From: Mycobacterium sp. UM_CSW
GTDB taxonomy: Bacteria; Actinomycetota; Actinomycetes; Mycobacteriales; Mycobacteriaceae
NCBI RefSeq assembly: GCF_000455205.1
Contig: NZ_AUWQ01000005.1
Coordinates: 27,603 to 91,602 of the forward strand
DNA length: 64,000 nucleotides
Direction of reading: 5' to 3'
Made by a program: the position numbers and the translations under genes. The notes beneath the pieces are model-generated. The model was given only the letters and a program-made list of their open reading frames with translations, made no database searches and was not told the DNA's origin. This document shows, in pieces, positions 1 through 64,000 of the stretch; position 1 is the first letter of the stretch, and each line of letters begins with the position of its first letter.

Positions 1-855
1 GCACGGCTGCACCCGCAGATCGCGGCGCGCCCGTTCGGCATGATGATCGGCTTCCAAGGGCATCACGGCTTCAGCCATCGCCCGACGTATCGTCGGCTCG
101 CGGCCGAATGCAGCCGCGCCGAGCTCGCGCAGCGCCTCGCCGATCCCGCGGTGAAGGCGGCGATCCTTTCCGAGGACGACCTGCCGGTGGACCCGACGCT
201 GCTGTTCGACGGGATGTTCGCCTTGGTGCAGCACTCGCTGCACCGCCTCTACGCGCTGGGCAACCCACCCGACTACGAGCCGACGCCCGACCGCACCGTC
301 GCCGCGATCGCCAAGGAACGCGGCGAGGATCCGCTGGCCACCCTCTACGACCTCATGCTCGAGGCGAACGCGACCAACATGTTGATGCTGCCGCTGTTCA
401 ACTATGCCGACGGCAACTGCGACGCGATCCGGGAGATGATGCTGCACCCGGCCGGCGTGCTGGGACTCTCCGACGGCGGTGCGCACTGCGGAATGATCTG
501 TGACGCTTCCTATCCCACATTCCTGCTGACGCACTGGGCCCGGGACCGCCGGCGGGGCGAGAAGCTGCCGCTCGAGTACGTGATCCGCAAGCAGTCCCGC
601 GACACCGCGCACCTGTTCGGCCTCACCGACCGCGGCACCATCGAGGCCGGCAAGAAGGCCGACATCAACGTGATCGACATGGACGCCCTGCGACTGCACC
701 CGGCGGCGATGGCCTTCGACTTGCCGGCCGGCGGCCATCGGATCCTGCAGGGCGCAAGCGGCTATGCCGCCACGATCGTCAGCGGGACCGTGACCCGCCG
801 CAACGATGTCGACACCGGGGCGCGCCCCGGCCGCCTGGTGCGCGGAGCGCGTTAG
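1..855 (+). CDS. N-acyl-D-amino-acid deacylase-type amidohydrolase (3' part)
   Basis: The frame is open from the first base, so the start lies outside the window; 284 residues are visible. The motif SDGGAH, then a VIRKQSRDTAHLFGL stretch and a typical C-terminal end (GTIEAGKKADINVIDMD, then ILQGASGY and IVSGTV), are those of metal-dependent amidohydrolases of the D-aminoacylase group, which remove acyl or cyclic amide groups. The substrate cannot be told from sequence. The stop codon lies 10 bases before the preferred start of the Rieske oxygenase, so the two are probably co-transcribed. Confidence 0.8.
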   Translation, partial: ARLHPQIAARPFGMMIGFQGHHGFSHRPTYRRLAAECSRAELAQRLADPAVKAAILSEDDLPVDPTLLFDGMFALVQHSLHRLYALGNPPDYEPTPDRTVAAIAKERGEDPLATLYDLMLEANATNMLMLPLFNYADGNCDAIREMMLHPAGVLGLSDGGAHCGMICDASYPTFLLTHWARDRRRGEKLPLEYVIRKQSRDTAHLFGLTDRGTIEAGKKADINVIDMDALRLHPAAMAFDLPAGGHRILQGASGYAATIVSGTVTRRNDVDTGARPGRLVRGAR

Positions 856-865
856 GGCTCCGCGC

Positions 866-2224
866 ATGAACGCGTCAGTGGGCAACCCCGCTCGAACCCG
901 CCCCCATGCCCAAGAGGACGCGATCGGCACCCCGCCCGCCTGCCCGACCCTGGTGCCGGCCGAGCGCTACTACTCGCCGGCGTTCGCCCAACTCGAGGTC
1001 GAACGGATGTGGCCGAAGGTGTGGCAGCTCGCGTGCATGGTCGACCACGTCGCCGAGCCGGGCGACTACTTCGAGTACCGCTGCGGCCCCTACGGGGTGC
1101 TGATCGTGCGCGGTCAGGACGGCGTCTTGCGCGCGTTTCAGAACGCCTGCCGCCATCGCGGCAACTCGCTGTGCACCGGCTCGGGTTCCGGGCTGCGCGA
1201 GCTCAAGTGCGGGTATCACGGGTGGACCTGGGACCTCGCCGGCACGCTGAAGCGGGTGCCCGACCGCAAGGGCTTCGGCTCGCTGCGGATGTCCGACTTC
1301 CCGCTGATACCCGCCCGGGTCGACACCTGGGAGGGGCTGGTCTTCGTCAACCTCGATGTCGGCGCGATGCCGCTGCTCGAGTACCTCGAGGCGGTGCCCG
1401 ACGACATCGCCTGGTGCCACCTGAGCGACTTCCGCTGCTACGCGACGCTGACCATCGACGTCGACGCCAACTGGAAGACGATCGCCGATGGCTACAGCGA
1501 GACCTACCACATCCAGACGCTGCATCCCGAGCTGCTGCGCTGCGTCGACGACGTCCATGCGCCCCAACAGATCTGGGGCCACACCGGCAAGTCGGACCAG
1601 CCCTACGGCGTGCAGAGCCCGCGCTTCGAGGGCGCGCTGAGCGACGAAGAGGTCTGGGACGCGTACGTCTACACGCAGGGCGCGCTGATGGGCGCGGCCG
1701 AAGGCACGCCCTTCCCCGCCGACGAACGCCAGCCAGGGCAGACCGTCCAGGACTTGATCGCGGCGCGCACCCGCGCCTTCGCGGCCAGCCGCGGGGTGGA
1801 CCTCGACTGGGCCGACACCGACCGGGTCACCCGGCTGCACCAGTACAACGTGTTCCCCAACATGACGTTTCTCGCCAACGCCGATCACTTGACGCTGATG
1901 TGCTCGAGGCCCGGCGCCGACCCCGATCACGGCGAAATGGTCATCTTCTTGATGACCCGGATGGCGCCGGGGGCACCGCGGTGCAAGCCAGCGGACATGC
2001 GAAGCACCGCCGGGGAGGCCGAACCGGGCTTGGTGCTGACCCAGGACATCCGGCTGCTCGCGGGATTACAGCGCGGCCTGCACCAACCCGGGTTCACCCA
2101 CCTGGCGCTCTCCAGCGAGGAACGGCGCGTCATCAACATGCATCGCAACCTCGAGCGCTACCTGGACCTGCCCGAGTCCGAGCGGATAAGCGGCGGTGAA
2201 AAGGTGCCGTCGGAATTCGATTAG
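866..2224 (+). CDS. Rieske non-heme iron oxygenase, alpha subunit
   Basis: A 452-residue protein. The Rieske [2Fe-2S] ligands are C95-x-H97 and C115-x2-H118. The mononuclear iron site follows in ADGYSETYHIQTLHPE (H215 and H220). This is the arrangement of ring-hydroxylating and demethylating oxygenase alpha subunits, which oxidise a substrate using electrons from a ferredoxin/reductase. No reductase or ferredoxin is adjacent, so these must come from elsewhere. An in-frame GTG at 806 would overlap the preceding gene; the ATG at 866 is preferred because it follows that gene's stop and gives a normal family length. The neighbouring amidohydrolase suggests a small catabolic unit; the substrate is unknown. 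Confidence 0.88.
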   Translation: MNASVGNPARTRPHAQEDAIGTPPACPTLVPAERYYSPAFAQLEVERMWPKVWQLACMVDHVAEPGDYFEYRCGPYGVLIVRGQDGVLRAFQNACRHRGNSLCTGSGSGLRELKCGYHGWTWDLAGTLKRVPDRKGFGSLRMSDFPLIPARVDTWEGLVFVNLDVGAMPLLEYLEAVPDDIAWCHLSDFRCYATLTIDVDANWKTIADGYSETYHIQTLHPELLRCVDDVHAPQQIWGHTGKSDQPYGVQSPRFEGALSDEEVWDAYVYTQGALMGAAEGTPFPADERQPGQTVQDLIAARTRAFAASRGVDLDWADTDRVTRLHQYNVFPNMTFLANADHLTLMCSRPGADPDHGEMVIFLMTRMAPGAPRCKPADMRSTAGEAEPGLVLTQDIRLLAGLQRGLHQPGFTHLALSSEERRVINMHRNLERYLDLPESERISGGEKVPSEFD

Positions 2225-2265
2225 ACCTCCCGAAATCGGGTAGGCGCGCATTAGACTCCCGGCTT

Positions 2266-2646
2266 GTGACGAGTCCGTCCGATGCCTGGGGCTACGAACG
2301 GCGGCAACTCTTGCATCAGGTACAGATGCGATGTCAGGCACTCGGCCGCAGGCGGGCGCGGCGGCTGTGTCACCATTTCGAGCGCGTCGGGGTCCACACC
2401 GCCCCCGAACGGCTACGCCAGATGGTGGCTGGGGTGCCCGTTGCCGACGATGAAGTGACGGATGTGAATTTCGCGTTGATCGCGATGCAACTCAATCGCG
2501 AGGCCCGCGGCGCGCGGGTCAAGCGTCTCAAGCGCCAGGGCACCCGCTCGCTGCTGTTCATGGGCCTGGTCCTGGTAGTACTCAACTTCCTCTTCTGTAT
2601 CGCCTACGTCTTGCTGAACCTGGCCCAGCAGGCCACCCCGCTGTGA
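2266..2646 (+). CDS. Small single-pass membrane protein, unknown function
   Basis: 126 residues with a GTG start. The first 90 residues are basic and hydrophilic. A single hydrophobic segment near residues 96-118 (SLLFMGLVLVVLNFLFCIAY) is close to the C-terminus, giving a tail-anchored look. No family was recognised. It follows the Rieske gene by 41 bases on the same strand and faces the two-component system. The codon pattern is that of the surrounding genes, so it is probably real. Confidence 0.65.
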   Translation: MTSPSDAWGYERRQLLHQVQMRCQALGRRRARRLCHHFERVGVHTAPERLRQMVAGVPVADDEVTDVNFALIAMQLNREARGARVKRLKRQGTRSLLFMGLVLVVLNFLFCIAYVLLNLAQQATPL

Positions 2647-2730
2647 ATTCGGGCTATTAGGTCGCCGTCACTGCTCGACCGTGCGGCTGGCCGCACGTTC
2701 GCAGGCGCGGTCGCCGCACCTCTTGACTTT

Positions 2731-3396
2731 TCAACGCGGGGCGACGATCCCGTTGTCGTAGGCGTAGACGATGGCCGCGGCGCGATCCCGCAGGTCGAGT
2801 TTCCCGAAGATCCGGCCGATGTGACTTTTGACGGTGACACCCGAGATGCACAGTTCGTCGGCGATTTCGCTGTTGGACAGTCCCTTCCCGATCAGCGTCA
2901 GCACGTCCAACTCGCGCGTGGTGAGTTGGGCGATCTCGTTGCCCCGCCGTTCGCAGGCGTCGGGGGCGGCGGCCTTGCGGTAGGTGGTTAGGACGCGCGA
3001 GGTGACCGCGGGATCCAGGTAGCTGTCTCCCCGGGCCACCGTCCGCACGGCGCGGATCAACTCCTCGGCCGACGAGTCCTTGAGCACGAATCCGGCGGCC
3101 CCGGCCCGCAGCGCCCCGGACAGCAGGTCGTCCTCATTGAATGTGGTCAACGCGAGCACCGGCGGGCCGCCGGCCAGCCTTCGTGTCGCCTCGATCCCGT
3201 CGACCCGCCGCATCCGCAGGTCCATCACGACGACGTCGGGCCGGTGCGCGGCCACGGCGGCGGGCACCTCGTCCCCGTCGGCGCATTCGGCGACCACGTT
3301 GAATCCGTCCTTGCGGCGCAGGATCCGGCGCAACCCGGACCGCACCAAGTCCTGGTCATCGACCAGCAGCACCGCGATCTCGGCCTCGTCGATCAC
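2731..3396 (-). CDS. NarL/LuxR-family response regulator
   Basis: 221 residues. The receiver domain has acidic residues D13/D14, phospho-acceptor D59 (VVVMDLRM) and the conserved K in FVLKD. A LuxR-type helix-turn-helix follows (LTTRELDVLTLIGKGLSNSE through TVKSHIGRIFGKL). The GTG start at 3396 overlaps the kinase stop as GTGA, so the two are translationally coupled. Longer in-frame readings would run far into the kinase gene and are rejected. It presumably controls genes in response to the partner kinase, possibly the divergent MmpL unit. Confidence 0.9.
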   Translation of the reverse strand: MIDEAEIAVLLVDDQDLVRSGLRRILRRKDGFNVVAECADGDEVPAAVAAHRPDVVVMDLRMRRVDGIEATRRLAGGPPVLALTTFNEDDLLSGALRAGAAGFVLKDSSAEELIRAVRTVARGDSYLDPAVTSRVLTTYRKAAAPDACERRGNEIAQLTTRELDVLTLIGKGLSNSEIADELCISGVTVKSHIGRIFGKLDLRDRAAAIVYAYDNGIVAPR

Positions 3397-4601
3397 AACT
3401 TGCACCACGGCGGCCGCCGGCCCGTGTCGCCCGCTTCGAGCGGGATCTCGGCACGCACCGACCACCCGTCGCTCGTCGGGCCGACGTCGATCGCGCCGCC
3501 CAGCAGTTCGACGCGCTGGCGCATGCCGCTCACCCCGCGCCCTTCCACGCACGGGGCCGCGGCCACCGCGGCCGGCAGCCGATTGTCGATGACGAGGCTT
3601 GCTGAGACCGCTGAAACGCTCAGCGCCACCGTTGATTTCGAATCGGGGGCATGTTTGGCGATGTTGGTCAGCGATTCCTGGGCGATGCGATACAGCGCGT
3701 GGCCGACGGCCGCCGAGACGCGCGGGGTGGGGCCCTCGACGCGCAGTGTGACGGCCAGACCGGCGCGCTCGTAATCCCCGACGAGGAGCCGGATGTCGTC
3801 GATGCCGGGCTCGGGCGCGATCTTCATTGGCGAATCGTTGAGCAGCCCGACGGTCCGGCGGATGTCGGCCATCGCCTGCCGGCCCAGCCGCTCGGCCTGT
3901 TCGAGCGCCTCCACCGCGTCATCGACGTCGCGATCCTGCTGCAGCGCCCGCCGCGCACCGGTCACGTGCAACAGCGTGATGGACAGCGAGTGGGCGATGA
4001 CGTCGTGCACTTCTCGGGCGATGCGCCGACGCTCGTCGGCGGCGGCGTGCTCGGCCAGCGCCTCCTGCGCACGGATCTGCTCGGCCAGCAGCAGCCGTTG
4101 GCTGCGCATGATGTAGCCGAGCAGCCAGCCCGCCGCAACGAAACCGAGGTATAGGGCGACCGCGTCCAGGCGGTGAAGCGCGGCCGCCGCAAGCAGCAGC
4201 CCGGCCGCCGACGCGGCTGCCAGCAAGCCGCCCGCAATGGAGCTCAATGTCGCGACGGATAGGACCATGAGCACCAGCAGCGCCGGGGCGAAATCGGCAT
4301 GAACGGGTGTCGGCGTGCCGAACAGCATGATGGCGGTAGCCGTCGACCAGGTTGCCCACATCAGCAACGGGCTGAGCTTCATGTTGAAGAAAAAGAACAG
4401 CAGCGTCGGTGAGACCGACACCGCGAGCGCCGCCAGCACCACGGGCAGGCCGGCGGTTGGGCGTTGCAGGATCGCGATCACCCAGGCGCCCACCTCGGTG
4501 ACGTCGACAGCGACAAACGACGTCCAAGTGATACCCACGGGGATCAGCTCGCTGCGCCGGCGAAGCTGTTCCCGCAGGTAATCCGCCACGACACGCAACA
4601 T
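3393..4601 (-). CDS. NarL-type sensor histidine kinase (HisKA_3)
   Basis: 402 residues. The first 165 residues hold about five or six hydrophobic membrane segments with little room for an external sensor domain, so sensing is probably within the membrane. The dimerisation/phospho-acceptor motif ERRRIAREVHDVIAHSLS carries H199. The ATPase domain shows an N-box (HALYRIAQESLTNIAKHA) and a G-box (GRGVSGMRQRVELLGG). Its 3' end overlaps the response regulator start by four bases. It is divergent from the small gene at 4735 and the MmpL gene, separated by about 130 bases. Confidence 0.9.
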   Translation of the reverse strand: MLRVVADYLREQLRRRSELIPVGITWTSFVAVDVTEVGAWVIAILQRPTAGLPVVLAALAVSVSPTLLFFFFNMKLSPLLMWATWSTATAIMLFGTPTPVHADFAPALLVLMVLSVATLSSIAGGLLAAASAAGLLLAAAALHRLDAVALYLGFVAAGWLLGYIMRSQRLLLAEQIRAQEALAEHAAADERRRIAREVHDVIAHSLSITLLHVTGARRALQQDRDVDDAVEALEQAERLGRQAMADIRRTVGLLNDSPMKIAPEPGIDDIRLLVGDYERAGLAVTLRVEGPTPRVSAAVGHALYRIAQESLTNIAKHAPDSKSTVALSVSAVSASLVIDNRLPAAVAAAPCVEGRGVSGMRQRVELLGGAIDVGPTSDGWSVRAEIPLEAGDTGRRPPWCKL

Positions 4602-4734
4602 CGTCCAATCCTAAGAGAGCTTCGCTCCTCGTCACATCATGCCGAGGTCGGCACCCGTCTCCGCCCGTGGTAGGAGGCAAAAACCGAACCTCGGCACGAC
4701 GCGCGGCAGAGGTCCGCCTTCCTACCGTCGAGTC

Positions 4735-5112
4735 ATGACATGGACACTGCTGCACGACCGGATGGCCTTCATGGCCAACGTGATCAAGGCCGCCGAGACC
4801 GATCCCGAGGCGGCCCTCGCGCTGGCCGACGGTTCGTCCGAGGTGTCGCGGCTGTTCGGCGACGAGGAGGGCCTACTGCTTTCGCTGCGGCAGCGCTGGA
4901 TGACGATGCTCGTCGCCAAGCTGGATCAGGCGGCGCACGACGGCGTTGCGGCCGAACGAGTGCGGGCCGACCTCGCGGCCGCCGAGCCCGGGCTGCACGC
5001 CCTGCTGGAGATCGCCTCCAGGCGCTCGCTGCGGGTGCGTTCCCTGTCCGGGGACGAGCGACGGGTGATGGAGTTGCTGGGCGGACCCAGCGATCGGCAG
5101 ACCGTTGCTTGA
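4735..5112 (+). CDS. Conserved hypothetical protein upstream of MmpL
   Basis: 125 residues, mostly helical and hydrophilic, with no signal peptide and no recognised family; it is not an MmpS-type protein. The ATG at 4735 is chosen because upstream in-frame codons look non-coding. Its last bases overlap the start of the MmpL gene by eight bases, so the two are one transcription and translation unit. Its role may be tied to the transporter, but nothing in the sequence proves it. Confidence 0.7.
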   Translation: MTWTLLHDRMAFMANVIKAAETDPEAALALADGSSEVSRLFGDEEGLLLSLRQRWMTMLVAKLDQAAHDGVAAERVRADLAAAEPGLHALLEIASRRSLRVRSLSGDERRVMELLGGPSDRQTVA

Positions 5113-7957
5113 CGGAACGGGAATCGTCTCGCGCCTTACCGGCCGATACGCGATCCTGATCGTCGGCCTGTGGATCCTGGCGGCGGCCGGCGCCAATCTG
5201 GCCGTGCCGCAATTGGAACGGGTCGTGGACACACACGCCCGCACGTTCATGCCTGCTGACGCGCCGAGTTCCGTCGCCGCGTCCCGCGCCGCCGGGCTGT
5301 TCGGCCAAAAGCCAAGCAACAACTTCGTTTACGTCGTGCTGGAAAGTGATCAGCGCCTCACGCCGCGCGACCGCCAGTTCTATGACGCGCTGACCGCAGC
5401 CCTGTCCGCCGATCGTGGCCACGTCAACGCGTTGACCGACTTGTGGTCACAGCCCGCCACGGCGGCGGGCGCCCAGAGTTCCGACGGGCGGGCCGTCAGC
5501 CTGATGGTGCGGCTCGCCGGAATGCTCGGCACGTCCGCGGCCCGCGATTCGGTGAATGCCGTGCGCGGCGACGTGGCCAAGCTGTCACCACCGCCGGCCC
5601 TGCGCGTCCTCGTTACCGGTCCCGGCGCCACCATCGTCGACGAATTCTCCGCCATCGACCGGCAGATGCTCATGATCACCGCCGCCACGGTCGGTGTCAT
5701 CCTGCTGTTGCTGCTGTTGGTATACCGATCACCGATCGCCGCGGCGATCCCCCTGACCTCGGTCGGCATCGCGCTGGCCTTGGCCCGTTCCCTCGCTGCG
5801 GCGTTTGGCCAGGCCAATGTCGTTGAGGTGTCGCTGTTCTCGGCGGCGCTCATGGCGGCGATGACGTTGGGCGCCGGCACCGACTACGCGATCTTCCTCA
5901 TCGGCCGCTACCACGAAGGCCGGCGCCGCGCTATCGCGCCGCCGCAGGCGCTGGCCGAGGCCTACCGGGCCGTCGCGCCGGTGGTCATCGGATCGGCGCT
6001 GACGGTGTCGGTTGCGCTCGGATGCCTCGGGTTCGCCAGGGTCGGAATGTTCCGCAGCGCCGGGATACCATGCGCGATAGGAGTTTTGGTCACCATGGCC
6101 GCCGCGCTGACGCTGACGCCCGCGCTCATGGGCCTGGCCCTGCGCGGTGGGTTTCTCGAGCCGCGGCCCTCGACGACGTCGCGGCGCTGGCGGCGCGTGG
6201 GAGCAGCGGTGACCCGCTGGCCCGGCCCCATCCTGATCACCGCGGGCGGCTTGACCCTGCTGGCGGCGCTGCCGCTGGCGGGCACGCGGATCGGGTGGAA
6301 CGAACCGGCCGCCACCCCCGCCGGCGCCGAATCCAGCCGCGGCTACGCGGCCAGCGACCGGCACTTTGCGTCGAATTCGCTACTGCCCGAAGTCGTCACC
6401 ATTCAGGCCGACCACGACCTGCGCAACCCGGCGGGGCTGATCGCGGTCGAACGGATCACACGCCAGATCATGGCGATCCCGGGTGTGCGCATGGTGCAGT
6501 CCGCGAGCCGCCCCGACGGCAGGGTGCCCGACGAGGCGACGTTGACGTATCAGACCGGAGTGCTCGGCCGTCAGCTCGGGGACACGATCGACTCACTGAC
6601 CCAACGGCTGAACCGGGTCTCCGAACTCGACAGCGCTCTGGCGCAGACACAAATCGCGGTGGACAGGCTGGGGGGTGGATTGCGCGGCGGCAGCGCGGGT
6701 TTGGCCGACATGTCCGCGGCCGCGGACGACATGCGTAGCGGCATGGACGGCGTCCAACGTTCCGTCACCACAGTATCGGGTTACCTCGACCCGCTGCGGG
6801 ATTTCGTCGCTCGCACCCCGGGCTGCGATGCCAACCCGATCTGCTCGACGGTGGACCGTGCGCTCCAGCCCGTCGACAACCTGGTGCAGACTTCGACGCG
6901 GCTCGGCGACGGCGCGGCCAAGCTGACCAGCGGGTCAAGCGCCGCCGCGACGGCCATCTCGAGCTTGCCGCAGACCGTGAATTCGATGAAAGACGCTCTA
7001 GGACAAGCGCGCTCGGCCACTCACGAATTGCTGAGCCTGAGCGAGACGATCGGGCCGCAGCTGCACCAGTTGACCGATTACCTGACCGAGATCGCCACCC
7101 AATTTCAGGGCAGCGCCGCGTCCGGTTTCTACCTGCCGCAACGCGCGCTGACCGACCCGCGGTACATCGAGGTCCTGCACCAACTGATCTCGGCCGATGG
7201 CCGCTCCACCTACCTGCTGGTCTACGGCGAGGGGAATGAATGGGGCGCCGAGGGCGCGGCGCGGGCGGATCGGGTGCGCACGGCGATCAAGGAGGCCACC
7301 AAGGAAGGAACGCTGGCGCCGACGGGCGTCGACCTGGCCGGCGTCGGCCCCGTGACCTCCGATCTGCAGCACTTTGTCGCGCGTGACAGCGCATTGCTCG
7401 TGGGTGCGGCGCTGGTCCTCATCTTCCTGATCGTCACGGCGATGCTGCGCAGTCCGGTGGCCGGGCTGGTCGTCGTCGGCACCGTCGTCGCCTCCTACGC
7501 GTCGGCGCTGGGCATCAGCGCGCTCATTTGGCAGCGCCTGCTTCATCACGAGTTGCACTGGGCGGTCGCGCCCATCGCCTTCATCGCATTGATCGCCGTC
7601 GGCGCGGACTACAACCTGCTGCTGGCGTTGCGGATCAAGCAGGAGGCAACCGCGGGAATCAGAACGGGCATCATCCGCGCGTTCGGTGGCACCGGCGGGG
7701 TAGTCACGACCGCGGGCATCGTCTTCGGGCTCACCATGCTCGCGTTGCTGGGCAGCAGCGTGCTCAGCATTGCGCAGATCGGCACGACCATCGCGATCGG
7801 GTTGATGATGGACACGCTGGTCGTGCGGGCGCTCGTCGTGCCGTCCATTGTCGCGTTGCTGGGTAGGTGGTTCTTCTGGCCGCGGGCCGTCCCGCCGCGG
7901 GGTCCGGCGCCGATGAAAGCGCCCGAGCGCCAACTGGTTTCGGCGGCAAGCAGCTAG
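5105..7957 (+). CDS. MmpL-family RND transporter
   Basis: 950 residues with a TTG start overlapping the previous gene. One N-terminal transmembrane helix is followed by an extracytoplasmic domain, a membrane bundle containing GAGTDYAIFLIGRYHEG, a second large external loop with long helical segments (about residues 495-700), and a second bundle containing AVGADYNLLLALR. The paired Asp-Tyr motifs are the proton-relay signature of MmpL proteins, which export lipids or siderophores across the inner membrane. The partner is the 125-residue protein, not an MmpS. The cargo is unknown. The stop is three bases from the convergent reductase gene. Confidence 0.92.
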   Translation: MLDGTGIVSRLTGRYAILIVGLWILAAAGANLAVPQLERVVDTHARTFMPADAPSSVAASRAAGLFGQKPSNNFVYVVLESDQRLTPRDRQFYDALTAALSADRGHVNALTDLWSQPATAAGAQSSDGRAVSLMVRLAGMLGTSAARDSVNAVRGDVAKLSPPPALRVLVTGPGATIVDEFSAIDRQMLMITAATVGVILLLLLLVYRSPIAAAIPLTSVGIALALARSLAAAFGQANVVEVSLFSAALMAAMTLGAGTDYAIFLIGRYHEGRRRAIAPPQALAEAYRAVAPVVIGSALTVSVALGCLGFARVGMFRSAGIPCAIGVLVTMAAALTLTPALMGLALRGGFLEPRPSTTSRRWRRVGAAVTRWPGPILITAGGLTLLAALPLAGTRIGWNEPAATPAGAESSRGYAASDRHFASNSLLPEVVTIQADHDLRNPAGLIAVERITRQIMAIPGVRMVQSASRPDGRVPDEATLTYQTGVLGRQLGDTIDSLTQRLNRVSELDSALAQTQIAVDRLGGGLRGGSAGLADMSAAADDMRSGMDGVQRSVTTVSGYLDPLRDFVARTPGCDANPICSTVDRALQPVDNLVQTSTRLGDGAAKLTSGSSAAATAISSLPQTVNSMKDALGQARSATHELLSLSETIGPQLHQLTDYLTEIATQFQGSAASGFYLPQRALTDPRYIEVLHQLISADGRSTYLLVYGEGNEWGAEGAARADRVRTAIKEATKEGTLAPTGVDLAGVGPVTSDLQHFVARDSALLVGAALVLIFLIVTAMLRSPVAGLVVVGTVVASYASALGISALIWQRLLHHELHWAVAPIAFIALIAVGADYNLLLALRIKQEATAGIRTGIIRAFGGTGGVVTTAGIVFGLTMLALLGSSVLSIAQIGTTIAIGLMMDTLVVRALVVPSIVALLGRWFFWPRAVPPRGPAPMKAPERQLVSAASS

Positions 7958-7960
7958 CCT

Positions 7961-8407
7961 TTAGGATGCCGGCGCGGCGTCGAGCCGGAACACCGCACAT
8001 CGGCCGGCGAGGGCCTCGAACTCATCGGCGGTGCCGTGCTCCACCAGCCCGGAGCGCTTATAGAACCCCACGCCCCGCGGCACCTTTTCGGGAAAAGCGC
8101 GCAGCACGGGGCGGGCCTGCTCCACGGAGAGCTCGGCAAACGCCACACGCTCAGCTTTGCGGCCGCGCTTGATGGTTCCGGTGCTTGCGGCGCGCGCGTT
8201 GCGCACCCAATCGGCCTGCGAATGTCCGACGAGGTAGCGGCTGTCATGACGCGTGAACGGCGTGACAGGCGTGCTGCGCAGCTGTCCAGATTTGCGGCCC
8301 GGCACGGTAAGAACCCGGACTGGTCCGGCGACGATGCCGAGTTTCTGCATCTCCATCATCACCTTGTTCATCGCCTTGAGCCAGGCTGGTGGTTTGGGAT
8401 CAGTCAT
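7961..8407 (-). CDS. Deazaflavin (F420)-dependent nitroreductase-family protein (Ddn-like)
   Basis: 148 residues, a normal length for this split-barrel family. Family features are an N-terminal amphipathic segment, VRVLTVPGRKSGQLRSTPV and the YLVGHSQADWVRNARA stretch around the cofactor pocket. Members bind F420H2 and reduce quinones or nitro compounds. The gene is monocistronic, with a 94-base gap to the upstream VOC gene. A second, distinct member of the same family lies at 40369. Confidence 0.88.
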   Translation of the reverse strand: MTDPKPPAWLKAMNKVMMEMQKLGIVAGPVRVLTVPGRKSGQLRSTPVTPFTRHDSRYLVGHSQADWVRNARAASTGTIKRGRKAERVAFAELSVEQARPVLRAFPEKVPRGVGFYKRSGLVEHGTADEFEALAGRCAVFRLDAAPAS

Positions 8408-8500
8408 CTCGTCCCCCGGTCACTCGTCGGCGAATCGGCGTGGCGGCGCTTCCCCAGTGATATCAACCTGCCTGATTCATGTCAAGGGCCCTGATACCCA

Positions 8501-8899
8501 TTAGTCGCGGTCGTGGTGGCACACGGCCTCGAGACGCAGACCGAAGGGGTCGTACCAGAAGGTGGCGTAATAGTGCCCGGAGTACTGCGGGAAATGCTGC
8601 GGGGGATGGATGACGGTGCCGCCGATCCGAAGGACATGGTCGTGTACGGCGTGCACCGAGGACCGGCGCCGCACCATGAACGCCAGGTGCTGCAGACCGG
8701 TCCGCTCTGCGGAGTACTCGCCCGGTTGGCCCGACGGGTAGAAGAACAGGTACGTGCCGGGCTTGTTGTTCGCGGGTTTGTAGGCGAATTCGTCGACGAC
8801 ATCAAGGAAGGGCTCGAATCCGACCAAGGGCATCAGCGCGTCGTAGTACCGCTTCGCGGCCCGGAGGTCCGGCACGTTGACACCGAGGTGGCCGAGCAT
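8501..8899 (-). CDS. VOC-family (glyoxalase/dioxygenase fold) protein
   Basis: 132 residues forming a single vicinal-oxygen-chelate unit: MLGHLGVNVPDL at the start, GLQHLAFMV in the middle and a C-terminal FWYDPFGLRLEAV strand holding the metal-ligand Glu. It starts at 8899, five bases after the stop of the PrrB-like kinase, so the two are co-transcribed. Such proteins are lyases, dioxygenases or binding proteins; the substrate is not predictable. Confidence 0.82.
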   Translation of the reverse strand: MLGHLGVNVPDLRAAKRYYDALMPLVGFEPFLDVVDEFAYKPANNKPGTYLFFYPSGQPGEYSAERTGLQHLAFMVRRRSSVHAVHDHVLRIGGTVIHPPQHFPQYSGHYYATFWYDPFGLRLEAVCHHDRD

Positions 8900-8903
8900 C
8901 GCG

Positions 8904-10280
8904 TCAGCTGGCCGGCCCGCGCCCGTCACCGGCCAGCCGGAGCAGCAGACGCGTGCCGCCCAACGGACTGGAGTGCAGGGATGCTGTCCCGCCGTGTAGT
9001 TCGGCCTGCTGGGCGACGAGGGCCAGTCCGAGACCCGACCCGGAACGGGAAGCGGTAGACCCGCGCGAGAAGCGTTCGAAGACCGCGGCGCGCTCGGACT
9101 CGGGCACCCCGGTGCCGTTGTCGTCGACGGCGATCTCCACACCCTCGCCGGAACTGGTTACGTAGAGCCGGATTTCGGTGGCGCTACCGTGTTTGACGGC
9201 GTTGGCGATCGCGTTGTCGATCACCAGCCGCAGCCCCGTGGGCAACCCCACCATCAGCACCGTGGGCGACGGCACCAGCGACACCTGCACGTCGGGGTAG
9301 ATCCGAAGGGCGTCGTGCGCGGCACGATCCAGAAGCTCCGTGATGTCGAACGGAACAAAGTCGTCGACCGTGGTCAGTTCGCCCTGCGCGAGCCGTTCCA
9401 GCGCCGTCAGCGTCGCTTCGATCCGACTCTGGGTGCGGATGACGTCACCGATCACCTCTTGGCGTTGTTCCCGCGGTATTTCCAACGTGGACAACACTTC
9501 CAGGTTGGTGCGCATGGCGGTCAGCGGGGTGCGCAGCTCGTGCGACGCGACGGCGGCAAAATCGCGGGCCGACTCCAGCGCCGCCTTCGTGCGCTGTTGC
9601 TCGTTGCCGATGCGAGCGAGCATGCCTTCGACGGCTTCGGCGATCTCCACGGCCTCGCGCACGCCCCGAACCTGGACTTCGTCCGGGCTGGATTGGGCGT
9701 TGATGGCGCGGGCCTGCTGCGCCAGCAACAGGAACGGATTGACCATGATCAACGAGATCACCCAGCCGACAAGGATCGTGCCGCCGATCACGCTGCCGCA
9801 GATGAGCAACACCCGCAGGTGCAGTTCGTTGATCCGGTGCTGCGCTTCGGCCAGCGGGGCGGCGAGCGCGATCGAGGCGGGGCCCGCGCTGAAGGTGCGG
9901 ACGCGGTACTGCACGCCGTTGATGGTGGTGTTGGCGTATCCATTCGGAAGCTTCGGCAAAACGATATTGCCCGGAACGGACACCGTGACATCCCCGATGC
10001 GCGCGGTGCGCACCAAGTTGCCGTCCGGCGTCGGCCGATCGGGATTGGCCAGCTGGCCGCTGTTGATCAGCGTGTTGATGTCTCCCAAACTGCTCACCGA
10101 GTCCAGCCGGCGGTCGAGCTGGCTGTATTGATCGTTGGTGACGCCGATCCACACCCACGCGCCCAGAAGGACGACCAGCGTGATCACCGACAGCGCGGCG
10201 ACGATGAGGATGGTGCGCAGCGAGAGCACCTTCATCGGCAACCGCAGACGATGAGGCGGAGGCCTATCGGTCGCCATCAC
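8904..10280 (-). CDS. PrrB-like sensor histidine kinase, without adjacent regulator
   Basis: 458 residues. One transmembrane helix (about residues 22-47), an external domain to about residue 150, a second helix, a HAMP segment, then a HisKA domain with ASHELRTPLTAMRTNLEVLS, an N-box (DNAIANAVKHG), a G1 box (DDNGTGVPE) and a G2 box (GSGLGLALV). From memory the whole catalytic half is very close to mycobacterial PrrB. No response regulator lies on either side: SulP is upstream and a VOC gene downstream. The start could be 10280, 10277 or a codon a little further in. Confidence 0.9.
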   Translation of the reverse strand: MMATDRPPPHRLRLPMKVLSLRTILIVAALSVITLVVLLGAWVWIGVTNDQYSQLDRRLDSVSSLGDINTLINSGQLANPDRPTPDGNLVRTARIGDVTVSVPGNIVLPKLPNGYANTTINGVQYRVRTFSAGPASIALAAPLAEAQHRINELHLRVLLICGSVIGGTILVGWVISLIMVNPFLLLAQQARAINAQSSPDEVQVRGVREAVEIAEAVEGMLARIGNEQQRTKAALESARDFAAVASHELRTPLTAMRTNLEVLSTLEIPREQRQEVIGDVIRTQSRIEATLTALERLAQGELTTVDDFVPFDITELLDRAAHDALRIYPDVQVSLVPSPTVLMVGLPTGLRLVIDNAIANAVKHGSATEIRLYVTSSGEGVEIAVDDNGTGVPESERAAVFERFSRGSTASRSGSGLGLALVAQQAELHGGTASLHSSPLGGTRLLLRLAGDGRGPAS

Positions 10281-10425
10281 TCACACCGTCCGCGGCAGCG
10301 GCCGAACTTCTCGTGACATCTTGCCTTCCGTCTTGGCCCTGGCTTGACCAACGAGCTCAGGATATAGGCGCGATGTTTGAGGTTAGCGGTTCACACGCGC
10401 GGCGCTACGAGCGCCGCCGCAGCGG

Positions 10426-12021
10426 TCAGCTCCCTTCGGCCGATCCCGTCTTCGGATGGACCAGGGTCAGCTGGGCACCGCCGCGCTCGACGTTAGCGGC
10501 CTCACCGTCGGACGGACCGGACCCGTCCGGCTCACTCATGCCATGGATACGCACCGTGCCGCCGGTATGCCGATGGTGGCGCAGCCAGTCGCTAATCGCC
10601 TGGTGCGCGGCGTGATCGAGGTAGTTGGCCGCGACGTTGACGGTCACCTTCGCGCCCGCCGGGACGGACGCCAGCACCCGGGTCAGCCGGGGCAGGGCGA
10701 GAAAGGTGCATGCGCCTCCGACGTCGATCGTCCATTCGTCACCCACGCGCGCGGCCTCGACCCTGGCCCGTATCACCCGCCAGCCGGTCAGCGCCACCGC
10801 GACCGCAAGGCCGATCATGACGCCGTGCAGCAGATTGAGGAAGACCACCGCGAGCGCGGTGACGATATACACGGCGAGATCTCCGGTGCGGCGCGCGGTC
10901 TCGATATGGGCCGGCTTGAGTAGCTGAATTCCAATGACGATCAGCAGGCCGGCTAGCGCCGCGCTTGGAATCTGCTCGACCAGTTCCGCGAACGGGAGAG
11001 TGAACAGCAGGATCCAGACGCCGTGCATGACCGTCGAGGCACGGGATTTTGCGCCCGCGTTGACATTAGCCGCGCTGCGCACAATGACACCGCTGATCGG
11101 CAGGCCACCGATCACGCCCGACACCATGTTCGCGGCGCCCTGTCCGATCAGCTCGCGATCGAAGTCGGTCCGCGTTCCGTTGTGCATTCTGTCGATCGAC
11201 ACTGCGGTCAGCAGGCTCTGAACGCTGGTGACAAGCGCGACCGTCAGTACACCCACCGCGACGGCGCCCCAACCGCCGTCGGGCAGTTCCGGCAGCTGCA
11301 GCGCGTCCAAAACGGATCCCTCGAGCTCGATCCGCGGCACGTCGAACGGAAAGACCAGTGAAATAACCGTGACGGTGACGATGGCGACGAGCGCGCCGGG
11401 TATGCGGGCGACTTTGGCGGGCGCCCACCGCCATCCGATCAGAATCAAAACCACCAGCACGCCCAGGATCACGCCGGGTCGGTGCGCGCCGAGCACCTGG
11501 TCCGGTAGGCCGATAACGTTTTGCCAGGCAGTACTTTTCGATTTGCCGCCCAACAACACATGAACCTGTTGAAGCGCGATGGTGATTCCGATTCCCGCCA
11601 GCATCGCGTGCACGACGACCGGTGAAATCGCCAGCGCTGACCGCGCGACGCGGCTCATGCCCATCAAAACCTGCAGGACACCGGCGGCGACCGTGATCAA
11701 ACATGTCACCCCCCAACCGAAGTGGGACACCAGGTCGGCGACGATGACAGTGAGCCCGGCCGCGGGACCACTCACCTGTAGTGGCGATCCTCCGATCAAC
11801 CCGGCGACGATCCCACCGACGATCGCGGCGATCAGGCCTGCGAGCACTGGAGCGTTGGATGCGATGGCGATCCCGAGCGACAAGGGCAGAGCCACCAGGA
11901 ACACAACCAGCGACGCCGGTAGATCGCTGCGAATCACGGAGCGCAGCCGGTCGTTTCGTTCGCGTCGTGAAGCTTGGTCGCGGCCGGCGCCTCGCTCCGG
12001 TAATTCTTCGACTTGCTGCAT
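10426..12021 (-). CDS. SulP-family anion transporter
   Basis: 531 residues with about ten or more hydrophobic helices. SulP hallmarks are LVALPLSLGIAIASNAPVLA, GLIGGSPLQVSGPAAGLTVI and GLPISGVIVRSAANVNAGAK. The C-terminus carries a STAS-like domain (about residues 425-495, including VNVAANYLDHAAHQAISDWL) and a disordered tail. SulP proteins move sulfate, bicarbonate or other anions; this subgroup is often tied to bicarbonate, but no carbonic anhydrase is fused or adjacent. The ATG at 12021 is chosen because the upstream in-frame part is poly-Arg and looks non-coding. Confidence 0.88.
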   Translation of the reverse strand: MQQVEELPERGAGRDQASRRERNDRLRSVIRSDLPASLVVFLVALPLSLGIAIASNAPVLAGLIAAIVGGIVAGLIGGSPLQVSGPAAGLTVIVADLVSHFGWGVTCLITVAAGVLQVLMGMSRVARSALAISPVVVHAMLAGIGITIALQQVHVLLGGKSKSTAWQNVIGLPDQVLGAHRPGVILGVLVVLILIGWRWAPAKVARIPGALVAIVTVTVISLVFPFDVPRIELEGSVLDALQLPELPDGGWGAVAVGVLTVALVTSVQSLLTAVSIDRMHNGTRTDFDRELIGQGAANMVSGVIGGLPISGVIVRSAANVNAGAKSRASTVMHGVWILLFTLPFAELVEQIPSAALAGLLIVIGIQLLKPAHIETARRTGDLAVYIVTALAVVFLNLLHGVMIGLAVAVALTGWRVIRARVEAARVGDEWTIDVGGACTFLALPRLTRVLASVPAGAKVTVNVAANYLDHAAHQAISDWLRHHRHTGGTVRIHGMSEPDGSGPSDGEAANVERGGAQLTLVHPKTGSAEGS

Positions 12022-12302
12022 TGCTCGCCTTCTCGTTGGTTGTTGCCTTGTGCGTCGCAATATTCGGCGCCGACGCCTGCGTAACACGTTGGGGCCTAGC
12101 GGTTTACCCGACTAGCGGTGTCGTCATTCGGATGCGAAGTCCTGCCCCCTGCCGTGAAAGGTAATTGGGGTGTTGGGAGCCGGGCAACCCGACGGGCCCG
12201 GCGCTTATCGAATGCAAATGTTCCCGCGGGCCCATTTCGTCGCCGGCGAATGCCCGCTGGCGCGCGATGTGAACTTCGCAACACAGATATGGCCACAGCA
12301 TT
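12022..12302. other. Intergenic region between SulP and TetR genes
   Basis: These 281 bases hold the divergent promoters of the SulP gene and the TetR/acyl-CoA dehydrogenase unit. Apart from the TetR-type palindrome at its right edge, no RNA element, riboswitch or small gene was recognised. Confidence 0.5.
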
Positions 12303-12324
12303 GGTGAGTGAGTACTCTCTCACC
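12303..12324. promoter_or_regulatory. TetR-type operator palindrome
   Basis: A 22-base inverted repeat: left arm GGTGAGTGAGT and right arm ACTCTCTCACC, with a single mismatched pair and AGTACT at the centre. It ends one base before the ATG of the TetR gene, so binding would block its own transcription and that of the acyl-CoA dehydrogenase. It also argues for the start at 12326 rather than the GTG at 12308, which lies inside the repeat. Confidence 0.7.
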
Positions 12325-12325
12325 T

Positions 12326-12943
12326 ATGCAACCTTCGGGGCGTGACCGACTGCTGGGCGAAGCGCTGCGGCTTTTCGCCGACAAGGGTTACGCCGCCACG
12401 TCGGTGGCCGATATCCAGCGGGCGTCCGGCCTGGCGCCGGGGTCGGGCGCGCTCTATAAGCACTTCGGCTCCAAGCGAGAGCTGCTGGAGGCCGCCGTCG
12501 CGCACCGGATCGACAGCATCGTGGCCGCCCGGGAGCAGTACGACGCCGGAGAGCCCGGCAGCGTCGAGCAGGCGGTGCGAACGGCGGGCCAGTTGATCTG
12601 GGGCAACCTCAAGGAGAGCGAGGACTTGCTCAAGGTCATGCTGCGCGAACCCGACGAGCTCGGCGATCTCGGCGAGAAGACCTGGCAGGTCATCACCGAC
12701 AACGCCTACCAGCGGTTCGCCGACGAACTGGCCGCGTTGAATCGATCGGGCCGCAACGAGATACCCGATCCCGCGGCGACCGCGGCCGTGGCGATCGGGT
12801 CGTTGTCCTACGCCGCGACGTTGCAGTCGCTGACCGGGCGCCTGCCCGGCAATATCGCCGAGGACCGCTACATCGAGGCGTGGGTGAACCAGACGCTCAG
12901 CGTCCTCAAGCAATATCGCAAGCCGGAAAAGCCGGAAAGCTGA
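12326..12943 (+). CDS. TetR-family transcriptional regulator
   Basis: 205 residues. The N-terminal helix-turn-helix is classical (LFADKGYAATSVADIQRAS, then ALYKHFGSKRELLEAAV), followed by a helical ligand-binding domain. The palindrome at 12303-12324 directly precedes it, implying autoregulation. The acyl-CoA dehydrogenase starts 31 bases downstream on the same strand, so this regulator most likely controls that gene in response to an acyl-CoA or fatty acid. The ligand is not visible from the sequence. Confidence 0.92.
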   Translation: MQPSGRDRLLGEALRLFADKGYAATSVADIQRASGLAPGSGALYKHFGSKRELLEAAVAHRIDSIVAAREQYDAGEPGSVEQAVRTAGQLIWGNLKESEDLLKVMLREPDELGDLGEKTWQVITDNAYQRFADELAALNRSGRNEIPDPAATAAVAIGSLSYAATLQSLTGRLPGNIAEDRYIEAWVNQTLSVLKQYRKPEKPES

Positions 12944-12973
12944 AATCCACCAACCTATTTCAGGAGCCAACCC

Positions 12974-14185
12974 GTGACATTCTCACTGCAATTGAGCGAC
13001 GACGTGATCGAGGTGCGCGATTGGGTGCACAAATTTGCGGCCGAAGTGATCCGCCCCGCCGCATCGGAATGGGACGAGCGGGAGGAAACCCCGTGGCCCG
13101 TAATCCAGGAGGCCGCGAAGGTCGGTCTGTACTCCCCCGATTTCTTCGCCCAGCAGGCGGCCGAGCCGAGCGGGTTGGGATTTCTGACCACGTTCGAGGA
13201 GATGTTTTGGGGTGACGCCGGCATCGCGCTGTCCATCCTGGGCACCGGTCTGGCCGCGGCGGCGTTGGCGGGCAACGGAACCCCGGAACAGCTGGGCCGC
13301 TGGCTTCCCGAGATGTTCGGTACGCCCGGCGAACCCAAACTCGGCGCGTTCTGCTCCTCGGAGCCCGACGCGGGCTCGGACGTCGGCGCCATCCGCACCC
13401 GCGCACGCTACGACGAGGCGGCCGGCGAATGGGTGCTCAACGGCACCAAGACGTGGGCGACCAACGGCGGCATCGCCAATGTTCACATCGTGGTGGCCTC
13501 CGTCTATCCCGAGCTCGGCACCCGCGGCCAGGCCACGTTCGTCATCCCGCCGGACACCCACGGCCTGTCGCAGGGGCAGAAATTCAAAAAACACGGGATC
13601 CGCGCCTCGCATACCGCCGAAGTAGTGCTGGACAACGTCCGGCTGCCCGAGGACGCGATTCTGGGCGGACGGGAGAAGTTCGAGGAGCGCATCGCCCGAG
13701 TCAAGTCCGGCGCCTCGTCGCGCGGGCAGGCCGCGATGAAGACCTTCGAGCGCACCAGGCCCACGGTCGGCGCGATGGCCGTCGGGGTGGCCCGGGCCGC
13801 CTATGAATACGCCCTCGAATATGCTTGCCAGCGCGAGCAATTCGGCCGCAAGATCGGCGAATTCCAGGCGATCGCGTTCAAGCTGGCAGACATGAAGAGC
13901 CGCATCGACGCGGCGCGGATGCTGGTGTGGCGGGCCGGCTGGATGGCCCGCAACAACCAGAGCTTCGACTCGGCGGAGGGCTCGATGGCCAAGCTGGTGG
14001 CCAGCGAGACCGCGGTCTACGTCACCGACGAGGCCATCCAGATTCTGGGCGGCAACGGCTACACCCGCGACTACCCGGTGGAGCGAATGCACCGCGACGC
14101 GAAGATCTTCACCATCTTCGAGGGAACGAGCGAGATTCAGCGCCTGGTCATTTCGCGAGCGGTGACCGGCTTGCAGATTCGTTAA
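12974..14185 (+). CDS. Acyl-CoA dehydrogenase (FadE family)
   Basis: 403 residues with a GTG start preceded by AGGAG at good spacing. Family motifs are [20 protein letters not shown], a middle-domain [26 protein letters not shown] and [19 protein letters not shown], ending in [17 protein letters not shown] with the catalytic-type Glu. It is an FAD enzyme that introduces the alpha-beta double bond in an acyl-CoA. It is cotranscribed with the TetR regulator and ends 10 bases from the convergent LLM gene. Which of the many FadE subgroups it belongs to was not determined. Confidence 0.93.
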
Positions 14186-14195
14186 GCCGGCCACC

Positions 14196-15317
14196 TCATC
14201 GCCGGGCCCACTCCTCAGCGAGCAGCCGATAGGACCGAACCCGGTCCTGGTGATCGTGAGTGATCGTCGTGATGATCAGCTCGTCTGCCTCGGTCGCATC
14301 GCGTAATCGCTCGAGCTGATCGGCGACCTGCACCGCGGAGCCGACGAACTGGGTCTCGACGCGGTCCGCGACTAGTTCACGGTCGGCCGCGGTCCAGGTG
14401 TGCCGGCGCGCTTCGTCGGGGGTGGGAAACGGGATCGCGCCCTCGCCGGTGCGAATGCTGCGCACCCAGGGCCCGTAACCCGCGGCGAGGTTGCGTGCGG
14501 TGGCCTCGTCGTCGGCGACGACGACGTCGGCCGACACCGAGACGTACGGCCGGTCGAGCTCGGGCGAGGGCCTGAAATCAGCCCGATAGGCATCGGTGGC
14601 CTCCAGGACCGCCGCCGGCGCTACGTGGTAGTTGGCGGCGAACCGCAGGCCCCGGTCGCCGGCGACCGCCGCGCTCTCCCCGCCGCTGCTGCCGAGGATC
14701 CAGATCTGCAGGTCGGCGCCTTCCCCCGGCACGACATGCGCCTCTTCGCCCTCGGCGGATCGATAGGCACCGGCGATCAGGGCGAGAATGTCGTCCACCT
14801 GCTCGGTGTAATTCTGCGGTTCGGCACCCGGCTGCGACAGCAAAGCATTGTGCAACGCGAGGCGCGGCGAGCTCAGTAGCGGCGTCGGATCGAATCTGGC
14901 AGGGATGCGCAATCCATTCGATGCGTGCCCATTGACCACCGGCCGCGGCGCCGGGGCGACCCGTGCCGGCACCCGCGGCTTGCCACCGGAACGCCCCAGG
15001 CCCAAATCGAATCGGCCCGGATGCGCCGCATCCAGCAAGCCGAATTCCTCCACTGCGGACAAGGCGGTGCGATGCCCCATCTGGACCGCGCCCGAACCGA
15101 GCCGGATCGTCGACGTGTGCGCGGCGGTCAGGGCGAGCAGCACCGCGGGAGAGGTGCCCGCGACGCCGGGGTTGAGGTGGTGTTCGGCGAACCAGTAGCG
15201 CGCGTAGCCCATGCCTTCGGCGTGCCGCGCGAGGTCGATGCTGTTGCGCAGGGCCTGCGCGGCGGTCGAGCCTGACGAGATCGGAACGAGGTCGAGGACC
15301 GTTAGTGGGGTAGTCAT
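14196..15317 (-). CDS. LLM-class flavin-dependent oxidoreductase
   Basis: 373 residues with the bacterial luciferase-like barrel (MTTPLTVLDLVPISSG, GYARYWFAEHHLNPGVAGTS, GRFDLGLGRSGGKPR). The WFAEHH motif and the pattern of strands are those of the group annotated as alkanal monooxygenase-like. It follows the 464-residue monooxygenase gene by five bases, so it is the last gene of a three-gene run. It probably uses FMN or F420; the substrate is unknown, though the neighbourhood points to organosulfur metabolism. Confidence 0.85.
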   Translation of the reverse strand: MTTPLTVLDLVPISSGSTAAQALRNSIDLARHAEGMGYARYWFAEHHLNPGVAGTSPAVLLALTAAHTSTIRLGSGAVQMGHRTALSAVEEFGLLDAAHPGRFDLGLGRSGGKPRVPARVAPAPRPVVNGHASNGLRIPARFDPTPLLSSPRLALHNALLSQPGAEPQNYTEQVDDILALIAGAYRSAEGEEAHVVPGEGADLQIWILGSSGGESAAVAGDRGLRFAANYHVAPAAVLEATDAYRADFRPSPELDRPYVSVSADVVVADDEATARNLAAGYGPWVRSIRTGEGAIPFPTPDEARRHTWTAADRELVADRVETQFVGSAVQVADQLERLRDATEADELIITTITHDHQDRVRSYRLLAEEWARR

Positions 15318-15322
15318 GAGCC

Positions 15323-16717
15323 CTACGAAGCCACCCCCCTGGAGGCGTCCGGGTCGGCCGATCGCCCGGGCACCGGCAGCGGCGGCAAGCCGAGGTGCTC
15401 GCGCAGGGTGGTGCCCGCGTAGTCGGCGCGGAACACGCCGCGTTCCTGCAGCAGCGGCACGACCTGATCGACGAAGGGATCGAGCCCCCCGGGCGTGATA
15501 TGCGGGACCAGGATGAACCCGTCGCTGGCGTCGGCCTGCACGAAGTCGTTGATGGTAGCGGCGACGGTCTGCGGTGACCCGATGAAGGACTGGCGCCCGG
15601 TCACCTCGACGATCAATTCGCGACTGGTCAGCTTTTCCGCCTCGGCTTTAGCCCGCCAGTCATTGGCGATCGCGATCGGGTCCCGAAACATGCGGACGCT
15701 GGCCCTCCCGCGCGAAACGGTGTTTTCCCCCACGATGGGGTCGATGGCGGGCAACGGGCCGTCCGGATCGTGGTCCGACAGGTCTCGGTTCCAGAGCTGT
15801 TCGAGGAATTTGATCGCCGTCTGAGGGGAAACCTGCGCCAGCCGCACCTCGTGGGCGATGTCGGCGGCCTCGGCGTCGGTGTCACCGATGACGAACGTTG
15901 CGGCGGGCAGGATGAGCAACTCGTCGCGACGTCGCCCGTATCGGGCGAGGCGTCCCTTGACGTCGGCGTAGAACGCTTGCCCGGCTCCTAGCGTGCTGTG
16001 TCGGGAGAAGATCGCGTCGGCGGCCGAAGCGGCGAACTCGCGACCCTCGTCGGAATCGCCGGCCTGGAAGATCACCGGCCGGCCTTGCGGGCTTCTCGGG
16101 ACGTTGAATCGACCGTGGATGTCGAAATGTGCGTCTCGGTGGGCGAATGCGCCCGCGTGTGGGTCGGACAGAAAGACGCCGGTTTTCTTGTCCGCCACGA
16201 TTTCGTCGCCGCGCCACGAGTCGAAGAGCTCCAGCGTCGTCTGCAGGAACGTCTTTGCCCGCTCGTAGCGCTGATCCTCGGCCAGGAATCCGCCCCGGCG
16301 GAAGTTCTCGCCGGTAAACGCATCCCAGGAGGTGACGACATTCCACGCGGCGCGCCCGCCGGAGAGATGGTCCAGCGAGGCGAACTGCCGGGCCACTTCG
16401 TAGGGCTCGTTGAAGGTGGAGTTGATCGTGCCGGTCAGTCCAAGGCGGTCGGTCACCGCCGCGAGCGCGGCCAACACGGTGAAGGTGTCGGGACGGCCCA
16501 CCACGTCCAGGTCGTAGATCTGTCCGTTCTGTTCGCGCAACCGCAGGCCTTCGGCCAGGAACAGGAAATCGAACTTGCCTCGCTCGGCCGCCTGAGCAAA
16601 CCGCGCGAACGAGCTGAATTCGATGTGGCTTCCCGCCGCCGGGTCACTCCACACCGTCGTGTTGTTGACGCCGGGAAAGTGGGCCGCCAAGTGAATCTGT
16701 TTTGCCGGAGCGCTCAT
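15323..16717 (-). CDS. FMN-dependent monooxygenase of the NtaA/SnaA/DszA group
   Basis: 464 residues. Features of the large LLM monooxygenases are HLAAHFPGVNNTTVWSDP at the start, KFDFLFLAEGLRLRE, LSGGRAAWNVVTSWDAFTGE and FQAGDSDEGREFAA. Enzymes of this group use reduced FMN supplied by a separate reductase to oxidise sulfones, nitrilotriacetate or similar substrates. It lies between two other LLM genes, with the ssuD-like gene upstream, so a role in releasing sulfur from organic compounds is plausible but inferred. Confidence 0.88.
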   Translation of the reverse strand: MSAPAKQIHLAAHFPGVNNTTVWSDPAAGSHIEFSSFARFAQAAERGKFDFLFLAEGLRLREQNGQIYDLDVVGRPDTFTVLAALAAVTDRLGLTGTINSTFNEPYEVARQFASLDHLSGGRAAWNVVTSWDAFTGENFRRGGFLAEDQRYERAKTFLQTTLELFDSWRGDEIVADKKTGVFLSDPHAGAFAHRDAHFDIHGRFNVPRSPQGRPVIFQAGDSDEGREFAASAADAIFSRHSTLGAGQAFYADVKGRLARYGRRRDELLILPAATFVIGDTDAEAADIAHEVRLAQVSPQTAIKFLEQLWNRDLSDHDPDGPLPAIDPIVGENTVSRGRASVRMFRDPIAIANDWRAKAEAEKLTSRELIVEVTGRQSFIGSPQTVAATINDFVQADASDGFILVPHITPGGLDPFVDQVVPLLQERGVFRADYAGTTLREHLGLPPLPVPGRSADPDASRGVAS

Positions 16718-16744
16718 CGGGAGATCCTCAATATCGGGCTTGTT

Positions 16745-17950
16745 TCAGGCGACCGCGTAGCGGTTGGTGGGACGGCGCAATCCGAGCAGTCCGCGAAGCG
16801 TGTCCGCCTCGTAGGCGGCACGGAACAGCCGGCGACGGCGCAATTCGGGCACCAGGCCCTGGGTGATCTGCACGAGGTCGTGGGGCAAAGCGGCCGGCCG
16901 TAACCGGAATCCCGACAGCCCTGCGGCATGCCACTCCTGCAGCACGTCGGCCAGCTGTTTCGGGGTCCCGACGAAAACGTGTGCGTCGCTGCGGTATTCG
17001 GCTCCGGTCAGTTCATCAAGTCGGCGTCGCCTGGCCTGAGCGGCCTGCGGGGTGCGATCGAGGAACACCACCACGTCACCGAATATGTGCAGCGCGTCGC
17101 CGCTCGGGCCCGCGGCGCTTCGCAACGCCCTGATCTCGCCGACGATATCGCTCGCCTGCGCGGCGTCGCGCGGTGTGACGAACCCGACGTCCGCGCTGCC
17201 CGCGATCAACTGGTACGACACACGGTTGTGTCCCAGTGCGGCGACGATCGGCTGCCCCTGCGGCGGGCGCGGGGTGATCGACGGTCCCTTGACGGAGAAC
17301 CACCGGCCTTCGAAGTCGATGTAGTGCAGCTTCTGACGGTCGATGAACCGTCCGGTCGCGACGTCACGGATCTCGGCGTCGTCCTCCCAGCTGTCCCACA
17401 GGCGACGCAGCACCTCGACGTAATCCGCGGCCTCGGCGAAATGCTCGCGGATCTGCTCCTGAACGGCGGGATCATCGATCACGTCGAGGGACAGGCGAGG
17501 CAGCGTGCGGCGCCCGAAGTGCGCCGCCGCGTCGTTGCGAGCGGAGATCTGGACCCGGACCCCAGCCCGGCCGGTGCTCACGTAGTCGAGCGTGGCGATC
17601 GACTTCGACACATGGAATGGTTCGGTGTGAGTGATCGTCGCCGTCGGCACGAACCCAATGCCTTTGCTGCGCGGGGCGATTCGGGCGGCGACGAGGACCG
17701 CGTCCAAGCGACCGCTGACGCGGTCGACGCGATTGTCAGGCTCGAAGGGATCGTCCGACTGGACGGTCATCGCGTCCTCGATAGTGACGAAGTCCAGCGA
17801 TCCGCTCTCGGCTTCGGCGACCAGGTCGGCCCAGTAGGCGGGGTCAAACAGTTCGTGCGGTCGCGCTTCGGCCTCCCGCCATGCGGCCGGATGCCAGCCG
17901 GCACCATCCAACGCCACCGCCAGGTGCACGAGGCTCGACGAATCGGGCAT
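16745..17950 (-). CDS. LLM-class flavin-dependent monooxygenase
   Basis: 401 residues from the ATG at 17950, which is preceded by AGGAAGG at good spacing; the longer reading to 18043 begins with a basic, non-conserved stretch. The barrel motifs include SLDFVTIEDAMTV, YVSTGRAGVRVQISARNDAAAHFG and PIVAALGHNRVSYQL. It is the first gene of the run 16745-15323-14196. The ssuD-like gene lies 451 bases upstream on the same strand. FMN dependence is assumed from the family; the substrate is unknown. Confidence 0.85.
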   Translation of the reverse strand: MPDSSSLVHLAVALDGAGWHPAAWREAEARPHELFDPAYWADLVAEAESGSLDFVTIEDAMTVQSDDPFEPDNRVDRVSGRLDAVLVAARIAPRSKGIGFVPTATITHTEPFHVSKSIATLDYVSTGRAGVRVQISARNDAAAHFGRRTLPRLSLDVIDDPAVQEQIREHFAEAADYVEVLRRLWDSWEDDAEIRDVATGRFIDRQKLHYIDFEGRWFSVKGPSITPRPPQGQPIVAALGHNRVSYQLIAGSADVGFVTPRDAAQASDIVGEIRALRSAAGPSGDALHIFGDVVVFLDRTPQAAQARRRRLDELTGAEYRSDAHVFVGTPKQLADVLQEWHAAGLSGFRLRPAALPHDLVQITQGLVPELRRRRLFRAAYEADTLRGLLGLRRPTNRYAVA

Positions 17951-18401
17951 CACCAGACCAGCCTTCCTAACGAATACAACCACTGTGCCGCGGTGCGCCC
18001 GGAGACGCGGACCGCGACGGCGGTTTTGGCCGGGCCCAGCCACCGAGGGGAATAACTACTCGATGATCAGGTTGGCGTCGCACGGCGGGCGGCGCCGTCA
18101 CCCCCGTTGAGCAGGAAAACATGCCGGCGTCGGGGTGGCCGGTTTGCCGGCCGGGGGTTCACCTCTCGCGCACCGCTCGCCCGCCGTGACTTCGCTTGTT
18201 GCGCTTGTGATCCCATCAGTTTGCTTTCCGCGCCCATCGGCGGTTCGGACGCCCAGCGGCAGCGGCCGGAAGCGCGCTGACGGCCCCAGCGCGGCGCGTG
18301 CTTAGGCGGCAAATACGCGCTCTCGCGCTGCATGGCCGGGGCGCTGGCGCTCTTGGAATCACACGGATTACAACCCCGTCACGACGCCCAGCAGGGATCC
18401 G
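17951..18401. other. 451-base gap between ssuD-like and LLM genes
   Basis: No convincing gene was found here. The readings that stay open are very rich in Arg and Pro and lack a conserved start. The visible elements are a ribosome binding site for the gene at 17950 and a GC-rich hairpin at 18137-18152 (GGCCGG, loop TTTG, CCGGCC) without a T-run. The gap was checked for a cysteine-rich leader peptide of the sulfur-attenuation type; none was seen. Confidence 0.5.
18137..18152. other. GC-rich hairpin downstream of ssuD-like gene
   Basis: A six-base-pair stem GGCCGG/CCGGCC closes a TTTG loop. It lies about 250 bases beyond the end of the ssuD-like gene. It could weaken readthrough into the following LLM operon, but there is no T-rich tail, so calling it a terminator would be a guess. 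Confidence 0.3.
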
Positions 18402-19481
18402 CTACTTCGGCAGCAGGGGCAGCACGCCCTCGGCGAACCAGTACGCCTCTTCGAGGTGTGGGTAGCCCGACAGGATGAACTCCTCGAAGCCCAGCGAATG
18501 GTATTCCAGGATTAGGTCCGCGACCTCCCGGTGGCTGCCGACCAGCGCCGTGCCGGCGCCGCCGCGGACCAGACCGACTCCGGCCCACAGATTCGGGTAG
18601 ACCTCGAGCTTGTCCACCTGGCCGCCGTGCAGGGCCGTCATCCGTCGCTGTCCCTCGGATTCCGATTTGGCATGCAGCGATGTGGCTTTGGCGATCTCCT
18701 CGTCGGTCAGATCGGCAAGCATCTCGTTCGCGACGGCCCAGGCCGCCGCCGAGGTGTCGCGGCTGATGGTGTGCAATCGAATGCCGAACCGAACCTTGCG
18801 GCCAACCGCGGCGGCCTGCTCGCGCATGCGCTCGATCTTGGCGGCGGCGTCGTCCGGGGGCTCGCCCCAGGTGAGGTACACGTCGGCATACTCGGCAGCG
18901 ATCGGCAGCGCCGCCGCCGACGATCCACCAAAGTAAATCTCCGGCAAGGGATTCGGCGGCGCCGACACCCTGGCGTCGGCGACTCTGTAGTACTTGCCGG
19001 TGAAATCTACCGACTCCTGCGTCCACACTGAGGTGACGATCTGTAGGAACTCGGCGGTGCGAGCGTAGCGCTCGTCGTGGCCGAGCCAGTCGCCGAAACG
19101 GCGTTGTTCGGCATCGTCGCCGCCGCTGACGACGTTGAGCAGCACCCGTCCACCGGAAAATCGTTGCAGCGTAGCGGTCTGCTGCGCGGCCAGGGTGGGA
19201 GGCACCAGCCCGGGGCGGAATGCGACCAGAAACTTGAGCTTCTCGGTCTCGGCCAGCAACGCTGCCGAGGTCAGCCACGCGTCTTCGCACCAAGTCCCGG
19301 TCGGTGTCAGCACTCCCTCAAAACCCAGCCGGTCCGCGGCGCGAGCCACTTCCGCCAGATAGCGGCGGCTCGGTGGGCGATATCCGTTCGGAATGGCGCG
19401 GTTCGACGATGCGTGTGATCCGCCGACAATCGAACGGCTGTCACCGGTGGTGGGCAAGAACCAGAAGAATCGAGGAGTCAT
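18402..19481 (-). CDS. ssuD: Alkanesulfonate monooxygenase (SsuD-type)
   Basis: 359 residues, close to the usual SsuD length. Diagnostic stretches are FFWFLPTTGDSR at the start, GTWCEDAWLTSAAL, FRPGLVPPTLAAQQTATLQR, VLLNVVSGGD and the C-terminal EFILSGYPHLEEAYWFAEGV. SsuD uses reduced FMN and oxygen to cleave the C-S bond of alkanesulfonates, giving sulfite and an aldehyde. No SsuE-type FMN reductase is nearby. An ABC importer of the Ssu type lies at 21.8-24.3 kb on the same strand. The promoter at 19491-19519 would give an almost leaderless mRNA. Confidence 0.9.
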   Translation of the reverse strand: MTPRFFWFLPTTGDSRSIVGGSHASSNRAIPNGYRPPSRRYLAEVARAADRLGFEGVLTPTGTWCEDAWLTSAALLAETEKLKFLVAFRPGLVPPTLAAQQTATLQRFSGGRVLLNVVSGGDDAEQRRFGDWLGHDERYARTAEFLQIVTSVWTQESVDFTGKYYRVADARVSAPPNPLPEIYFGGSSAAALPIAAEYADVYLTWGEPPDDAAAKIERMREQAAAVGRKVRFGIRLHTISRDTSAAAWAVANEMLADLTDEEIAKATSLHAKSESEGQRRMTALHGGQVDKLEVYPNLWAGVGLVRGGAGTALVGSHREVADLILEYHSLGFEEFILSGYPHLEEAYWFAEGVLPLLPK

Positions 19482-19490
19482 CTGCCGTCG

Positions 19491-19519
19491 ACGCTAGGTT
19501 CCTGCCGAGCGGAGGGCAA
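19491..19519 (-). promoter_or_regulatory. Sigma-A-like promoter for ssuD
   Basis: On the minus strand, TTGCCC and TAGCGT are separated by exactly 17 bases. The -10 element ends about nine bases before the ATG at 19481, so transcription would begin within a few bases of the start codon, as is common in mycobacteria. This is a pattern match only. Confidence 0.45.
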
Positions 19520-19598
19520 GCTGGGTTGTGGCCCCACCCAACGGGTGCCCGAGGGAGGTGCGGGCACTGCCCCCGACGGCACGAGACATGATGGCGGC

Positions 19599-20816
19599 AT
19601 GAGCACCGACATTCGCGTCCTCGAGGGCGAGGACGACCTCGTCGCTGCGGCCAACGTGTTCCGCGCCGCCATGGTCGGGTTCCCGCCGCTGACGAACCTG
19701 GCGCCCGGCCAGATCACCGAGCTGGTGGAACCCGGCCGCACGATCGGCGCTTTCGTGTCGGGGCAACTCGTCGGCACCGCCGACGCGGTGACGAGCGGAC
19801 TTACGCTTCCCGGCGGCGCGATCGTGGGCCATGCCGCCGTGACCCATATCGGGGTGCTGCCGTCGTTCACCCGAAAAGGCATCGCCACCGACCTGATACA
19901 TCATCAGCTGCGCGACATCGCCGCGCGGGGCGAAGCGGTCGCGACGCTGCGCGCCTCGGAGGCGACCATCTACGAGCGGTACGGCTATGGCGTGGCGAGT
20001 TCGTCGCAGACGGTCGAGGTTCAGACCGCACGGGCCGCGCTGCGCCCAGGGGTGCCAGCCGGCGGTCCGGTGCGGCTGGTGGAGGTGGGCGAATCCTGGG
20101 ACCTCCTGCCCCGGATCTACGCCGAGAATCGTCCGTCCCGCCCGGGAACCATCGACCGCCCGGCGGTTTGGTGGCGCAGCCTGCGGATGCGCGCCGAATC
20201 CTCGCCTGGCGCTTCGTATGTCGCGGTGCACGGCGAACCGGGATCGGAGTCCGGATTCGCTCGCTACCGCCCCGTCGACACCGATGCCTGGTTCGTCAGC
20301 GACCAGCGCACCATCGCGGTCGAGGACTTCTTCGCGCCCACGATGCATGCCTACGTCGGGTTGCTGCGTTTCCTGCTCGGGCTCGATCTCATCGATCGCG
20401 TCGTGTTCTGGATGCTGCCGGCCGATGCTCCGCTGCCCTGGCTGCTCGTAGATCGGCGAGCCGCGCGGGTTACCGCGGTGCACGACGAGACGTGGCTGCG
20501 CGTCGTCGACGCGCGAAAGGCGTTGGCGGCGCGCGGATATGTCGGGGATGGAGAGGTCACCATGGCGGTAGACGACCCCCTGTTGCCGGAGAATTCGGCC
20601 AGCTTCACCATCACCGCCGCGGGCGCGAAGCCGACGGACCGACCGGCCCAGTTGCACACCGGGGTCGAAGCACTCGGCGCCGCGCTGCTCGGTGGCGCGA
20701 CGTGGCGCGCCCTGGCCACCGCCGGACTGGCCCGCGCCGATGACCCGCAAGCGCTCGCCGTCGCCGATCGGCTGTTCGCGGTGCCCGACGCCCCGCACGC
20801 AGGGTTTTACTTCTAG
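19599..20816 (+). CDS. Eis-like GNAT N-acetyltransferase
   Basis: 405 residues, matching the roughly 400-residue Eis family, which has two GNAT-like domains followed by a sterol-carrier-like domain. The acetyl-CoA loop reads HIGVLPSFTRKGIATDLIHHQL; YERYGYGVAS follows, as in Eis. The protein ends with an aromatic C-terminal carboxylate (GFYF), which serves as general base in Eis enzymes. Eis proteins acetylate amines of aminoglycosides or proteins; activity on drugs cannot be inferred here. The ATG at 19599 is chosen over an earlier in-frame reading. The FAD oxidoreductase follows after two bases. Confidence 0.85.
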   Translation: MSTDIRVLEGEDDLVAAANVFRAAMVGFPPLTNLAPGQITELVEPGRTIGAFVSGQLVGTADAVTSGLTLPGGAIVGHAAVTHIGVLPSFTRKGIATDLIHHQLRDIAARGEAVATLRASEATIYERYGYGVASSSQTVEVQTARAALRPGVPAGGPVRLVEVGESWDLLPRIYAENRPSRPGTIDRPAVWWRSLRMRAESSPGASYVAVHGEPGSESGFARYRPVDTDAWFVSDQRTIAVEDFFAPTMHAYVGLLRFLLGLDLIDRVVFWMLPADAPLPWLLVDRRAARVTAVHDETWLRVVDARKALAARGYVGDGEVTMAVDDPLLPENSASFTITAAGAKPTDRPAQLHTGVEALGAALLGGATWRALATAGLARADDPQALAVADRLFAVPDAPHAGFYF

Positions 20817-20818
20817 CG

Positions 20819-21766
20819 ATGATCGTCATCGTCGGCGCGGGCATCTGTGGACTGGCGGCCGCCTACGAGCTGTCCCGGCGCGGGGAACAGCCGGTCGTGT
20901 TCGAGCGCGGTGCGCCGTTCGCGGAACAATCCGCGGGACTGGCGCGCATCTTCCGCATCGCGCATCGGCGCCCCGTGCTATGCAGGCTCGCCATGCGGGC
21001 CTGCGACGGCTGGCAGCGCTGGGAGACCGAGTTCGGCGCCGGACGCCTGCTCGGCACGGAGGGCTTCATCGCCGCCGACGCCGGCCCGGACATTGCGGCC
21101 GCAATGGACGATGCCGGCGCCGCTTACTTTCGACTTGACCGATCCGAAATCACGGCGCGGATACCGTTTTTGGCCGCGCCGTGGGAAACCGGAGTGTTCG
21201 ATCCGCAGGGCGGGAGCCTGCGCATCCGCCGCGCGCGCGACGCCCTGGCGCGCCGCGCCGCCATCGAGCGCGGCCAGGTCGTGTCGGTCGACGACGACGG
21301 CGCGACGACGCTCGCGGACGGCACCGTCGTGCACGCGGACCGCGTGCTCATCTGCGCGGGTGTCGAGACGCCGGCCCTGTTCGGTCCGCTGGGCATCGAA
21401 TTCGCCCCGCACACGCGCTTCACCTACGAGGGCGCCGAAGCGGTTGGCGCCGCATGCCTTTCCGCGCCCGAGGGATACGGGTTGCCGCTGGGCAGCACGG
21501 GGCGCTGGGCGTTCGGGCAGGAGGTGCCCGACGCCGCGACCGTGCGCGCGCTGTTTCCGTCCCTGTCACCGGTGGGCCGGGTGGACTGCGTCACGGCTCG
21601 CGCCGAGTGGCTGGACTCGGGTGGCGATGGCTGGACGGTGGCCCGGCGGGGTCGCGTCGTCGCCTTCGTCGGCAGCAACCTGATGAAGTTCGGGCCGCTG
21701 CTCGGCGAATTGCTGGCCCACGCCGTGTTGAACGACGAGCCGCCGAGCGAGCTCCTCCTGGGCTAA
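20819..21766 (+). CDS. FAD-dependent oxidoreductase (D-amino-acid oxidase fold)
   Basis: 315 residues. The protein opens with the dinucleotide-binding strand MIVIVGAGICGLAAAYELSR and a Glu ending the second strand (VVFERG). Later segments (VLICAGVETPALFGPLGI and the final VAFVGSNLMKFGPLLGELLA) fit the DAO/sarcosine-oxidase fold. It probably oxidises an amine or amino acid; the substrate is unknown. It starts two bases after the eis-like stop. Its own stop codon overlaps that of the convergent ssuC gene. Confidence 0.85.
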   Translation: MIVIVGAGICGLAAAYELSRRGEQPVVFERGAPFAEQSAGLARIFRIAHRRPVLCRLAMRACDGWQRWETEFGAGRLLGTEGFIAADAGPDIAAAMDDAGAAYFRLDRSEITARIPFLAAPWETGVFDPQGGSLRIRRARDALARRAAIERGQVVSVDDDGATTLADGTVVHADRVLICAGVETPALFGPLGIEFAPHTRFTYEGAEAVGAACLSAPEGYGLPLGSTGRWAFGQEVPDAATVRALFPSLSPVGRVDCVTARAEWLDSGGDGWTVARRGRVVAFVGSNLMKFGPLLGELLAHAVLNDEPPSELLLG

Positions 21767-22509
21767 GTGCGCCGCCTCACCATTCGGCGCTCGAGCGTGC
21801 CCAGCGCGGCGTCACTGAGTTTGCCCAACCCGGCGAGCAGGACGATCGCCAGCAGCATCACATCCGTGCGCCCGGTGTTCTGGCTGTCGATGAGCAGGAA
21901 GCCGAGCCCCTTCGACGAAGCGATCAGCTCCGCCGCCACCAGAAACAGCCACGCATTCGCCAGGCCCAATCGCAGACCGTTGACCAGCCCGGGCGCGGCC
22001 GCCGGCAGCATGACGGTCGCCAACAACGCGGCACCGTGCCGACCGTAGGCGCGGCCCACCTCCAGAAGCTGCGGGTCGACGTGCGTCAGTGCCGACGCCG
22101 TCGTCGTGTAGATGGGAAAGAACGCACCGATGGCGACGAGCAACACCTTCGGCGTCTCGTCGATCCCAAACCACAAGAGCAGCAACGGCACCCAGGCCAA
22201 CGAGGGCACCGTGCGAAGCGCCGCCACCGTCGGCGCCAGCAGGCTGCGCGCGGCACCCGACAGACCGATCAGGGAACCGAGCGCGAGCGCGGCCGCCGCG
22301 CCCGCCAGGTAGCCGAGCACCACCCGTAACAGGCTGGCTTGCAGGTGGGTCCACAGTTCACCGTGGCGGAGCAGCCCGCCGAGGGCGGCCACCACATCGC
22401 CGGGGGGCGGCAACTGACTGGCCGAGAAAAGTCCCGCGGCAGTGACCAGTTGCCATGTCGCCAGCAGCAGCAGCGGAACGACGAGTCCCGCCACCGGTGC
22501 GGCGCGCAA
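21763..22509 (-). CDS. ssuC: ABC transporter permease (SsuC/TauC type)
   Basis: About 248 residues with five or six transmembrane helices. The permease EAA-type loop appears as DPQLLEVGRAYGRHGAALLATVMLPAAAPGLVNGLRLGLANAW. The upstream open frame continues into the binding-protein gene and looks non-coding there, so the start is placed at the TTG at 22509, two bases after the ssuA stop; the GTG at 22494 is an alternative. It forms the membrane channel for the SsuB/SsuA importer. Confidence 0.85.
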   Translation of the reverse strand: MRAAPVAGLVVPLLLLATWQLVTAAGLFSASQLPPPGDVVAALGGLLRHGELWTHLQASLLRVVLGYLAGAAAALALGSLIGLSGAARSLLAPTVAALRTVPSLAWVPLLLLWFGIDETPKVLLVAIGAFFPIYTTTASALTHVDPQLLEVGRAYGRHGAALLATVMLPAAAPGLVNGLRLGLANAWLFLVAAELIASSKGLGFLLIDSQNTGRTDVMLLAIVLLAGLGKLSDAALGTLERRMVRRRT

Positions 22510-22511
22510 CC

Positions 22512-23477
22512 TCAGGATGCGTGTTGGGCGTACTTCGGGTCGATGATCGTGTTCAAGGCGCCGCGCCCGGCTTCGTCGGATTTGATGTCCGAGTCCGCCA
22601 CGGCGATCGGCAAGATGTTGGTCAGGACCGCGCGCTGGGGATCGCCCGGCGCGGGCTGGATGTCCAATGCCGTTCGCTGCAACTCCTCCTGGGCCACGCT
22701 CTGTGTCACCTTCGCCTGCGAGGCCAGCAACGCCGCCAACTCCTCGGGATGTGCTTTCGCCCATTTCCGGGCCTCCTCATAGCTATTGACCACGGATTGG
22801 ACGAGATCCGGATGCGCGGTGATGAAGTCCTCGCGGGCGTTCAACACGCCGTAGGAATTGAAATCCGGGTTGCGGTAAAGCAACCGCGAGCCTTGTTGCT
22901 GGACGGTCTGGGCCATGAACGGGTCCAGTCCTGACCAGGCATCCACGTCGCCGCGCTCCAGGGCGGTCTTACCGTCGGCATGCTGCAGGTTGATGATCTC
23001 CACGTCGGCAGGCGAAAGCCCGGCCGTCGCAAGCGATTGCAACAGGAAGAAGTACGGATCGGTCCCCTTGGTAACCGCGATCTTCTTGCCCTTCAGGTCG
23101 GCCACCGAGTTGATCGGGGAGTTCTTCGGGACAACCAGGGCCGTCCATTCCGGCTTGCTGTACACGTCGATGATCTTGATCGGTGTGCCGTTGGCCCGCG
23201 CGACCAATGCGGCCGAACCTGCGGTCGACCCGAAGTCCAGCGCTTGCGAACGGAGCCCCTCGTTGGCCTTGTTGCTGCCGGCCGAAAGAACCCAGGTGAC
23301 GTTGTAACCCCGGCCCTCGAGCAGGTGCTGGTCCCGCACCACCAGACTCAAAGGGTTGTAATAGGCGTAATCGAGTCGGATGTCCTTCGAAGCCGTCGGA
23401 CCCGCTTTCGAACCGCAGGCGGACACGGCCGCGGCCACCGCGAAAACCGAAATTGCCGCCAGATAACGGGCTTTCAT
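22512..23477 (-). CDS. ssuA: Sulfonate-type ABC substrate-binding lipoprotein (SsuA)
   Basis: 321 residues. A signal peptide ends in the lipobox AVSAC with the modified Cys at residue 21. The mature part has the type-2 periplasmic-binding fold of aliphatic sulfonate and nitrate/taurine binding proteins (YAYYNPLSLVVRDQHLLE, ALDFGSTAGSAALVARANG, LKGKKIAVTKGTDPYFFLLQ). It captures the substrate outside the membrane. The start overlaps the ssuB stop by four bases. A related anion such as taurine is possible. Confidence 0.87.
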   Translation of the reverse strand: MKARYLAAISVFAVAAAVSACGSKAGPTASKDIRLDYAYYNPLSLVVRDQHLLEGRGYNVTWVLSAGSNKANEGLRSQALDFGSTAGSAALVARANGTPIKIIDVYSKPEWTALVVPKNSPINSVADLKGKKIAVTKGTDPYFFLLQSLATAGLSPADVEIINLQHADGKTALERGDVDAWSGLDPFMAQTVQQQGSRLLYRNPDFNSYGVLNAREDFITAHPDLVQSVVNSYEEARKWAKAHPEELAALLASQAKVTQSVAQEELQRTALDIQPAPGDPQRAVLTNILPIAVADSDIKSDEAGRGALNTIIDPKYAQHAS

Positions 23478-24286
23478 CGTGCTATTGCCTCCTCATCGCC
23501 GGCAGCGCCGTGCCGGCGCACGCCGAGTTCGTCCAACAACCGATCACGCAGCCCGACGATGCGCGGGTCGCCACGGTCGCGCGGTTTGGGAATGGTGATG
23601 TCGAACGTCGCGGCAATGGTCGCGACGCCCCCGGCTTCGGCGCGGTCATCGGCGCGCAGGATCAGCACGCGGTCGGCCAGGATCACTGCCTCGTCGACGT
23701 CGTGTGTCACCAGAAGCGTGGTGGTGCCCGCCTCCTGCTGCACAGTGTCGAGCAGGTCCTGCATCCGCAGCCGAGTCAATGCGTCGAGAGCCGCCAACGG
23801 CTCGTCGAGGAGCAGCACGCTGGGCCGCCGGGCCAGGGCGCGCGCGAGCCCTGCGCGTTGGGCCATACCGCCGGACACCTGCCGCGGATAGTGGTTGCCG
23901 AATTCACGCAGCCCGACCACATCGAGCCAATGCTGCACCACGGCTGGCCCTTTCGACCGCGTGGTGCCGCGAGGCAGGCCGAAGGCCACATTGTCCGCCA
24001 GGTTTCGCCATGGCAGCAGTCGAGGTTCCTGAAAGACCATGGCGCAGCGCGGATCGATCCCGCGAACCGGAATGCCGTCGATCTCGATCCGCCCGTCCGT
24101 CGGACGGTCCAGCCCGGCGATGAGCCGCAACAGCGTCGACTTGCCGCTTCCGGACGATCCGAGCAACGCGACCACCTCGCCCGGCTCGATCTCGAGGTCG
24201 ACGTCGTCCAGCACGGCGTGCTTGCCGAACGTTCGGTTGACACCGCGCAAGGACACAAGCGCCGGCGCGGGGTTGCTCGACGTCAC
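23474..24286 (-). CDS. ssuB: ABC transporter ATP-binding protein (SsuB type)
   Basis: 270 residues. Walker A is GSSGSGKST, the Q-loop lies in VFQEPRLLPWRN, the signature is VSGGMAQRAGLARALARRP and Walker B is VLLLDEPLAALD, with LVTHDVDEAV as the switch. The LLPW motif after the Q-loop is typical of SsuB/TauB/NrtD ATPases. It is the first gene of ssuB-ssuA-ssuC, with four-base overlap to ssuA. On the minus strand a TAGGCT -10 element at 24293-24298 lies six bases before the GTG, suggesting a leaderless transcript. Confidence 0.9.
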   Translation of the reverse strand: MTSSNPAPALVSLRGVNRTFGKHAVLDDVDLEIEPGEVVALLGSSGSGKSTLLRLIAGLDRPTDGRIEIDGIPVRGIDPRCAMVFQEPRLLPWRNLADNVAFGLPRGTTRSKGPAVVQHWLDVVGLREFGNHYPRQVSGGMAQRAGLARALARRPSVLLLDEPLAALDALTRLRMQDLLDTVQQEAGTTTLLVTHDVDEAVILADRVLILRADDRAEAGGVATIAATFDITIPKPRDRGDPRIVGLRDRLLDELGVRRHGAAGDEEAIAR

Positions 24287-24292
24287 CCGCGC

Positions 24293-24298
24293 AGCCTA
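24293..24298 (-). promoter_or_regulatory. Candidate -10 element for the ssuBAC operon
   Basis: On the minus strand the hexamer TAGGCT fits the mycobacterial TANNNT pattern. It sits six bases before the GTG of ssuB, the spacing expected for a leaderless start. The -35 region is poor. Confidence 0.35.
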
Positions 24299-24365
24299 GG
24301 AATCGGCGTCGGCGGTCACCAGGTTTGGATCGGTCGTGATTTGAACCCGGCGGCGGTCAGCCCGG

Positions 24366-24647
24366 TCAGCCGTGCGGAGCCTCGGAGATCTTCGTGTCCG
24401 GCTTGCCCAACGTTTGGCAGTACGTCAACGCGGACAGCCGGGTCGCCGTGATCTCCGCGTTGGTCGGATCGGACCCGTTCTTGTCCTTGAGCATCTTGCT
24501 GACCTCATCGCTCTGCTTCTTTTCGTCCTGCCCGGTGAAGTCCTTGCATTTCGTGTCGCCGCCGGTGTTGACGATCTGGGAGGCCGAGCACGCGCCGGAC
24601 AGCAGCGCGGCCAGCGCGATCGTGGCCGCGGCGGTTTGCTTGATCAT
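24366..24647 (-). CDS. Small lipoprotein resembling acid-stress chaperone HdeA
   Basis: 93 residues from the ATG at 24647. The signal peptide ends LLSGAC, a lipobox with Cys at residue 20. The mature part has two cysteines, in TKCKDFTG and LTYCQTLG, separated by a helical charged segment. This spacing and the CxDF start are like HdeA-family proteins, which keep a disulphide and act as periplasmic chaperones at low pH. The match is from memory and at family level only. It is monocistronic, between ssuB and the divergent MFS gene. Confidence 0.6.
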   Translation of the reverse strand: MIKQTAAATIALAALLSGACSASQIVNTGGDTKCKDFTGQDEKKQSDEVSKMLKDKNGSDPTNAEITATRLSALTYCQTLGKPDTKISEAPHG

Positions 24648-24814
24648 TTGCCCTCCTAGGTCCGGTTTGAGCTGTCTGTTCACCAAACCGGCTGATCTCA
24701 AACCTCACTCTGGTTTGCGCCGACGGACGTTGTGTTTGCTTGCGCTGACGCGGGAATACCTTCGTAAGTCGCTACGTCTATTCGTGAGTTAGCAAGCCCT
24801 GGGAGGACAAAGCA

Positions 24815-26032
24815 GTGAGCCCGTCGAACGCGTCGGCGTTGGCGACGGCGGACGAGCGCGACGCGGGCCTCGAGTCGGGCGCGAACCGAACCGTGTTCGC
24901 GAGCGTGCTGGCCTTGCTGCTGTCGACGGGATGGGTCGCCAACCACTTCGTCGCGTTGATGCCGTCGATCGACGACCGCCAGCACCTCGGCGCGGCCCGG
25001 CTCGACGCCATATTCGGGATCTACGCGCTCGGGTTGTTGCCCGGCCTGCTTTTCGGCGGGCGCGCCTCGGATGCGCTCGGGCGCCAGTCCGTGGCGTTGG
25101 CAGGCTCGACGACCGCTCTGGTGGGCACGCTGGCCATGCTGTTCTCGCAACAACCCGACGTCTTGCTGGCGGGACGGTTGGTCGTCGGACTCGGGGTGGG
25201 TCTCCTGATGAGCTCTTGCACCGCATGGGCGTCCGATCTGAGGGGTCCCGCCGGCGCGGCCACCGCGGGCGCGGTGTTGCTCGCCGGGTTCGCCGTCGGG
25301 CCGTTCGCCGCAGGCGCGATCGCGCGGGCCGGCCAGCCGGGCATTCGGGTGTCGTTCGGGCTAGCCGCCGCCCTCGTCGTGGCGGCGATGATTTTCTCGA
25401 TCCTGGCGGTGCGGAGCTCGGACGAGACGACGACGGCAGCGCGCGCCTGGGAGCCCTCGACCGCGGCGCGACGGGGAACCGCGTGGGCCCTGAGCTGGGC
25501 CATGCCGCTCGCGCCGTGGGTGTTCGCCTCGGCGACTTTGGGATTCATCGCCATCCCCAGCCGCCTGCACACCGGGCTCGCGGCCCCGATGGCCGCGGGA
25601 ACCGCCACGCTGATCGTCAACGGCGTGAGCGGACTCGTCCAAATCCTGGGCCGCGTTCTTCGCTGGGGACCGCACGCCGGCACCGCCGGCGCCGTGCTGG
25701 CCGCGCTCGGCTACGCGGCTACCGCGGTGGCCCCGCCGACCATGTCGGTGGCGCTGGGCGTGCCGCTGTTCTTGATCCTGGGGTGCGCGTCGGGCCTATG
25801 CCTGCGCGAGGGTTTGATCGACCTGGAAGCCGCGGCACCGCAGCGGCTGCGCGGCGCCCTGGTCGGAGTCTTCTACGTGGTGACCTACGTCGGCTTCGGC
25901 CTGCCGCTGATACTCAGCACCGCCGGATCCGCGGTCTCGACGACGATCTTGGCCGTCATGTCGGTGCTGGCGTTGGCGACAGCGGTGACACGCGCGGTGC
26001 GGCTGCGACGGGCTGCTCACCGCCAGAGTTGA
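24815..26032 (+). CDS. MFS transporter
   Basis: 405 residues with about 12 hydrophobic helices. The loop between helices 2 and 3 reads GLLPGLLFGGRASDALGRQSV, the MFS motif A in variant form. The GTG start at 24815 is preceded by GGGAGG eight bases upstream. Probably a drug or metabolite exporter; the substrate is not predictable. The next gene is convergent and 17 bases away. Confidence 0.85.
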   Translation: MSPSNASALATADERDAGLESGANRTVFASVLALLLSTGWVANHFVALMPSIDDRQHLGAARLDAIFGIYALGLLPGLLFGGRASDALGRQSVALAGSTTALVGTLAMLFSQQPDVLLAGRLVVGLGVGLLMSSCTAWASDLRGPAGAATAGAVLLAGFAVGPFAAGAIARAGQPGIRVSFGLAAALVVAAMIFSILAVRSSDETTTAARAWEPSTAARRGTAWALSWAMPLAPWVFASATLGFIAIPSRLHTGLAAPMAAGTATLIVNGVSGLVQILGRVLRWGPHAGTAGAVLAALGYAATAVAPPTMSVALGVPLFLILGCASGLCLREGLIDLEAAAPQRLRGALVGVFYVVTYVGFGLPLILSTAGSAVSTTILAVMSVLALATAVTRAVRLRRAAHRQS

Positions 26033-26049
26033 TTTGGCGGTCGGATGCC

Positions 26050-26679
26050 TTATGCCGCAACGATTTTGGGTCGCTCGCCGACGACGCTCAGCCCCGCCAA
26101 GCGCCGCCATGAGCGAATGGCGTGGCGCGTGATCTCCAAGACGCGGGCGGCTCCAGCGTCCGCGTTTGCCAATCGATGCGCTTTGAGGGCGTTGCCGGTC
26201 ACAGCATCCAGCGTGTAGCAGTCGTCGGTCTCGACGAGTGCCGTCGATTGAGCGGCGGTCCGGACGGCATACCTTTCGGCGGTCACCGGTGCGGTACCGA
26301 TCGCGCGCGCGGCGCGGGCGGCGCCGTCCCACTCGGCGATCGGCGGCAACTCGCCGGGGACGAGCCGGCGATGCAGTTCTGCGATGTCGGTGATCGCGCC
26401 TGCCGCCGCCGCGTTCTCCGCGTAGCGAATGACGCCCCACGGCGGGCTGACCAACAGCTTCGCGACCCATGGGTGCACGACGGTTCCGGTGACGTCGGCG
26501 GTGCCAACCGTCAGCCACGCCAAGTCGAGCACCACCATGCTGTCATCAGGCGCGAGATACCCGTCGGGTCCGGCCAGCAGGTCGTTGCACAACTGGACGA
26601 AGGAGGCCAGCGGCCGCGCCGAGGTCGCCGGGAAGTCGGTGATCTGCTCGTCGCCGTTGATGTACGAAATCACGTTCAT
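26050..26679 (-). CDS. Conserved protein of unknown function
   Basis: 209 residues from the ATG at 26679 (MNVISYINGDEQITDF), preceded by AAAGG; the upstream frame looks non-coding. The protein is rich in Ala with no signal peptide and no clear membrane segment. No family was recognised. It lies convergent to the MFS gene and downstream of the LLM/NTF2 operon, about 160 bases after it, so it may be separately transcribed. Confidence 0.65.
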   Translation of the reverse strand: MNVISYINGDEQITDFPATSARPLASFVQLCNDLLAGPDGYLAPDDSMVVLDLAWLTVGTADVTGTVVHPWVAKLLVSPPWGVIRYAENAAAAGAITDIAELHRRLVPGELPPIAEWDGAARAARAIGTAPVTAERYAVRTAAQSTALVETDDCYTLDAVTGNALKAHRLANADAGAARVLEITRHAIRSWRRLAGLSVVGERPKIVAA

Positions 26680-26838
26680 TGCACAGCCTTTGCCCGATCC
26701 GGGCCGATGCGATCCTCGGGCGAGCCTCAGCGGGTGGGTGATTCGGTCCAGGTCCATTGCAGCTGCTTTCTACGGTCTGCCGGCGCGATAAACACATGCT
26801 ATGGCAAGCGCGGCCTTGGCAGGGCGTGACGCCGGCGG

Positions 26839-27876
26839 TCAGAGCAGCTCGCGCAGCGTCTCGATCAGCTTGATCCGCTCCTGCGGCGTGCCCGCCATGG
26901 GCGCAACGTTCAGCGTGGTCACGCCCGCCTCGCGGTAGGCCGCGAGGCGGTCCTTGACGAATTCGCGCGTACCGATCAAGTTGACGTCTCGCACCAGTTC
27001 GTCGGGCACCACCTTCGCCGCGCCGTCCTTGTCGCCGGCCAGGTAGAGCTCTTGAATGCGGTCCGCTTGCGGGCCGTAGCCGTACTTGGTGGCCAGGGTG
27101 TGATAGAAGTTCTTGCCCTTGGCGCCCATCCCCCCGATGTAGAGCGCCAGGTGCGGTTTGACGAATTCGCGCAGGGGCTCGACGTTTTCGCCGATGGCTA
27201 GCACCGGTCCGGCGTACACGTCGAGCGGCCCGAGCGCGGGGTCGCGCTTGGCCTGACCGGCGGCCAGCGCCTCCCCCCACACGTCGCGCGCCTTCTCGGG
27301 CAGATAAAAGATCGGCTGCCAGCCCTCGGCGATTTCGGCGGCCAGCTCGACGTTCTTGGGCCCCAGCGCGGCAACCAGGATCGGGATGCGCTCTCGGACA
27401 GGGTTGTTGATGAGCTTCAGCGGTTTGCCGAGCCCGCTGCCCTGGCCCGCGGGCAGCGGGATCGTGTAGTGCTTGCCGCTGTGTTGCAGGGTCTCGCGGC
27501 GCCACACCTGGCGGCAGATGTCGATGACTTCGCGGGTGCGCGCGATCGGGGCGTCGTAGGGCACGCCGTGGAAGCCCTCGATCACCTGGGGGCCGGAGGC
27601 GCCTAAGCCGAGTGTGAACCGGCCGTCGGAGACATAGTCGAGACCCGCGGCGGTCATGGCGGTCAGCGTGGGGGTGCGCGTGTAGAGCTGCAGGATGCCC
27701 GACGCCAGCTCAACCCGTTCGGTGCTCGCCGCCAGGTAGCCCAGCGCGCTGACCGCGTCGAACGAATACGCCTCGGGGACAAAGACGATGTCCAACCCGG
27801 CGCGTTCCAGGTCGGCCACTTCGGCGGCGACGTCCTTGAACCCGCCGGCGTAGTTGATTCCCAATCCGATCCGCAT
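26839..27876 (-). CDS. F420-dependent LLM-class oxidoreductase
   Basis: 345 residues from MRIGLGINYAGGFKDVAAEV at 27876. The barrel motifs are LDIVFVPEAYSFDAVSALGYLA, RVELASGILQLYTRTPTLTAMTA and GRFTLGLGASGPQVIEGFHG, typical of actinobacterial F420-dependent luciferase-like reductases. It follows the NTF2-like gene by 11 bases, so the pair is an operon. The PadR gene is divergent and may regulate it. The substrate is unknown. Confidence 0.87.
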   Translation of the reverse strand: MRIGLGINYAGGFKDVAAEVADLERAGLDIVFVPEAYSFDAVSALGYLAASTERVELASGILQLYTRTPTLTAMTAAGLDYVSDGRFTLGLGASGPQVIEGFHGVPYDAPIARTREVIDICRQVWRRETLQHSGKHYTIPLPAGQGSGLGKPLKLINNPVRERIPILVAALGPKNVELAAEIAEGWQPIFYLPEKARDVWGEALAAGQAKRDPALGPLDVYAGPVLAIGENVEPLREFVKPHLALYIGGMGAKGKNFYHTLATKYGYGPQADRIQELYLAGDKDGAAKVVPDELVRDVNLIGTREFVKDRLAAYREAGVTTLNVAPMAGTPQERIKLIETLRELL

Positions 27877-27887
27877 GATCCCTGCCC

Positions 27888-28319
27888 CTATGCGGTGGCG
27901 AACTGGTTGGCCAGTTCGACGGCCTCTTGCTGAATCCGATCGAACTGCGCGGCCATCGCCTCGGACAGCGCGGTTGCACCCGACAGCGGCCGGACCATCA
28001 CCATGAAGTCGTCGATCAGCCCGTCGTCGTTGAAGTGCAGGAAGTCGCAACCCGTGATCTTTACACCCGGCGCCCCCGCTATCCCGGTCTCGAATACGAG
28101 CGCGTGGTCACGCCCGTTGCCGTCGCCGATTTCGCGGACGTAGTGGAAGTCCTCGAAGACCCGCAGCACACCGCGCAGGATCGCGGCGGTTATCGGCTTG
28201 CCGATATAGGGCTTGAACGCCACCGGGCTGGTGAACACCACGGTGTCGGCCAGCATCGCCTGGATGGCCGCCTCGTCGCGCTCCTCGACCGCCTTGCGAA
28301 AGGGATGCTTAGCACTCAT
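27888..28319 (-). CDS. SnoaL/NTF2-like protein
   Basis: 143 residues with a cone-shaped NTF2-like fold signature: an N-terminal helix with EERDEAAIQAMLADTVVFTSPV, then FEDFHYVREIGDG and CDFLHFNDDGLIDDFMVMVRP. Such proteins are small isomerases, hydratases or binding proteins. It is the first gene of a two-gene operon with the F420-dependent reductase; a joint metabolic role is likely but not specified. Confidence 0.8.
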   Translation of the reverse strand: MSAKHPFRKAVEERDEAAIQAMLADTVVFTSPVAFKPYIGKPITAAILRGVLRVFEDFHYVREIGDGNGRDHALVFETGIAGAPGVKITGCDFLHFNDDGLIDDFMVMVRPLSGATALSEAMAAQFDRIQQEAVELANQFATA

Positions 28320-28335
28320 GCGACACCTCGCATAG

Positions 28336-28347
28336 TCAATTAGTTGA
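28336..28347. promoter_or_regulatory. Imperfect palindrome upstream of NTF2/LLM operon
   Basis: TCAATTAGTTGA has outer arms TCAA/TTGA with two mismatched positions inside. It lies 17 bases before the start of the NTF2-like gene, in the intergenic region shared with the divergent PadR gene, and is a candidate site for that regulator. Weak evidence. Confidence 0.3.
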
Positions 28348-28425
28348 ATAGGCGTGCTCGACGCTAAAGCCTGTCGGTCCGTATGTCGATGTGCGATTAG
28401 TCACTTTGTTGATTATTCACATCGT

Positions 28426-28431
28426 TACACT
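28426..28431 (+). promoter_or_regulatory. -10 element giving a leaderless PadR transcript
   Basis: TACACT lies seven bases before the GTG at 28439, the spacing expected when transcription begins at the start codon itself. No good -35 element was seen. This supports the GTG at 28439 as the start. Confidence 0.45.
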
Positions 28432-28438
28432 GTCAGGC

Positions 28439-29005
28439 GTGTCCCTGCGTGATGCGGTGCTGGCCGCGCTCCTCGACGGCGAAGCCTCCGGGTACGACCT
28501 GGCCAAAGGCTTCGACGCTTCGGTCGCGAACTTCTGGATGGCCACCCCTCAGCAGCTGTATCGAGAACTCGAGCGGCTCGCCGAGCAGGGTCTCATCCGG
28601 GCGCGGGTCGTGCAGCAGGATCGTCGGCCCAACAAGCGCATGTTCTCGCTGACCGAAGCCGGCTACGAAGCGATCGTGCAGTTCACCGCCCGCGCGCCGA
28701 AGCCCTCCGTGATCCGCGACGAGCTCGCGGTCAAAGTCATGGCCGTCGACGCCGGTGACGCGCGGGCGGTGCGCGACTTCATGGTGGAACGAGTGGAACG
28801 GGCGAAGGCCAAATTGCAGCGCTACGAACGCACGCGCACCCGAATGCTCGACGGACGCAGCGAAGCGGCATATCTGGCCCAGGCCGAACGGGTGGGTCCC
28901 TATCTGACGCTGCTGCGTGGAATCTCGTTCGAAAAGGAGAACATTCGCTGGGGTGAGCGCGCGCTGACGATCATCGAGCATCGGCTACCCGGCTCGCGCG
29001 CCTAG
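28439..29005 (+). CDS. PadR-family transcriptional regulator
   Basis: 188 residues from the GTG at 28439. The winged-helix DNA-binding domain shows LRDAVLAALLDGEASGYDLAKGF, then PQQLYRELERLAEQGLIRARVVQQ and the wing; a C-terminal helical Vir-type domain follows (about residues 95-180). An earlier in-frame start would place the promoter inside the gene. It is divergent from the NTF2/LLM operon, its most likely target. Its stop codon overlaps that of the convergent decarboxylase gene. Confidence 0.9.
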   Translation: MSLRDAVLAALLDGEASGYDLAKGFDASVANFWMATPQQLYRELERLAEQGLIRARVVQQDRRPNKRMFSLTEAGYEAIVQFTARAPKPSVIRDELAVKVMAVDAGDARAVRDFMVERVERAKAKLQRYERTRTRMLDGRSEAAYLAQAERVGPYLTLLRGISFEKENIRWGERALTIIEHRLPGSRA

Positions 29006-32000
29006 GAGCGCTGCTCGGTCTGCACCGCGTCGCCGGGTTGCTGCTCGCCCATCAATTCGTCCACGCCAACCTCGGGGACATCGCCTTCGTCGGCCGTCGG
29101 CGGGTCCGCCGCGAGCGCGTCGCCGGGGTGCTGCGAACCGACCAGTTCCTCGTGCCCGACCTCGGGGACGTTCCCGTGGCCGTTGGACCGACCGTGCTTG
29201 GCCGACTTCTTCTTCGGCCCCTTCGCCGCTGCCGGCGCGGCCTTGGCTCGCGAGGGGCGATGACCGTTGGGCGCCAGCCCGACCGCCTCGCTGACCATCT
29301 CCATGGCCTTCTCGGTGTACACGCGGTACCCGAAATTCGGTAGGTAGCCGTGGATTTCGGGTGTGTCGAGGTCGCGCATGAACTGCAGAATCTCGCGGCT
29401 GAACACCTGGCCGGGCACCAAGACCGGAAACCCTGGCGGATAAGGCGTCACATACGTCGCCGACACGATGTCGACGCCCGCGTCCAGGCGTTCGTCGATC
29501 TGCTCGCCGGTGAGGTATTCGCAATTGGTGTCATCGTAGGAGAGGTAGAACGCTCGGCGGACATCCCCTTCGGGCGTCACCTCACTTCCGCTGTGATCCA
29601 GGAACGCCGGGTGGAAGCCGCTGAAATCGGGCAGGGGCAAAGACATTTCGGTGAGTCGATAGACCGCCCGCGCGAAGTGTTCGCGCTCGCCGAGGCTCAT
29701 CTCGGAGATGTTCTGGTCCAGCTCGCGGGCGATGTTGACGAGCACCTCTACCAGGAAGGCCACCGAGCTGCGGGTGGTGCCGATGTTGGTCATGAACAGC
29801 ACGCTGTTGCGCGACGTCTTGTTGATCTGAATTCCGTAGCGGTCCATCAACTGTTGGCGCTTGAACGTGTCGCCGTCGTAGCCCGTTGGCCCGATGAACA
29901 ACGTGATTCGGGACGGATCGAGCACGAACTCGTCCTGATCCCAGGCGGCCATCATGTTGCGCAGACCGGAGCGCAGCGGCTGTTCGATGGCCGACGGCCG
30001 GTAATCCTCGGGAATCAAATCGGAGGTCCGCAGGCAGCGCATGTACTTGCTGAGCAGCGGATGGTTGTCGATCGCGTCGCGCAGCTGCATCGCGTTCTCG
30101 ATCTGCCGCTGCACCAGCTCGACACCCTCCAGCGCCACCTGCCGGCGGCCGAGATCCAGCGACGCGAGGATCTGGTAGTTGGGCGAGGTGGAGGTGTGTG
30201 CCATGTACGCCTCGTGGAACGGTTCCGCCACCTTCTGGTCGTAGTCCTGATCGAAGACGTGGATCATCGATCCCTGTCGGAGCGCGGTCAGGGTCTTGTG
30301 CGTCGACTGGGTCGCATAGACCCGCACCCGGGCCCGTGCGGGGTCGGGAAGCAGGCGGCGGTCCAGCAGGTCGTCGTCGCTGGGCGCACCCTCGGTTGCC
30401 AGCTCCTCCTCGAATCGGCGCTTGTACTCGGGGTCGGCCAGCCGCTCCCGCAGCGCGCGTGCCGCCGCCATGGCGGTGCGGGTCCGATATACGGGGTGGA
30501 AGCGGGCAAACGCGAACCATGCCTCGTCCCACAGGAACACGAGATCGGGCTTGATCGCGAGGCACTCCTCCATGACCCGCTCGACGTCGTAGACGATCCC
30601 GTCGAAGGTGCAGTTCGTCAGCGACATCATCTTGACGCGGTCGAGCTTGCCGGCGCGCTTGAGCGCCAGCAGTTTCGATTTGATCTCGCGCAGCGGGACC
30701 GCGCCGTACATGGAGTAGTCGTTGAGCGGATACGCCTCGAGGTAAATGACATTCGCGCCCGCGAGCATCATCCCGTAGTGATGGGACTGGTGGCAGTTGC
30801 GGTCCAGCAGCACGATGTCACCGGGCGCCACCAACGCCTGCGTGACGATCTTGTTGGCCGTCGAGGTTCCGTTGGTGACGAAGTACGTGTGCCGCGACCC
30901 GTAGGCCTCCGCGGCGAGCTGCTGGGATTCGCGCAGCGGCCCGGTCGGCTCGAGCAGGGAGTCCAGGCCGCCACACGTCGCCGACGTCTCGGCCATGAAC
31001 ACGTCCAGGCCGTAAAAGCCGACCATATCCCGGATCCAGTGCGAGTTGACGATCGACTTGCCCTGCGAAATCGGCAGGGCGTGGAAGACGCCCGTGGGCC
31101 GGTGACTGTACTGCTTGAGGGCGCTGAAGAACGGGGTGCGGTAGCGCGCCGCCACACCCTGCAGGATCGACAGGTGAAGCTCGAGCATGCCTTCCCGAGC
31201 GTGGAACACCCGGCGAAAGTACTGGCCCAGCCGCCCCGCGATGTCCTCCACCTCGATCTCGGTCATCAGGTAGAGGTCGAGTTCGGGCCGCAACTTCGCG
31301 AGGGAAACCGCGAGGATCTGTGCACGTTCCTCGGGCGACTGGTGGTCCGCCAACTCGTGCGACACCCCGGTATCGACGAACTCCGCCAGCGCCGACAGGT
31401 CCCGGGTCGATTGGTGTGAGAAGCGCCGTCGGATCACCACCGCCTGCAGGTTGACGTTGAGCCGTGCCGCAATGAGTGCCTCATCGCCGCTGGACACCAC
31501 CACCAGCTCGTAGACGAATTCGTCGTCGGGGCGCCGCCATTTGCGGACCTCGTTGCGCAGCGCCCGCTCCTGGTCTTCGGTCATCTTCTCGACGACCAAC
31601 ACCTCGAAATAGGGGCGGTCCCGCTGCGTCGCCGGCTGATGCTCGACCAGCTGACGCGGGTCGGACGGGAACATGTCGAGGTCGTCGCTTCCCGCGTTCT
31701 CCACGTCGCCCGTGCGGTACGACTCCGTGGTCAGCGCGCGGTTGATCTGTACCAGGGCTTGCGCGAACTTGTCGTAGCTGCCGGCGGCGAACAGTCGCTG
31801 GACGCGGGCGAAATGCGGCGAACCCGGATAGGCCCAGTACGGCTCGAGAGTGCTTAGCCGCGTGAGCAATTCCTGGCAGGTGTTGATGCACTTCGTCTTC
31901 AGCGCGCCCTCGGTGGTCGGGCGGGTGAGCCGGTCGGCGGCCTCCTCCAATCGGCACCACGAGTCGCTACGGACCTGCCAAAGACTGTTGTAAGCGCGCA

Positions 32001-32013
32001 AATGTTCCGTCAT
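29002..32013 (-). CDS. Orn/Lys/Arg decarboxylase family protein, PLP-dependent
   Basis: 1003 residues, long for the family. An N-terminal wing-like domain (about 1-290) precedes a PLP domain with the tract TSATCGGLDSLLEPTGPLRES, VTNGTSTANKIV and the Schiff-base Lys in YATQSTHKTLTALRQGSMIH. A C-terminal decarboxylase domain ends near residue 920. The last 80 residues are a basic linker and two degenerate copies of a 20-residue unit (NVPEVGHEELVGSQHPGDAL and DVPEVGVDELMGEQQPGDAV). The reaction should be amino-acid decarboxylation to an amine; lysine, ornithine and arginine cannot be told apart. Similar to the mycobacterial Adi-type protein from memory. Confidence 0.88.
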   Translation of the reverse strand: MTEHLRAYNSLWQVRSDSWCRLEEAADRLTRPTTEGALKTKCINTCQELLTRLSTLEPYWAYPGSPHFARVQRLFAAGSYDKFAQALVQINRALTTESYRTGDVENAGSDDLDMFPSDPRQLVEHQPATQRDRPYFEVLVVEKMTEDQERALRNEVRKWRRPDDEFVYELVVVSSGDEALIAARLNVNLQAVVIRRRFSHQSTRDLSALAEFVDTGVSHELADHQSPEERAQILAVSLAKLRPELDLYLMTEIEVEDIAGRLGQYFRRVFHAREGMLELHLSILQGVAARYRTPFFSALKQYSHRPTGVFHALPISQGKSIVNSHWIRDMVGFYGLDVFMAETSATCGGLDSLLEPTGPLRESQQLAAEAYGSRHTYFVTNGTSTANKIVTQALVAPGDIVLLDRNCHQSHHYGMMLAGANVIYLEAYPLNDYSMYGAVPLREIKSKLLALKRAGKLDRVKMMSLTNCTFDGIVYDVERVMEECLAIKPDLVFLWDEAWFAFARFHPVYRTRTAMAAARALRERLADPEYKRRFEEELATEGAPSDDDLLDRRLLPDPARARVRVYATQSTHKTLTALRQGSMIHVFDQDYDQKVAEPFHEAYMAHTSTSPNYQILASLDLGRRQVALEGVELVQRQIENAMQLRDAIDNHPLLSKYMRCLRTSDLIPEDYRPSAIEQPLRSGLRNMMAAWDQDEFVLDPSRITLFIGPTGYDGDTFKRQQLMDRYGIQINKTSRNSVLFMTNIGTTRSSVAFLVEVLVNIARELDQNISEMSLGEREHFARAVYRLTEMSLPLPDFSGFHPAFLDHSGSEVTPEGDVRRAFYLSYDDTNCEYLTGEQIDERLDAGVDIVSATYVTPYPPGFPVLVPGQVFSREILQFMRDLDTPEIHGYLPNFGYRVYTEKAMEMVSEAVGLAPNGHRPSRAKAAPAAAKGPKKKSAKHGRSNGHGNVPEVGHEELVGSQHPGDALAADPPTADEGDVPEVGVDELMGEQQPGDAVQTEQRS

Positions 32014-32188
32014 GGTCGCCCTTTCTTTGGTCGCGGCGACTCCGTCCCGGAGCGTCGGTCAAGGTTCGCAGACACAATCCGCCCGCCGGTTACCAGAAGA
32101 CAAATATTGCACGTCCGTCGAGTAGACAGCACCCGGAGACAATGGTTACGGGCTCTTGGAACGCGTGCGTCCAACCACGCCGCCATCT

Positions 32189-32213
32189 GTTTAGGCCCTT
32201 GGCCCACGGGTAG
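32189..32213 (+). promoter_or_regulatory. SigF-like promoter for the 71-residue gene
   Basis: GTTT at 32189-32192 and GGGTAG at 32208-32213 are separated by 15 bases, matching the mycobacterial SigF pattern GTTT-N15-17-GGGTA. It lies 43 bases before the ATG at 32257. Confidence 0.55.
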
Positions 32214-32256
32214 GCCTCACACGTCAATTCTGACGACGACCTTAAGGAGGCGCGCA

Positions 32257-32472
32257 ATGGCCACGGGGGAAACCGGCTTCGACGATGTGACCTACGACCT
32301 TGTTTCGGTGCAGTACCACTCGTTGAAGGCCGGGCACGACTACGGACAGTACGTCCGCGATGCCAAGAACGCGGGGCTCGACGACGTGGCCTCGTTCTTC
32401 GAGGATGTCATGGCGGAGGATTCCAAGCGCGCGCAGCGCTGCCATGAATTCCTGGTGCAGCTCACCAAATGA
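32257..32472 (+). CDS. Small helical protein, unknown function
   Basis: 71 residues from the ATG at 32257, with an AAGGAGG ribosome binding site seven bases upstream; this decides the start against a longer in-frame reading to 32002. The sequence (FDDVTYDLVSVQYHSLKAGH, then ASFFEDVMAEDSKRAQRCHE) looks like two amphipathic helices with His, Asp and Glu residues as in ferritin-like bundles, but no family is claimed. The SigF-like promoter suggests stress or stationary-phase expression. Confidence 0.75.
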   Translation: MATGETGFDDVTYDLVSVQYHSLKAGHDYGQYVRDAKNAGLDDVASFFEDVMAEDSKRAQRCHEFLVQLTK

Positions 32473-32526
32473 GCTCACCTTCAATAAGGTTGCGTCGCAA
32501 CTCAATTGGTCGCTATCGTCGCGTAG

Positions 32527-32778
32527 ATGAGTGAAGTAACCGGTAACGACCGAATCGACGACGTCGCACCTGGCGATGTGATCGCCGTCGACCGCGGTGC
32601 CGGCGAGCAGCCATACAAGGTGGTGTTCAAGGACTTCACCGACGGCCGCTTCGTCGTGACACTCGAGGGCGCCGGCGAGACGTTCCAGCTCGGCCTGGCA
32701 CCCGGCACGCCGGTCAACAGATCCCTCGCGGCGAAATGGGAATCGGGTCAGAGTCCCACACCGCATTCAGACATTTGA
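32527..32778 (+). CDS. Small conserved hypothetical protein
   Basis: 83 residues, predicted mostly beta (VAPGDVIAVDRG, YKVVFKDFTDGRFVVTLEGA). No family recognised. A TATCGT -10 element with TTGCGT 18 bases upstream ends nine bases before the ATG, so it may have its own nearly leaderless transcript. A strong hairpin follows at 32806-32826. Confidence 0.65.
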   Translation: MSEVTGNDRIDDVAPGDVIAVDRGAGEQPYKVVFKDFTDGRFVVTLEGAGETFQLGLAPGTPVNRSLAAKWESGQSPTPHSDI

Positions 32779-32805
32779 TCGAAATCGTTTAGATCCGGCT
32801 GCGCA

Positions 32806-32826
32806 GATCCCCGTCTCGAGGGGATC
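32806..32826 (+). terminator. Hairpin after the 83-residue gene
   Basis: GATCCCC and GGGGATC form a perfect seven-base-pair stem around a GTCTCGA loop, 28 bases after the stop codon. There is no T-run, which is common for mycobacterial terminators, so termination is plausible but not certain. Confidence 0.45.
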
Positions 32827-32985
32827 GAGCCGTCCAACGACCCTCGGCCCGAGTTGCGCGTCGCCGTTTACCTGATCGGCGGGCGCGAGCACCGCGCCGC
32901 ATAATGCGCCGGGAATCAAGTCGGGAGTCCCTGGGTTCATCTGAACGAACAGCCATTTCGGACGGCCGATCGCCGAGGATTTTCG

Positions 32986-34056
32986 ATGAAGTTTCTACTC
33001 ATCACGCTGATTACCCACCTGCCCGACCCCGTTTCGGGTGAGAAGAAGAGCCCCGCCGATCGGCTGCGCGATGTGCTCGACAAGGCAGCCCTCGCCGAAG
33101 AACTGGGCTTCGACGGTTTCGCGGTTGGTGAGCGCCACGAGGACCCGTTCATCTCCTCTTCGCCTCCAGTGGTGCTCAGCCACATCGCGGCGCGCACGTC
33201 GAAGATCGGCTTGTTCACGGGCGTGACGACGTTGAGTCTGCTCGATCCGGTTCGTGCGTTCGAGGATTATTCAACGCTCGACAACCTCTCCGGCGGCCGG
33301 CTCGAACTGATCATCGGCAAGGGCAACGGTGCGGCGCAGGTCGAGCTGTTCCACGTGACCACCGCCGATCAATGGGACCGCAATCGTGAAGGCTACGAAC
33401 TGTTCCGGTTGCTGTGGGAGAACGAACGCGTGACGTGGTCGGGCCGGTTCCGCCCGCCACTCGTCAATGCGAAGGCACTGCCCCGGCCGCTTCAGCACCG
33501 AATTCGAATCTGGCACGGCAGCGCAACGAGTACCGATTCGGTCGACCTTGCCGCCCGCCACGGGGACCCGATCTTCTCCGCCAACGTCAGCAACACCATC
33601 GAGCCCTACGCCGAACTGGTTCGCCACTACCGGCAGCGCTGGGAGTCTTACGGTCACCGGCCCGAGGACGCCCTCGTCGGGGCGGGAACCGCGGGGTTCT
33701 ACATCGCCCCGACGTCGCAGGAAGCGGTGGCCACGTACCGTCCGATGTTCGAGGCACGCCTGGCGGCGCAGCGCCGTGCCGGGATTCCGGTGGTATTCGA
33801 GTCGATCGAAGATTTCGTCGAGCGAAGCTCGGCGTTGGTAGGTAGCCCAGAACAAGTGATCGACAAGGTGGGTCGCTACCACGAGCGGCTCGGACACGAA
33901 GTGATGCATCTCGCTGCGGACACCGACGGGGTGACGGCCGCCCTGCAGCGCCGTAGCCTCGAGCTGTTTCAGTCCGAAGTCGCGCCCATTCTCCGCGAGC
34001 TGATTCCGAGCCGGCCGCTTGTTTCACAGCTGACGGCCAAAGAGTTTGTCAGTTAA
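32986..34056 (+). CDS. LLM-class flavin-dependent oxidoreductase
   Basis: 356 residues. Barrel features include LGFDGFAVGERHEDPFISSSP, VVLSHIAARTSKIGLFTGVTT and NLSGGRLELIIGKGNG; the GERH motif and length resemble the alkanal/limonene monooxygenase-like LLM group. Transcribed alone. The substrate is unknown. The convergent small zinc-ribbon gene is 15 bases away. Confidence 0.85.
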   Translation: MKFLLITLITHLPDPVSGEKKSPADRLRDVLDKAALAEELGFDGFAVGERHEDPFISSSPPVVLSHIAARTSKIGLFTGVTTLSLLDPVRAFEDYSTLDNLSGGRLELIIGKGNGAAQVELFHVTTADQWDRNREGYELFRLLWENERVTWSGRFRPPLVNAKALPRPLQHRIRIWHGSATSTDSVDLAARHGDPIFSANVSNTIEPYAELVRHYRQRWESYGHRPEDALVGAGTAGFYIAPTSQEAVATYRPMFEARLAAQRRAGIPVVFESIEDFVERSSALVGSPEQVIDKVGRYHERLGHEVMHLAADTDGVTAALQRRSLELFQSEVAPILRELIPSRPLVSQLTAKEFVS

Positions 34057-34071
34057 GCGGTTTCCGCCGTC

Positions 34072-34260
34072 TTAGGCAGCCGCGGTGGCGGCCGGGTACA
34101 CCGACGTCACCTCGGAGTGGAGGTGACCGCAAGCGCCGCACTGCACCTCGTACTCGAGCTTGTTGTCAGCGAGTTCAAGAAATTGATACTCGGCCCACGC
34201 CGCGCACCGCGGGCATCGCGCCCGTCCACGTTCCACCGCCATCAGAATCTCGTCTCCCAT
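34072..34260 (-). CDS. Small zinc-ribbon protein
   Basis: 62 residues from the ATG at 34260. Two Cys pairs, RCPRCAAW and QCGACGHLH, separated by about 27 residues, form a likely zinc ribbon; two flanking beta strands are predicted. The longer in-frame reading to 34410 lacks conserved features. It may bind nucleic acid or a protein partner. It lies 80 bases downstream of the Nudix gene on the same strand, so co-transcription is possible. Confidence 0.6.
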   Translation of the reverse strand: MGDEILMAVERGRARCPRCAAWAEYQFLELADNKLEYEVQCGACGHLHSEVTSVYPAATAAA

Positions 34261-34340
34261 TACTCGCTGCACAACCCCAGAGAGACATACCCATTCGGGG
34301 CTCGGCCGAATCACCGGCTCGCCGGCGAGAGGCGCTAAAC

Positions 34341-35060
34341 CTACTTCCAGGCGAACACCGGCTGTTCCAACTCGTCCACCCGGTCGTCGCGGCCTTCCAG
34401 GCACAGCCACCGCAACTGCAGGAGCACCGCGCCGGTCGGGGCGTGGATGAGGTCGTTCCCCAGCGGGATCTGTACGACCGGTCGTGGGCTCTCCGGAATG
34501 CTGATGAACCGCGGCGAATCGTCCCGCTGCAGTTGGTGCAGGCCCACCCGGTACACCGCCAGGACCTCCGCGGGCGCGGGCCGCGGGTCCAGTCGTCCGC
34601 CTCCCCAGATCACCACCGGGGTGATGACGTAGCCCGACCGGGTCGGGTAGTCGTCGAGCAAACCCAACACCGCCGAGTCGCGCAGTTCGATGCCGACCTC
34701 CTCGCGCAATTCGCGCAGCGCCGCGTCGACGGCCGGCTCACCCGGATCGACCCGGCCACCTGGGAGCGCCCACTGCGCCGCATGGGAAGTGAGGCGAGAT
34801 GCCCTGCGGCACAGCAGGAAAGCCGCGCCACCGGACACATCGACCATGCGGCCGTCGAGGTCGTTCTCCAACTCCGGGCCCACCGCGATCCAGTCGTCCA
34901 GCGGCGCGGGATCGACCCTGTCCTCCCCGAGCTCCGAGTCGACCAAGACCACCGCGACGGCCGCGTGCCGCTTCGTCGGGTCGGTGACCGTGCGCCGGTC
35001 ATGGGCGGCCAAGTGTGCCCGGATCCGGTCGCGCAGGCCTTCGTCATAGGAGATCGTCAC
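34341..35060 (-). CDS. NUDIX hydrolase (CoA pyrophosphatase-like)
   Basis: 239 residues. The Nudix box is complete: it starts at GGRVDPGEPAVDAALRELRE and continues EVGIEL, giving the metal-binding REXXEE core. The N-terminal extension with TKRHAAVAVVLV and the ALPGGR entry resemble the CoA/ADP-ribose pyrophosphatase group. It hydrolyses nucleoside diphosphate-linked substrates; the exact one is not known. It is divergent from the hemerythrin-like gene. Confidence 0.9.
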   Translation of the reverse strand: MTISYDEGLRDRIRAHLAAHDRRTVTDPTKRHAAVAVVLVDSELGEDRVDPAPLDDWIAVGPELENDLDGRMVDVSGGAAFLLCRRASRLTSHAAQWALPGGRVDPGEPAVDAALRELREEVGIELRDSAVLGLLDDYPTRSGYVITPVVIWGGGRLDPRPAPAEVLAVYRVGLHQLQRDDSPRFISIPESPRPVVQIPLGNDLIHAPTGAVLLQLRWLCLEGRDDRVDELEQPVFAWK

Positions 35061-35151
35061 TTGTCGAGCCTAAGCAACGGCCGGTTGAACTCTGGCCCGG
35101 CATGGAACACGATGGCCGAAGGTGTAGCGGTCCGAGAGGTTAGGAGCCGGC

Positions 35152-35727
35152 ATGGCTGATATCACGGTCCTGATCCAGACCGACCACGACTGGTTCCGCG
35201 AGCAGTTCGCCAGGCTCGACGCGCTGCGCACGCAGGCGCCGGTGAACAATTCGGCACTCGAGCGGGTGTGGCGTCCCCTCGCTGACAAGCTGGATGTGCA
35301 CGCCTACATCGAGGAGAAGATCTTCTACCCGCAGCTGCTGAAGCGCGGTACCAACGATCCCGAAGGCGAGACGCTCGACGCCATCGGTGATCACAACGAC
35401 ATTCGGGACGGGGTGCGCGACGCCAACGCGGCTCGGGTCGGCACGGATGAGTGGTGGGCCGCCGTCGGCCGCACCCGGTCGGCGAACGACGACCACATGG
35501 GCGAGGAGGAACGGGACGGGCTGCCCGATTTTCGTCGCAACGCCCCGATCGGTCTGCGCGAGGCGCTCGGGCGGCAATACAGCGAGTTCATGGCCGAGCA
35601 TCCGACCACCGAGGGGTTGCCGATCGTCGACCGCGACCCCGAAGACTACGTCGACACGCTCGAAACCGATCCGCCGCCCAAACGCACGGACTTTTCCCTT
35701 CGGATCGGCAGCCTGAAAGGCCAATGA
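35152..35727 (+). CDS. Hemerythrin-like (HHE domain) protein
   Basis: 191 residues. The ligand-rich helices contain LIQTDHDWFREQF, DKLDVHAYIEEKIFYPQL, DAIGDHNDIRDGV and SANDDHMGEEERDG, giving the His/Glu set of a di-iron hemerythrin fold. Mycobacterial members respond to oxidative stress or bind oxygen or nitric oxide; some have catalase activity. Start chosen at the ATG with AGGAG upstream. The next gene starts shortly after the stop. Confidence 0.87.
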   Translation: MADITVLIQTDHDWFREQFARLDALRTQAPVNNSALERVWRPLADKLDVHAYIEEKIFYPQLLKRGTNDPEGETLDAIGDHNDIRDGVRDANAARVGTDEWWAAVGRTRSANDDHMGEEERDGLPDFRRNAPIGLREALGRQYSEFMAEHPTTEGLPIVDRDPEDYVDTLETDPPPKRTDFSLRIGSLKGQ

Positions 35728-35801
35728 GTCCGTGGCCGCGCACGGCGGCCGCGGGGTGTCCTCGGGACGGCTCCCGACGAGCGGCGTGGTTAACTGCGAA
35801 C

Positions 35802-36707
35802 GTGCGCAGAGAACCGGCGTTGGCGCGGCGCTTCTTCGACCGATTCGAGCCGGTGCATGCAGTCACCTACTTCGCGCCGGAAGCGCGGGCGGCGCTCGAC
35901 GCGCTGGGTTACCGCGGCTTCTGGATGGGGTACTTCGCCGCCCGATCGGCGCCGTTGGGCATCGTGCCGCGCGAGGTCGTCACCGCGATCTTCTACAACT
36001 TCGCCCCCGAGCGCGTCGCGAAGGCGCTGCCCGCGGCGTGGGAGATCGCCGGCCCCGAGGCCGCGTTGCGTGCCCGGCAGGAATCGGCGGTCGCGGCCCT
36101 GCGCCGATACGGCGTCGAGGCGGATGAAAACGTCGCCGTCGCAGCCGAATTGGCGGCCAAGGCGGCCCGAGGGGCGCCGCTCGACGGGCGACCGCTGTTC
36201 GCCGCGAATCTGGCGCTGCCCTGGCCGGACGAACCGCTGACCGCGCTTTGGCATGCCGCGACCCTGCTGCGTGAGCAACGCGGCGATGGGCACGTGGCGG
36301 TGCTGGCGGCCGCCGGTGTCTCGGGGCGGGAATCCAACGTGCTGCACGCGGCGACCGGCCGGGTCGAGCCCGACTACATAGCCCGCACCCGCGATTACGA
36401 CGAAGCGGCGTGGCGCCACCACGAGGAACGGCTCGCCGAGCGGGGACTGCTCGACGGAGACGGCACGGTGACCGCGGCCGGGCGGGAGCTGAAGGACCGC
36501 ATCGAATCGAGCACTGACGCGCTCGCGCTGTCTGCCCTCGATGCCCTTAGCGACGACGAGGTGGAAACGCTGTTTCGGGCGCTTACCCCGATCACCCGCG
36601 CGGTGGTCGCCGGCGGGGACATTCCGGCCAGGACGCCGATGGCCCTACGCCGCGACGAATTGGATGACAGCGGCGCGCATTTGGGCGGCACTAGCCAACC
36701 AGAGTGA
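35802..36707 (+). CDS. SCO6745-like helical/HTH-type protein
   Basis: 301 residues from the GTG at 35802. The opening RRFFDRFEPVHAVTYFAPEA and the later GRESNVLHAATGRVEPDYIA are features I associate with the SCO6745 family of actinobacterial proteins, possibly winged-helix; function unknown. An ATG at 35724 overlaps the hemerythrin stop as ATGA and would add 26 residues that look non-coding. A TTAACT element seven bases before the GTG favours the shorter, leaderless start. Confidence 0.72.
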   Translation: MRREPALARRFFDRFEPVHAVTYFAPEARAALDALGYRGFWMGYFAARSAPLGIVPREVVTAIFYNFAPERVAKALPAAWEIAGPEAALRARQESAVAALRRYGVEADENVAVAAELAAKAARGAPLDGRPLFAANLALPWPDEPLTALWHAATLLREQRGDGHVAVLAAAGVSGRESNVLHAATGRVEPDYIARTRDYDEAAWRHHEERLAERGLLDGDGTVTAAGRELKDRIESSTDALALSALDALSDDEVETLFRALTPITRAVVAGGDIPARTPMALRRDELDDSGAHLGGTSQPE

Positions 36708-36709
36708 AC

Positions 36710-37228
36710 TCACATGCCGCCGGGCGAGCCGCTGATCGGTTGCGCCGCAATGTGATCCATCGGGGGCCCATCGCCGTTGGAGGTGCCACGGTCCGCGACC
36801 GCGGTGGCCAGCGCCGTGCCGCCCTGGATCGTCCCGACGATGTCCACTTGCTCATTGACGGTGAAATGTGAAGCGCCGGCACGGGGTTGGCCGCCGTCAC
36901 GGGATATGACCGTGGTATCCGGGGTGACGCGGTAGGTCTGTGTGTAGCCGTTGGGGCTGCGGGCGGTCACCGAGTCCCCGGACACGGCGATGACGGTCCC
37001 CTGCTGGCGTACCGGGTGGGAGGCCGGCGGCGGCCCCAGCGTCGACTCGACCGTCGGCTTGTCGGGCTCGACGTAGGCAAACAGGCCCGCCAGGCTGGCC
37101 GCGCACAACATCGACGCGGAGACGATCTCGCATGCCATCGCCACACCGGACAACCCGCGACGCGCACGCCAGCCGGTCGCATGGGTTCTTTGCTCCGATA
37201 CTTCGCTCGCTTGGCGCCTGGCGTCCAC
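36710..37228 (-). CDS. Membrane-anchored exported protein, OB/SH3-like domain
   Basis: 172 residues from the GTG at 37228, chosen because AGGAAGGA lies a few bases upstream, whereas the ATG at 37258 has no good site. One hydrophobic helix near residues 29-50 acts as anchor. The external part has repeated beta strands (GTVIAVSGDSVTARSPNGYT, then TVISRDGG and VDIVGTIQGGTA) like DUF5666-type domains. Function unknown. The SigF-like promoter upstream suggests envelope-stress expression. Confidence 0.72.
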   Translation of the reverse strand: MDARRQASEVSEQRTHATGWRARRGLSGVAMACEIVSASMLCAASLAGLFAYVEPDKPTVESTLGPPPASHPVRQQGTVIAVSGDSVTARSPNGYTQTYRVTPDTTVISRDGGQPRAGASHFTVNEQVDIVGTIQGGTALATAVADRGTSNGDGPPMDHIAAQPISGSPGGM

Positions 37229-37299
37229 GGTCAGTTCCTTCCTGCGGATTTGCACCATGGAGCCTCGGCCCCTACCGCATCAGGTCGTTGCTCGTGGTG

Positions 37300-37326
37300 T
37301 TACCCGCAGGGATGCACCGATAAACC
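37300..37326 (-). promoter_or_regulatory. SigF-like promoter for the exported protein
   Basis: On the minus strand GGTTTA (37326-37321) and GGGTAA (37305-37300) are 15 bases apart, a close match to the mycobacterial SigF consensus. A start near 37293 would give a leader of about 65 bases to the GTG at 37228. Confidence 0.6.
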
Positions 37327-37374
37327 GCGCCGCGGAGGCGCGACCGGTTCCAGCCACCCGTAAGGGGCGTGACG

Positions 37375-38259
37375 TCAGCCCTTGGCGAGGGTGAATTGCG
37401 CGACGTCTGTGTAGCCGTCGCGGAACAGGTCGGCGCAACCGGTCAGGTACTTCATGTACCGGTCGTAGACCTCTTCGGACTGAACCGCGATGGCCTCGTC
37501 ACGGCGCGACTCGAGCGCGGCCGCCCACGTGTCGAGCGTCCGGGCGTAGTGCAGGCGCAGCTGCTGGACACGCTTGACTTCGAAGCCGGCCCGCTCGGCG
37601 TGCTCGACGACACCCTTGGCTTGGGGCAGGTCCCCGCCCGGAAAGATCTCGTCCATGATGAATTTCATGAACCGGATCTTGGTCATGGTGATGGGCAGTC
37701 CGCGCTCGCTGAACTCCTCGTCGCTGGGCTTGATGATGGTGTGCAACAGCATCACACCGTCGGCGGGGAGTGCCTCGTAGGCCATCTTGAAAAAGTCAGG
37801 GTAACGGTCGCGTCCAAAGTGTTCGAAGGCGCCGATCGACACGATGCGGTCCACCTTCTCGTCGAATTGCTCCCAGCCCCGCAGCAGCACTCGCTTGCTC
37901 CGGTCGGACGGGTGCCGGTCGAGGCGCTGCTGGACATGCGCCTGCTGGTTGCGGCTCAGGGTGAGCCCTACGACGTTGACGTCGTAGCGCTCGAGCGCGC
38001 GGATGATCGTGGTGCCCCAGCCGCAGCCGATGTCGAGCAGCGTCATGCCCGGCTGCAATCCGAGCTTTCCCAGCGAGAGGTCGACCTTGGCGATCTGCGC
38101 CTCTTCGAGGGTCATGTCGTCGCGCTCGAAATACGCGCAGCTGTAGGTGCGCGTGGGATCCAGGAATAGCGCGAAGAACTCGTCGGACAGGTCGTAGTGC
38201 GCCTGGACGTCCTCGAAGTGCGGCTCCAGGCCGACAGCTTCGGTCTGATTCTCAGGCAT
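37375..38259 (-). CDS. Cyclopropane/mycolic acid synthase family methyltransferase
   Basis: 294 residues, the normal length. The SAM-binding motif is LLDIGCGWGTT; further family blocks are VQAHYDLSDEFFALFLDPTR, TYSCAYFERDDMTLEEAQIA, WEQFDEKVDRIVSIGAFEHF, EIFPGG and YDRYMKYLTGC. The enzyme transfers a methylene or methyl group from SAM to double bonds of mycolic acid precursors. Which of CmaA, MmaA, PcaA or UmaA it corresponds to cannot be settled by eye. Monocistronic, divergent from the acyltransferase. Confidence 0.92.
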   Translation of the reverse strand: MPENQTEAVGLEPHFEDVQAHYDLSDEFFALFLDPTRTYSCAYFERDDMTLEEAQIAKVDLSLGKLGLQPGMTLLDIGCGWGTTIIRALERYDVNVVGLTLSRNQQAHVQQRLDRHPSDRSKRVLLRGWEQFDEKVDRIVSIGAFEHFGRDRYPDFFKMAYEALPADGVMLLHTIIKPSDEEFSERGLPITMTKIRFMKFIMDEIFPGGDLPQAKGVVEHAERAGFEVKRVQQLRLHYARTLDTWAAALESRRDEAIAVQSEEVYDRYMKYLTGCADLFRDGYTDVAQFTLAKG

Positions 38260-38480
38260 GGCACTTCCCCCGGACGTGGATTTATTGGGCTCAGCGGCGT
38301 GTGATCTCAGCCGCTCGAGTTACGGCCTAGCAGTCTATCCGTCCGGATGGCCGGGTAACGAATTGACGGCCCTAGCGGCGGGAACTGTCGGCGCCGAATT
38401 TTGCAGGTGTGGGCGATGCCCGCTCGGGCTAATTGTGAGGGGACGAGCCGTATCGAATGGACTGAGTGGGGAGGCCAACC

Positions 38481-39839
38481 ATGGAACCGATATCGCCGAC
38501 GGATGCGCTGTTCCTCATCGGCGAGTCACGCGAGCATCCGATGCACGTGGGATCGTTGCAGCTCTTCGTGCCGCCTGAGGACGCCGGGCCGCACTTCGTC
38601 CGCGAGTCCTATCAGGCGATGCTCGAGCGCACGGACGTTCAACCGACGTTCCGCAAGCACCCGGCCTTCTTCGGCGGCATCACCAATGTCGCGTGGTCGT
38701 TCGACCGGGAGGTTGAGCTCGATTATCACCTCCGCCGGTCGGCCCTACCGGAGCCGGGACGCGTGCGTGACCTGCTGGAATTGGCCTCCCGGCTGCACGG
38801 CAGCCTGCTCGACCGGCACCGCCCACTCTGGGAAGCGCACCTCATCGAGGGCTTGGAGGACGGGCGCTATGCGGTCTACACGAAGTACCACCACTCCCTC
38901 ATGGACGGCGTGTCGGCGCTGCGGCTGATGCAACGGGCCTTCAGCCCTGACCCGGATGACGACGAGGTGCGGGTGCCATGGAATCTGGGTCCCCGGCAGC
39001 ACAGGGAGCCGCGGAAGCGGCCATCGCTGCTCGAGCGGGTCGGCCGCACCGCGGGGTCGGCGTTCGCGCTGGCGCCGTCCACGGTGAGGCTTGCGCGCGC
39101 GGCGCTGCTCGAACAACAACTGACCCTCCCGTTCCGTGCGCCACGCAGCATGTTCAACGTCCGGATCGGCGGCGCCCGGCGGGTGGCCGCGCAGTCCTGG
39201 TCGCTGGACCGCGTCAAGGCGGTGAAATCCGCCGCGGGAGTGACGGTCAACGACGTGGTGCTGGCTATGTCCTCCGGGGCGCTTCGCGCCTACCTTCTCG
39301 AGCAGAACGCCCTGCCGAGTGAGCCGCTGACGGCGATGGTGCCGGTCAACCTGCGCAAGGCCGACGACGACAGCGGCGGCAACATGGTCGGAACGTTCCT
39401 GTGCAACCTCGCGACGGACCTCGATGATCCGGCAAAGCGGCTGGAGATCATCAGCTCGTCGATCCACGACACCAAAGAGGTGTTCCGGCAGTTGCCCCCC
39501 GTTCAACAGCTTGCGCTCTCGGCCTTCAACATCGGGGGGCTGTTCCTCGGGCTGATTCCCGGCTATCTCTCGGCCGCCTCGCCGCCGTTCAACATCGTCA
39601 TCTCGAACGTCTCTGCCGGGCCGTCGGAACCGGTGTACTGGCGCGGCGCCCGGTTGGACGGGAACTACCCGCTGTCGATCCCGCTCGACGGGCAGGCGGT
39701 CAACATCACCGTGACCAACAACGCCGAGAACCTCGACTTCGGTCTTGTCGGCTGCCGCCGCAGCGTTCCCCATCTGCAGCGGCTGCTGGGCCACTTGGAG
39801 ACGTCGCTGAAGGATCTGGAGCGCGCCTACGGCGTGTGA
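38481..39839 (+). CDS. WS/DGAT-type acyltransferase (triacylglycerol synthase family)
   Basis: 452 residues. The active-site motif HHSLMDG (HHxxxDG) lies near residue 138. MEPISPTDALFLIGESREHP at the N-terminus and the C-terminal NIVISNVSAGPSEPVYWRGA are family marks. It joins an acyl-CoA to diacylglycerol or a long-chain alcohol, making storage lipid at the membrane. The ATG at 38481 with GGGAGG six bases upstream is chosen over a GTG at 38466. Ends one base from the convergent ATPase gene. Confidence 0.92.
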   Translation: MEPISPTDALFLIGESREHPMHVGSLQLFVPPEDAGPHFVRESYQAMLERTDVQPTFRKHPAFFGGITNVAWSFDREVELDYHLRRSALPEPGRVRDLLELASRLHGSLLDRHRPLWEAHLIEGLEDGRYAVYTKYHHSLMDGVSALRLMQRAFSPDPDDDEVRVPWNLGPRQHREPRKRPSLLERVGRTAGSAFALAPSTVRLARAALLEQQLTLPFRAPRSMFNVRIGGARRVAAQSWSLDRVKAVKSAAGVTVNDVVLAMSSGALRAYLLEQNALPSEPLTAMVPVNLRKADDDSGGNMVGTFLCNLATDLDDPAKRLEIISSSIHDTKEVFRQLPPVQQLALSAFNIGGLFLGLIPGYLSAASPPFNIVISNVSAGPSEPVYWRGARLDGNYPLSIPLDGQAVNITVTNNAENLDFGLVGCRRSVPHLQRLLGHLETSLKDLERAYGV

Positions 39840-39840
39840 C

Positions 39841-40287
39841 CTAGGAGCGAATGTCGCGGCCGTCCAGCGGCGTAGGCGTCGTGGCGTAGTCGAGGCACAC
39901 CGTGGTGCCATCGGGCCGGGCGTTGATGGTGCAGTGATCCGCGAGCGCGTGCATCAGCAGGATGCCCCGGGACGCTCGGGGATCGTCGGGCTTCATGGGC
40001 TGCTGCCGATGCCAGATTCCCCGGTCGCTGACGCGCACGTTGACGGATTGTGCGCCGGGATCGTGGCGTGCGTGCAGCTTCATCGGACCGGGCGTGGAGT
40101 GGGCCCGGTACGCGTGCTCGACGCAATTCGCTAGCGCCTCGTTGGCGCCCAAAACGATGTCCTCGCGAAGATCGGCCGGAACCTCGGTCACCTCCTGCAG
40201 CCACCGTCGCAGGGCACTGCGCAATTCTGCAGCGGTGGCAGCGTCCGCGGCGCCGGCTCGGGTAAACCCAGCGGGGACTGCGGCCAT
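39841..40287 (-). CDS. Anti-sigma-factor-type ATP-binding protein (RsbW-like)
   Basis: 148 residues from the ATG at 40287. A GHKL-type ATPase fold of the HATPase_c_2 group: N-box LGANEALANCVEHAYRAH, G1-like VSDRGIWH and RGILLMHALADH. RsbW-like kinases bind sigma factors or phosphorylate anti-anti-sigma proteins. No sigma factor or antagonist is adjacent. A SigF-like promoter overlaps an earlier GTG at 40329, excluding it as start; an ATG at 40305 remains possible. Confidence 0.82.
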   Translation of the reverse strand: MAAVPAGFTRAGAADAATAAELRSALRRWLQEVTEVPADLREDIVLGANEALANCVEHAYRAHSTPGPMKLHARHDPGAQSVNVRVSDRGIWHRQQPMKPDDPRASRGILLMHALADHCTINARPDGTTVCLDYATTPTPLDGRDIRS

Positions 40288-40314
40288 AGGTGAATCTCCG
40301 GGCATCAGTGGGGG

Positions 40315-40342
40315 ATACCCCGTTGGCACCCGAGCGATAACC
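40315..40342 (-). promoter_or_regulatory. SigF-like promoter for the RsbW-like gene
   Basis: On the minus strand GGTTA (40342-40338) and GGGTAT (40320-40315) are separated by 17 bases, matching the SigF consensus closely. The predicted start lies near 40306, just before the preferred ATG region, and decides against the GTG at 40329. Confidence 0.6.
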
Positions 40343-40368
40343 CCTCCGTGGCAAGAGGATTCGAGCGG

Positions 40369-40791
40369 CTATTCGAGAACGAAAACCGGGATCTGCCTCG
40401 CCGTCTTCTCCTGATATTCGGCGTAAGGGGGAAACGCTTCCACCGCCAACCGCCACCAGTGCTCGCGCTCGGACCCTTCCAGCTCGCGCGCGGTGAGGGC
40501 GACGACCTTTTCACCATCCTGCACAGTCACCGCCGGGTTGGCCTTGACGTTGAAGTACCACGACGGGTGTTCGGGGGCGCCGCCTTTCGACGCCACCATT
40601 GCGTAGCGACCATTCTCCTCGACGCGCATCAACGGCACGTAGCGCTGCTTGCCGGACTTGGCGCCCGTCACGGTTATCAGGACGACGGGCCGGTCGAGGA
40701 TCTCGACGCCGTCGGTCGTGCCTTGCTGCAGGATTCGTTCGGTTTGCTCGCGCACCCAGTCTCTCGGACTCAGCTCGATCCGGTCAGTCAT
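40369..40791 (-). CDS. Deazaflavin-dependent nitroreductase-family protein
   Basis: 140 residues from the ATG at 40791 (MTDRIELSPRDWVREQTERI). VVLITVTGAKSGKQRYVPLMRV and the following YAMVASKGGAPEHPSWYFNV are diagnostic of the F420-binding split-barrel family related to Ddn. Activity on quinones or nitro compounds is possible. It is 68 bases downstream of the ferredoxin reductase gene on the same strand. Confidence 0.88.
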   Translation of the reverse strand: MTDRIELSPRDWVREQTERILQQGTTDGVEILDRPVVLITVTGAKSGKQRYVPLMRVEENGRYAMVASKGGAPEHPSWYFNVKANPAVTVQDGEKVVALTARELEGSEREHWWRLAVEAFPPYAEYQEKTARQIPVFVLE

Positions 40792-40859
40792 GGCCTTCTC
40801 AACCGCGGACGCCGCGGATCCATTCCCCGGGCGGAGCCCGACTAGTGGCACACCAGGCG

Positions 40860-42074
40860 CTAATCCGGACGCCCGGGCGGAAACTCCGCACGTTTCGCGA
40901 TGGCGTCACGGTAGGCATACACCCGGTTCGGGATCGTTCCCAGCACCGCGATCGTCTGGCCGTCGCGTCCATACGCGGCGACGAACTCCCAGCCGTCGGG
41001 ATAGCCCTCGACGATTTCGATGGCATCGTAACCCGTTGGGACGCCTAGCATCTGGACCTTCACGTCATATTGGTCGGACCAGAAATACGGCACGTCGTCG
41101 TAAGCTTGCGCCGCGTCGGGCCCCGTCAGCAGCGTGCGAGCGGCCGCCGCGCCCTGACGCCCGGCGTCCTCCCAATGCTCGGTGCGCAGATGCCGCTCGT
41201 AGAGCGGGTGCCACCAGCGCGCGACGTCGCCGGCGGCGACGACGGCACCGTCCCCGTCGGGGCTCTCGGCCGCGCCCGTGGCGCCGCACAACACCCCGTC
41301 ATCGAGGTGCAGTCCCGAGCCGGCCAGCCAATCGGTGGCGGGGGTGACGCCCAGGCCGACGATGACCAGATCGGCCGGAATTTGCGAACCATCGGTCAAC
41401 CGAACGGCCTCCACGTGTCCGTTTCCGACGAACGCGTCGACTCCCACCCCGACCCGCAGATTCACGCCATGCTGGCGGTGCAGTTCGGCCCAGCGTGGCG
41501 CCAGTTCCGCGCCCAGCGCGGCCAGCAGCGGGCTGGATGCTTTCTCGATCAGAACCACATCCAGCCCCACCGAGCGGCAACTCGCGGCCACCTCCGCTCC
41601 GATGAACCCCCCGCCCACGACGACGACCCGTGGGCGCGAGCCCAGCCTTTGCCGGATCGCCAGACAATCGTCGACCGTGCGGAGCATCAGCACTCCGTCC
41701 GGGACCGGGCCGCCCGGCCATTCGCGTGGTGTCGCACCACTTGCGATCACCAGTCCGTCGAATTGCAGTGCCAGGTCGCGGTTTTCGTCGCACACGTGGA
41801 CGGTGTGCGACGCCAGGTCCAGCTTGGTCGCCGACGCGCCGCGCAGCACGCGCGCTTCCAGCTCGAATTGGGGCGCCAGGTCGACCCCGGCGCGGTGCAC
41901 CTCGCCGGTGAGCAGTTTCTTCGAGAGCGGCGGCCGGTGATATGGGGCGTGGCGCTCGGCGCCGACGATGGTCAGGGCACCGTCGTAGCCCTCCTGTCGC
42001 AGGGTCTCGGCCGCGCGGGTGCCCGCCACGCCGGCACCGACGACGACTACGTCCTTCAGCTGACGGCTCGGCAT
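40860..42074 (-). CDS. FAD-dependent ferredoxin reductase
   Basis: 404 residues. Two dinucleotide-binding motifs: FAD, VVVVGAGVAGTRAAETLR; NAD(P)H, VVVVGGGFIGAEVAASCR. The rest matches the rubredoxin/putidaredoxin reductase type (ASGATPREWPGG, YFWSDQYDVKVQMLG). It passes electrons from NAD(P)H to the ferredoxin encoded four bases upstream. Third gene of the di-iron operon 43229-40860. Confidence 0.9.
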   Translation of the reverse strand: MPSRQLKDVVVVGAGVAGTRAAETLRQEGYDGALTIVGAERHAPYHRPPLSKKLLTGEVHRAGVDLAPQFELEARVLRGASATKLDLASHTVHVCDENRDLALQFDGLVIASGATPREWPGGPVPDGVLMLRTVDDCLAIRQRLGSRPRVVVVGGGFIGAEVAASCRSVGLDVVLIEKASSPLLAALGAELAPRWAELHRQHGVNLRVGVGVDAFVGNGHVEAVRLTDGSQIPADLVIVGLGVTPATDWLAGSGLHLDDGVLCGATGAAESPDGDGAVVAAGDVARWWHPLYERHLRTEHWEDAGRQGAAAARTLLTGPDAAQAYDDVPYFWSDQYDVKVQMLGVPTGYDAIEIVEGYPDGWEFVAAYGRDGQTIAVLGTIPNRVYAYRDAIAKRAEFPPGRPD

Positions 42075-42078
42075 CGGA

Positions 42079-42267
42079 TCACTCCTTCACCGTGATCGCC
42101 CGCGTGGGGCAGGACACCTCGGCGCCGATCAGTTGCTGGCGCAGTTCCTCGGGTGGCTCCGCCTGCAGTACGTGGAGCCCGTCTTCTTGTACGTCGAACA
42201 CCTCATGGCAGATGCTCATGCACACGCCGTTGCCATCGCAGGTGTCGAGATCCACCGAGACCTTCAT
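42079..42267 (-). CDS. Small [3Fe-4S]-type ferredoxin
   Basis: 62 residues. Cluster ligands are C10 and C16 in CDGNGVC and the C-terminal Cys in SCPT, a CXXXXXC...CP arrangement in which the variable middle position is Asn (CxxNxxC), as in several mycobacterial ferredoxins that serve P450s. An additional Cys occurs at position 20. The start overlaps the stop of the di-iron gene as ATGA. It is probably the electron carrier between the reductase and the hydroxylase. Confidence 0.88.
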   Translation of the reverse strand: MKVSVDLDTCDGNGVCMSICHEVFDVQEDGLHVLQAEPPEELRQQLIGAEVSCPTRAITVKE

Positions 42268-43229
42268 CGCACGTCAACCTTTCGTGCGCCGTTGCGGGAA
42301 GTCTCGATCCCGTGCGATTGATCCGGGGACTTTCCTTGAGAATGCGCCCGCTCGCGGGCGGCTTTCGCCACCGGCGAGTAGTTGAGGTAGTCGACCGCCA
42401 TCTGCGTGGACGCCTCGTCGTTCGGATGATGGCTGGGCCGCATGTAGCGGACCGGTGTCGTCACCAGAAGCTTCCAGGGCCCGACCACCCGGTACTCGCG
42501 GGCCGCCCACAGCCAGTCCCGCCATCGCCACTTCTGATCGATGGTCGGGTCCTGTGCCATCAGGTAGCGAGCGCCCGCGATCCACCAGCCCACGAACAGC
42601 GGCGCAGTGAAGAACATGGCGAACGCCCTGATCCAATAGTTCCCGCAGACGTGCTGGAACACGTCGAACACCAGGGAGCGGTGCTCGACTTCCTCGGCGC
42701 CGTGCCAGCGCAATAAATCAAGCATCATCGGGTCGGCCCCCGCGTAGTCCAGGCCCCGGTTCGTCAGCACCCACTGGCCCAACATCGCGGTGAAATGTTC
42801 CAGCGCCGCGACGTCGGCCAACCGCCGGTACAGCCACCACCGCTTCATCGCCGGCGGGAACCACTTGGGTGGATCACCCAACGTGATCGACAACAATCGC
42901 CCAAGCCGGTCGGTGTACGGCTTGGTGTCGATGCCCTGCTCGGCCAAGTGGTCCAGCACGATCTGGTGCGCCCACGCGTGCCACGATTCCTGCTGGATGA
43001 ACGGCTTGATCGCCGCCTCCAGCTCCGGGTCGTCGACCAGCGACGACGCCTCGAGGACGGCCTTGATGAAGTGCCGCTCGCCCTCGGGGAGCAGCAGGTG
43101 CAGGACGTTGATCATGTGGGTTGAGAACGGATCGTCGGGCACCCAGTGCAGCGGTGTTTCCGACCAGTCGAATCGGACCATCCGACGGTACTTGGGATGG
43201 CCTTCGTGGTGAAGTTGGACTTCTGGCAT
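42264..43229 (-). CDS. PF10118-type protein with ferritin-like di-iron motif (probable oxygenase)
   Basis: 321 residues, commonly labelled metal-dependent hydrolase. The sequence shows the classical di-iron set: a first-helix Glu (E49 or E51, in LLPEGERHF), E81-x2-H84 (ESWH), E144 (ALEHF) and E180-x2-H183 (EVEH). A hydrophobic region around residues 195-220 may attach to the membrane. It is translationally coupled to a ferredoxin gene and followed by a ferredoxin reductase. This context suits an oxygenase, desaturase or hydroxylase, not a hydrolase. The substrate is unknown, perhaps a lipid. Confidence 0.82.
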   Translation of the reverse strand: MPEVQLHHEGHPKYRRMVRFDWSETPLHWVPDDPFSTHMINVLHLLLPEGERHFIKAVLEASSLVDDPELEAAIKPFIQQESWHAWAHQIVLDHLAEQGIDTKPYTDRLGRLLSITLGDPPKWFPPAMKRWWLYRRLADVAALEHFTAMLGQWVLTNRGLDYAGADPMMLDLLRWHGAEEVEHRSLVFDVFQHVCGNYWIRAFAMFFTAPLFVGWWIAGARYLMAQDPTIDQKWRWRDWLWAAREYRVVGPWKLLVTTPVRYMRPSHHPNDEASTQMAVDYLNYSPVAKAARERAHSQGKSPDQSHGIETSRNGARKVDVR

Positions 43230-43493
43230 CAGACGCTCCTCCCGCCGACGGGTGGTGCGCCGTCGGCTTCCCCTCGATTTCAGAGAGCGGTCGATCCAAG
43301 GGCGGAACGCAGGCCGCCGCTTAGCGACCGTTCAACCGCCCGGGTACCCACCCGCTGTCCGCGTCATGCGTACCGGCGGTACCGGGTTCCCTGCCAGTTC
43401 GCTGTGAACGCGTGTTTACTGGCAAAAAGGACCGGCTCGTACCGCGGATTCCGATTCGGGAAGCATCCGCAGCGCGGGTCGGTTGAACGGGCA

Positions 43494-44351
43494 ATGCGCA
43501 TTGGTGTCGTGTTCCCGCAGACCGAACTCGGTGGAGACCCTGCAGCGGTACGTGCATACGGGCAGCGCGTGGAGGAATTGGGCTTCACCCACATCCTCGC
43601 CTACGACCATGTCGTCGGCGCCGATCCGGCGGTGCACCAGGGCTGGCAGGGCTACTACGACATCGACTCGACCTTTCACGAGCCGTTCGTGATGTTCGGC
43701 TACCTGGCCGCGGTCACCTCGCTTGAACTCGTCACCGGCGTCATCATCCTGCCGCAACGCCAGACGGTGTTGGTTGCCAAGCAGGCCGCCGAAGTCGATC
43801 TGCTCACCGACGGGCGCTTCCGGCTCGGTATCGGGTTGGGGTGGAACGACGTCGAGTACGAGGCGCTCGGCGAGACGTTCACCAACCGCGGCCGCCGCTC
43901 CGAGGAACAGGTCGAGGTCATGCGCAAGCTGTGGACCGAACGGTCGGTGACGTTCAACGGCAAGTACCACACGGTGACGGGGGCAGGCCTGGCACCGATG
44001 CCGACTCAGCGCCCCATCCCGGTGTGGTTCGGCGCGGCGTCCGACCGCGCCTACGAACGCGCCGGACGGCTGAGCGACGGCTGGTTTCCGATGATGGAGC
44101 CCGGACCCGGCCTGGACTACGCGCGTGAGCAGGTCCGTCGCGCGGCGACCGCGGCCGGCCGCGACCCCGACACCCTCGGCATGGAGGGCCGGATCAGCTG
44201 GACCGGCGACCCTGAGAAAGCCGCCGCCGACATCGCCGCCTGGAAGGCCGCCGGGGCCACGCACGTGTCGGTGAACACCATGAAGGCCGGCCTGGGGACC
44301 GTCGACGACCACCTCGCCGCGTTGGAGCGGGTCGCCACCGACGCGAAGTAG
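43494..44351 (+). CDS. F420-dependent LLM-class oxidoreductase
   Basis: 285 residues from the ATG at 43494 (MRIGVVFPQTELGGDPAAVR). Motifs: FTHILAYDHVVGADP, TGVIILPQRQTVLVAKQAAE and GRFRLGIGLGWNDVEYEALG, which are typical of the Rv-type F420-dependent luciferase-like proteins. The long upstream in-frame stretch overlaps the divergent di-iron gene and is not used. Monocistronic. The substrate is unknown. Confidence 0.87.
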   Translation: MRIGVVFPQTELGGDPAAVRAYGQRVEELGFTHILAYDHVVGADPAVHQGWQGYYDIDSTFHEPFVMFGYLAAVTSLELVTGVIILPQRQTVLVAKQAAEVDLLTDGRFRLGIGLGWNDVEYEALGETFTNRGRRSEEQVEVMRKLWTERSVTFNGKYHTVTGAGLAPMPTQRPIPVWFGAASDRAYERAGRLSDGWFPMMEPGPGLDYAREQVRRAATAAGRDPDTLGMEGRISWTGDPEKAAADIAAWKAAGATHVSVNTMKAGLGTVDDHLAALERVATDAK

Positions 44352-44375
44352 CGGGCCTCGCCGGGAGCCGTCGGC

Positions 44376-45074
44376 TCAGAAGACCGCGAACCAAATGGCG
44401 ATGTATTGGCAGATCGCCGCGAGCGCGGTGCACGCGTGAAAGACCTCGTGGTAGCCGAACGTCGTCGGCCAGGGATCGGGCCAGCGCAGTCCGTAGAACA
44501 CGGCACCGACGCTATACAGCAGCCCACCTACCGCCAGCAGGACCGCGGCCGCCATCCCGGCGTTCTGCGAGATCAGCCCGGTGTACCACACAGCCACCCA
44601 GCCCAACAGCAAGTAGAGGGAAATCCCCAGCCAGCGCGGGGCGGTCGGCCAGAACAGTTGCAGCGCAATGCCTACCACCGCACCACCCCAAACGATCGCG
44701 AGGACCAGGTAGCCGGTCCCGCGGGGCATCGCGAGCCTGGCGAACGGTGTGTAGGTGCCGGCGATGAGCACGAAGATCATCGAGTGGTCGAGCCGCCTCA
44801 TCCAGTTCCGGCAGACCGCGGACTCCCAGTGCACGCGGTGATAGACGGCGCTGACGGCAAACATCGCCACGATCGCCAGGGTGTAGGTCAGCGTCGAGTG
44901 TCCCGCCCGCTTGGAGGCCTCGGCCCACGAGATCACCACCAGCGGCGCGCCCGCGATCACGGCCGCCACAGCGCAGTATTGGTGGATGAAGCCGCGCAGC
45001 CGTGGCTTGGTCAGCGCAGCGGCCACGTTCTCGACGAGCTTGGGTTGTGCGGCCGTATCGGTCTGGAAGCTCAA
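44376..45074 (-). CDS. Hemolysin III/PAQR-family membrane protein
   Basis: 232 residues with seven hydrophobic helices. The metal-ligand motifs of the family are present: [13 protein letters not shown] and YHEVFHACT near the end. Members are proposed metal-dependent hydrolases or receptors in the membrane; the hemolysin name is historical. Convergent with the LLM gene, 24 bases away. Confidence 0.9.
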
Positions 45075-45206
45075 TGTCCCTCCCTCGCTTGCGCGGACCG
45101 CTGATAAGCCTGGCTCGATGATTTCGCCGCAACCTAAGCGGCCGCTATGGCGAATCTGTGCAGAACGTGTACGCGAGCGAAGCGGGTATCGTTCGAAAGC
45201 CCGCGG

Positions 45207-46277
45207 CTAGGCCATCACGCCCTGGTGGACCTGGTCTCCGCCACGGCGCTTGGCGGCATACATCGCCTCGTCGGCGATCTTGATGAGGTCGTCGACGACC
45301 CAGGCAGCGTCGCCGTTGAACTGGCGCAGCTCGGTGCTCGCGATGCCGACACTCGCGGTGACCCTGGGGAGGACCCCGGCCAGCGCCCTGCTGAATTGCA
45401 CGGTCAGTGGCCTCACGTCCGACGTCACCGCGGTCAGCGCGACCAAAAACTCCTCGCCGCCGGCACGGCAGATGACCGCGTTGGTCGGCGTGTGCTCGCG
45501 CAGCAGGTCGGCCACCGCCCGCAGGGCGCGGTCACCGACCAAATGGCCATGGGTGTCGTTGATGCGTTTGAAGTTGTCCAGATCGACCATCAGCATCGAC
45601 ACGTGCGTGTGCTCGGCCGGCGGATTCGCCAATCGGTTAGTGACGGCGTCGGCGAATGCGCGCCGGTTCAGCAATCCGGTGAGGGCATCTTCTTCCGAGC
45701 GCTGAACATACATTCCCATGGCCCGCGACATACCCCAAATACCCAGGGCCACAGACACATTGAGAAACGTGATTAGCCAGAGCGCGGAGGCCGCCGTGGC
45801 AATATTGGTCTCACGAGCCAGCCGCACCACCGCCGCGGCCGTGACCGCGCAGGCCACCACGCTGTTGAAGACCAGGAGCTTGGGACCGTGGTAAAACGCG
45901 ATGTAGCCGCCGGTGACGGCCATGGCCGTGCACGCCAGCGCGGCGAGGGCACCGCTGGGCTGCACCAGGCTCCACCCGCCGACGAACAGCGAACCCAGCC
46001 CCACGCCAACGCGCGACTGCCAACGGGTGGGCCAGCGGGTCAGCCACAACAGGGTCACACCCATGGTGAAGGCGGCGGCGACAGTACCGGTGGTCAGCTC
46101 GACGGCACCCGGGTGGCTTTGGCTCGGCAACACCGCCAGCGGCACCATCGCCGACGATCCGGCGACAACCGCCATGATCATCCGTGCCGGACGCAGCATC
46201 CCACGCTGGTCCAGGAATGCGGTGACCCACTCATACTCGTCGGGCTGGCTCCACCACGCCTTGAGCCGGGACATCAT
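45207..46277 (-). CDS. Membrane-bound GGDEF-domain protein (probable diguanylate cyclase)
   Basis: 356 residues from the ATG pair at 46277. About six transmembrane helices occupy residues 30-190. The C-terminal GGDEF domain starts at DALTGLLNRRAFADAV, has LMVDLDNFKRINDTHGHLVGD and the active-site motif GGEEF. The intact loop suggests cyclic di-GMP synthesis. No RxxD inhibitory site is obvious just before the motif. An alternative ATG at 46352 would add 25 residues; LKAWWSQPDEYEW near the start is what I expect of the N-terminus. Confidence 0.88.
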   Translation of the reverse strand: MMSRLKAWWSQPDEYEWVTAFLDQRGMLRPARMIMAVVAGSSAMVPLAVLPSQSHPGAVELTTGTVAAAFTMGVTLLWLTRWPTRWQSRVGVGLGSLFVGGWSLVQPSGALAALACTAMAVTGGYIAFYHGPKLLVFNSVVACAVTAAAVVRLARETNIATAASALWLITFLNVSVALGIWGMSRAMGMYVQRSEEDALTGLLNRRAFADAVTNRLANPPAEHTHVSMLMVDLDNFKRINDTHGHLVGDRALRAVADLLREHTPTNAVICRAGGEEFLVALTAVTSDVRPLTVQFSRALAGVLPRVTASVGIASTELRQFNGDAAWVVDDLIKIADEAMYAAKRRGGDQVHQGVMA

Positions 46278-46598
46278 TGAACGAACCCCCAGCCACGCAT
46301 CGACTCGCGACTTGCCTGGTAGCAACGAGACACGCGATACGAGGTCAACCATGGCAGCCCACCGTCGAGGTAGTTTGGCCTGTGCAGGAACTCCGGTTCG
46401 TCTGAATTCGCAAACGTCTTACCGGCCACCGGATCGGCACCTTTCGTGACCAGCGTCGGCCCACGCGTCGTTTGAGCCGGCAGCTGCACCCACACCCTGC
46501 GAGTGTGAATGCTACTACCTTGCGAGCGTGGTCTTTTCAGTCAACTAAACCGGCTGAAACCCCGGCAAAGCGTTACGGCTATCTGTAACGTCCTGCGT

Positions 46599-46862
46599 GT
46601 GGTTGCCGCGAAACTGCGGTGTTGTGTGTGCCGGACGCCGTTCTATGGTCGTTCCGACGCGTATTACTGCTCAGGGGCGTGCCGGCAGAAGGCCTACCGG
46701 TTGCGCATCGCCCGGCGGACCTTCGACGAATCTGACCTGCGACAACCGCGTGACCCGACTATGCAAGCCCGCCAGCTTCGCAGGCACGCGCGACTCGTCC
46801 GCAAAGAAGCGGTCCTGATCCGCGCTAAAGCGATCGCCTCCCGGGAGGCCCGTCGCCAGTGA
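46599..46862 (+). CDS. Small zinc-finger-like protein
   Basis: 87 residues from the GTG at 46599. Cysteines in LRCCVCRTPFYGRSDAYYCS and the following GACRQKAYR form a likely four-Cys zinc site (CxxC and CxxxC), followed by a basic helical tail. The upstream in-frame region to 46509 has a base composition unlike coding sequence here. Possibly a DNA- or RNA-binding protein. Start position uncertain. Confidence 0.55.
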   Translation: MVAAKLRCCVCRTPFYGRSDAYYCSGACRQKAYRLRIARRTFDESDLRQPRDPTMQARQLRRHARLVRKEAVLIRAKAIASREARRQ

Positions 46863-46935
46863 TCGATCGGTTTCGGATTGCGTGATCGGGGAGATCCTCC
46901 CAGGAACAGCCGTCGAAGCTCGAGGGAGATCTCGC

Positions 46936-47103
46936 GTGGATCAACAAGTCAACATCGACCCGCCGCCGGCACCCGAAGACGCCCGGAAAGCGACCGAGGA
47001 GCAGCGGGAGCTTCAGGAGAAACTGGAGCACCAGGACGATGACCCGGACGGGCCGGCGTTGCACCAGTCCCGGCACGACCTTCCCGACGAGAGCACGCGG
47101 TAG
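46936..47103 (+). CDS. Small hydrophilic protein, unknown
   Basis: 55 residues from the GTG at 46936, with AGGGAG eight bases before. The sequence is acidic and polar (EEQRELQEKLEHQDDDPDGP) and likely disordered or coiled coil. No family. It could be longer, from a GTG at 46882. Moderately supported as a real gene by the ribosome binding site and codon pattern. Confidence 0.45.
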   Translation: MDQQVNIDPPPAPEDARKATEEQRELQEKLEHQDDDPDGPALHQSRHDLPDESTR

Positions 47104-47195
47104 GTCTCGCCGCCGCGAGTGGGCGGGTCAGCGCTCCCGTGCATCGGGCTCCAACGCTCCAGGATGCCGAGCGATCGAACCGGGCCAACCCGTCG

Positions 47196-47552
47196 TCACG
47201 GAGAAACAAGATAAGTTCCGTGCCCTTCGACCACCAGGTCGCCGCTGAATCGCAAGACCTCGCTGACGAGATTGTCGTCCTGGTTTCGGTAGGCGATGAC
47301 GACGGTGTCGGTGCCCTGGTACACACCCTCGACCACGAAGCGAAGATCGGGAACGCGCTGCAACGCGTGCGTCCAGTAGCGCCGCAGCGCGGCCTTGCCG
47401 CGAACCAGCCCCGCCGTTTCCGGGAGCAGCTCGGCCGCCACCGGCGAGGTGAACAGCACGTCTTCGTGGAAGTGGTTCAGCACGGATTCGACGTCGTGGG
47501 CGTTCCATGCCGCCACCCACTGCTCGCTGAAGGCGAGCGCGTCAACGTTCAC
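47196..47552 (-). CDS. SnoaL-like (NTF2 fold) protein
   Basis: 118 residues. WVAAWNAHDVESVLNHFHED and the following VRGKAALRRYW and VVIAYRNQDDNLVSEVLRF are characteristic of the SnoaL-like group. Likely a small enzyme or ligand-binding protein of unknown substrate. Divergent from the phospholipase D-like gene, 71 bases away if that gene starts at 47624. Confidence 0.8.
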   Translation of the reverse strand: MNVDALAFSEQWVAAWNAHDVESVLNHFHEDVLFTSPVAAELLPETAGLVRGKAALRRYWTHALQRVPDLRFVVEGVYQGTDTVVIAYRNQDDNLVSEVLRFSGDLVVEGHGTYLVSP

Positions 47553-47623
47553 AGTTCATGACTGTACGCAGTTCGGCGGCAGTCGCCGGGCGACCGGGCG
47601 CTCGTGTGATAGACAGACCGCGT

Positions 47624-49099
47624 ATGCGCGACGAGCCCCTGCCCATCACCGGACGGACCTGCTGGCGCGTCGAGCGCGCCGACCAGCTGGCCTGCATCAT
47701 CGACGCCGCCGACTACTTTCGGCAGGTCAAGGCGGCGATGCTGCGGGCCCGACATCGAATCATCTTGATCGGCTGGGACTTCGACGCCAGGACGGCATTC
47801 GAACGAGGAGGCAAGAAACTCGCCGGCCCCAACCAGCTGGGTGCCTTTCTCTACTGGCTGCTGTGGCGACGCCCGACCCTCGAAATTTACGTACTGAAAT
47901 CCAACCTCCGGCTGCTGCCTGTGTTCGACGGCCTGTGGTACGGCGTCACGCCCGTGTCGGTTGTGAATCGACTGAGCAGCAGGCGATTGCGCCTTGCCAT
48001 CGACGGGGCACGGCCTACCGGCGCGGTCCATCACCAGAAGATCGTGGTCGTCGATGACGTCCTCGCGTTCTGCGGCGGCATCGACCTCACACTGGATCGC
48101 TGGGACACTCCGGAGCACAAGCACAACAATCGATTTCGCCGCGCGCTCGGCCGCAGGTACGGTCCGCGACACGAAGTCGCGGCCGCGGTGGACGGCGCCG
48201 CGGCGGTCGCCCTGGCGGAGGTCGCCCGGGACAGATGGCGGACCGCGACCGAGGAGTCGCTGGCCCCGATCGAGTCTGCGCGCAACGTATGGCCTGGCGG
48301 CTTGCGACCCATCGTGAGCGACGTCGAGGTCGGGATCGCGCGCACCTTGCCCACATTCGGTGGTCGCGACGAGGTTCGCGAGGTGGAAGCGCTCAACCTC
48401 GCGGCGATTGCGGCGGCACGCCACACCATCTATCTGGAGAACCAGTACCTGGCGGCCCGACAGGTGGTCGAGGCGCTGGCCGCTCGGCTCAAAGAGCGGG
48501 ACGGTCCGGAGATCGTCATCGTCCTTCCCCGCCGCGGGCTGAACCGGCTCGAGCGCGAGACGATGGACAGCGCCCGCCACCGGCTCATCCAAGAACTTTG
48601 GGCGGCAGACGAATACCGCCGTCTGGGCGTCTACTGGGCGGTGACCGACGGCGGGTCGCAGATTTACATTCACTCGAAGATACTGGTCGTCGACGATTGG
48701 CTGTTGCGCGTCGGCTCGTCGAACTTCAACAACCGGTCGATGGGGTTCGACAGCGAGTGCGACGTCGCCGTCGAAGCGGACCCGAATAGCCAAGCGCACG
48801 AACATATCCGGCGGGCGATCGAGTCGGTGCGGCAGCAACTGGTGTGCGAGCATCTGGGGATTTCCGTCGACGAGTTCGAGGGGACGATGGGGCAGGATAG
48901 GTCGTTTCTGGCGGCAGTCGAGACGCTTCGTGGGCAGGGCAAGACATTGCGGCGATTCACCGGGCGGACGGTGGCCGGCGAAGACAGCGCGCTGGCCGAG
49001 AACGAGCTGATGGATCCCGATCACGTTCCGCGATCTCTCGGCCGCAGTGCTCGGCGGCTGATTACCAAGCTGTCCGCACAACCTCGCAGCTGGAGCTGA
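47624..49099 (+). CDS. Phospholipase D-family protein
   Basis: 491 residues from the ATG at 47624. Two HKD motifs are complete: VHHQKIVVVDD and IHSKILVVDD followed by SSNFNNRSMG. The family includes phospholipases D and cardiolipin synthases; the length and the first-domain RIILIGWDFDART fit the soluble PLD type. No signal peptide is seen. An ATG at 47558 is possible, but a TGATAG element precedes 47624 and the additional residues look non-coding. Confidence 0.88.
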   Translation: MRDEPLPITGRTCWRVERADQLACIIDAADYFRQVKAAMLRARHRIILIGWDFDARTAFERGGKKLAGPNQLGAFLYWLLWRRPTLEIYVLKSNLRLLPVFDGLWYGVTPVSVVNRLSSRRLRLAIDGARPTGAVHHQKIVVVDDVLAFCGGIDLTLDRWDTPEHKHNNRFRRALGRRYGPRHEVAAAVDGAAAVALAEVARDRWRTATEESLAPIESARNVWPGGLRPIVSDVEVGIARTLPTFGGRDEVREVEALNLAAIAAARHTIYLENQYLAARQVVEALAARLKERDGPEIVIVLPRRGLNRLERETMDSARHRLIQELWAADEYRRLGVYWAVTDGGSQIYIHSKILVVDDWLLRVGSSNFNNRSMGFDSECDVAVEADPNSQAHEHIRRAIESVRQQLVCEHLGISVDEFEGTMGQDRSFLAAVETLRGQGKTLRRFTGRTVAGEDSALAENELMDPDHVPRSLGRSARRLITKLSAQPRSWS

Positions 49100-49300
49100 A
49101 ATTCGTAACGGGCCCTGATTTTCAGGCCGATAAGTAGCATATGGCGGCCGAAACGCGCTGGGGGAAACCAGATTCGGCACGCAGACATTCCAGTGCCACC
49201 CAGCCGCTGAGCACGCCGCCACAATCGCCGTTTGGTCAGGAAGCTCTCCCAGGCCTTGGCCTAACGCTCTCGCGGGCGGTAGCGGCCGCCCGCATTCCGC

Positions 49301-49729
49301 CTAATAGAGCCGCATCTTTTGGGCGCGGCCGGTGAGGGCGGTTATCCGGTAATGGTCACGCTGGCCGGGAAGCGTCACCACAGCGGGGATCTCGTGGGTG
49401 GCGATGATCAGCATCGACCGCACCGGGATTTCCCCTCCCGTCGGGGGCATGACGACGGTTGGGAAGAGGATCGTTGCGGTGACCGAACCGGCATCGCCGA
49501 GTTCGTGCGTCGTCACGCTCAGAGTCCAGCCCAGGTCGGCCACGAACGTACTGCGGATCTGCTCGCGCTCGAAGTTGAGCGTCTGCCAGCCGTTGTCGTA
49601 TCGAAGCACGAAGGGTGGCCTGCCGGGGATCCGCGGTGGGGTGACGCAGTACTCGATATAGATCCCGTCGCCGGCGAGGTCGCAGTAGTAGTCGGGGAAC
49701 GTCTGGTGAGTAGCCATGGCTGCGGTCAT
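49301..49729 (-). CDS. Conserved hypothetical protein
   Basis: 142 residues, predicted mostly beta strand (GIYIEYCVTPPRIPGRPPFV, TFVADLGWTLSVTTHELG), soluble. No family recognised. Its ATG at 49729 shares the TAATG junction with a 16-residue upstream reading frame, so translation may be coupled. Another ATG at 49717 is possible. Confidence 0.65.
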   Translation of the reverse strand: MTAAMATHQTFPDYYCDLAGDGIYIEYCVTPPRIPGRPPFVLRYDNGWQTLNFEREQIRSTFVADLGWTLSVTTHELGDAGSVTATILFPTVVMPPTGGEIPVRSMLIIATHEIPAVVTLPGQRDHYRITALTGRAQKMRLY

Positions 49730-49779
49730 TAGAATCGGGTTCCTCGGTTCACAGTTCGCTCCTTGGCGACGGCCTCCAT
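49729..49779 (-). CDS. Possible 16-residue upstream ORF
   Basis: Reads MEAVAKERTVNRGTRF, preceded by GGAGG six bases from the ATG, a better ribosome binding site than that of the gene it precedes. Its TAA overlaps the ATG at 49729 as TAATG. It could be a leader that couples translation. Nothing in the peptide suggests amino-acid attenuation. Confidence 0.35.
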   Translation of the reverse strand: MEAVAKERTVNRGTRF

Positions 49780-50012
49780 CGCCGTCCTCCGGTTCAGGCA
49801 GTGCTGGACGGCAACAGAGTGTCAGCTACCAGGCCACTTCACATGCGTAGTCGACTACTCGACTTGCGAGGATGCCGAGCGTCTTTGCGCTGACGGCGCT
49901 GCGGTGGGCGCGCGTTTTTCCAGGGAGTTTGACTGCAGTTAAAGTAGGTCGTCCCACTGAGCTGCGTTTATGTGCACACGGAGGTCGGAGCCTGTTTTCC
50001 CGTTCGCGCCAG

Positions 50013-50888
50013 GTGGAAACTGAACCGTCCTGGTTCACGGCGGCGCTGGCCCAGCGACCGGACCATTGCGACCTCGACGTCGACGGTTGCCGCATTCACC
50101 TACGCGCCTGGGGCGCCGCGGACCAACCCACGGTGGTGCTCGTCCACGGCGGCGCGGCTCACTCCGGTTGGTGGGACCACATCGCACCGTTCCTGTCCCG
50201 CACCCATCGCGTGATCGCGCCGGATCTGTCCGGACACGGCGACAGCGGCACGCGTAGCAGCTACGACCTGCAAACGTGGGCACACGAAGTGATGGCAGTT
50301 TCCACAGCCGCCGGGGCATCGGGGCGACCGACCATCGTCGGCCACAGCATGGGCGGCTGGATCGCGGCCACGGCGGCGATGAGTTTCGGTAATCAGATCA
50401 ATAGCATGATCGTGATCGACTCGCCGCTGTGGGAACGTTCGCCGGAGGAAGCGCGGTTACGCAACCGCAAACACACCCCGTATCGGACGAGAGACGAAAT
50501 CCTGCAACGCTTTACGGCGGTTCCCTCGCAGCAGGTGATACTCCCCTACGTCCGGCGGCATATCGCAGTCGAGTCGGTGCGGAAGACCGCCGGGGGCTGG
50601 AATTGGAAGTTCGACCCGGCGATCTTCGGCGGTGACCTTCTTGAGCCGACAACCTCCGACGAAGAAACGCTGGAAACCATGATGGCCGAAATGCGGTGCC
50701 GTTTGGGCTATGTGCGTTGCGAATCCGGATTGGTGCCGCCCGCCATGGCCGAACGAATCCGCTCCATGCTCCAGCTGCGGGGACCTTTCGTCGAGCTGGC
50801 CGAGGCCGGCCACCATCCGATGCTCGACCAGCCGCTCCCCCTCGTCGCGACGTTGCGCACCCTGCTCGAATTCTGGTCGATCACCTAA
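50013..50888 (+). CDS. Alpha/beta-hydrolase
   Basis: 291 residues from the GTG at 50013. Oxyanion region VLVHGGAAHSGWWDHI, nucleophile elbow VGHSMGGW, acid in a later strand and His in EAGHHPMLDQP give the standard catalytic triad. It is an esterase, lipase or epoxide-hydrolase-like enzyme; the substrate is unknown. An earlier reading to 49872 is possible, but the DNA there has low-GC, non-coding character. Start uncertain. Confidence 0.82.
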   Translation: METEPSWFTAALAQRPDHCDLDVDGCRIHLRAWGAADQPTVVLVHGGAAHSGWWDHIAPFLSRTHRVIAPDLSGHGDSGTRSSYDLQTWAHEVMAVSTAAGASGRPTIVGHSMGGWIAATAAMSFGNQINSMIVIDSPLWERSPEEARLRNRKHTPYRTRDEILQRFTAVPSQQVILPYVRRHIAVESVRKTAGGWNWKFDPAIFGGDLLEPTTSDEETLETMMAEMRCRLGYVRCESGLVPPAMAERIRSMLQLRGPFVELAEAGHHPMLDQPLPLVATLRTLLEFWSIT

Positions 50889-50952
50889 GGCGCGGATCGG
50901 CTTCGCCCGGTCTGGGGCGCTCACTGGAACACGGTCTGTTTCGGGATCACGT

Positions 50953-51816
50953 TCATGAAGCACTTTCGATCATGGTCCTCAGCGTCATGCCGATGGCATG
51001 CATTCCCGCCAGCACCTCGTCTCGGAGGTCTCGGTCAGAGGGATCCCAATTGGCGATCACCGCGTAGTCGAACCAGACGGAGACTCGCCCGATCGTCCCG
51101 ACATCTGCTCTGATGCCTGCGTCAGCACCAGTTTTGTTGCGAACAAAGAAGTTTCGATCCGACGTCGCATGGGCCAGCGGGTCAAGCCCAAACGCGCCCG
51201 CCACCATGGATAGGTCTACCGAGGTTGCCAGCCAGGCGTTCACCTGTTCTGAAACCGTTTGGGATATCAGCTCTTTGCGGCCCAGCTGACTCATCAGACG
51301 CGACAACTCGGATGCTGAGCCGGTCGACAGTGTCGCCGGGTCATCTGGGCCTCGGTGATCCCTGACGTAGTCCAGCAGCGCCGTGTGGACTAAGTCGAGG
51401 GATTCGGCAAGGTCGCGAAGCTTGCGCAAGCCCACCCTCTTGAGCAGGATATTTGTCGCCAGGTTGTCGCTGACGCTGGCGATCAAAACGCAGAGATCTC
51501 GGGTGGGTAGTCGCTCGATTAGCAGGTGCTGCCAGATCCCCGAATCGGCGACCAAGAGCTCTGGATCGCGGTCGAGCAACGTAGCGCCGCTGAGCTCGCC
51601 CCTCGCGCATTGCCGTGCGACCTCGACCAGCAACAGCAGCTTGCCGACGCTCGCAGTCTTCATCGGACGATCGGCATTACGAGAGGCTAGTTCGTGACCT
51701 GCGGTATCTCGAATGCAAACCGACCAATCGATGTTGGCGCTCGTGCCCATGACGTCGTCGATCGACCGCTGGAGCACCTCGAGCCCTTCAATCCGGTCAG
51801 GGAGAAGTGGCGGCAT
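50953..51816 (-). CDS. Class A beta-lactamase-fold serine hydrolase, cytosolic, non-classical
   Basis: 287 residues from the ATG at 51816. The three active-site boxes are present: S56-V-G-K59 (SxxK), SDN at 116-118 and NKTG. The usual omega-loop ExxLN with the general-base Glu is not evident, and there is no signal peptide. It may be a related peptidase or esterase rather than a beta-lactam hydrolase. The longer in-frame reading to 51912 looks non-coding. Confidence 0.75.
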   Translation of the reverse strand: MPPLLPDRIEGLEVLQRSIDDVMGTSANIDWSVCIRDTAGHELASRNADRPMKTASVGKLLLLVEVARQCARGELSGATLLDRDPELLVADSGIWQHLLIERLPTRDLCVLIASVSDNLATNILLKRVGLRKLRDLAESLDLVHTALLDYVRDHRGPDDPATLSTGSASELSRLMSQLGRKELISQTVSEQVNAWLATSVDLSMVAGAFGLDPLAHATSDRNFFVRNKTGADAGIRADVGTIGRVSVWFDYAVIANWDPSDRDLRDEVLAGMHAIGMTLRTMIESAS

Positions 51817-52054
51817 ACCGTTGATTATTGCGCCGTCAAGTAGCCGCCGAGGGTCACAGTCGTCGCGAGCCCAGCCAAGAAATAATGGTTGGTGTCGGCG
51901 ACCGTGGCCCACCCCGGCTCTAACATGAGCTCGTGTCCCATCCGTGGGAGGAAGAAGGGTTCTGTGTTGGTTCTCGGGCGCCTAACCGGCGAACGTTTTG
52001 AGCACCCTTCGAGACGCCGTTTAGGCTGCCTGCCCTGATCGGATGGGTCGCGGA

Positions 52055-53608
52055 TCAGATTCGGTGTGCGGCTTGGATGAATTGCGCGGCGCGCTCGCCG
52101 ATGACGACGCAGGGCGCCATGGTGTTGGCGGTGCTGATGCGGGGCATGATCGATGCGTCGGCGACGCGCAGGCCCTCGACGCCGTAAACCTTGAGGTGTC
52201 CGTCGACCACCGACATGGTGTCGCGGCCCATTTTGGCGGTACCGGATTCGTGCCAGTAGGTGGTGACGGCGTCCCGCAGATATGTCTCGAGTTCAGCGCC
52301 GGTCAGGTCACCCGGCATGATCTCGCGCGCGACGAACGGCCGAAGCTCGGCGGAGTTGCCGATCTCACGCAGGGTTTCGATGCAGGTGATGGCGGTCTTG
52401 AGTTCTTCGGGGTCCGAGAGCGCGTTGGCTTGGATAAGCACAGGGTCGGCCGGGTCGGGACCCGACAATCGAATCCGACCCCGACTGCGGGGGTGCGTTG
52501 GTGAGCCGAATAGGACCCAGCTATTTTGCGGCAGGCCGTATTTCGCGGCATTTTCCGGGGTGGCTTTTGGGAAAGGTCCCAAACATGCGAACAAGTCGGG
52601 TCCGTCGACATCGGCAGCTCCGGAGTCCCAGAACAATGTCGCACCCACCTGAGTGCTGCCCTGAATGTTCTCGGGAAACTCCCACACGCAGTCAAACCCG
52701 AAGTGGTCCTGAAGGTTGCGTCCGACCCCGGGCAGGTGCTGCCGAACGGTGATGCCGACTCGACGCAATTCGTCTTCGTCGCCGATGCCGGACTGCATCA
52801 GCACCTTCGGTGTGTGAATGGCGCCCAGCGACAGGACGACCTCAGCGTCGGCAGCTATTCGATGCACTGAGCCGCCATGGATGATCTCGACACCGGCGGC
52901 CCGATTGCCTTCGAAGATCACGCGGGTGACCAGTGCGTTCGGGGCCAGGGTCAGATTCGGCTGCTGCTGACGCGGGACGGTATAAGTGCGAAACACCGAT
53001 AGGCGTTTTCCGTCGCGCCAGCGCAGATCGGTGATGGCGGCGCCGCGGATCTCCTCCATCAGGCGGCCGTTGGGGCTCTGGTAGGTGGGAATACCGATGG
53101 CCCTGGCTGCCTGAAGGGTCGCCGCGGCAAGCGGGTGCACATCGGGTGCCGGCTGGACGAACACCGGCCCGCCCCTGCCCCGATGGTTTGGCTCGCCGAT
53201 GCCGTGCCAGTCCTCGATCCGCCGGTAGAGGTCGAGGATTGCCTGGTATCCCCAGGCCGACTCGCCGGACTCCGAGGCGTAGTGGTCCCAGTCGCTGCGG
53301 TGTCCGCGCGCCCAGATCATCAGGTTGATGCTGGACCCGCCGCCGAGCACTTTGCCCATCGAAAACGGGATCGCGCGGCCGTGAAGCCGCGGGTCTGGCT
53401 CGGACGTGAATCCCCAATCGCGTTCGCTGCCAAGGTTCGACGGCCATTGGCTTGCGTCGGTCACGCTAGGGACGTCGTCGCTGCCGCCGGCCTCCAAAAG
53501 TAAGACCGTGATGTCGGGGTTTTCGGCCAACCGGCCGGCGATCACCGATCCTGACGATCCAGCGCCGCACACGATGACGTCGTAACGCGGCTTCAACTCA
53601 GTATTCAC
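52055..53608 (-). CDS. GMC-family FAD oxidoreductase (choline dehydrogenase-like)
   Basis: 517 residues from the GTG at 53608, which is preceded by AGGAG; a TTG directly before it is an alternative. FAD motif VIVCGAGSSGSVIAGRLAEN, GMC signature GKVLGGGSSINLMIWARG, and the C-terminal active-site His in YWHESGTAKMG with ISTANTMAPCVVIGERAA. It oxidises an alcohol to aldehyde or ketone. It follows the esterase gene and a small fragment ORF on the same strand. Confidence 0.92.
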   Translation of the reverse strand: MNTELKPRYDVIVCGAGSSGSVIAGRLAENPDITVLLLEAGGSDDVPSVTDASQWPSNLGSERDWGFTSEPDPRLHGRAIPFSMGKVLGGGSSINLMIWARGHRSDWDHYASESGESAWGYQAILDLYRRIEDWHGIGEPNHRGRGGPVFVQPAPDVHPLAAATLQAARAIGIPTYQSPNGRLMEEIRGAAITDLRWRDGKRLSVFRTYTVPRQQQPNLTLAPNALVTRVIFEGNRAAGVEIIHGGSVHRIAADAEVVLSLGAIHTPKVLMQSGIGDEDELRRVGITVRQHLPGVGRNLQDHFGFDCVWEFPENIQGSTQVGATLFWDSGAADVDGPDLFACLGPFPKATPENAAKYGLPQNSWVLFGSPTHPRSRGRIRLSGPDPADPVLIQANALSDPEELKTAITCIETLREIGNSAELRPFVAREIMPGDLTGAELETYLRDAVTTYWHESGTAKMGRDTMSVVDGHLKVYGVEGLRVADASIMPRISTANTMAPCVVIGERAAQFIQAAHRI

Positions 53609-53622
53609 CAAGGTCTCCTGAC

Positions 53623-53856
53623 TTAACAGAACTGGGTATATCGGCAGATACCTAGATCACGTGTGGATAGGCTGAGCAGTTCAAGCCCATTCGAAAAAGA
53701 ACCGCGACCGCTAACTACGTTCTCCCACAACGCTTTCCGCGCAGACCGCTCGGCGGTGACCTTGCTGAGCGCGTTGATCTCCGGCTCGACCGGCGGTAGC
53801 GCCTTGACCCGAATCTCCCGTGCGGCGGCAGGCAACGTCAGTTCGAACGGCTGCAT
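53623..53856 (-). pseudogene. Short ORF, probably a truncated gene
   Basis: 77 codons starting five bases after the esterase stop. The first about 45 codons (MQPFELTLPAAAREIRVKAL, then PPVEPEINALSKVTAERSAR) have the usual GC-rich codon pattern. The rest (NGLELLSLSTRDLGICRYTQ) loses that pattern and looks like ordinary non-coding DNA. This suggests the 5' end of a gene cut by a deletion, with GMC next to it. The parent family was not recognised. Confidence 0.45.
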
Positions 53857-53861
53857 ACCTG

Positions 53862-54785
53862 TCAGGCCACCGCCGTCTGGAGCCCAAGCACGGAGCGCAG
53901 CCAGCGACCCATCTCGGCGATCGCGCGGTCGACCTCGTCGACGCGGCCCGCCCCCATGATGAAGGAGTGCTGCCCCTCGTCGACCCGCCGGACGAGGACG
54001 TCATTGCCTGCCTCCTTCGCCCGCCGCGCGAAGGCGATGGCGTCGGACGCGAGGAGCTCGTATTCGCCGTAGTACACCGCGGTCGGGGGCAGCCCGGACA
54101 GGTCGGCCCCGAGCAGATGCACTCGTGGGTCGGTGAATTCCACGCCGGTTCCATCAAGCCAGCACGACCGGAACAGCTCGAGCAATCCCCGCGTGAGCAG
54201 CTTGTCTCGCTCGGCGTTGGTCTCGATGGAGTCCCCCGACAGCGTGGCGTCGGTCCACGGCGAGATGGACAGCACGGCACCGGGCAGTGCCTCGCCCCGA
54301 TCACGCAACCGCAGTGCAAGTTCGACTGCGAGATAGCCGCCGATCGAGTGGCCGACACTGCCGATCTTGTCGTGCCGGTAGCCCTGGTCGAGCAGCCAGC
54401 GGTAGGCGTTGTCCACGTCTTCGACCTGCGCTGGGTACTTGTGCTCCGGGGAACGCCGGAAGTTCAACACCAGCGACCGCACGCCCGCTGCTTTCGCGAT
54501 GTGCGCGGCAGCTTTTCGGTCCGAATGCATCGACATCAGGACGCTGCCGCCCATGTGCGTGTGCAGCAGCACCGACTCGGGGTCGCTGTCGACCGGGATG
54601 CACCACAGCGCCTCGACTCCGCCGGCGTCCACCTCGGCGTAGGTCACGCCCTCGGGTTCCTTCGTCGCCAGATGGATGTTCTCGGTGACGTCGCGGATCG
54701 TCTCCAGCTCGAAATTGGGATTCGAGGAGCGCCTGCCGATCTCGGCGAAGAAGTCGGCGAACTCGATCGCTTGCTGGCTTGCCAT
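53862..54785 (-). CDS. Alpha/beta-hydrolase of the hormone-sensitive lipase group
   Basis: 307 residues from the ATG at 54785, preceded by AAAGGAAAG. The nucleophile elbow is VGHSIGGYLAVE and the acid/His part includes VDEGQHSFIMG. The oxyanion-hole motif, HGGG in this group, is here HMGG in LLHTHMGGSV. An ATG at 54806 would lie inside the operator palindrome. Likely an esterase of an operon continuing to GMC. Function otherwise unknown. Confidence 0.85.
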   Translation of the reverse strand: MASQQAIEFADFFAEIGRRSSNPNFELETIRDVTENIHLATKEPEGVTYAEVDAGGVEALWCIPVDSDPESVLLHTHMGGSVLMSMHSDRKAAAHIAKAAGVRSLVLNFRRSPEHKYPAQVEDVDNAYRWLLDQGYRHDKIGSVGHSIGGYLAVELALRLRDRGEALPGAVLSISPWTDATLSGDSIETNAERDKLLTRGLLELFRSCWLDGTGVEFTDPRVHLLGADLSGLPPTAVYYGEYELLASDAIAFARRAKEAGNDVLVRRVDEGQHSFIMGAGRVDEVDRAIAEMGRWLRSVLGLQTAVA

Positions 54786-54803
54786 TGCTTTCCTTTCGTC
54801 GTC

Positions 54804-54843
54804 CATAGAATAACGATCACTATATATCGATCGTTATTCTATG
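54804..54843. promoter_or_regulatory. Large operator palindrome upstream of esterase-GMC operon
   Basis: Arms CATAGAATAACGATC and GATCGTTATTCTATG are perfectly complementary (15 bases each) around a 10-base ACTATATATC spacer. It begins about 19 bases upstream of the esterase start. Its half-site ATAG-ATAAC-ATC also occurs at 56004-56027, in front of the TetR gene. Confidence 0.65.
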
Positions 54844-54896
54844 GCCAGTCCAGGATCGGTGCAGCTGCGGTGGGTTGGGCCGCGAGGAACCTCGGG

Positions 54897-55406
54897 TTAG
54901 GAGAAGTACGCGTCAAATGACCCGACGTCGGTCAAATGCGCTGTGACCTCAGAGATCTTGTCGTCACGGATGGTGAGCACGTTGACCACGTCCTGTTCGA
55001 GCCGCTTGCCATTGTGTTCACCGGTGTCGTGCAGTGTGACCGCAACGGTGTCTTGGCCGAAAGCAAATCCGCGCGGCGAGATGTGTAGCCCGTACTGGGC
55101 AAACGTGTCGGCCAACCTGGTGACGTCGTCGATTCCAGTCGCCCTGCCGGACACCATACTGGAGCCGGGGATGGTCCAGACAATGTCGGGGGTGGCGTGT
55201 TCGGCGATTCCGGCATGGTCGTCGTGCACGATGGCGGTCGCGAACGCGCCGACGATGGCGCGCTGCCGCTGCATTGTCGCAGCTTCGTCGTCCGGCGCTG
55301 CGGTCGAATTGCCGTCCGGCACAACGCAAACCAAGACCATGGCGATACCCAGGCTTGCCAGGGCGGCTTTCCAAGCACTCGATGCCCACATGCCGCCTCC
55401 ACTCAT
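54897..55406 (-). CDS. Exported SnoaL-like protein
   Basis: 169 residues from the ATG at 55406, overlapping the TetR stop as ATGA. A hydrophobic signal or anchor segment (AALASLGIAMVLVCVVPDGN) precedes an NTF2/SnoaL fold (AIVGAFATAIVHDDHAGIAE, VWTIPGSSMVSGRATGIDDV). It would act outside the membrane. The coupling to TetR suggests joint regulation. Substrate unknown. Confidence 0.78.
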   Translation of the reverse strand: MSGGGMWASSAWKAALASLGIAMVLVCVVPDGNSTAAPDDEAATMQRQRAIVGAFATAIVHDDHAGIAEHATPDIVWTIPGSSMVSGRATGIDDVTRLADTFAQYGLHISPRGFAFGQDTVAVTLHDTGEHNGKRLEQDVVNVLTIRDDKISEVTAHLTDVGSFDAYFS

Positions 55407-55990
55407 GTGCGTCGCTTGCCGGGCGAGATGAGCCTGTCCGCGGTCTCGCTCGCGGCGTCGATCACGTCTGCCTGCGTGGCGGGGTCGGCCATCGCGCGCG
55501 AGATCGACACCGCCCCCACCATCAGCGCGACGACGCTCCACGCCCGCCGCTCCCGATCGGCTCCGTCGAGAACGTCGGCCACCCGCTGTGCCAGCGCGGT
55601 GATCTTGTGTTGGTACGCCTCTCGGGTGGACAATCCCGCCCGCGCGACGTCGGCGCTAAGGGTCGGCATCACACATCCGTCGCCCGGGTTTTCCACGTGG
55701 TAGGTGCTGAGGTATTCCGCGAGAAAACTCTTCAGCTTCGACCGGCGCTCGGTCCTGCTGCCGGACTCCGTGTCGGAAAGGAACGGCTCACCGACGGCGG
55801 CCTCGATGATCGCCTCAAGCATTGCTTCCTTATTGGCGAAGTTCGAATAAAACGCTCCGGAGGTCACGTCCGCCGCAGCGGCTAGCCCATCCACGCCGAT
55901 CCCGTTGAAGCCGGCGACCTTCATCGACCGCGTGCCCGCACGCAGCAATGCCGCGCGCGCCTTGACCTTCTGGTCTGCCGGATATCTCAT
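55403..55990 (-). CDS. TetR-family transcriptional regulator
   Basis: 195 residues. HTH region: GFNGIGVDGLAAAADVTSGA, then FYSNFANKEAMLEAIIEAA. The C-terminal domain resembles the AcrR-type ligand-binding group. The palindromic site at 56004-56027 lies 13 bases before the ATG, and a related larger palindrome lies at 54804-54843 before the esterase. I infer that it represses its own operon and the esterase-GMC genes. Confidence 0.9.
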   Translation of the reverse strand: MRYPADQKVKARAALLRAGTRSMKVAGFNGIGVDGLAAAADVTSGAFYSNFANKEAMLEAIIEAAVGEPFLSDTESGSRTERRSKLKSFLAEYLSTYHVENPGDGCVMPTLSADVARAGLSTREAYQHKITALAQRVADVLDGADRERRAWSVVALMVGAVSISRAMADPATQADVIDAASETADRLISPGKRRT

Positions 55991-56003
55991 GACAAAGCTA
56001 TTT

Positions 56004-56027
56004 ATAGCATAACCATCGGTATTCTAT
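56004..56027. promoter_or_regulatory. Operator palindrome upstream of TetR
   Basis: A 24-base imperfect inverted repeat whose left arm is ATAGCATAACC and right arm is GGTATTCTAT; the symmetric consensus is ATAGmATAmC on each side. Its left part matches ATAGAATAACGATC at 54805-54818, except at two positions. Confidence 0.6.
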
Positions 56028-56074
56028 CTCCGGGAGGCCGGCTCGGTCATCTGCGCGGCAGAAGTACGTGCCGT

Positions 56075-57154
56075 CTAGGCGGCTGGTGACAACCACCCTG
56101 AGATCCTGCGGGTCGCGGTGAAGCTGGCCCAGGCGACCGCGGCGAGGATCTCGGCATCAGCGGGTTGGATGTCACGGAAGGCCGCGATGATGCCGTCGTC
56201 GATCTGGTAGGGCGCGATCGCGACCAGCAGGGCGAGTCTGCCCGCGGCCTGGTCGCGGGCGTCGAGACCCGTGACTGCTTGTTCTACCCAGCTGCGACTG
56301 ATCCCCGGCTCTTCGCCGTCCCAGGCCGCGACGTGCTCGCACACCAGCTCACGCACGGGCTGTGCCAGCACGTCGGAGCCGAGGTCTTCGACGATGGCCT
56401 CGAGGCTGCCGAACGCGGACGCGAGCGCGGGCCGCGGTGCGGTCCAGGCGAACTCCGATGATGGCGTCGCCTCAGGAAGGCGGCCGACCGCTCCACCGGA
56501 GGCGACGTCGACTGCCATGATGCGCTTGCCGGCCGCGGTGCCAGCCACCCGGATGGTGGTCCCGCGCAGCCACCGTAGCTTGGACGGCAACGCGACAGGC
56601 CCGTCGGGGAGAAAGACCTGCACCAGCCGGTCGATGTAGTGAAAGCAGGCAGCCGAGGCGATCAATTGGGGTGCCTCATTGGCGGTGAACGGCGGCTTAC
56701 GCAGAATGTCGGCGCCGGGCTGGCGGTTGGCGAACGCCCACATGGCGACCTCACGGGTTTTTCGGTCTGCGATCAGGTCGGGTCGCTTGGCGCGGATCGC
56801 ATTGGCGGTGCTGGTGTCGCCGGCACCGACTAGCAGGATGCTATGCGCGTCTACACAGAATGAGCACTGGTTGATCGCGGAGACGCCTTCACAGACCACT
56901 TCACGCAGACCGCGACTCACCGAGCCGGCGACGATGGATTCCCGGAGCATCCCCCATACTCCGGCCAGCAGCTCAGGAATCGGAGCATGCAGGGTGACAG
57001 GTGGCACCAGCTGAAACTCTCGCTTCATCTGGGCGTAGACCTCGCCCACCAGACCGTCGGCGTCGCGCGGGGAGACGGCTCTGATGTGTTTGATGATTTG
57101 CGGGGCAAACGTGGTAAACAGTGTCTCTTCGACGCGAGCTGTTAGCGGAGCCAT
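56075..57154 (-). CDS. AhpD/carboxymuconolactone decarboxylase-like protein, two-domain
   Basis: 359 residues. The first half contains REVVCEGVSAINQCSFCVDA with C97-x2-C100 and H104, the redox CxxC of AhpD-type enzymes. The second half repeats the helix as RELVCEHVAAWDGEEPG but without the cysteines, so it looks like a duplicated domain with one active site lost. Members are peroxidase-linked reductases or decarboxylases. Function here is unknown. Confidence 0.82.
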   Translation of the reverse strand: MAPLTARVEETLFTTFAPQIIKHIRAVSPRDADGLVGEVYAQMKREFQLVPPVTLHAPIPELLAGVWGMLRESIVAGSVSRGLREVVCEGVSAINQCSFCVDAHSILLVGAGDTSTANAIRAKRPDLIADRKTREVAMWAFANRQPGADILRKPPFTANEAPQLIASAACFHYIDRLVQVFLPDGPVALPSKLRWLRGTTIRVAGTAAGKRIMAVDVASGGAVGRLPEATPSSEFAWTAPRPALASAFGSLEAIVEDLGSDVLAQPVRELVCEHVAAWDGEEPGISRSWVEQAVTGLDARDQAAGRLALLVAIAPYQIDDGIIAAFRDIQPADAEILAAVAWASFTATRRISGWLSPAA

Positions 57155-57301
57155 CGCGGACCTTCCTGGGTTCGTTAAAAGTGGAGCGTGAGCGTGTTAT
57201 CCAACGGCCATGTTCGACACCGTTATGCGTTGTCGCACAAGATAACTAACGTCGCGCCTTGAGCATCGAGGCCCGGACAGGAGCAATTGGTGTCACCCTT
57301 C

Positions 57302-58156
57302 TCATCCGACGCCGATTGTTTGGTGGTAGGTCTTGCCCCGGCCCATTCCCACCAATCGGATGAAGGAGCGCTGCGCAAGGGCGGAGGCGATCAGGTCGCC
57401 GATCCGCGGCGAGAAGGCCTCCCCGAGCAGCAGTAATTTGGCCGGTCCCGGCATCACCACCCGAGGCGCTCCGCGCCGCACCGCCGAAACAACCGCGCGC
57501 GCAACATCTTCTGACGCCAGCGGCGTCATATGGCGAAATGGAGGCGGCATCTCGGCCTCATCGGCCTCGCGCAGCAGGTCGGTGGCAGTCAGCGCGGGAT
57601 AAATCACCGACACCCGAATGTTGCTGCCCGCCAGCTCCTGGCGCAGTGCGTCGGAGACGGCCGAGACCGCATGCATAACGACCGCGTAGGAGCCGAAACG
57701 CGCGAAAGCTTTGCGCCCCATCACCGATGACATGTTCACGATCGCACCTGAGCGCTGGCGGTGCATCGTCGGCAACACCTGCTGGGTCACGTCGACCAGT
57801 CCGAACAGGCTGGCCTGCAGAGTGTCACGCACGTTATCGCTGAAATCCGCCGACTCCACGGCGCCGACCCGGCCGATGCCAGCATTGTTCACCAGCACGT
57901 CGATCCTGCCGAACCGCTGTATCGCCGCATCCACCAGCGCGACAACCGCATCGTGTGACGTCACGTCGGTGGGCACCGCCAACGCCTGTGAACCCAGCGC
58001 CGACACCGCTTCGGCGACGTCACCCAGACGCTCAGCCGAGCGTGCCGCAAGGACCAGCCGCGCTCCCTGCGTGGCGAACGCCAACGCGACGGCTTCGCCG
58101 ATCCCACGCGAGGCGCCCGTGACCAGCACAACCTTGTTCTCAAATGCCTTCTTCAT
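57302..58156 (-). CDS. Short-chain dehydrogenase with Lys-to-Met in the active site
   Basis: 284 residues. Rossmann motif VVLVTGASRGIGEAVALAF, NNAG in VLVNNAGIGRVG, and catalytic Ser in VNMSSVMGRKAF are normal. The usual YxxxK reads SYAVVMHAV, so Lys is Met; the codon is ATG where AAG is expected. The rest of the enzyme looks intact. It may be inactive, use another residue, or bind cofactor without reduction. Divergent from the HxlR gene. Confidence 0.85.
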   Translation of the reverse strand: MKKAFENKVVLVTGASRGIGEAVALAFATQGARLVLAARSAERLGDVAEAVSALGSQALAVPTDVTSHDAVVALVDAAIQRFGRIDVLVNNAGIGRVGAVESADFSDNVRDTLQASLFGLVDVTQQVLPTMHRQRSGAIVNMSSVMGRKAFARFGSYAVVMHAVSAVSDALRQELAGSNIRVSVIYPALTATDLLREADEAEMPPPFRHMTPLASEDVARAVVSAVRRGAPRVVMPGPAKLLLLGEAFSPRIGDLIASALAQRSFIRLVGMGRGKTYHQTIGVG

Positions 58157-58464
58157 GCGATCGCTCCACTTCCTCGTGCCGGGTAGCTACTGTCATCGCG
58201 CCACGATTGGCAAGGCGGAGCTGCAACGTGCGATTCGCAGCTGACCGTAGATCGGTTTGAATGTGACGCTTTTGACGACACCGCCAAGCCGCTGGCCCAA
58301 CGCGATAGTCAGACCGCGGGTGCGGATCACATGTCGCGTTGTCGACCTTCCGCCCGAGTCCGACAACTGGCAGCACACGAAGCATAGGTACAACCGTAAA
58401 CCAGTTACACAAACAAATCAAGCTAATGATGGATTAACAGTTTAGAACTTGTTAAAGTGGTGTC
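58157..58464. other. Intergenic region between SDR and HxlR genes
   Basis: 308 bases with a lower GC content than the neighbours in its right third. It holds the divergent promoters and the palindrome at 58434-58455. No gene or RNA was recognised. Confidence 0.5.
58434..58455. promoter_or_regulatory. Operator-like inverted repeat and -10 region of HxlR
   Basis: TTAACA (58434-58439) and TGTTAA (58450-58455) are perfect inverted arms around 10 bases. TAAAGT at 58453-58458 is seven bases before the GTG at 58465 and fits a leaderless -10, so a protein bound to the repeat would block it. Autoregulation by HxlR is likely. Confidence 0.45.
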
Positions 58465-59109
58465 GTGAAGACCAGGGTCTACAACCAGAACTGCCCCATT
58501 GCGCGTGGTCTGGACATCATCGGCGAACGCTGGACACTGCTCATCGTGCGCGAACTCATCGGCGGCCCCCGCCGCTACAGCGACCTGCGGGCGGAGCTGC
58601 CCGGCATCGCCACCAACCTGCTCGCACAACGCCTCAAAGAGCTCCAAGACGCCGGGCTGATCGACCGCACCGACCTGCCCGCGCCGATCGGGCGCACCGT
58701 GTACACGCTCACCGACACCGCCTGGCAGCGCGTGCTTCCCATCGTGCAGGCCATCGCCCTCTTCGGCCTGGACAAGCTCGATCCCATGGACAGCAGCGCG
58801 GTCACACCGCTCAACGGCTTCCTCGCGGGCGTGCTGCTGGCCTTCGATCCGGCCGCCGCAGCCAACCTGAACACCACCTACCGCATCGACATCGACGGCC
58901 GGCGTTTCGAATTCGCCGTCACCAACGGACATCTCGCCAGCGCTCGCGGCGAACCCGGCGTTATTGTCACCGCAGCCGCCGCAGACCTCATCGCCATCCG
59001 CCTCGGCGGCGACGCCGCCACCCGCAAGTCCGCGCTGCGTCGAGTCCGCTTCGACGGCGACAAAGAAGCCGTCGACACGATGCGTGATGCCTTTTCCCTG
59101 CGCGGTTGA
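58465..59109 (+). CDS. HxlR-family transcriptional regulator with C-terminal extension
   Basis: 214 residues, longer than the usual 110 of HxlR. The N-terminal winged helix is typical: CPIARGLDIIGERWTLLIVR, then GGPRRYSDLRAELPGIATNL. Cys10 in the NCPIA turn is the redox-sensing position in some HxlR proteins. The additional C-terminal domain (RIDIDGRRFEFAVTNGHLAS) resembles a sterol-carrier-type ligand-binding unit. It probably regulates the divergent SDR gene. Confidence 0.88.
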   Translation: MKTRVYNQNCPIARGLDIIGERWTLLIVRELIGGPRRYSDLRAELPGIATNLLAQRLKELQDAGLIDRTDLPAPIGRTVYTLTDTAWQRVLPIVQAIALFGLDKLDPMDSSAVTPLNGFLAGVLLAFDPAAAANLNTTYRIDIDGRRFEFAVTNGHLASARGEPGVIVTAAAADLIAIRLGGDAATRKSALRRVRFDGDKEAVDTMRDAFSLRG

Positions 59110-59169
59110 CACACCTCACGCCTCCAATCGAGCACCTCGCAAACCGGCACCCACCCACCAAGGGCAGTC

Positions 59170-59313
59170 GTGAGCCCATCGTCGATCTACCTCTGGCCGC
59201 TGCCCCAGCGCCAACATCGTTCAGCTGCTTGTTATCTCGCCGTCGACGACGGCGACTACTACGCGGTCGTCGTATCCGGCGGCTTCCTGCACTACCTCCA
59301 GGGCCAGAACTAA
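59170..59313 (+). CDS. Possible short ORF or gene remnant
   Basis: 47 codons from a GTG. The C-terminal half (CYLAVDDGDYYAVVVSGGFL) has coding-like codon use and beta-like character. The N-terminal part is Pro/Gln-rich and unremarkable. No ribosome binding site. It may be the tail of a lost gene. Low support. Confidence 0.25.
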   Translation: MSPSSIYLWPLPQRQHRSAACYLAVDDGDYYAVVVSGGFLHYLQGQN

Positions 59314-59415
59314 TACGAAGTGCTCACACCCGTATGCACCTGGTTCCAAAAAGGCAACGCCGCATCGCTGCGGTCAGCTAACTGCTCGCACAAGCCAAGG
59401 CAGCATTCTCACCTT

Positions 59416-59433
59416 GATGTCCAATTGGACATC
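59416..59433. repeat. Perfect 18-base palindrome downstream of dnaB
   Basis: GATGTCCAATTGGACATC is identical to its own reverse complement. The half-site TGGACAT recurs at about 59438 and 59458, in the same orientation. It lies about 60 bases beyond the dnaB stop. It could be a protein-binding site, or a hairpin with a seven-base-pair stem and AATT loop. Confidence 0.5.
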
Positions 59434-59494
59434 GGGTGGACATTTGGAATGGGAGAAATGGACATCAAACTTGAGAAGTCACAAGATATTTACG

Positions 59495-62400
59495 TCACCT
59501 CGCCATGTTGGCGAAGCGCGACAGGTGCAGTTGGTGCGCGACCGTAACCGTCTTGGTCGGGCCGTTGCGATGTTTGGCGAGAATGAAATCCGCCTCTCCT
59601 CCACGCGGATCGTCACGCTCGAATGCGTCCGGCCGGTGCAGCAGGATGACGACGTCGGCATCTTGTTCCAAAGAATTGTGTACGCCGATGCCGTTGGCGA
59701 CGAAATTATGTGTGCCACTTACCGTTCCGTCGTAAACGTCCTCTTCACCCAAACTCGTGATCTCGACGACCGTGTCCCAGTAGACGTCGGTGGTCGCAAG
59801 CGCGTGGATCTCCCGATCATCGAGCACGACCGCCGCGCGATGCAGCCTGGACCTACTCGGCTTGTGCTTCCACATCGTGGAGCCGCAGAACTGACTACCC
59901 ATCGCCGACGCAAACTCTCGGTGCGTGATCTCTTTGGCGGACAGTACCTCGCGGACACGCTCCCACACCTCTTTCGGAATCGTGTCCAGGTTCGTGTTGC
60001 GCACGATCGTTTCGAGATGACGCCGCACGTCTTCTGCCGCCGCCGCTTTCGCGCCGTGGACGCCCACGTGGTTAACGAACCGCAGCTGATTCTCGACCCC
60101 ATAGATCAGCAAGTGCCACGAGTCGCGGTAGCCAAGCTTGGGCGCATGCTTGATCCTCGCAAAGACTCCAACCCTGAGCAGCAGCTGGGCGACGTCATCT
60201 ATTAGGCGCCGGCTGGTCGACGCGTAGTAAATCCGCGCCTGCCCGACCTTGGCGTCCCATCGAACTGAGCCGTCGGTTGCCCAGAGGTGCCGCAGGAACA
60301 ATGCCACCTGGTCGTTGGGCGCACGAAATACGGCCTCCGGCACGAACTTCTCGTAACTGCGCTTGCCGAACAGCCCCATTCCATCGAGCCATGCAGCAAT
60401 GGGGTTGCGTCGGCCGCGCGCCAGTCGTTCCGGCGACGGCAACCGCAGCGTGGTCACTCGCGCCGCCGGGTATTCGTCGCGGATCGCCTTCACCCCGAAG
60501 TGCGCCGCGGAGATCGTCACCGCGGCGAGGTTCGCCTCGTCGATTGATGCGTAGCGGATCGGCTGGCGCTTCACGCATGACCCGTCACCGATCATGTGGG
60601 CGAGGAGCATCACCTCGCAGTCATCCATCCGCTGCGTGTCGACCGGCTCGGGAACGCGCCGGGGTGCGGCGATGCGATCGCCGATCTTGAGCTGCTCCAA
60701 CGGAGTCCAGCCATCGAGCTTCATGAACGGGTGGTTACCGGTGGCCTCGACCTCGCGGCCCGAGGCGAGCCGAAGCCGGAACACCTCCTTGCGGCCACTC
60801 GGGAAGACATTGGTCATGGGGCGCGCGACCATGCGCAGCCGCTCGTCCAGCGACCACACCAGCGGACGTTCGCCCGTCCGCATCAGCTCACCGAACGTGA
60901 CCTCAGCCCCGGTGTCGGCGCGCAGGATTCGCGTCGATGCGGTCAGGCATCCCGACTCGCGAAGATCGGCGAGCATCGGCCTCTTGTCGGTGCGCTGCTC
61001 CGGACCGCGGTTGAGCTGGCTGATCGCCACCACCGGAACCTCGAGTTCCTTCGCCAAAAGCTTGAGGTGCCTTGAAAATTCGGACACCTCCACCTGGCGC
61101 GACTCGTGCTTCTTGCCTGACGTCATCAGCTGCATGTAGTCGATGACGATCAACCGCAGGTCGGCCTTCTGCCGCAGCCGGCGCGCCTTGGCCCGGATCT
61201 CCATCATGGTCAAGTTGGGCGAGTCGTCGATATACAGTGGCGCCTCGCTGATTTCGCTCATCCGCCGCGCCAGGCGTGTCCAGTCGTCGTCGCTCATGCG
61301 GCCCGAGCGCATGTCGGCGAGCTTGATCTTGGCCTCGGCCGACAGCAGCCGCATCACGATCTCGGATTTGCTCATCTCCAGCGAGAAGATGACGCTGGCC
61401 AGCCGGTGCTTGATGGAACACGACCGCATGAAGTCCAGACCCAGCGTGGAATTGTGCGTCGGCACCATCCCAGGGCCGGCCAGATAAAGACGCGCGGCGT
61501 TGTCCACCTGGACACAGCGCACCGGCACACTTTCCATGCGGCGCACCGAGGTGATCTGCAGCACAGGAGCCAACAAGGCCGTCGTCCCAAGGTTTGCGTA
61601 GTGCGGCGTCGTGCCGGCCGCCGCAATCGCGTCACAGCCGCTGCGCAGCTGAGCCGATGTCCGGATGCCGCGAGTCGTCGGCCACTGATGTGCGGCGTCC
61701 GCGGTGATCACTGTCCCGTCCGAGAACTCCACCTCGTAGCAGGGCCGCCCGAGCATCACCTCGGTAGCGGCTACCACCCGCGTCGGCTGCCCGTCGGCAT
61801 CGAGCAGCTCCTCTCCGACCGCGACGTCTCCCATGGTTGTCCAACCGCCTGGGGTCGGCAGGGGCGTTTTCAGCGCCAGCGCCTTGCCCACGCCGGGTCG
61901 GGCCGCCACGATGATCATCTGCCCGGGGTGCAGGCCGTTGGTCACCTCGTCGAGCTCGGTGAAACCGGTCAGCACCCCGCGTGACACCCCGCCGCTGGAC
62001 GCGATGGCGTCGATCTCGTCCATCGTCGGCTGCAGCAGGTCCTCGAGGGGAACGAAGTCCTCGGACATCCGGCGGTCGGCGACGTCGTAGATCTCTGCCT
62101 GCGCGCGGTCGACTATCTCGGCCACGTCGGCGCCCTCGGCGCCCGCGTAGCCGTATTGCACGACCCGCGTGCCCGCCTCCACCAGCCGGCGCAGCAGGGC
62201 CTTCTCGGCGACGATGCCCGCGTAATAGCCCGCGTTGGCCGCCGTCGGCACCGTAGAGATCAGGGTGTGCAGATAGGGCGCACCGCCGATGCGGCGCAGC
62301 ATTCCGCGACGGTCCAGTTCCGCGGCGACCGTCACGGCGTCGGCCGGCTCGCCGCGCCCGTAGAGGTCAAGGATCGCGTCGTAGACATTCTGGTGCGCCG

Positions 62401-62578
62401 GGCGATAGAAGTCGCCGGGCCGCAGCCGCTCCAAGACGTCGGCGATCGCGTCCTTGCTCAGCAGCATCCCGCCCAGCACCGACTGCTCCGCGGCGAGATC
62501 CTGGGGGGGCTGGCGGCCGAACTCTTCGTTGGGTGGCGACGAATCCATGCCTGGCGCGAGGTCATCGACGACCGCCAC
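59495..62578 (-). CDS. dnaB: Replicative DNA helicase DnaB with two inteins
   Basis: The 1027-residue precursor contains DnaB exteins totalling 458 residues, the usual length. N-terminal domain: EFGRQPPQDLAAEQSVLGGM. Walker A is ARPGVGK (226-232), interrupted right after the Lys by intein 1 (233-376) and resuming STLGLDFM. Walker B region is LRLIVIDYMQL. Intein 2 (544-968) splits ADLRESG from SLEQDADVVILLHRP. The GTG start has GGGAGGTGAGAG upstream. Both inteins must splice out for an active hexamer. Upstream is the ssb-rpsR-rplI block. Confidence 0.97.
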   Translation of the reverse strand: MAVVDDLAPGMDSSPPNEEFGRQPPQDLAAEQSVLGGMLLSKDAIADVLERLRPGDFYRPAHQNVYDAILDLYGRGEPADAVTVAAELDRRGMLRRIGGAPYLHTLISTVPTAANAGYYAGIVAEKALLRRLVEAGTRVVQYGYAGAEGADVAEIVDRAQAEIYDVADRRMSEDFVPLEDLLQPTMDEIDAIASSGGVSRGVLTGFTELDEVTNGLHPGQMIIVAARPGVGKALALKTPLPTPGGWTTMGDVAVGEELLDADGQPTRVVAATEVMLGRPCYEVEFSDGTVITADAAHQWPTTRGIRTSAQLRSGCDAIAAAGTTPHYANLGTTALLAPVLQITSVRRMESVPVRCVQVDNAARLYLAGPGMVPTHNSTLGLDFMRSCSIKHRLASVIFSLEMSKSEIVMRLLSAEAKIKLADMRSGRMSDDDWTRLARRMSEISEAPLYIDDSPNLTMMEIRAKARRLRQKADLRLIVIDYMQLMTSGKKHESRQVEVSEFSRHLKLLAKELEVPVVAISQLNRGPEQRTDKRPMLADLRESGCLTASTRILRADTGAEVTFGELMRTGERPLVWSLDERLRMVARPMTNVFPSGRKEVFRLRLASGREVEATGNHPFMKLDGWTPLEQLKIGDRIAAPRRVPEPVDTQRMDDCEVMLLAHMIGDGSCVKRQPIRYASIDEANLAAVTISAAHFGVKAIRDEYPAARVTTLRLPSPERLARGRRNPIAAWLDGMGLFGKRSYEKFVPEAVFRAPNDQVALFLRHLWATDGSVRWDAKVGQARIYYASTSRRLIDDVAQLLLRVGVFARIKHAPKLGYRDSWHLLIYGVENQLRFVNHVGVHGAKAAAAEDVRRHLETIVRNTNLDTIPKEVWERVREVLSAKEITHREFASAMGSQFCGSTMWKHKPSRSRLHRAAVVLDDREIHALATTDVYWDTVVEITSLGEEDVYDGTVSGTHNFVANGIGVHNSLEQDADVVILLHRPDAFERDDPRGGEADFILAKHRNGPTKTVTVAHQLHLSRFANMAR
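59675..60949 (-). other. Intein 2 of DnaB, class 1 with LAGLIDADG endonuclease
   Basis: 425 residues (precursor 544-968). Block A CLTASTRILRADTGAEVTFG begins with Cys. Block B: EATGNHPFMK. Block C LLAHMIGDGSC and block E FLRHLWATDGSVRW carry both acidic residues of the LAGLIDADG endonuclease; KFVPEAVF and RRLIDDVAQLLLRVGV are blocks D and H. Blocks F/G: VYDGTVSGTHNFVANG ending in VHN, then Ser. It is inserted at the same site as the M. tuberculosis DnaB intein, from memory. Confidence 0.93.
61451..61882 (-). other. Intein 1 of DnaB, class 3 mini-intein in the P-loop
   Basis: 144 residues (precursor 233-376), without an endonuclease domain. It begins with Ala (ALALKTPLPTPGGWTTMGDV) rather than Cys or Ser and ends VPTHN before Ser. 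The class 3 triad is present: W299 two residues after the block B His, C355 at the block F position usually Asp, and T374 just before the penultimate His. Splicing should start from C355. The insertion separates GK from ST of Walker A. Confidence 0.93.
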
Positions 62579-62791
62579 GGACTCTCACCTCCCCTAACAC
62601 GAGTAGCCGAACATACATTCGAACCGACATTCGGAGCGTAAGTCAAGGCCCCGACAACCACCGACCTAGCGCGCCCGTATCGCATCGCGCGGGGACGACG
62701 GTAAACGTTGCTGGCAAGGACTTAAAGGGGGCTCTGTTCATAAGGCTGTGCATCGTGTGTGCATATCCTTCGACACCTGTGTTGAACGGGG

Positions 62792-62876
62792 TGTGGAGAA
62801 CCTGTGGATTAATTCGAGACTCGGCGACATCACTGCTGATAAGAGCAGTACAACTCACCACAATCGGTGTGGACAG
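62792..62876. promoter_or_regulatory. Cluster of DnaA-box-like sequences upstream of dnaB
   Basis: TGTGGAGAA (62792-62800) fits the mycobacterial DnaA box, TT(G/C)TCCACA read on the other strand. TGTGGATTA (62803-62811) and TGTGGACAG (62868-62876) each differ by one base. All three have the same orientation and lie 214-298 bases upstream of the dnaB start. The rest of the 532-base gap between rplI and dnaB shows no gene, only a six-base-pair hairpin (62832-62849) and the terminator. Confidence 0.45.
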
Positions 62877-63058
62877 GAATCTCTTCGGCGTGTCGTCGCA
62901 GGTTACTGCGTCGGGCGTGTTGGCTTTCGGCCATATTTTCGCAGAGTTACCAGGTGGTTAAGAGGTCCGCTCGGCAGCACCCGCGAAAGAGTTCGCCAGC
63001 CGAGCAAACCCGGCGGCCTGTCAAAGCCGCGAGGAAGCGCGCGCCGAGCGCGAAAGGT

Positions 63059-63089
63059 TCGGCGGTGGCCGATCCGTGGCCACCGCCGA
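63059..63089 (-). terminator. Terminator-like hairpin after rplI
   Basis: TCGGCGGTGGCC and GGCCACCGCCGA form a perfect 12-base-pair stem around a seven-base loop, 21 bases after the rplI stop. On the minus strand it is followed by ACCTTTC, a short T-containing tail. It should end most transcription of the ssb-rpsR-rplI operon and leave dnaB with its own promoter. Confidence 0.7.
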
Positions 63090-63110
63090 GAGAGAGCAAA
63101 CGCTACTTAG

Positions 63111-63569
63111 TTAGCTGTCCGCAACGACATCGAGAGCGACCTCGGCGTCGACTTCGGGGTGCAGGTGCACCGAGACCGCATAGGTGCCGACGGCCTTGAT
63201 GTGCGTCTTGGGCAGCCGGACGACCCGCTTGTCGAGGTTTGGTCCGCCGGCCTTCTTGATGGCCGCGACGACGGCGCCGGCGGTCACCGAGCCGAACAGC
63301 TTGCCCGTGTCGCCCGCGGCCTTCACCGGCAGCGTGACGGGGCCCAGCGCGTCGATCGCCGACTTGATTTCGTTGGCGTGCTCGAGGTCGCGCACGGTCT
63401 TGGTCTCACGGGCGCGACGAATTTCGTCGGCCTGCTTCTGCGCGCCGCGCGAGGCCAGGATGGCCAGGCCGCGCGGGAGCAGGAAGTTGCGACCGTATCC
63501 GTCCTTGACCTCTACCGCCTCGCCGACGGTCCCGAGGTGATCGACGTCAGCCGTCAGAATCAGCTTCAT
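63111..63569 (-). CDS. rplI: 50S ribosomal protein L9
   Basis: 152 residues. [20 protein letters not shown] and [20 protein letters not shown] are the conserved N-terminal domain that binds 23S rRNA; a long helix and a C-terminal domain follow ([20 protein letters not shown]). Starts 30 bases downstream of rpsR in the same operon. Confidence 0.98.
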
Positions 63570-63599
63570 TGTTCAGTACTTTCGGTTGGCTCTCGGCGG

Positions 63600-63854
63600 C
63601 TACCGCGTCGAGGAGGTGAAGGGCAGCAGGGCCACCTCGCGCGCGTTCTTCACCGCGATGGCGATGTCGCGCTGGTGCTGCACGCAGTTGCCGGTGACCC
63701 GGCGCGCCCGGATCTTTCCGCGCTCGCTGATGTAGGTGCGCAACAGGGTGGTGTCCTTGTAGTCGATCGCTTGACCCTTTTTGGCGCAGAAGACGCATTT
63801 GCGGGCCTTGATCGGCTTTTCTGGAGCCGGGCGCCGCTTGGTGGACTTGGCCAT
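63600..63854 (-). CDS. rpsR: 30S ribosomal protein S18 (zinc-binding form)
   Basis: 84 residues. [12 protein letters not shown] and [20 protein letters not shown] give the C+ (Cys-containing, zinc-binding) version of S18. Mycobacteria also carry a Cys-free paralogue used under zinc limitation; this gene, in the ssb-rplI operon, is the primary form. Confidence 0.97.
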
Positions 63855-63899
63855 ATCTGTCTTTCTTTCCGTGTGTTACTGGTCTGAAGTTTTGTGTTT

Positions 63900-64000
63900 T
63901 TAGAAGGGTGGCTCGTCGTCGCCGCCGCCGAAGGACCCCGAGGCCGGGGCGCTACCCCACGGGTCGTCCCCGCCACTCGGCTGGGCCGCCGGGGCCGCCG
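63900..64000 (-). CDS. ssb: Single-stranded DNA-binding protein, C-terminal end
   Basis: Only the last 33 residues are in the window: a Gly/Pro/Asp-rich tail (QPSGGDDPWGSAPASG) ending GGGDDEPPF. The acidic C-terminal tip with a final Phe is the protein-interaction peptide of SSB. The OB-fold part and the start lie beyond the right edge. It is followed 45 bases later by rpsR. Confidence 0.93.
   Translation of the reverse strand, partial: AAPAAQPSGGDDPWGSAPASGSFGGGDDEPPF

Follow-up and report, generated by a model that had tools for sequence, protein, structure and literature searches.

The dnaB gene of Mycobacterium sp. UM_CSW, read on a stretch of 64,000 nucleotides (the window), very probably encodes a working replicative helicase interrupted by two inteins, of the kind described in M. 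smegmatis; we put the probability of this reading at roughly 0.88. The anatomy of the precursor, its catalytic residues, their conservation and the finding of no second dnaB were observed directly. Intein 1 occupies the P-loop (site b; DnaB-b or DnaBi1 type) and intein 2 the H4 loop (site a; DnaB-a or DnaBi2 type). With it, a regulatory arrangement known from the literature gains a further well-conserved example in an essential gene; the survey of its relatives is the more useful outcome.

The gene is a single uninterrupted open frame of 1027 codons despite the two inserts (Table 1). By counting the residues of the pieces, the exteins amount to 232 + 167 + 59 = 458 aa, and intein 1 is separated from intein 2 by 501 bp. 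The initial annotation had placed the gene at the same coordinates, with the same two codon-exact joints and the same extein total, and was exact on each count. The two-insert structure is not a chance one, because in other genomes these joints occur both with and without an insert; the frame was broken in only one listed insert (genome G393) of the 201 rows compared.

Pfam analysis of the precursor identified the DnaB N- and C-terminal domains, Intein_splicing and LAGLIDADG_3. The precursor scored 1480 bits against NCBIfam PRK07773.1, and the best stretch (residues 376-1027) includes intein 2. A second intact dnaB, which the initial annotation had named as an observation that would speak against its reading, was not found in a PF03796 search of the source genome (6.39 Mb, 99.99% complete). 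The other PF03796 match was rejected as a second dnaB: it is a RadA-like, 64-residue piece with RadA/Sms as its best family, scoring under the whole-protein cut-off of that model because the piece alone was scanned. The window protein has both domains of a replicative DnaB and is the sole DnaB found in the genome. The neighbours of dnaB are rplI and rpsR upstream, and a convergent gene for an HxlR-type regulator downstream.

Table 1. Features of the dnaB gene of Mycobacterium sp. UM_CSW, in window positions
Feature	Position	Strand	Remarks
Precursor of the replicative helicase DnaB, 1027 aa including both inteins; GTG start	59495..62578	-	stop 59495-59497
N-extein, 232 codons, last residues ARPGVGK (P-loop)	61883..62578	-	
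Intein 1, class 3 mini-intein without endonuclease, 144 aa, ALALK...PTHN	61451..61882	-	between GVGK and STLGL
Cys48 of intein 1; its M. smegmatis counterpart is the redox partner cysteine	61739..61741	-	
Trp67 of intein 1; W of the class 3 WCT triplet	61682..61684	-	
Cys123 of intein 1; block F nucleophile, C of WCT	61514..61516	-	
Middle extein, 167 codons, opens with Ser+1 of intein 1	60950..61450	-	
Intein 2, class 1, 425 aa, CLTAS...GVHN, Cys1 to His-Asn	59675..60949	-	between RESG and SLEQD
First LAGLIDADG-type motif of intein 2, LLAHMIGDG	60581..60607	-	
Second LAGLIDADG-type motif of intein 2, LFLRHLWATDG	60269..60301	-	
C-extein, 59 codons, opens with Ser+1 of intein 2	59498..59674	-	

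Splicing residues and redox control

A phmmer search with precursor residues 233-376 matched solved DnaB intein chains end to end: 6rix (1-145 of 145), 6riy (1-145 of 146) and 6bs8 (1-139 of 139), with E-values of 4e-66 to 1e-57. The 6bs8 chain is identical in sequence to that of 6own, the zinc-bound M. smegmatis DnaBi1 (PMC7360933, available in part). No Pfam domain was found within intein 1 at E 0.01. Class 3 inteins are defined by a WCT triplet (Trp B:12, Cys F:4, Thr G:5) plus Ser/Thr+1, and class 3 splicing has been demonstrated for the P-loop inteins of both M. smegmatis and M. leprae (available text of PMC5222942). Intein 1 carries the triplet as Trp67, Cys123 and Thr142, followed by Ser+1, together with Asp62, His65, His143 and Asn144; position 1 is Ala rather than Cys, Ser or Thr, as in 127/127 Mycobacterium and 80/80 named actinobacterial copies. 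Across an alignment of 127 copies from Mycobacterium, made up of 102 mini and 25 large ones and excluding the out-of-frame G393 insert, all eight positions within the intein are invariant. Save one His143 to Arg change, they are also invariant in the 80 named loci, a set that overlaps the first and represents the closest 80 of 346 relatives. Position 83 holds an additional cysteine that none of the other 102 aligned mini copies shares. By intein 1, Mycobacterium sp. E796 (92%) and sp. 1245805.9 (88%) are among the closest named records, in a list that may omit records of the source genome itself; M. palustre stands at 84%.

Intein 2 shows the class 1 residues Cys1, block B TxxH (Thr70-His73), His424-Asn425 and Ser+1. 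Cys1, Thr70, His73, His424 and Asn425 are invariant in 89/89 aligned in-frame copies longer than 400 aa, the length cut-off applied to site-a inserts in this alignment. The initial assignment of one class 3 and one class 1 intein is thereby upheld, with the class-defining residues tested all present. Intein 2 also contains two LAGLIDADG motifs with the acidic residues Asp122 and Asp226 (PF14528, E 1e-26); these aspartates are retained in 89/89 and 87/89 in-frame copies, respectively. Intein 2 is probably still mobile, because both motifs are intact and its distances follow the flanking C-extein when the N-extein is accounted for (partial r 0.30, 0/1000 permutations as high), as expected if intein 2 moves with short flanks.

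In the proposed mechanism, the precursor would be translated whole. Intein 2 would initiate with its own Cys1 and exit through Ser+1 of the C-extein, and intein 1 would initiate with the internal Cys123 and exit via the P-loop serine. The H4 DNA-binding loop would become continuous only after excision of intein 2, and the ATP-binding loop only after excision of intein 1; both excisions together would yield the 458-residue DnaB. For the M. smegmatis pair, slow splicing is reported for DnaBi1, the class 3 intein of the P-loop, along with a reversible stop on oxidation via Cys48-Cys118; DnaBi2, the class 1 intein of the H4 loop, is fast, with no redox response (available text of PMC6195587). Zinc likewise blocks DnaBi1 (available text of PMC7360933). 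By homology with the M. smegmatis pair, both UM_CSW inteins would be expected to splice, with intein 1 as the slow step, which oxidation may pause through a Cys48-Cys123 disulfide.

The initial annotation had suggested that the need for two splicing events could make replication sensitive to redox or stress conditions. Homology lends this idea support for intein 1 only; it does not extend to intein 2, given the reported lack of response of DnaBi2 (available text of PMC6195587). Cys48 is present in intein 1 and, termed non-conserved in the discussion of Kelley 2018 (PMC6195587, available in part), was invariant in every DnaB-b copy aligned here (127/127 Mycobacterium and 80/80 named actinobacterial copies, in overlapping sets). 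This conservation is ambiguous, because any Cys48 substitution tried in M. smegmatis abolished splicing (available text of the same paper), and it may reflect splicing activity rather than sensing.

It is highly improbable that one of the inserts is a splicing-dead relic, tolerated since the helicase works with it or since a second dnaB exists. Nothing in this analysis supported such a relic. In Arthrobacter, one intein (Arth_1007) is reported as a pseudogene. The tested splice residues are intact in both UM_CSW inteins, the first insert sits in the P-loop of an essential enzyme, and the genome search gave no spare dnaB.

Occupancy of the two sites in relatives

The N-extein was found in 392/396 Mycobacterium genomes (E 1e-30) and an intein 1 homologue in 257/396 (E 1e-20). 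An intein 2 homologue was found in 119/396 at E 1e-40, a threshold beyond which diverged or shrunken site-a inteins would go unseen. When the 396 genomes were sorted by hand by E-value class, 100 had an in-frame intein 2, 137 a mini intein 1 and approximately 82 both; among the 100, contig ends truncate G048 and G212, and site b could not be read in G279. The sequence-level survey comprised 201 rows (200 fetched loci and the UM_CSW dnaB) and was enriched for site-a carriers. Both inserts were present in 81 rows (including G393, with site b out of frame), site a only in 16 (b empty; for example G272), a mini b only in 35, a large b only in 20 and neither in 27 (for example G116 and G227). A further 19 rows had a separate site-a copy (b empty in 8, mini in 5, large in 5 and undetermined in 1), and 3 were cut by contig ends. 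The double occupancy had been called unusual in the initial annotation, and these counts of about 82/396 genomes and 81/201 rows show that within the genus it is not; two inteins per gene are described as the less common scenario in general (Kelley 2018, available text of PMC6195587).

Beside the site-a intein, site b was either empty or occupied by an intein without endonuclease, and never by a large one (0/97 with both sites read). The count is striking, but on the tree approximately 2 independent pairs were informative (median p 0.5), and the exclusion may reflect no more than shared ancestry. The large b inteins measure 271-417 aa (n=25), and two were scanned by Pfam: one had LAGLIDADG_3 and Hom_end above cut-off, and the other LAGLIDADG_3 below cut-off. 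The remainder were taken, by length, to be endonuclease-bearing. A 2016 paper, available in part, states that endonucleases are absent from DnaB-b inteins, which does not hold for the first scanned large b intein.

Among the best 80 of the 346 relatives, a site-a insert was present in 20/42 Mycobacteriaceae loci (20 without, 2 cut), a group that includes L247, titled only Actinomycetota and with 91% N-extein identity. Outside Mycobacteriaceae, 23/38 DnaB-b carrier loci in the same 80 had a site-a insert of 317-445 aa, two of these being merely 35% identical to intein 2. Both-site inserts were seen in Nocardia, Saccharopolyspora, Kribbella, Nocardioides and others. The b inserts of 2/80 loci (L276 and L297) measure a non-whole number of codons.

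Free-standing site-a copies near dnaB

The survey also revealed separate intein-derived endonuclease genes beside dnaB, which we offer as a lead. In 19/396 genomes, dnaB has an empty site a and the intein 2 match falls outside its frame. The match starts 13 to 274 bases past the end of the C-extein match in 17/19 (on the opposite strand in G316), and some 4-5 kb from dnaB in G101 and G262. Three copies (G054, G066, G280), being broken or partial, were omitted from the residue alignment, leaving 16 intact. In G066, a second partial C-extein lies behind the broken free copy, which hints at an origin by rearrangement. G367 and G179 carry extra intein 2 fragments beside an in-frame intein.

Compared with the 89 in-frame copies, the intact free copies have lost most of the splicing residues, with Cys1 kept in 0/16, His73 in 1/16 and His424 in 4/16, and with no Asn425 among the free-copy residues printed at that position (15/16). 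Asp122 and Asp226 are both kept in 16/16. The mean identity of the endonuclease part was 0.749 in free copies and 0.763 in in-frame copies, compared with 0.448 vs 0.844 in the N-terminal splicing part and 0.453 vs 0.765 in the C-terminal splicing part. In a quick tree of the endonuclease part (LG+G4), 17 free copies, including that of M. tusciae (L273), fell into three starred clades of 8, 5 and 4 among the in-frame inteins, with 3 state changes (1 in the group table that counts outgroup rows alone as others). A single clade of free copies, a group set by position prior to viewing the tree, was rejected (AU p 0.019). The tree thus suggests that the site-a endonuclease escaped about three times.

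The RESG serine codon begins with TC in 98/98 occupied sites, 73/82 empty sites and 11/18 free-copy genomes, the rest beginning with AG. Over the central 30 bases of empty site a, the mean mismatches to the occupied consensus were 8.4 in free-copy genomes and 7.2 in other empty ones. These values are suggestive of a protected empty site in free-copy hosts, but the free-copy and empty groups differ little overall, the comparison takes no account of kinship, and we make no such claim. No published description of mycobacterial free-standing site-a copies was found in a search of titles and the starts of abstracts, with most subscription papers outside its reach.

Association of the two inteins and known systems

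Intein 1, being without an endonuclease, cannot home on its own. It may persist by co-homing, in which the endonuclease of intein 2 would cut an empty dnaB and repair would copy the mini-intein 501 bp away as well; we regard this as possible, with the odds tilted against it. A mini b intein is present in 82/100 genomes with an in-frame site-a intein vs 55/296 without (odds ratio 20, before correction for kinship). In independent pairs on the N-extein tree, from which G101, G185, G179, G135 and G279 were omitted for an incomplete N-extein, b changed the same way as a in 9.1 and the opposite way in 0.2 of 16 pairs (median p 0.004, range 0.001-0.109); on a smaller 158-row tree, the figures were 6.2 and 0.3 of 15 (median p 0.031). 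Four-state models were fitted to 169/196 tips, with 2 tips of undetermined state and the 25 large-b ones omitted, and favoured joint gain and loss, with AICc of 335.5 and 338.7 vs 342.5 for dependence with no joint step and 370.6 for independence. A six-state fit including large b gave its best AICc of 444.3 with joint steps, and 450.0 without. A 2023 haloarchaeal paper raises exactly this option for M. smegmatis dnaB, and also reports that two endonuclease-bearing inteins co-homed inefficiently in Haloferax (available text of PMC10643990). The sequence distances do not agree with the presence/absence models: across 71 genomes carrying both, intein 1 and intein 2 distances were uncorrelated given the N-extein (partial r -0.02, 625/1000 permutations as high), so a shared recent transfer of both was not seen. 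An earlier correlation of intein distances was discarded, as it rested on the truncated N-extein of G135 and vanished with complete rows. The model fits also carry their own cautions, namely that the genomes are non-random (all site-a carriers found were taken, the rest partly by closeness to UM_CSW and by class), that the tree covers a single short stretch of one gene, which may be subject to recombination, and that few optimiser starts were used.

Vertical inheritance with independent loss, under which both inteins are old in Actinobacteria and their association reflects shared ancestry, comes fairly close to even odds in our estimation. It fits the both-site inserts of the 23/38 loci outside Mycobacteriaceae (among the best 80 of 346) and intein distances that track host distance (raw r of 0.36 to 0.55 with N-extein quarters). 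Against it, the N-extein tree has 31 site-a and 46 site-b state changes, which implies that gains or losses have been frequent, and the independent pairs still show the association. A combined reading, with the mycobacterial site-a intein as a mobile system with two exits, pulling its class 3 neighbour along in the state seen in UM_CSW and releasing its endonuclease in other species, is on balance unlikely. If true, a single gene would show both a dead-weight intein carried by co-homing and an endonuclease released repeatedly, as with HO.

The yeast HO endonuclease is free-standing and derived from an intein. It resembles the separate site-a copies of the relatives and not the dnaB of UM_CSW itself; it differs from them in host, gene and role, and the mycobacterial free copies sit near dnaB. 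The haloarchaeal MCM helicase likewise presents two neighbouring inteins in a replicative helicase gene, both with endonucleases working in Haloferax mediterranei, whereas here only one intein has an endonuclease (available text of PMC10643990). The DnaB inteins of M. leprae and M. tuberculosis are each homologous to one of the present pair and single in their protein, the first only in M. leprae and the second only in M. tuberculosis (Kelley 2018, available text of PMC6195587). This occupancy had been given in the initial annotation and agrees with both the paper and, for M. leprae, the sequence of locus L253, where the P-loop (b) intein is 145 aa and site a is empty. The closest system is the dnaB of M. 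smegmatis, in which the same DnaBi1/DnaBi2 pair was published in 2018 with splicing data and a crystal structure (available text of PMC6195587). The double-intein dnaB of UM_CSW is a further case of this arrangement and not a new one: the two are alike in gene, in sites (P-loop as b, H4 loop as a), in classes 3 and 1, in an endonuclease in the second intein only, and in Cys48 and the block F cysteine of the first, and they differ in the length of intein 1 (139 aa there, 144 aa here) and in Cys83, present here.

Free-standing copies of the site-a intein

A separate homologue of the site-a (DnaB-a type) intein, devoid of exteins, was found in G322 (locus L038), and likewise in 18 more genomes (L035-L053) and in M. 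tusciae (L273). The copies lie near dnaB, mostly immediately downstream of it, and the genomes that carry them have an empty site a in their own dnaB. In the alignment, the splicing residues of the free-standing copies were mostly gone and the LAGLIDADG endonuclease was retained. The copies fell into three clades in the tree. Behind the broken copy of G066 stands a second, partial DnaB C-extein, suggesting that this copy arose by rearrangement of an intein-bearing dnaB.

Coordinates of features at or near dnaB
Feature	Locus	Position	Orientation
Free-standing site-a intein copy, without exteins	L038 (G322), near dnaB	3640-4926	
Broken free-standing copy, then second partial DnaB C-extein	L053 (G066)	about 4433-5839	as dnaB
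HxlR-type regulator	window	58465-59109	+, convergent with dnaB

Other features of the window and its genome

The HxlR-type regulator showed weak similarity to the redox-sensing RrpB family, under the family cut-off. Elsewhere in the same genome there is a further intein of class 1 type (L318; G000:C1, around 161643). It contains LAGLIDADG, spans CFPAG to VVHN and is followed by CFLL; the 1203-aa frame that holds it resembles, by eye, the large subunit of a ribonucleotide reductase.

Variation at site b

The P-loop insert of G393 (L072) measured 126.3 codons and was not in frame, which is either a frameshift or an assembly error. In G020, one 709-aa frame holds a class 3 intein homologue with 60% identity (G020:C2:281139-281528); this frame is on a separate contig from dnaB, the P-loop of which was empty.

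The large class 3 inteins of the DnaB-b type (L175, L038 and others) were 271-417 aa in length. One of the two scanned had LAGLIDADG_3 and Hom_end matches above the cut-off; endonucleases are absent from DnaB-b inteins according to a passage in a 2016 paper.
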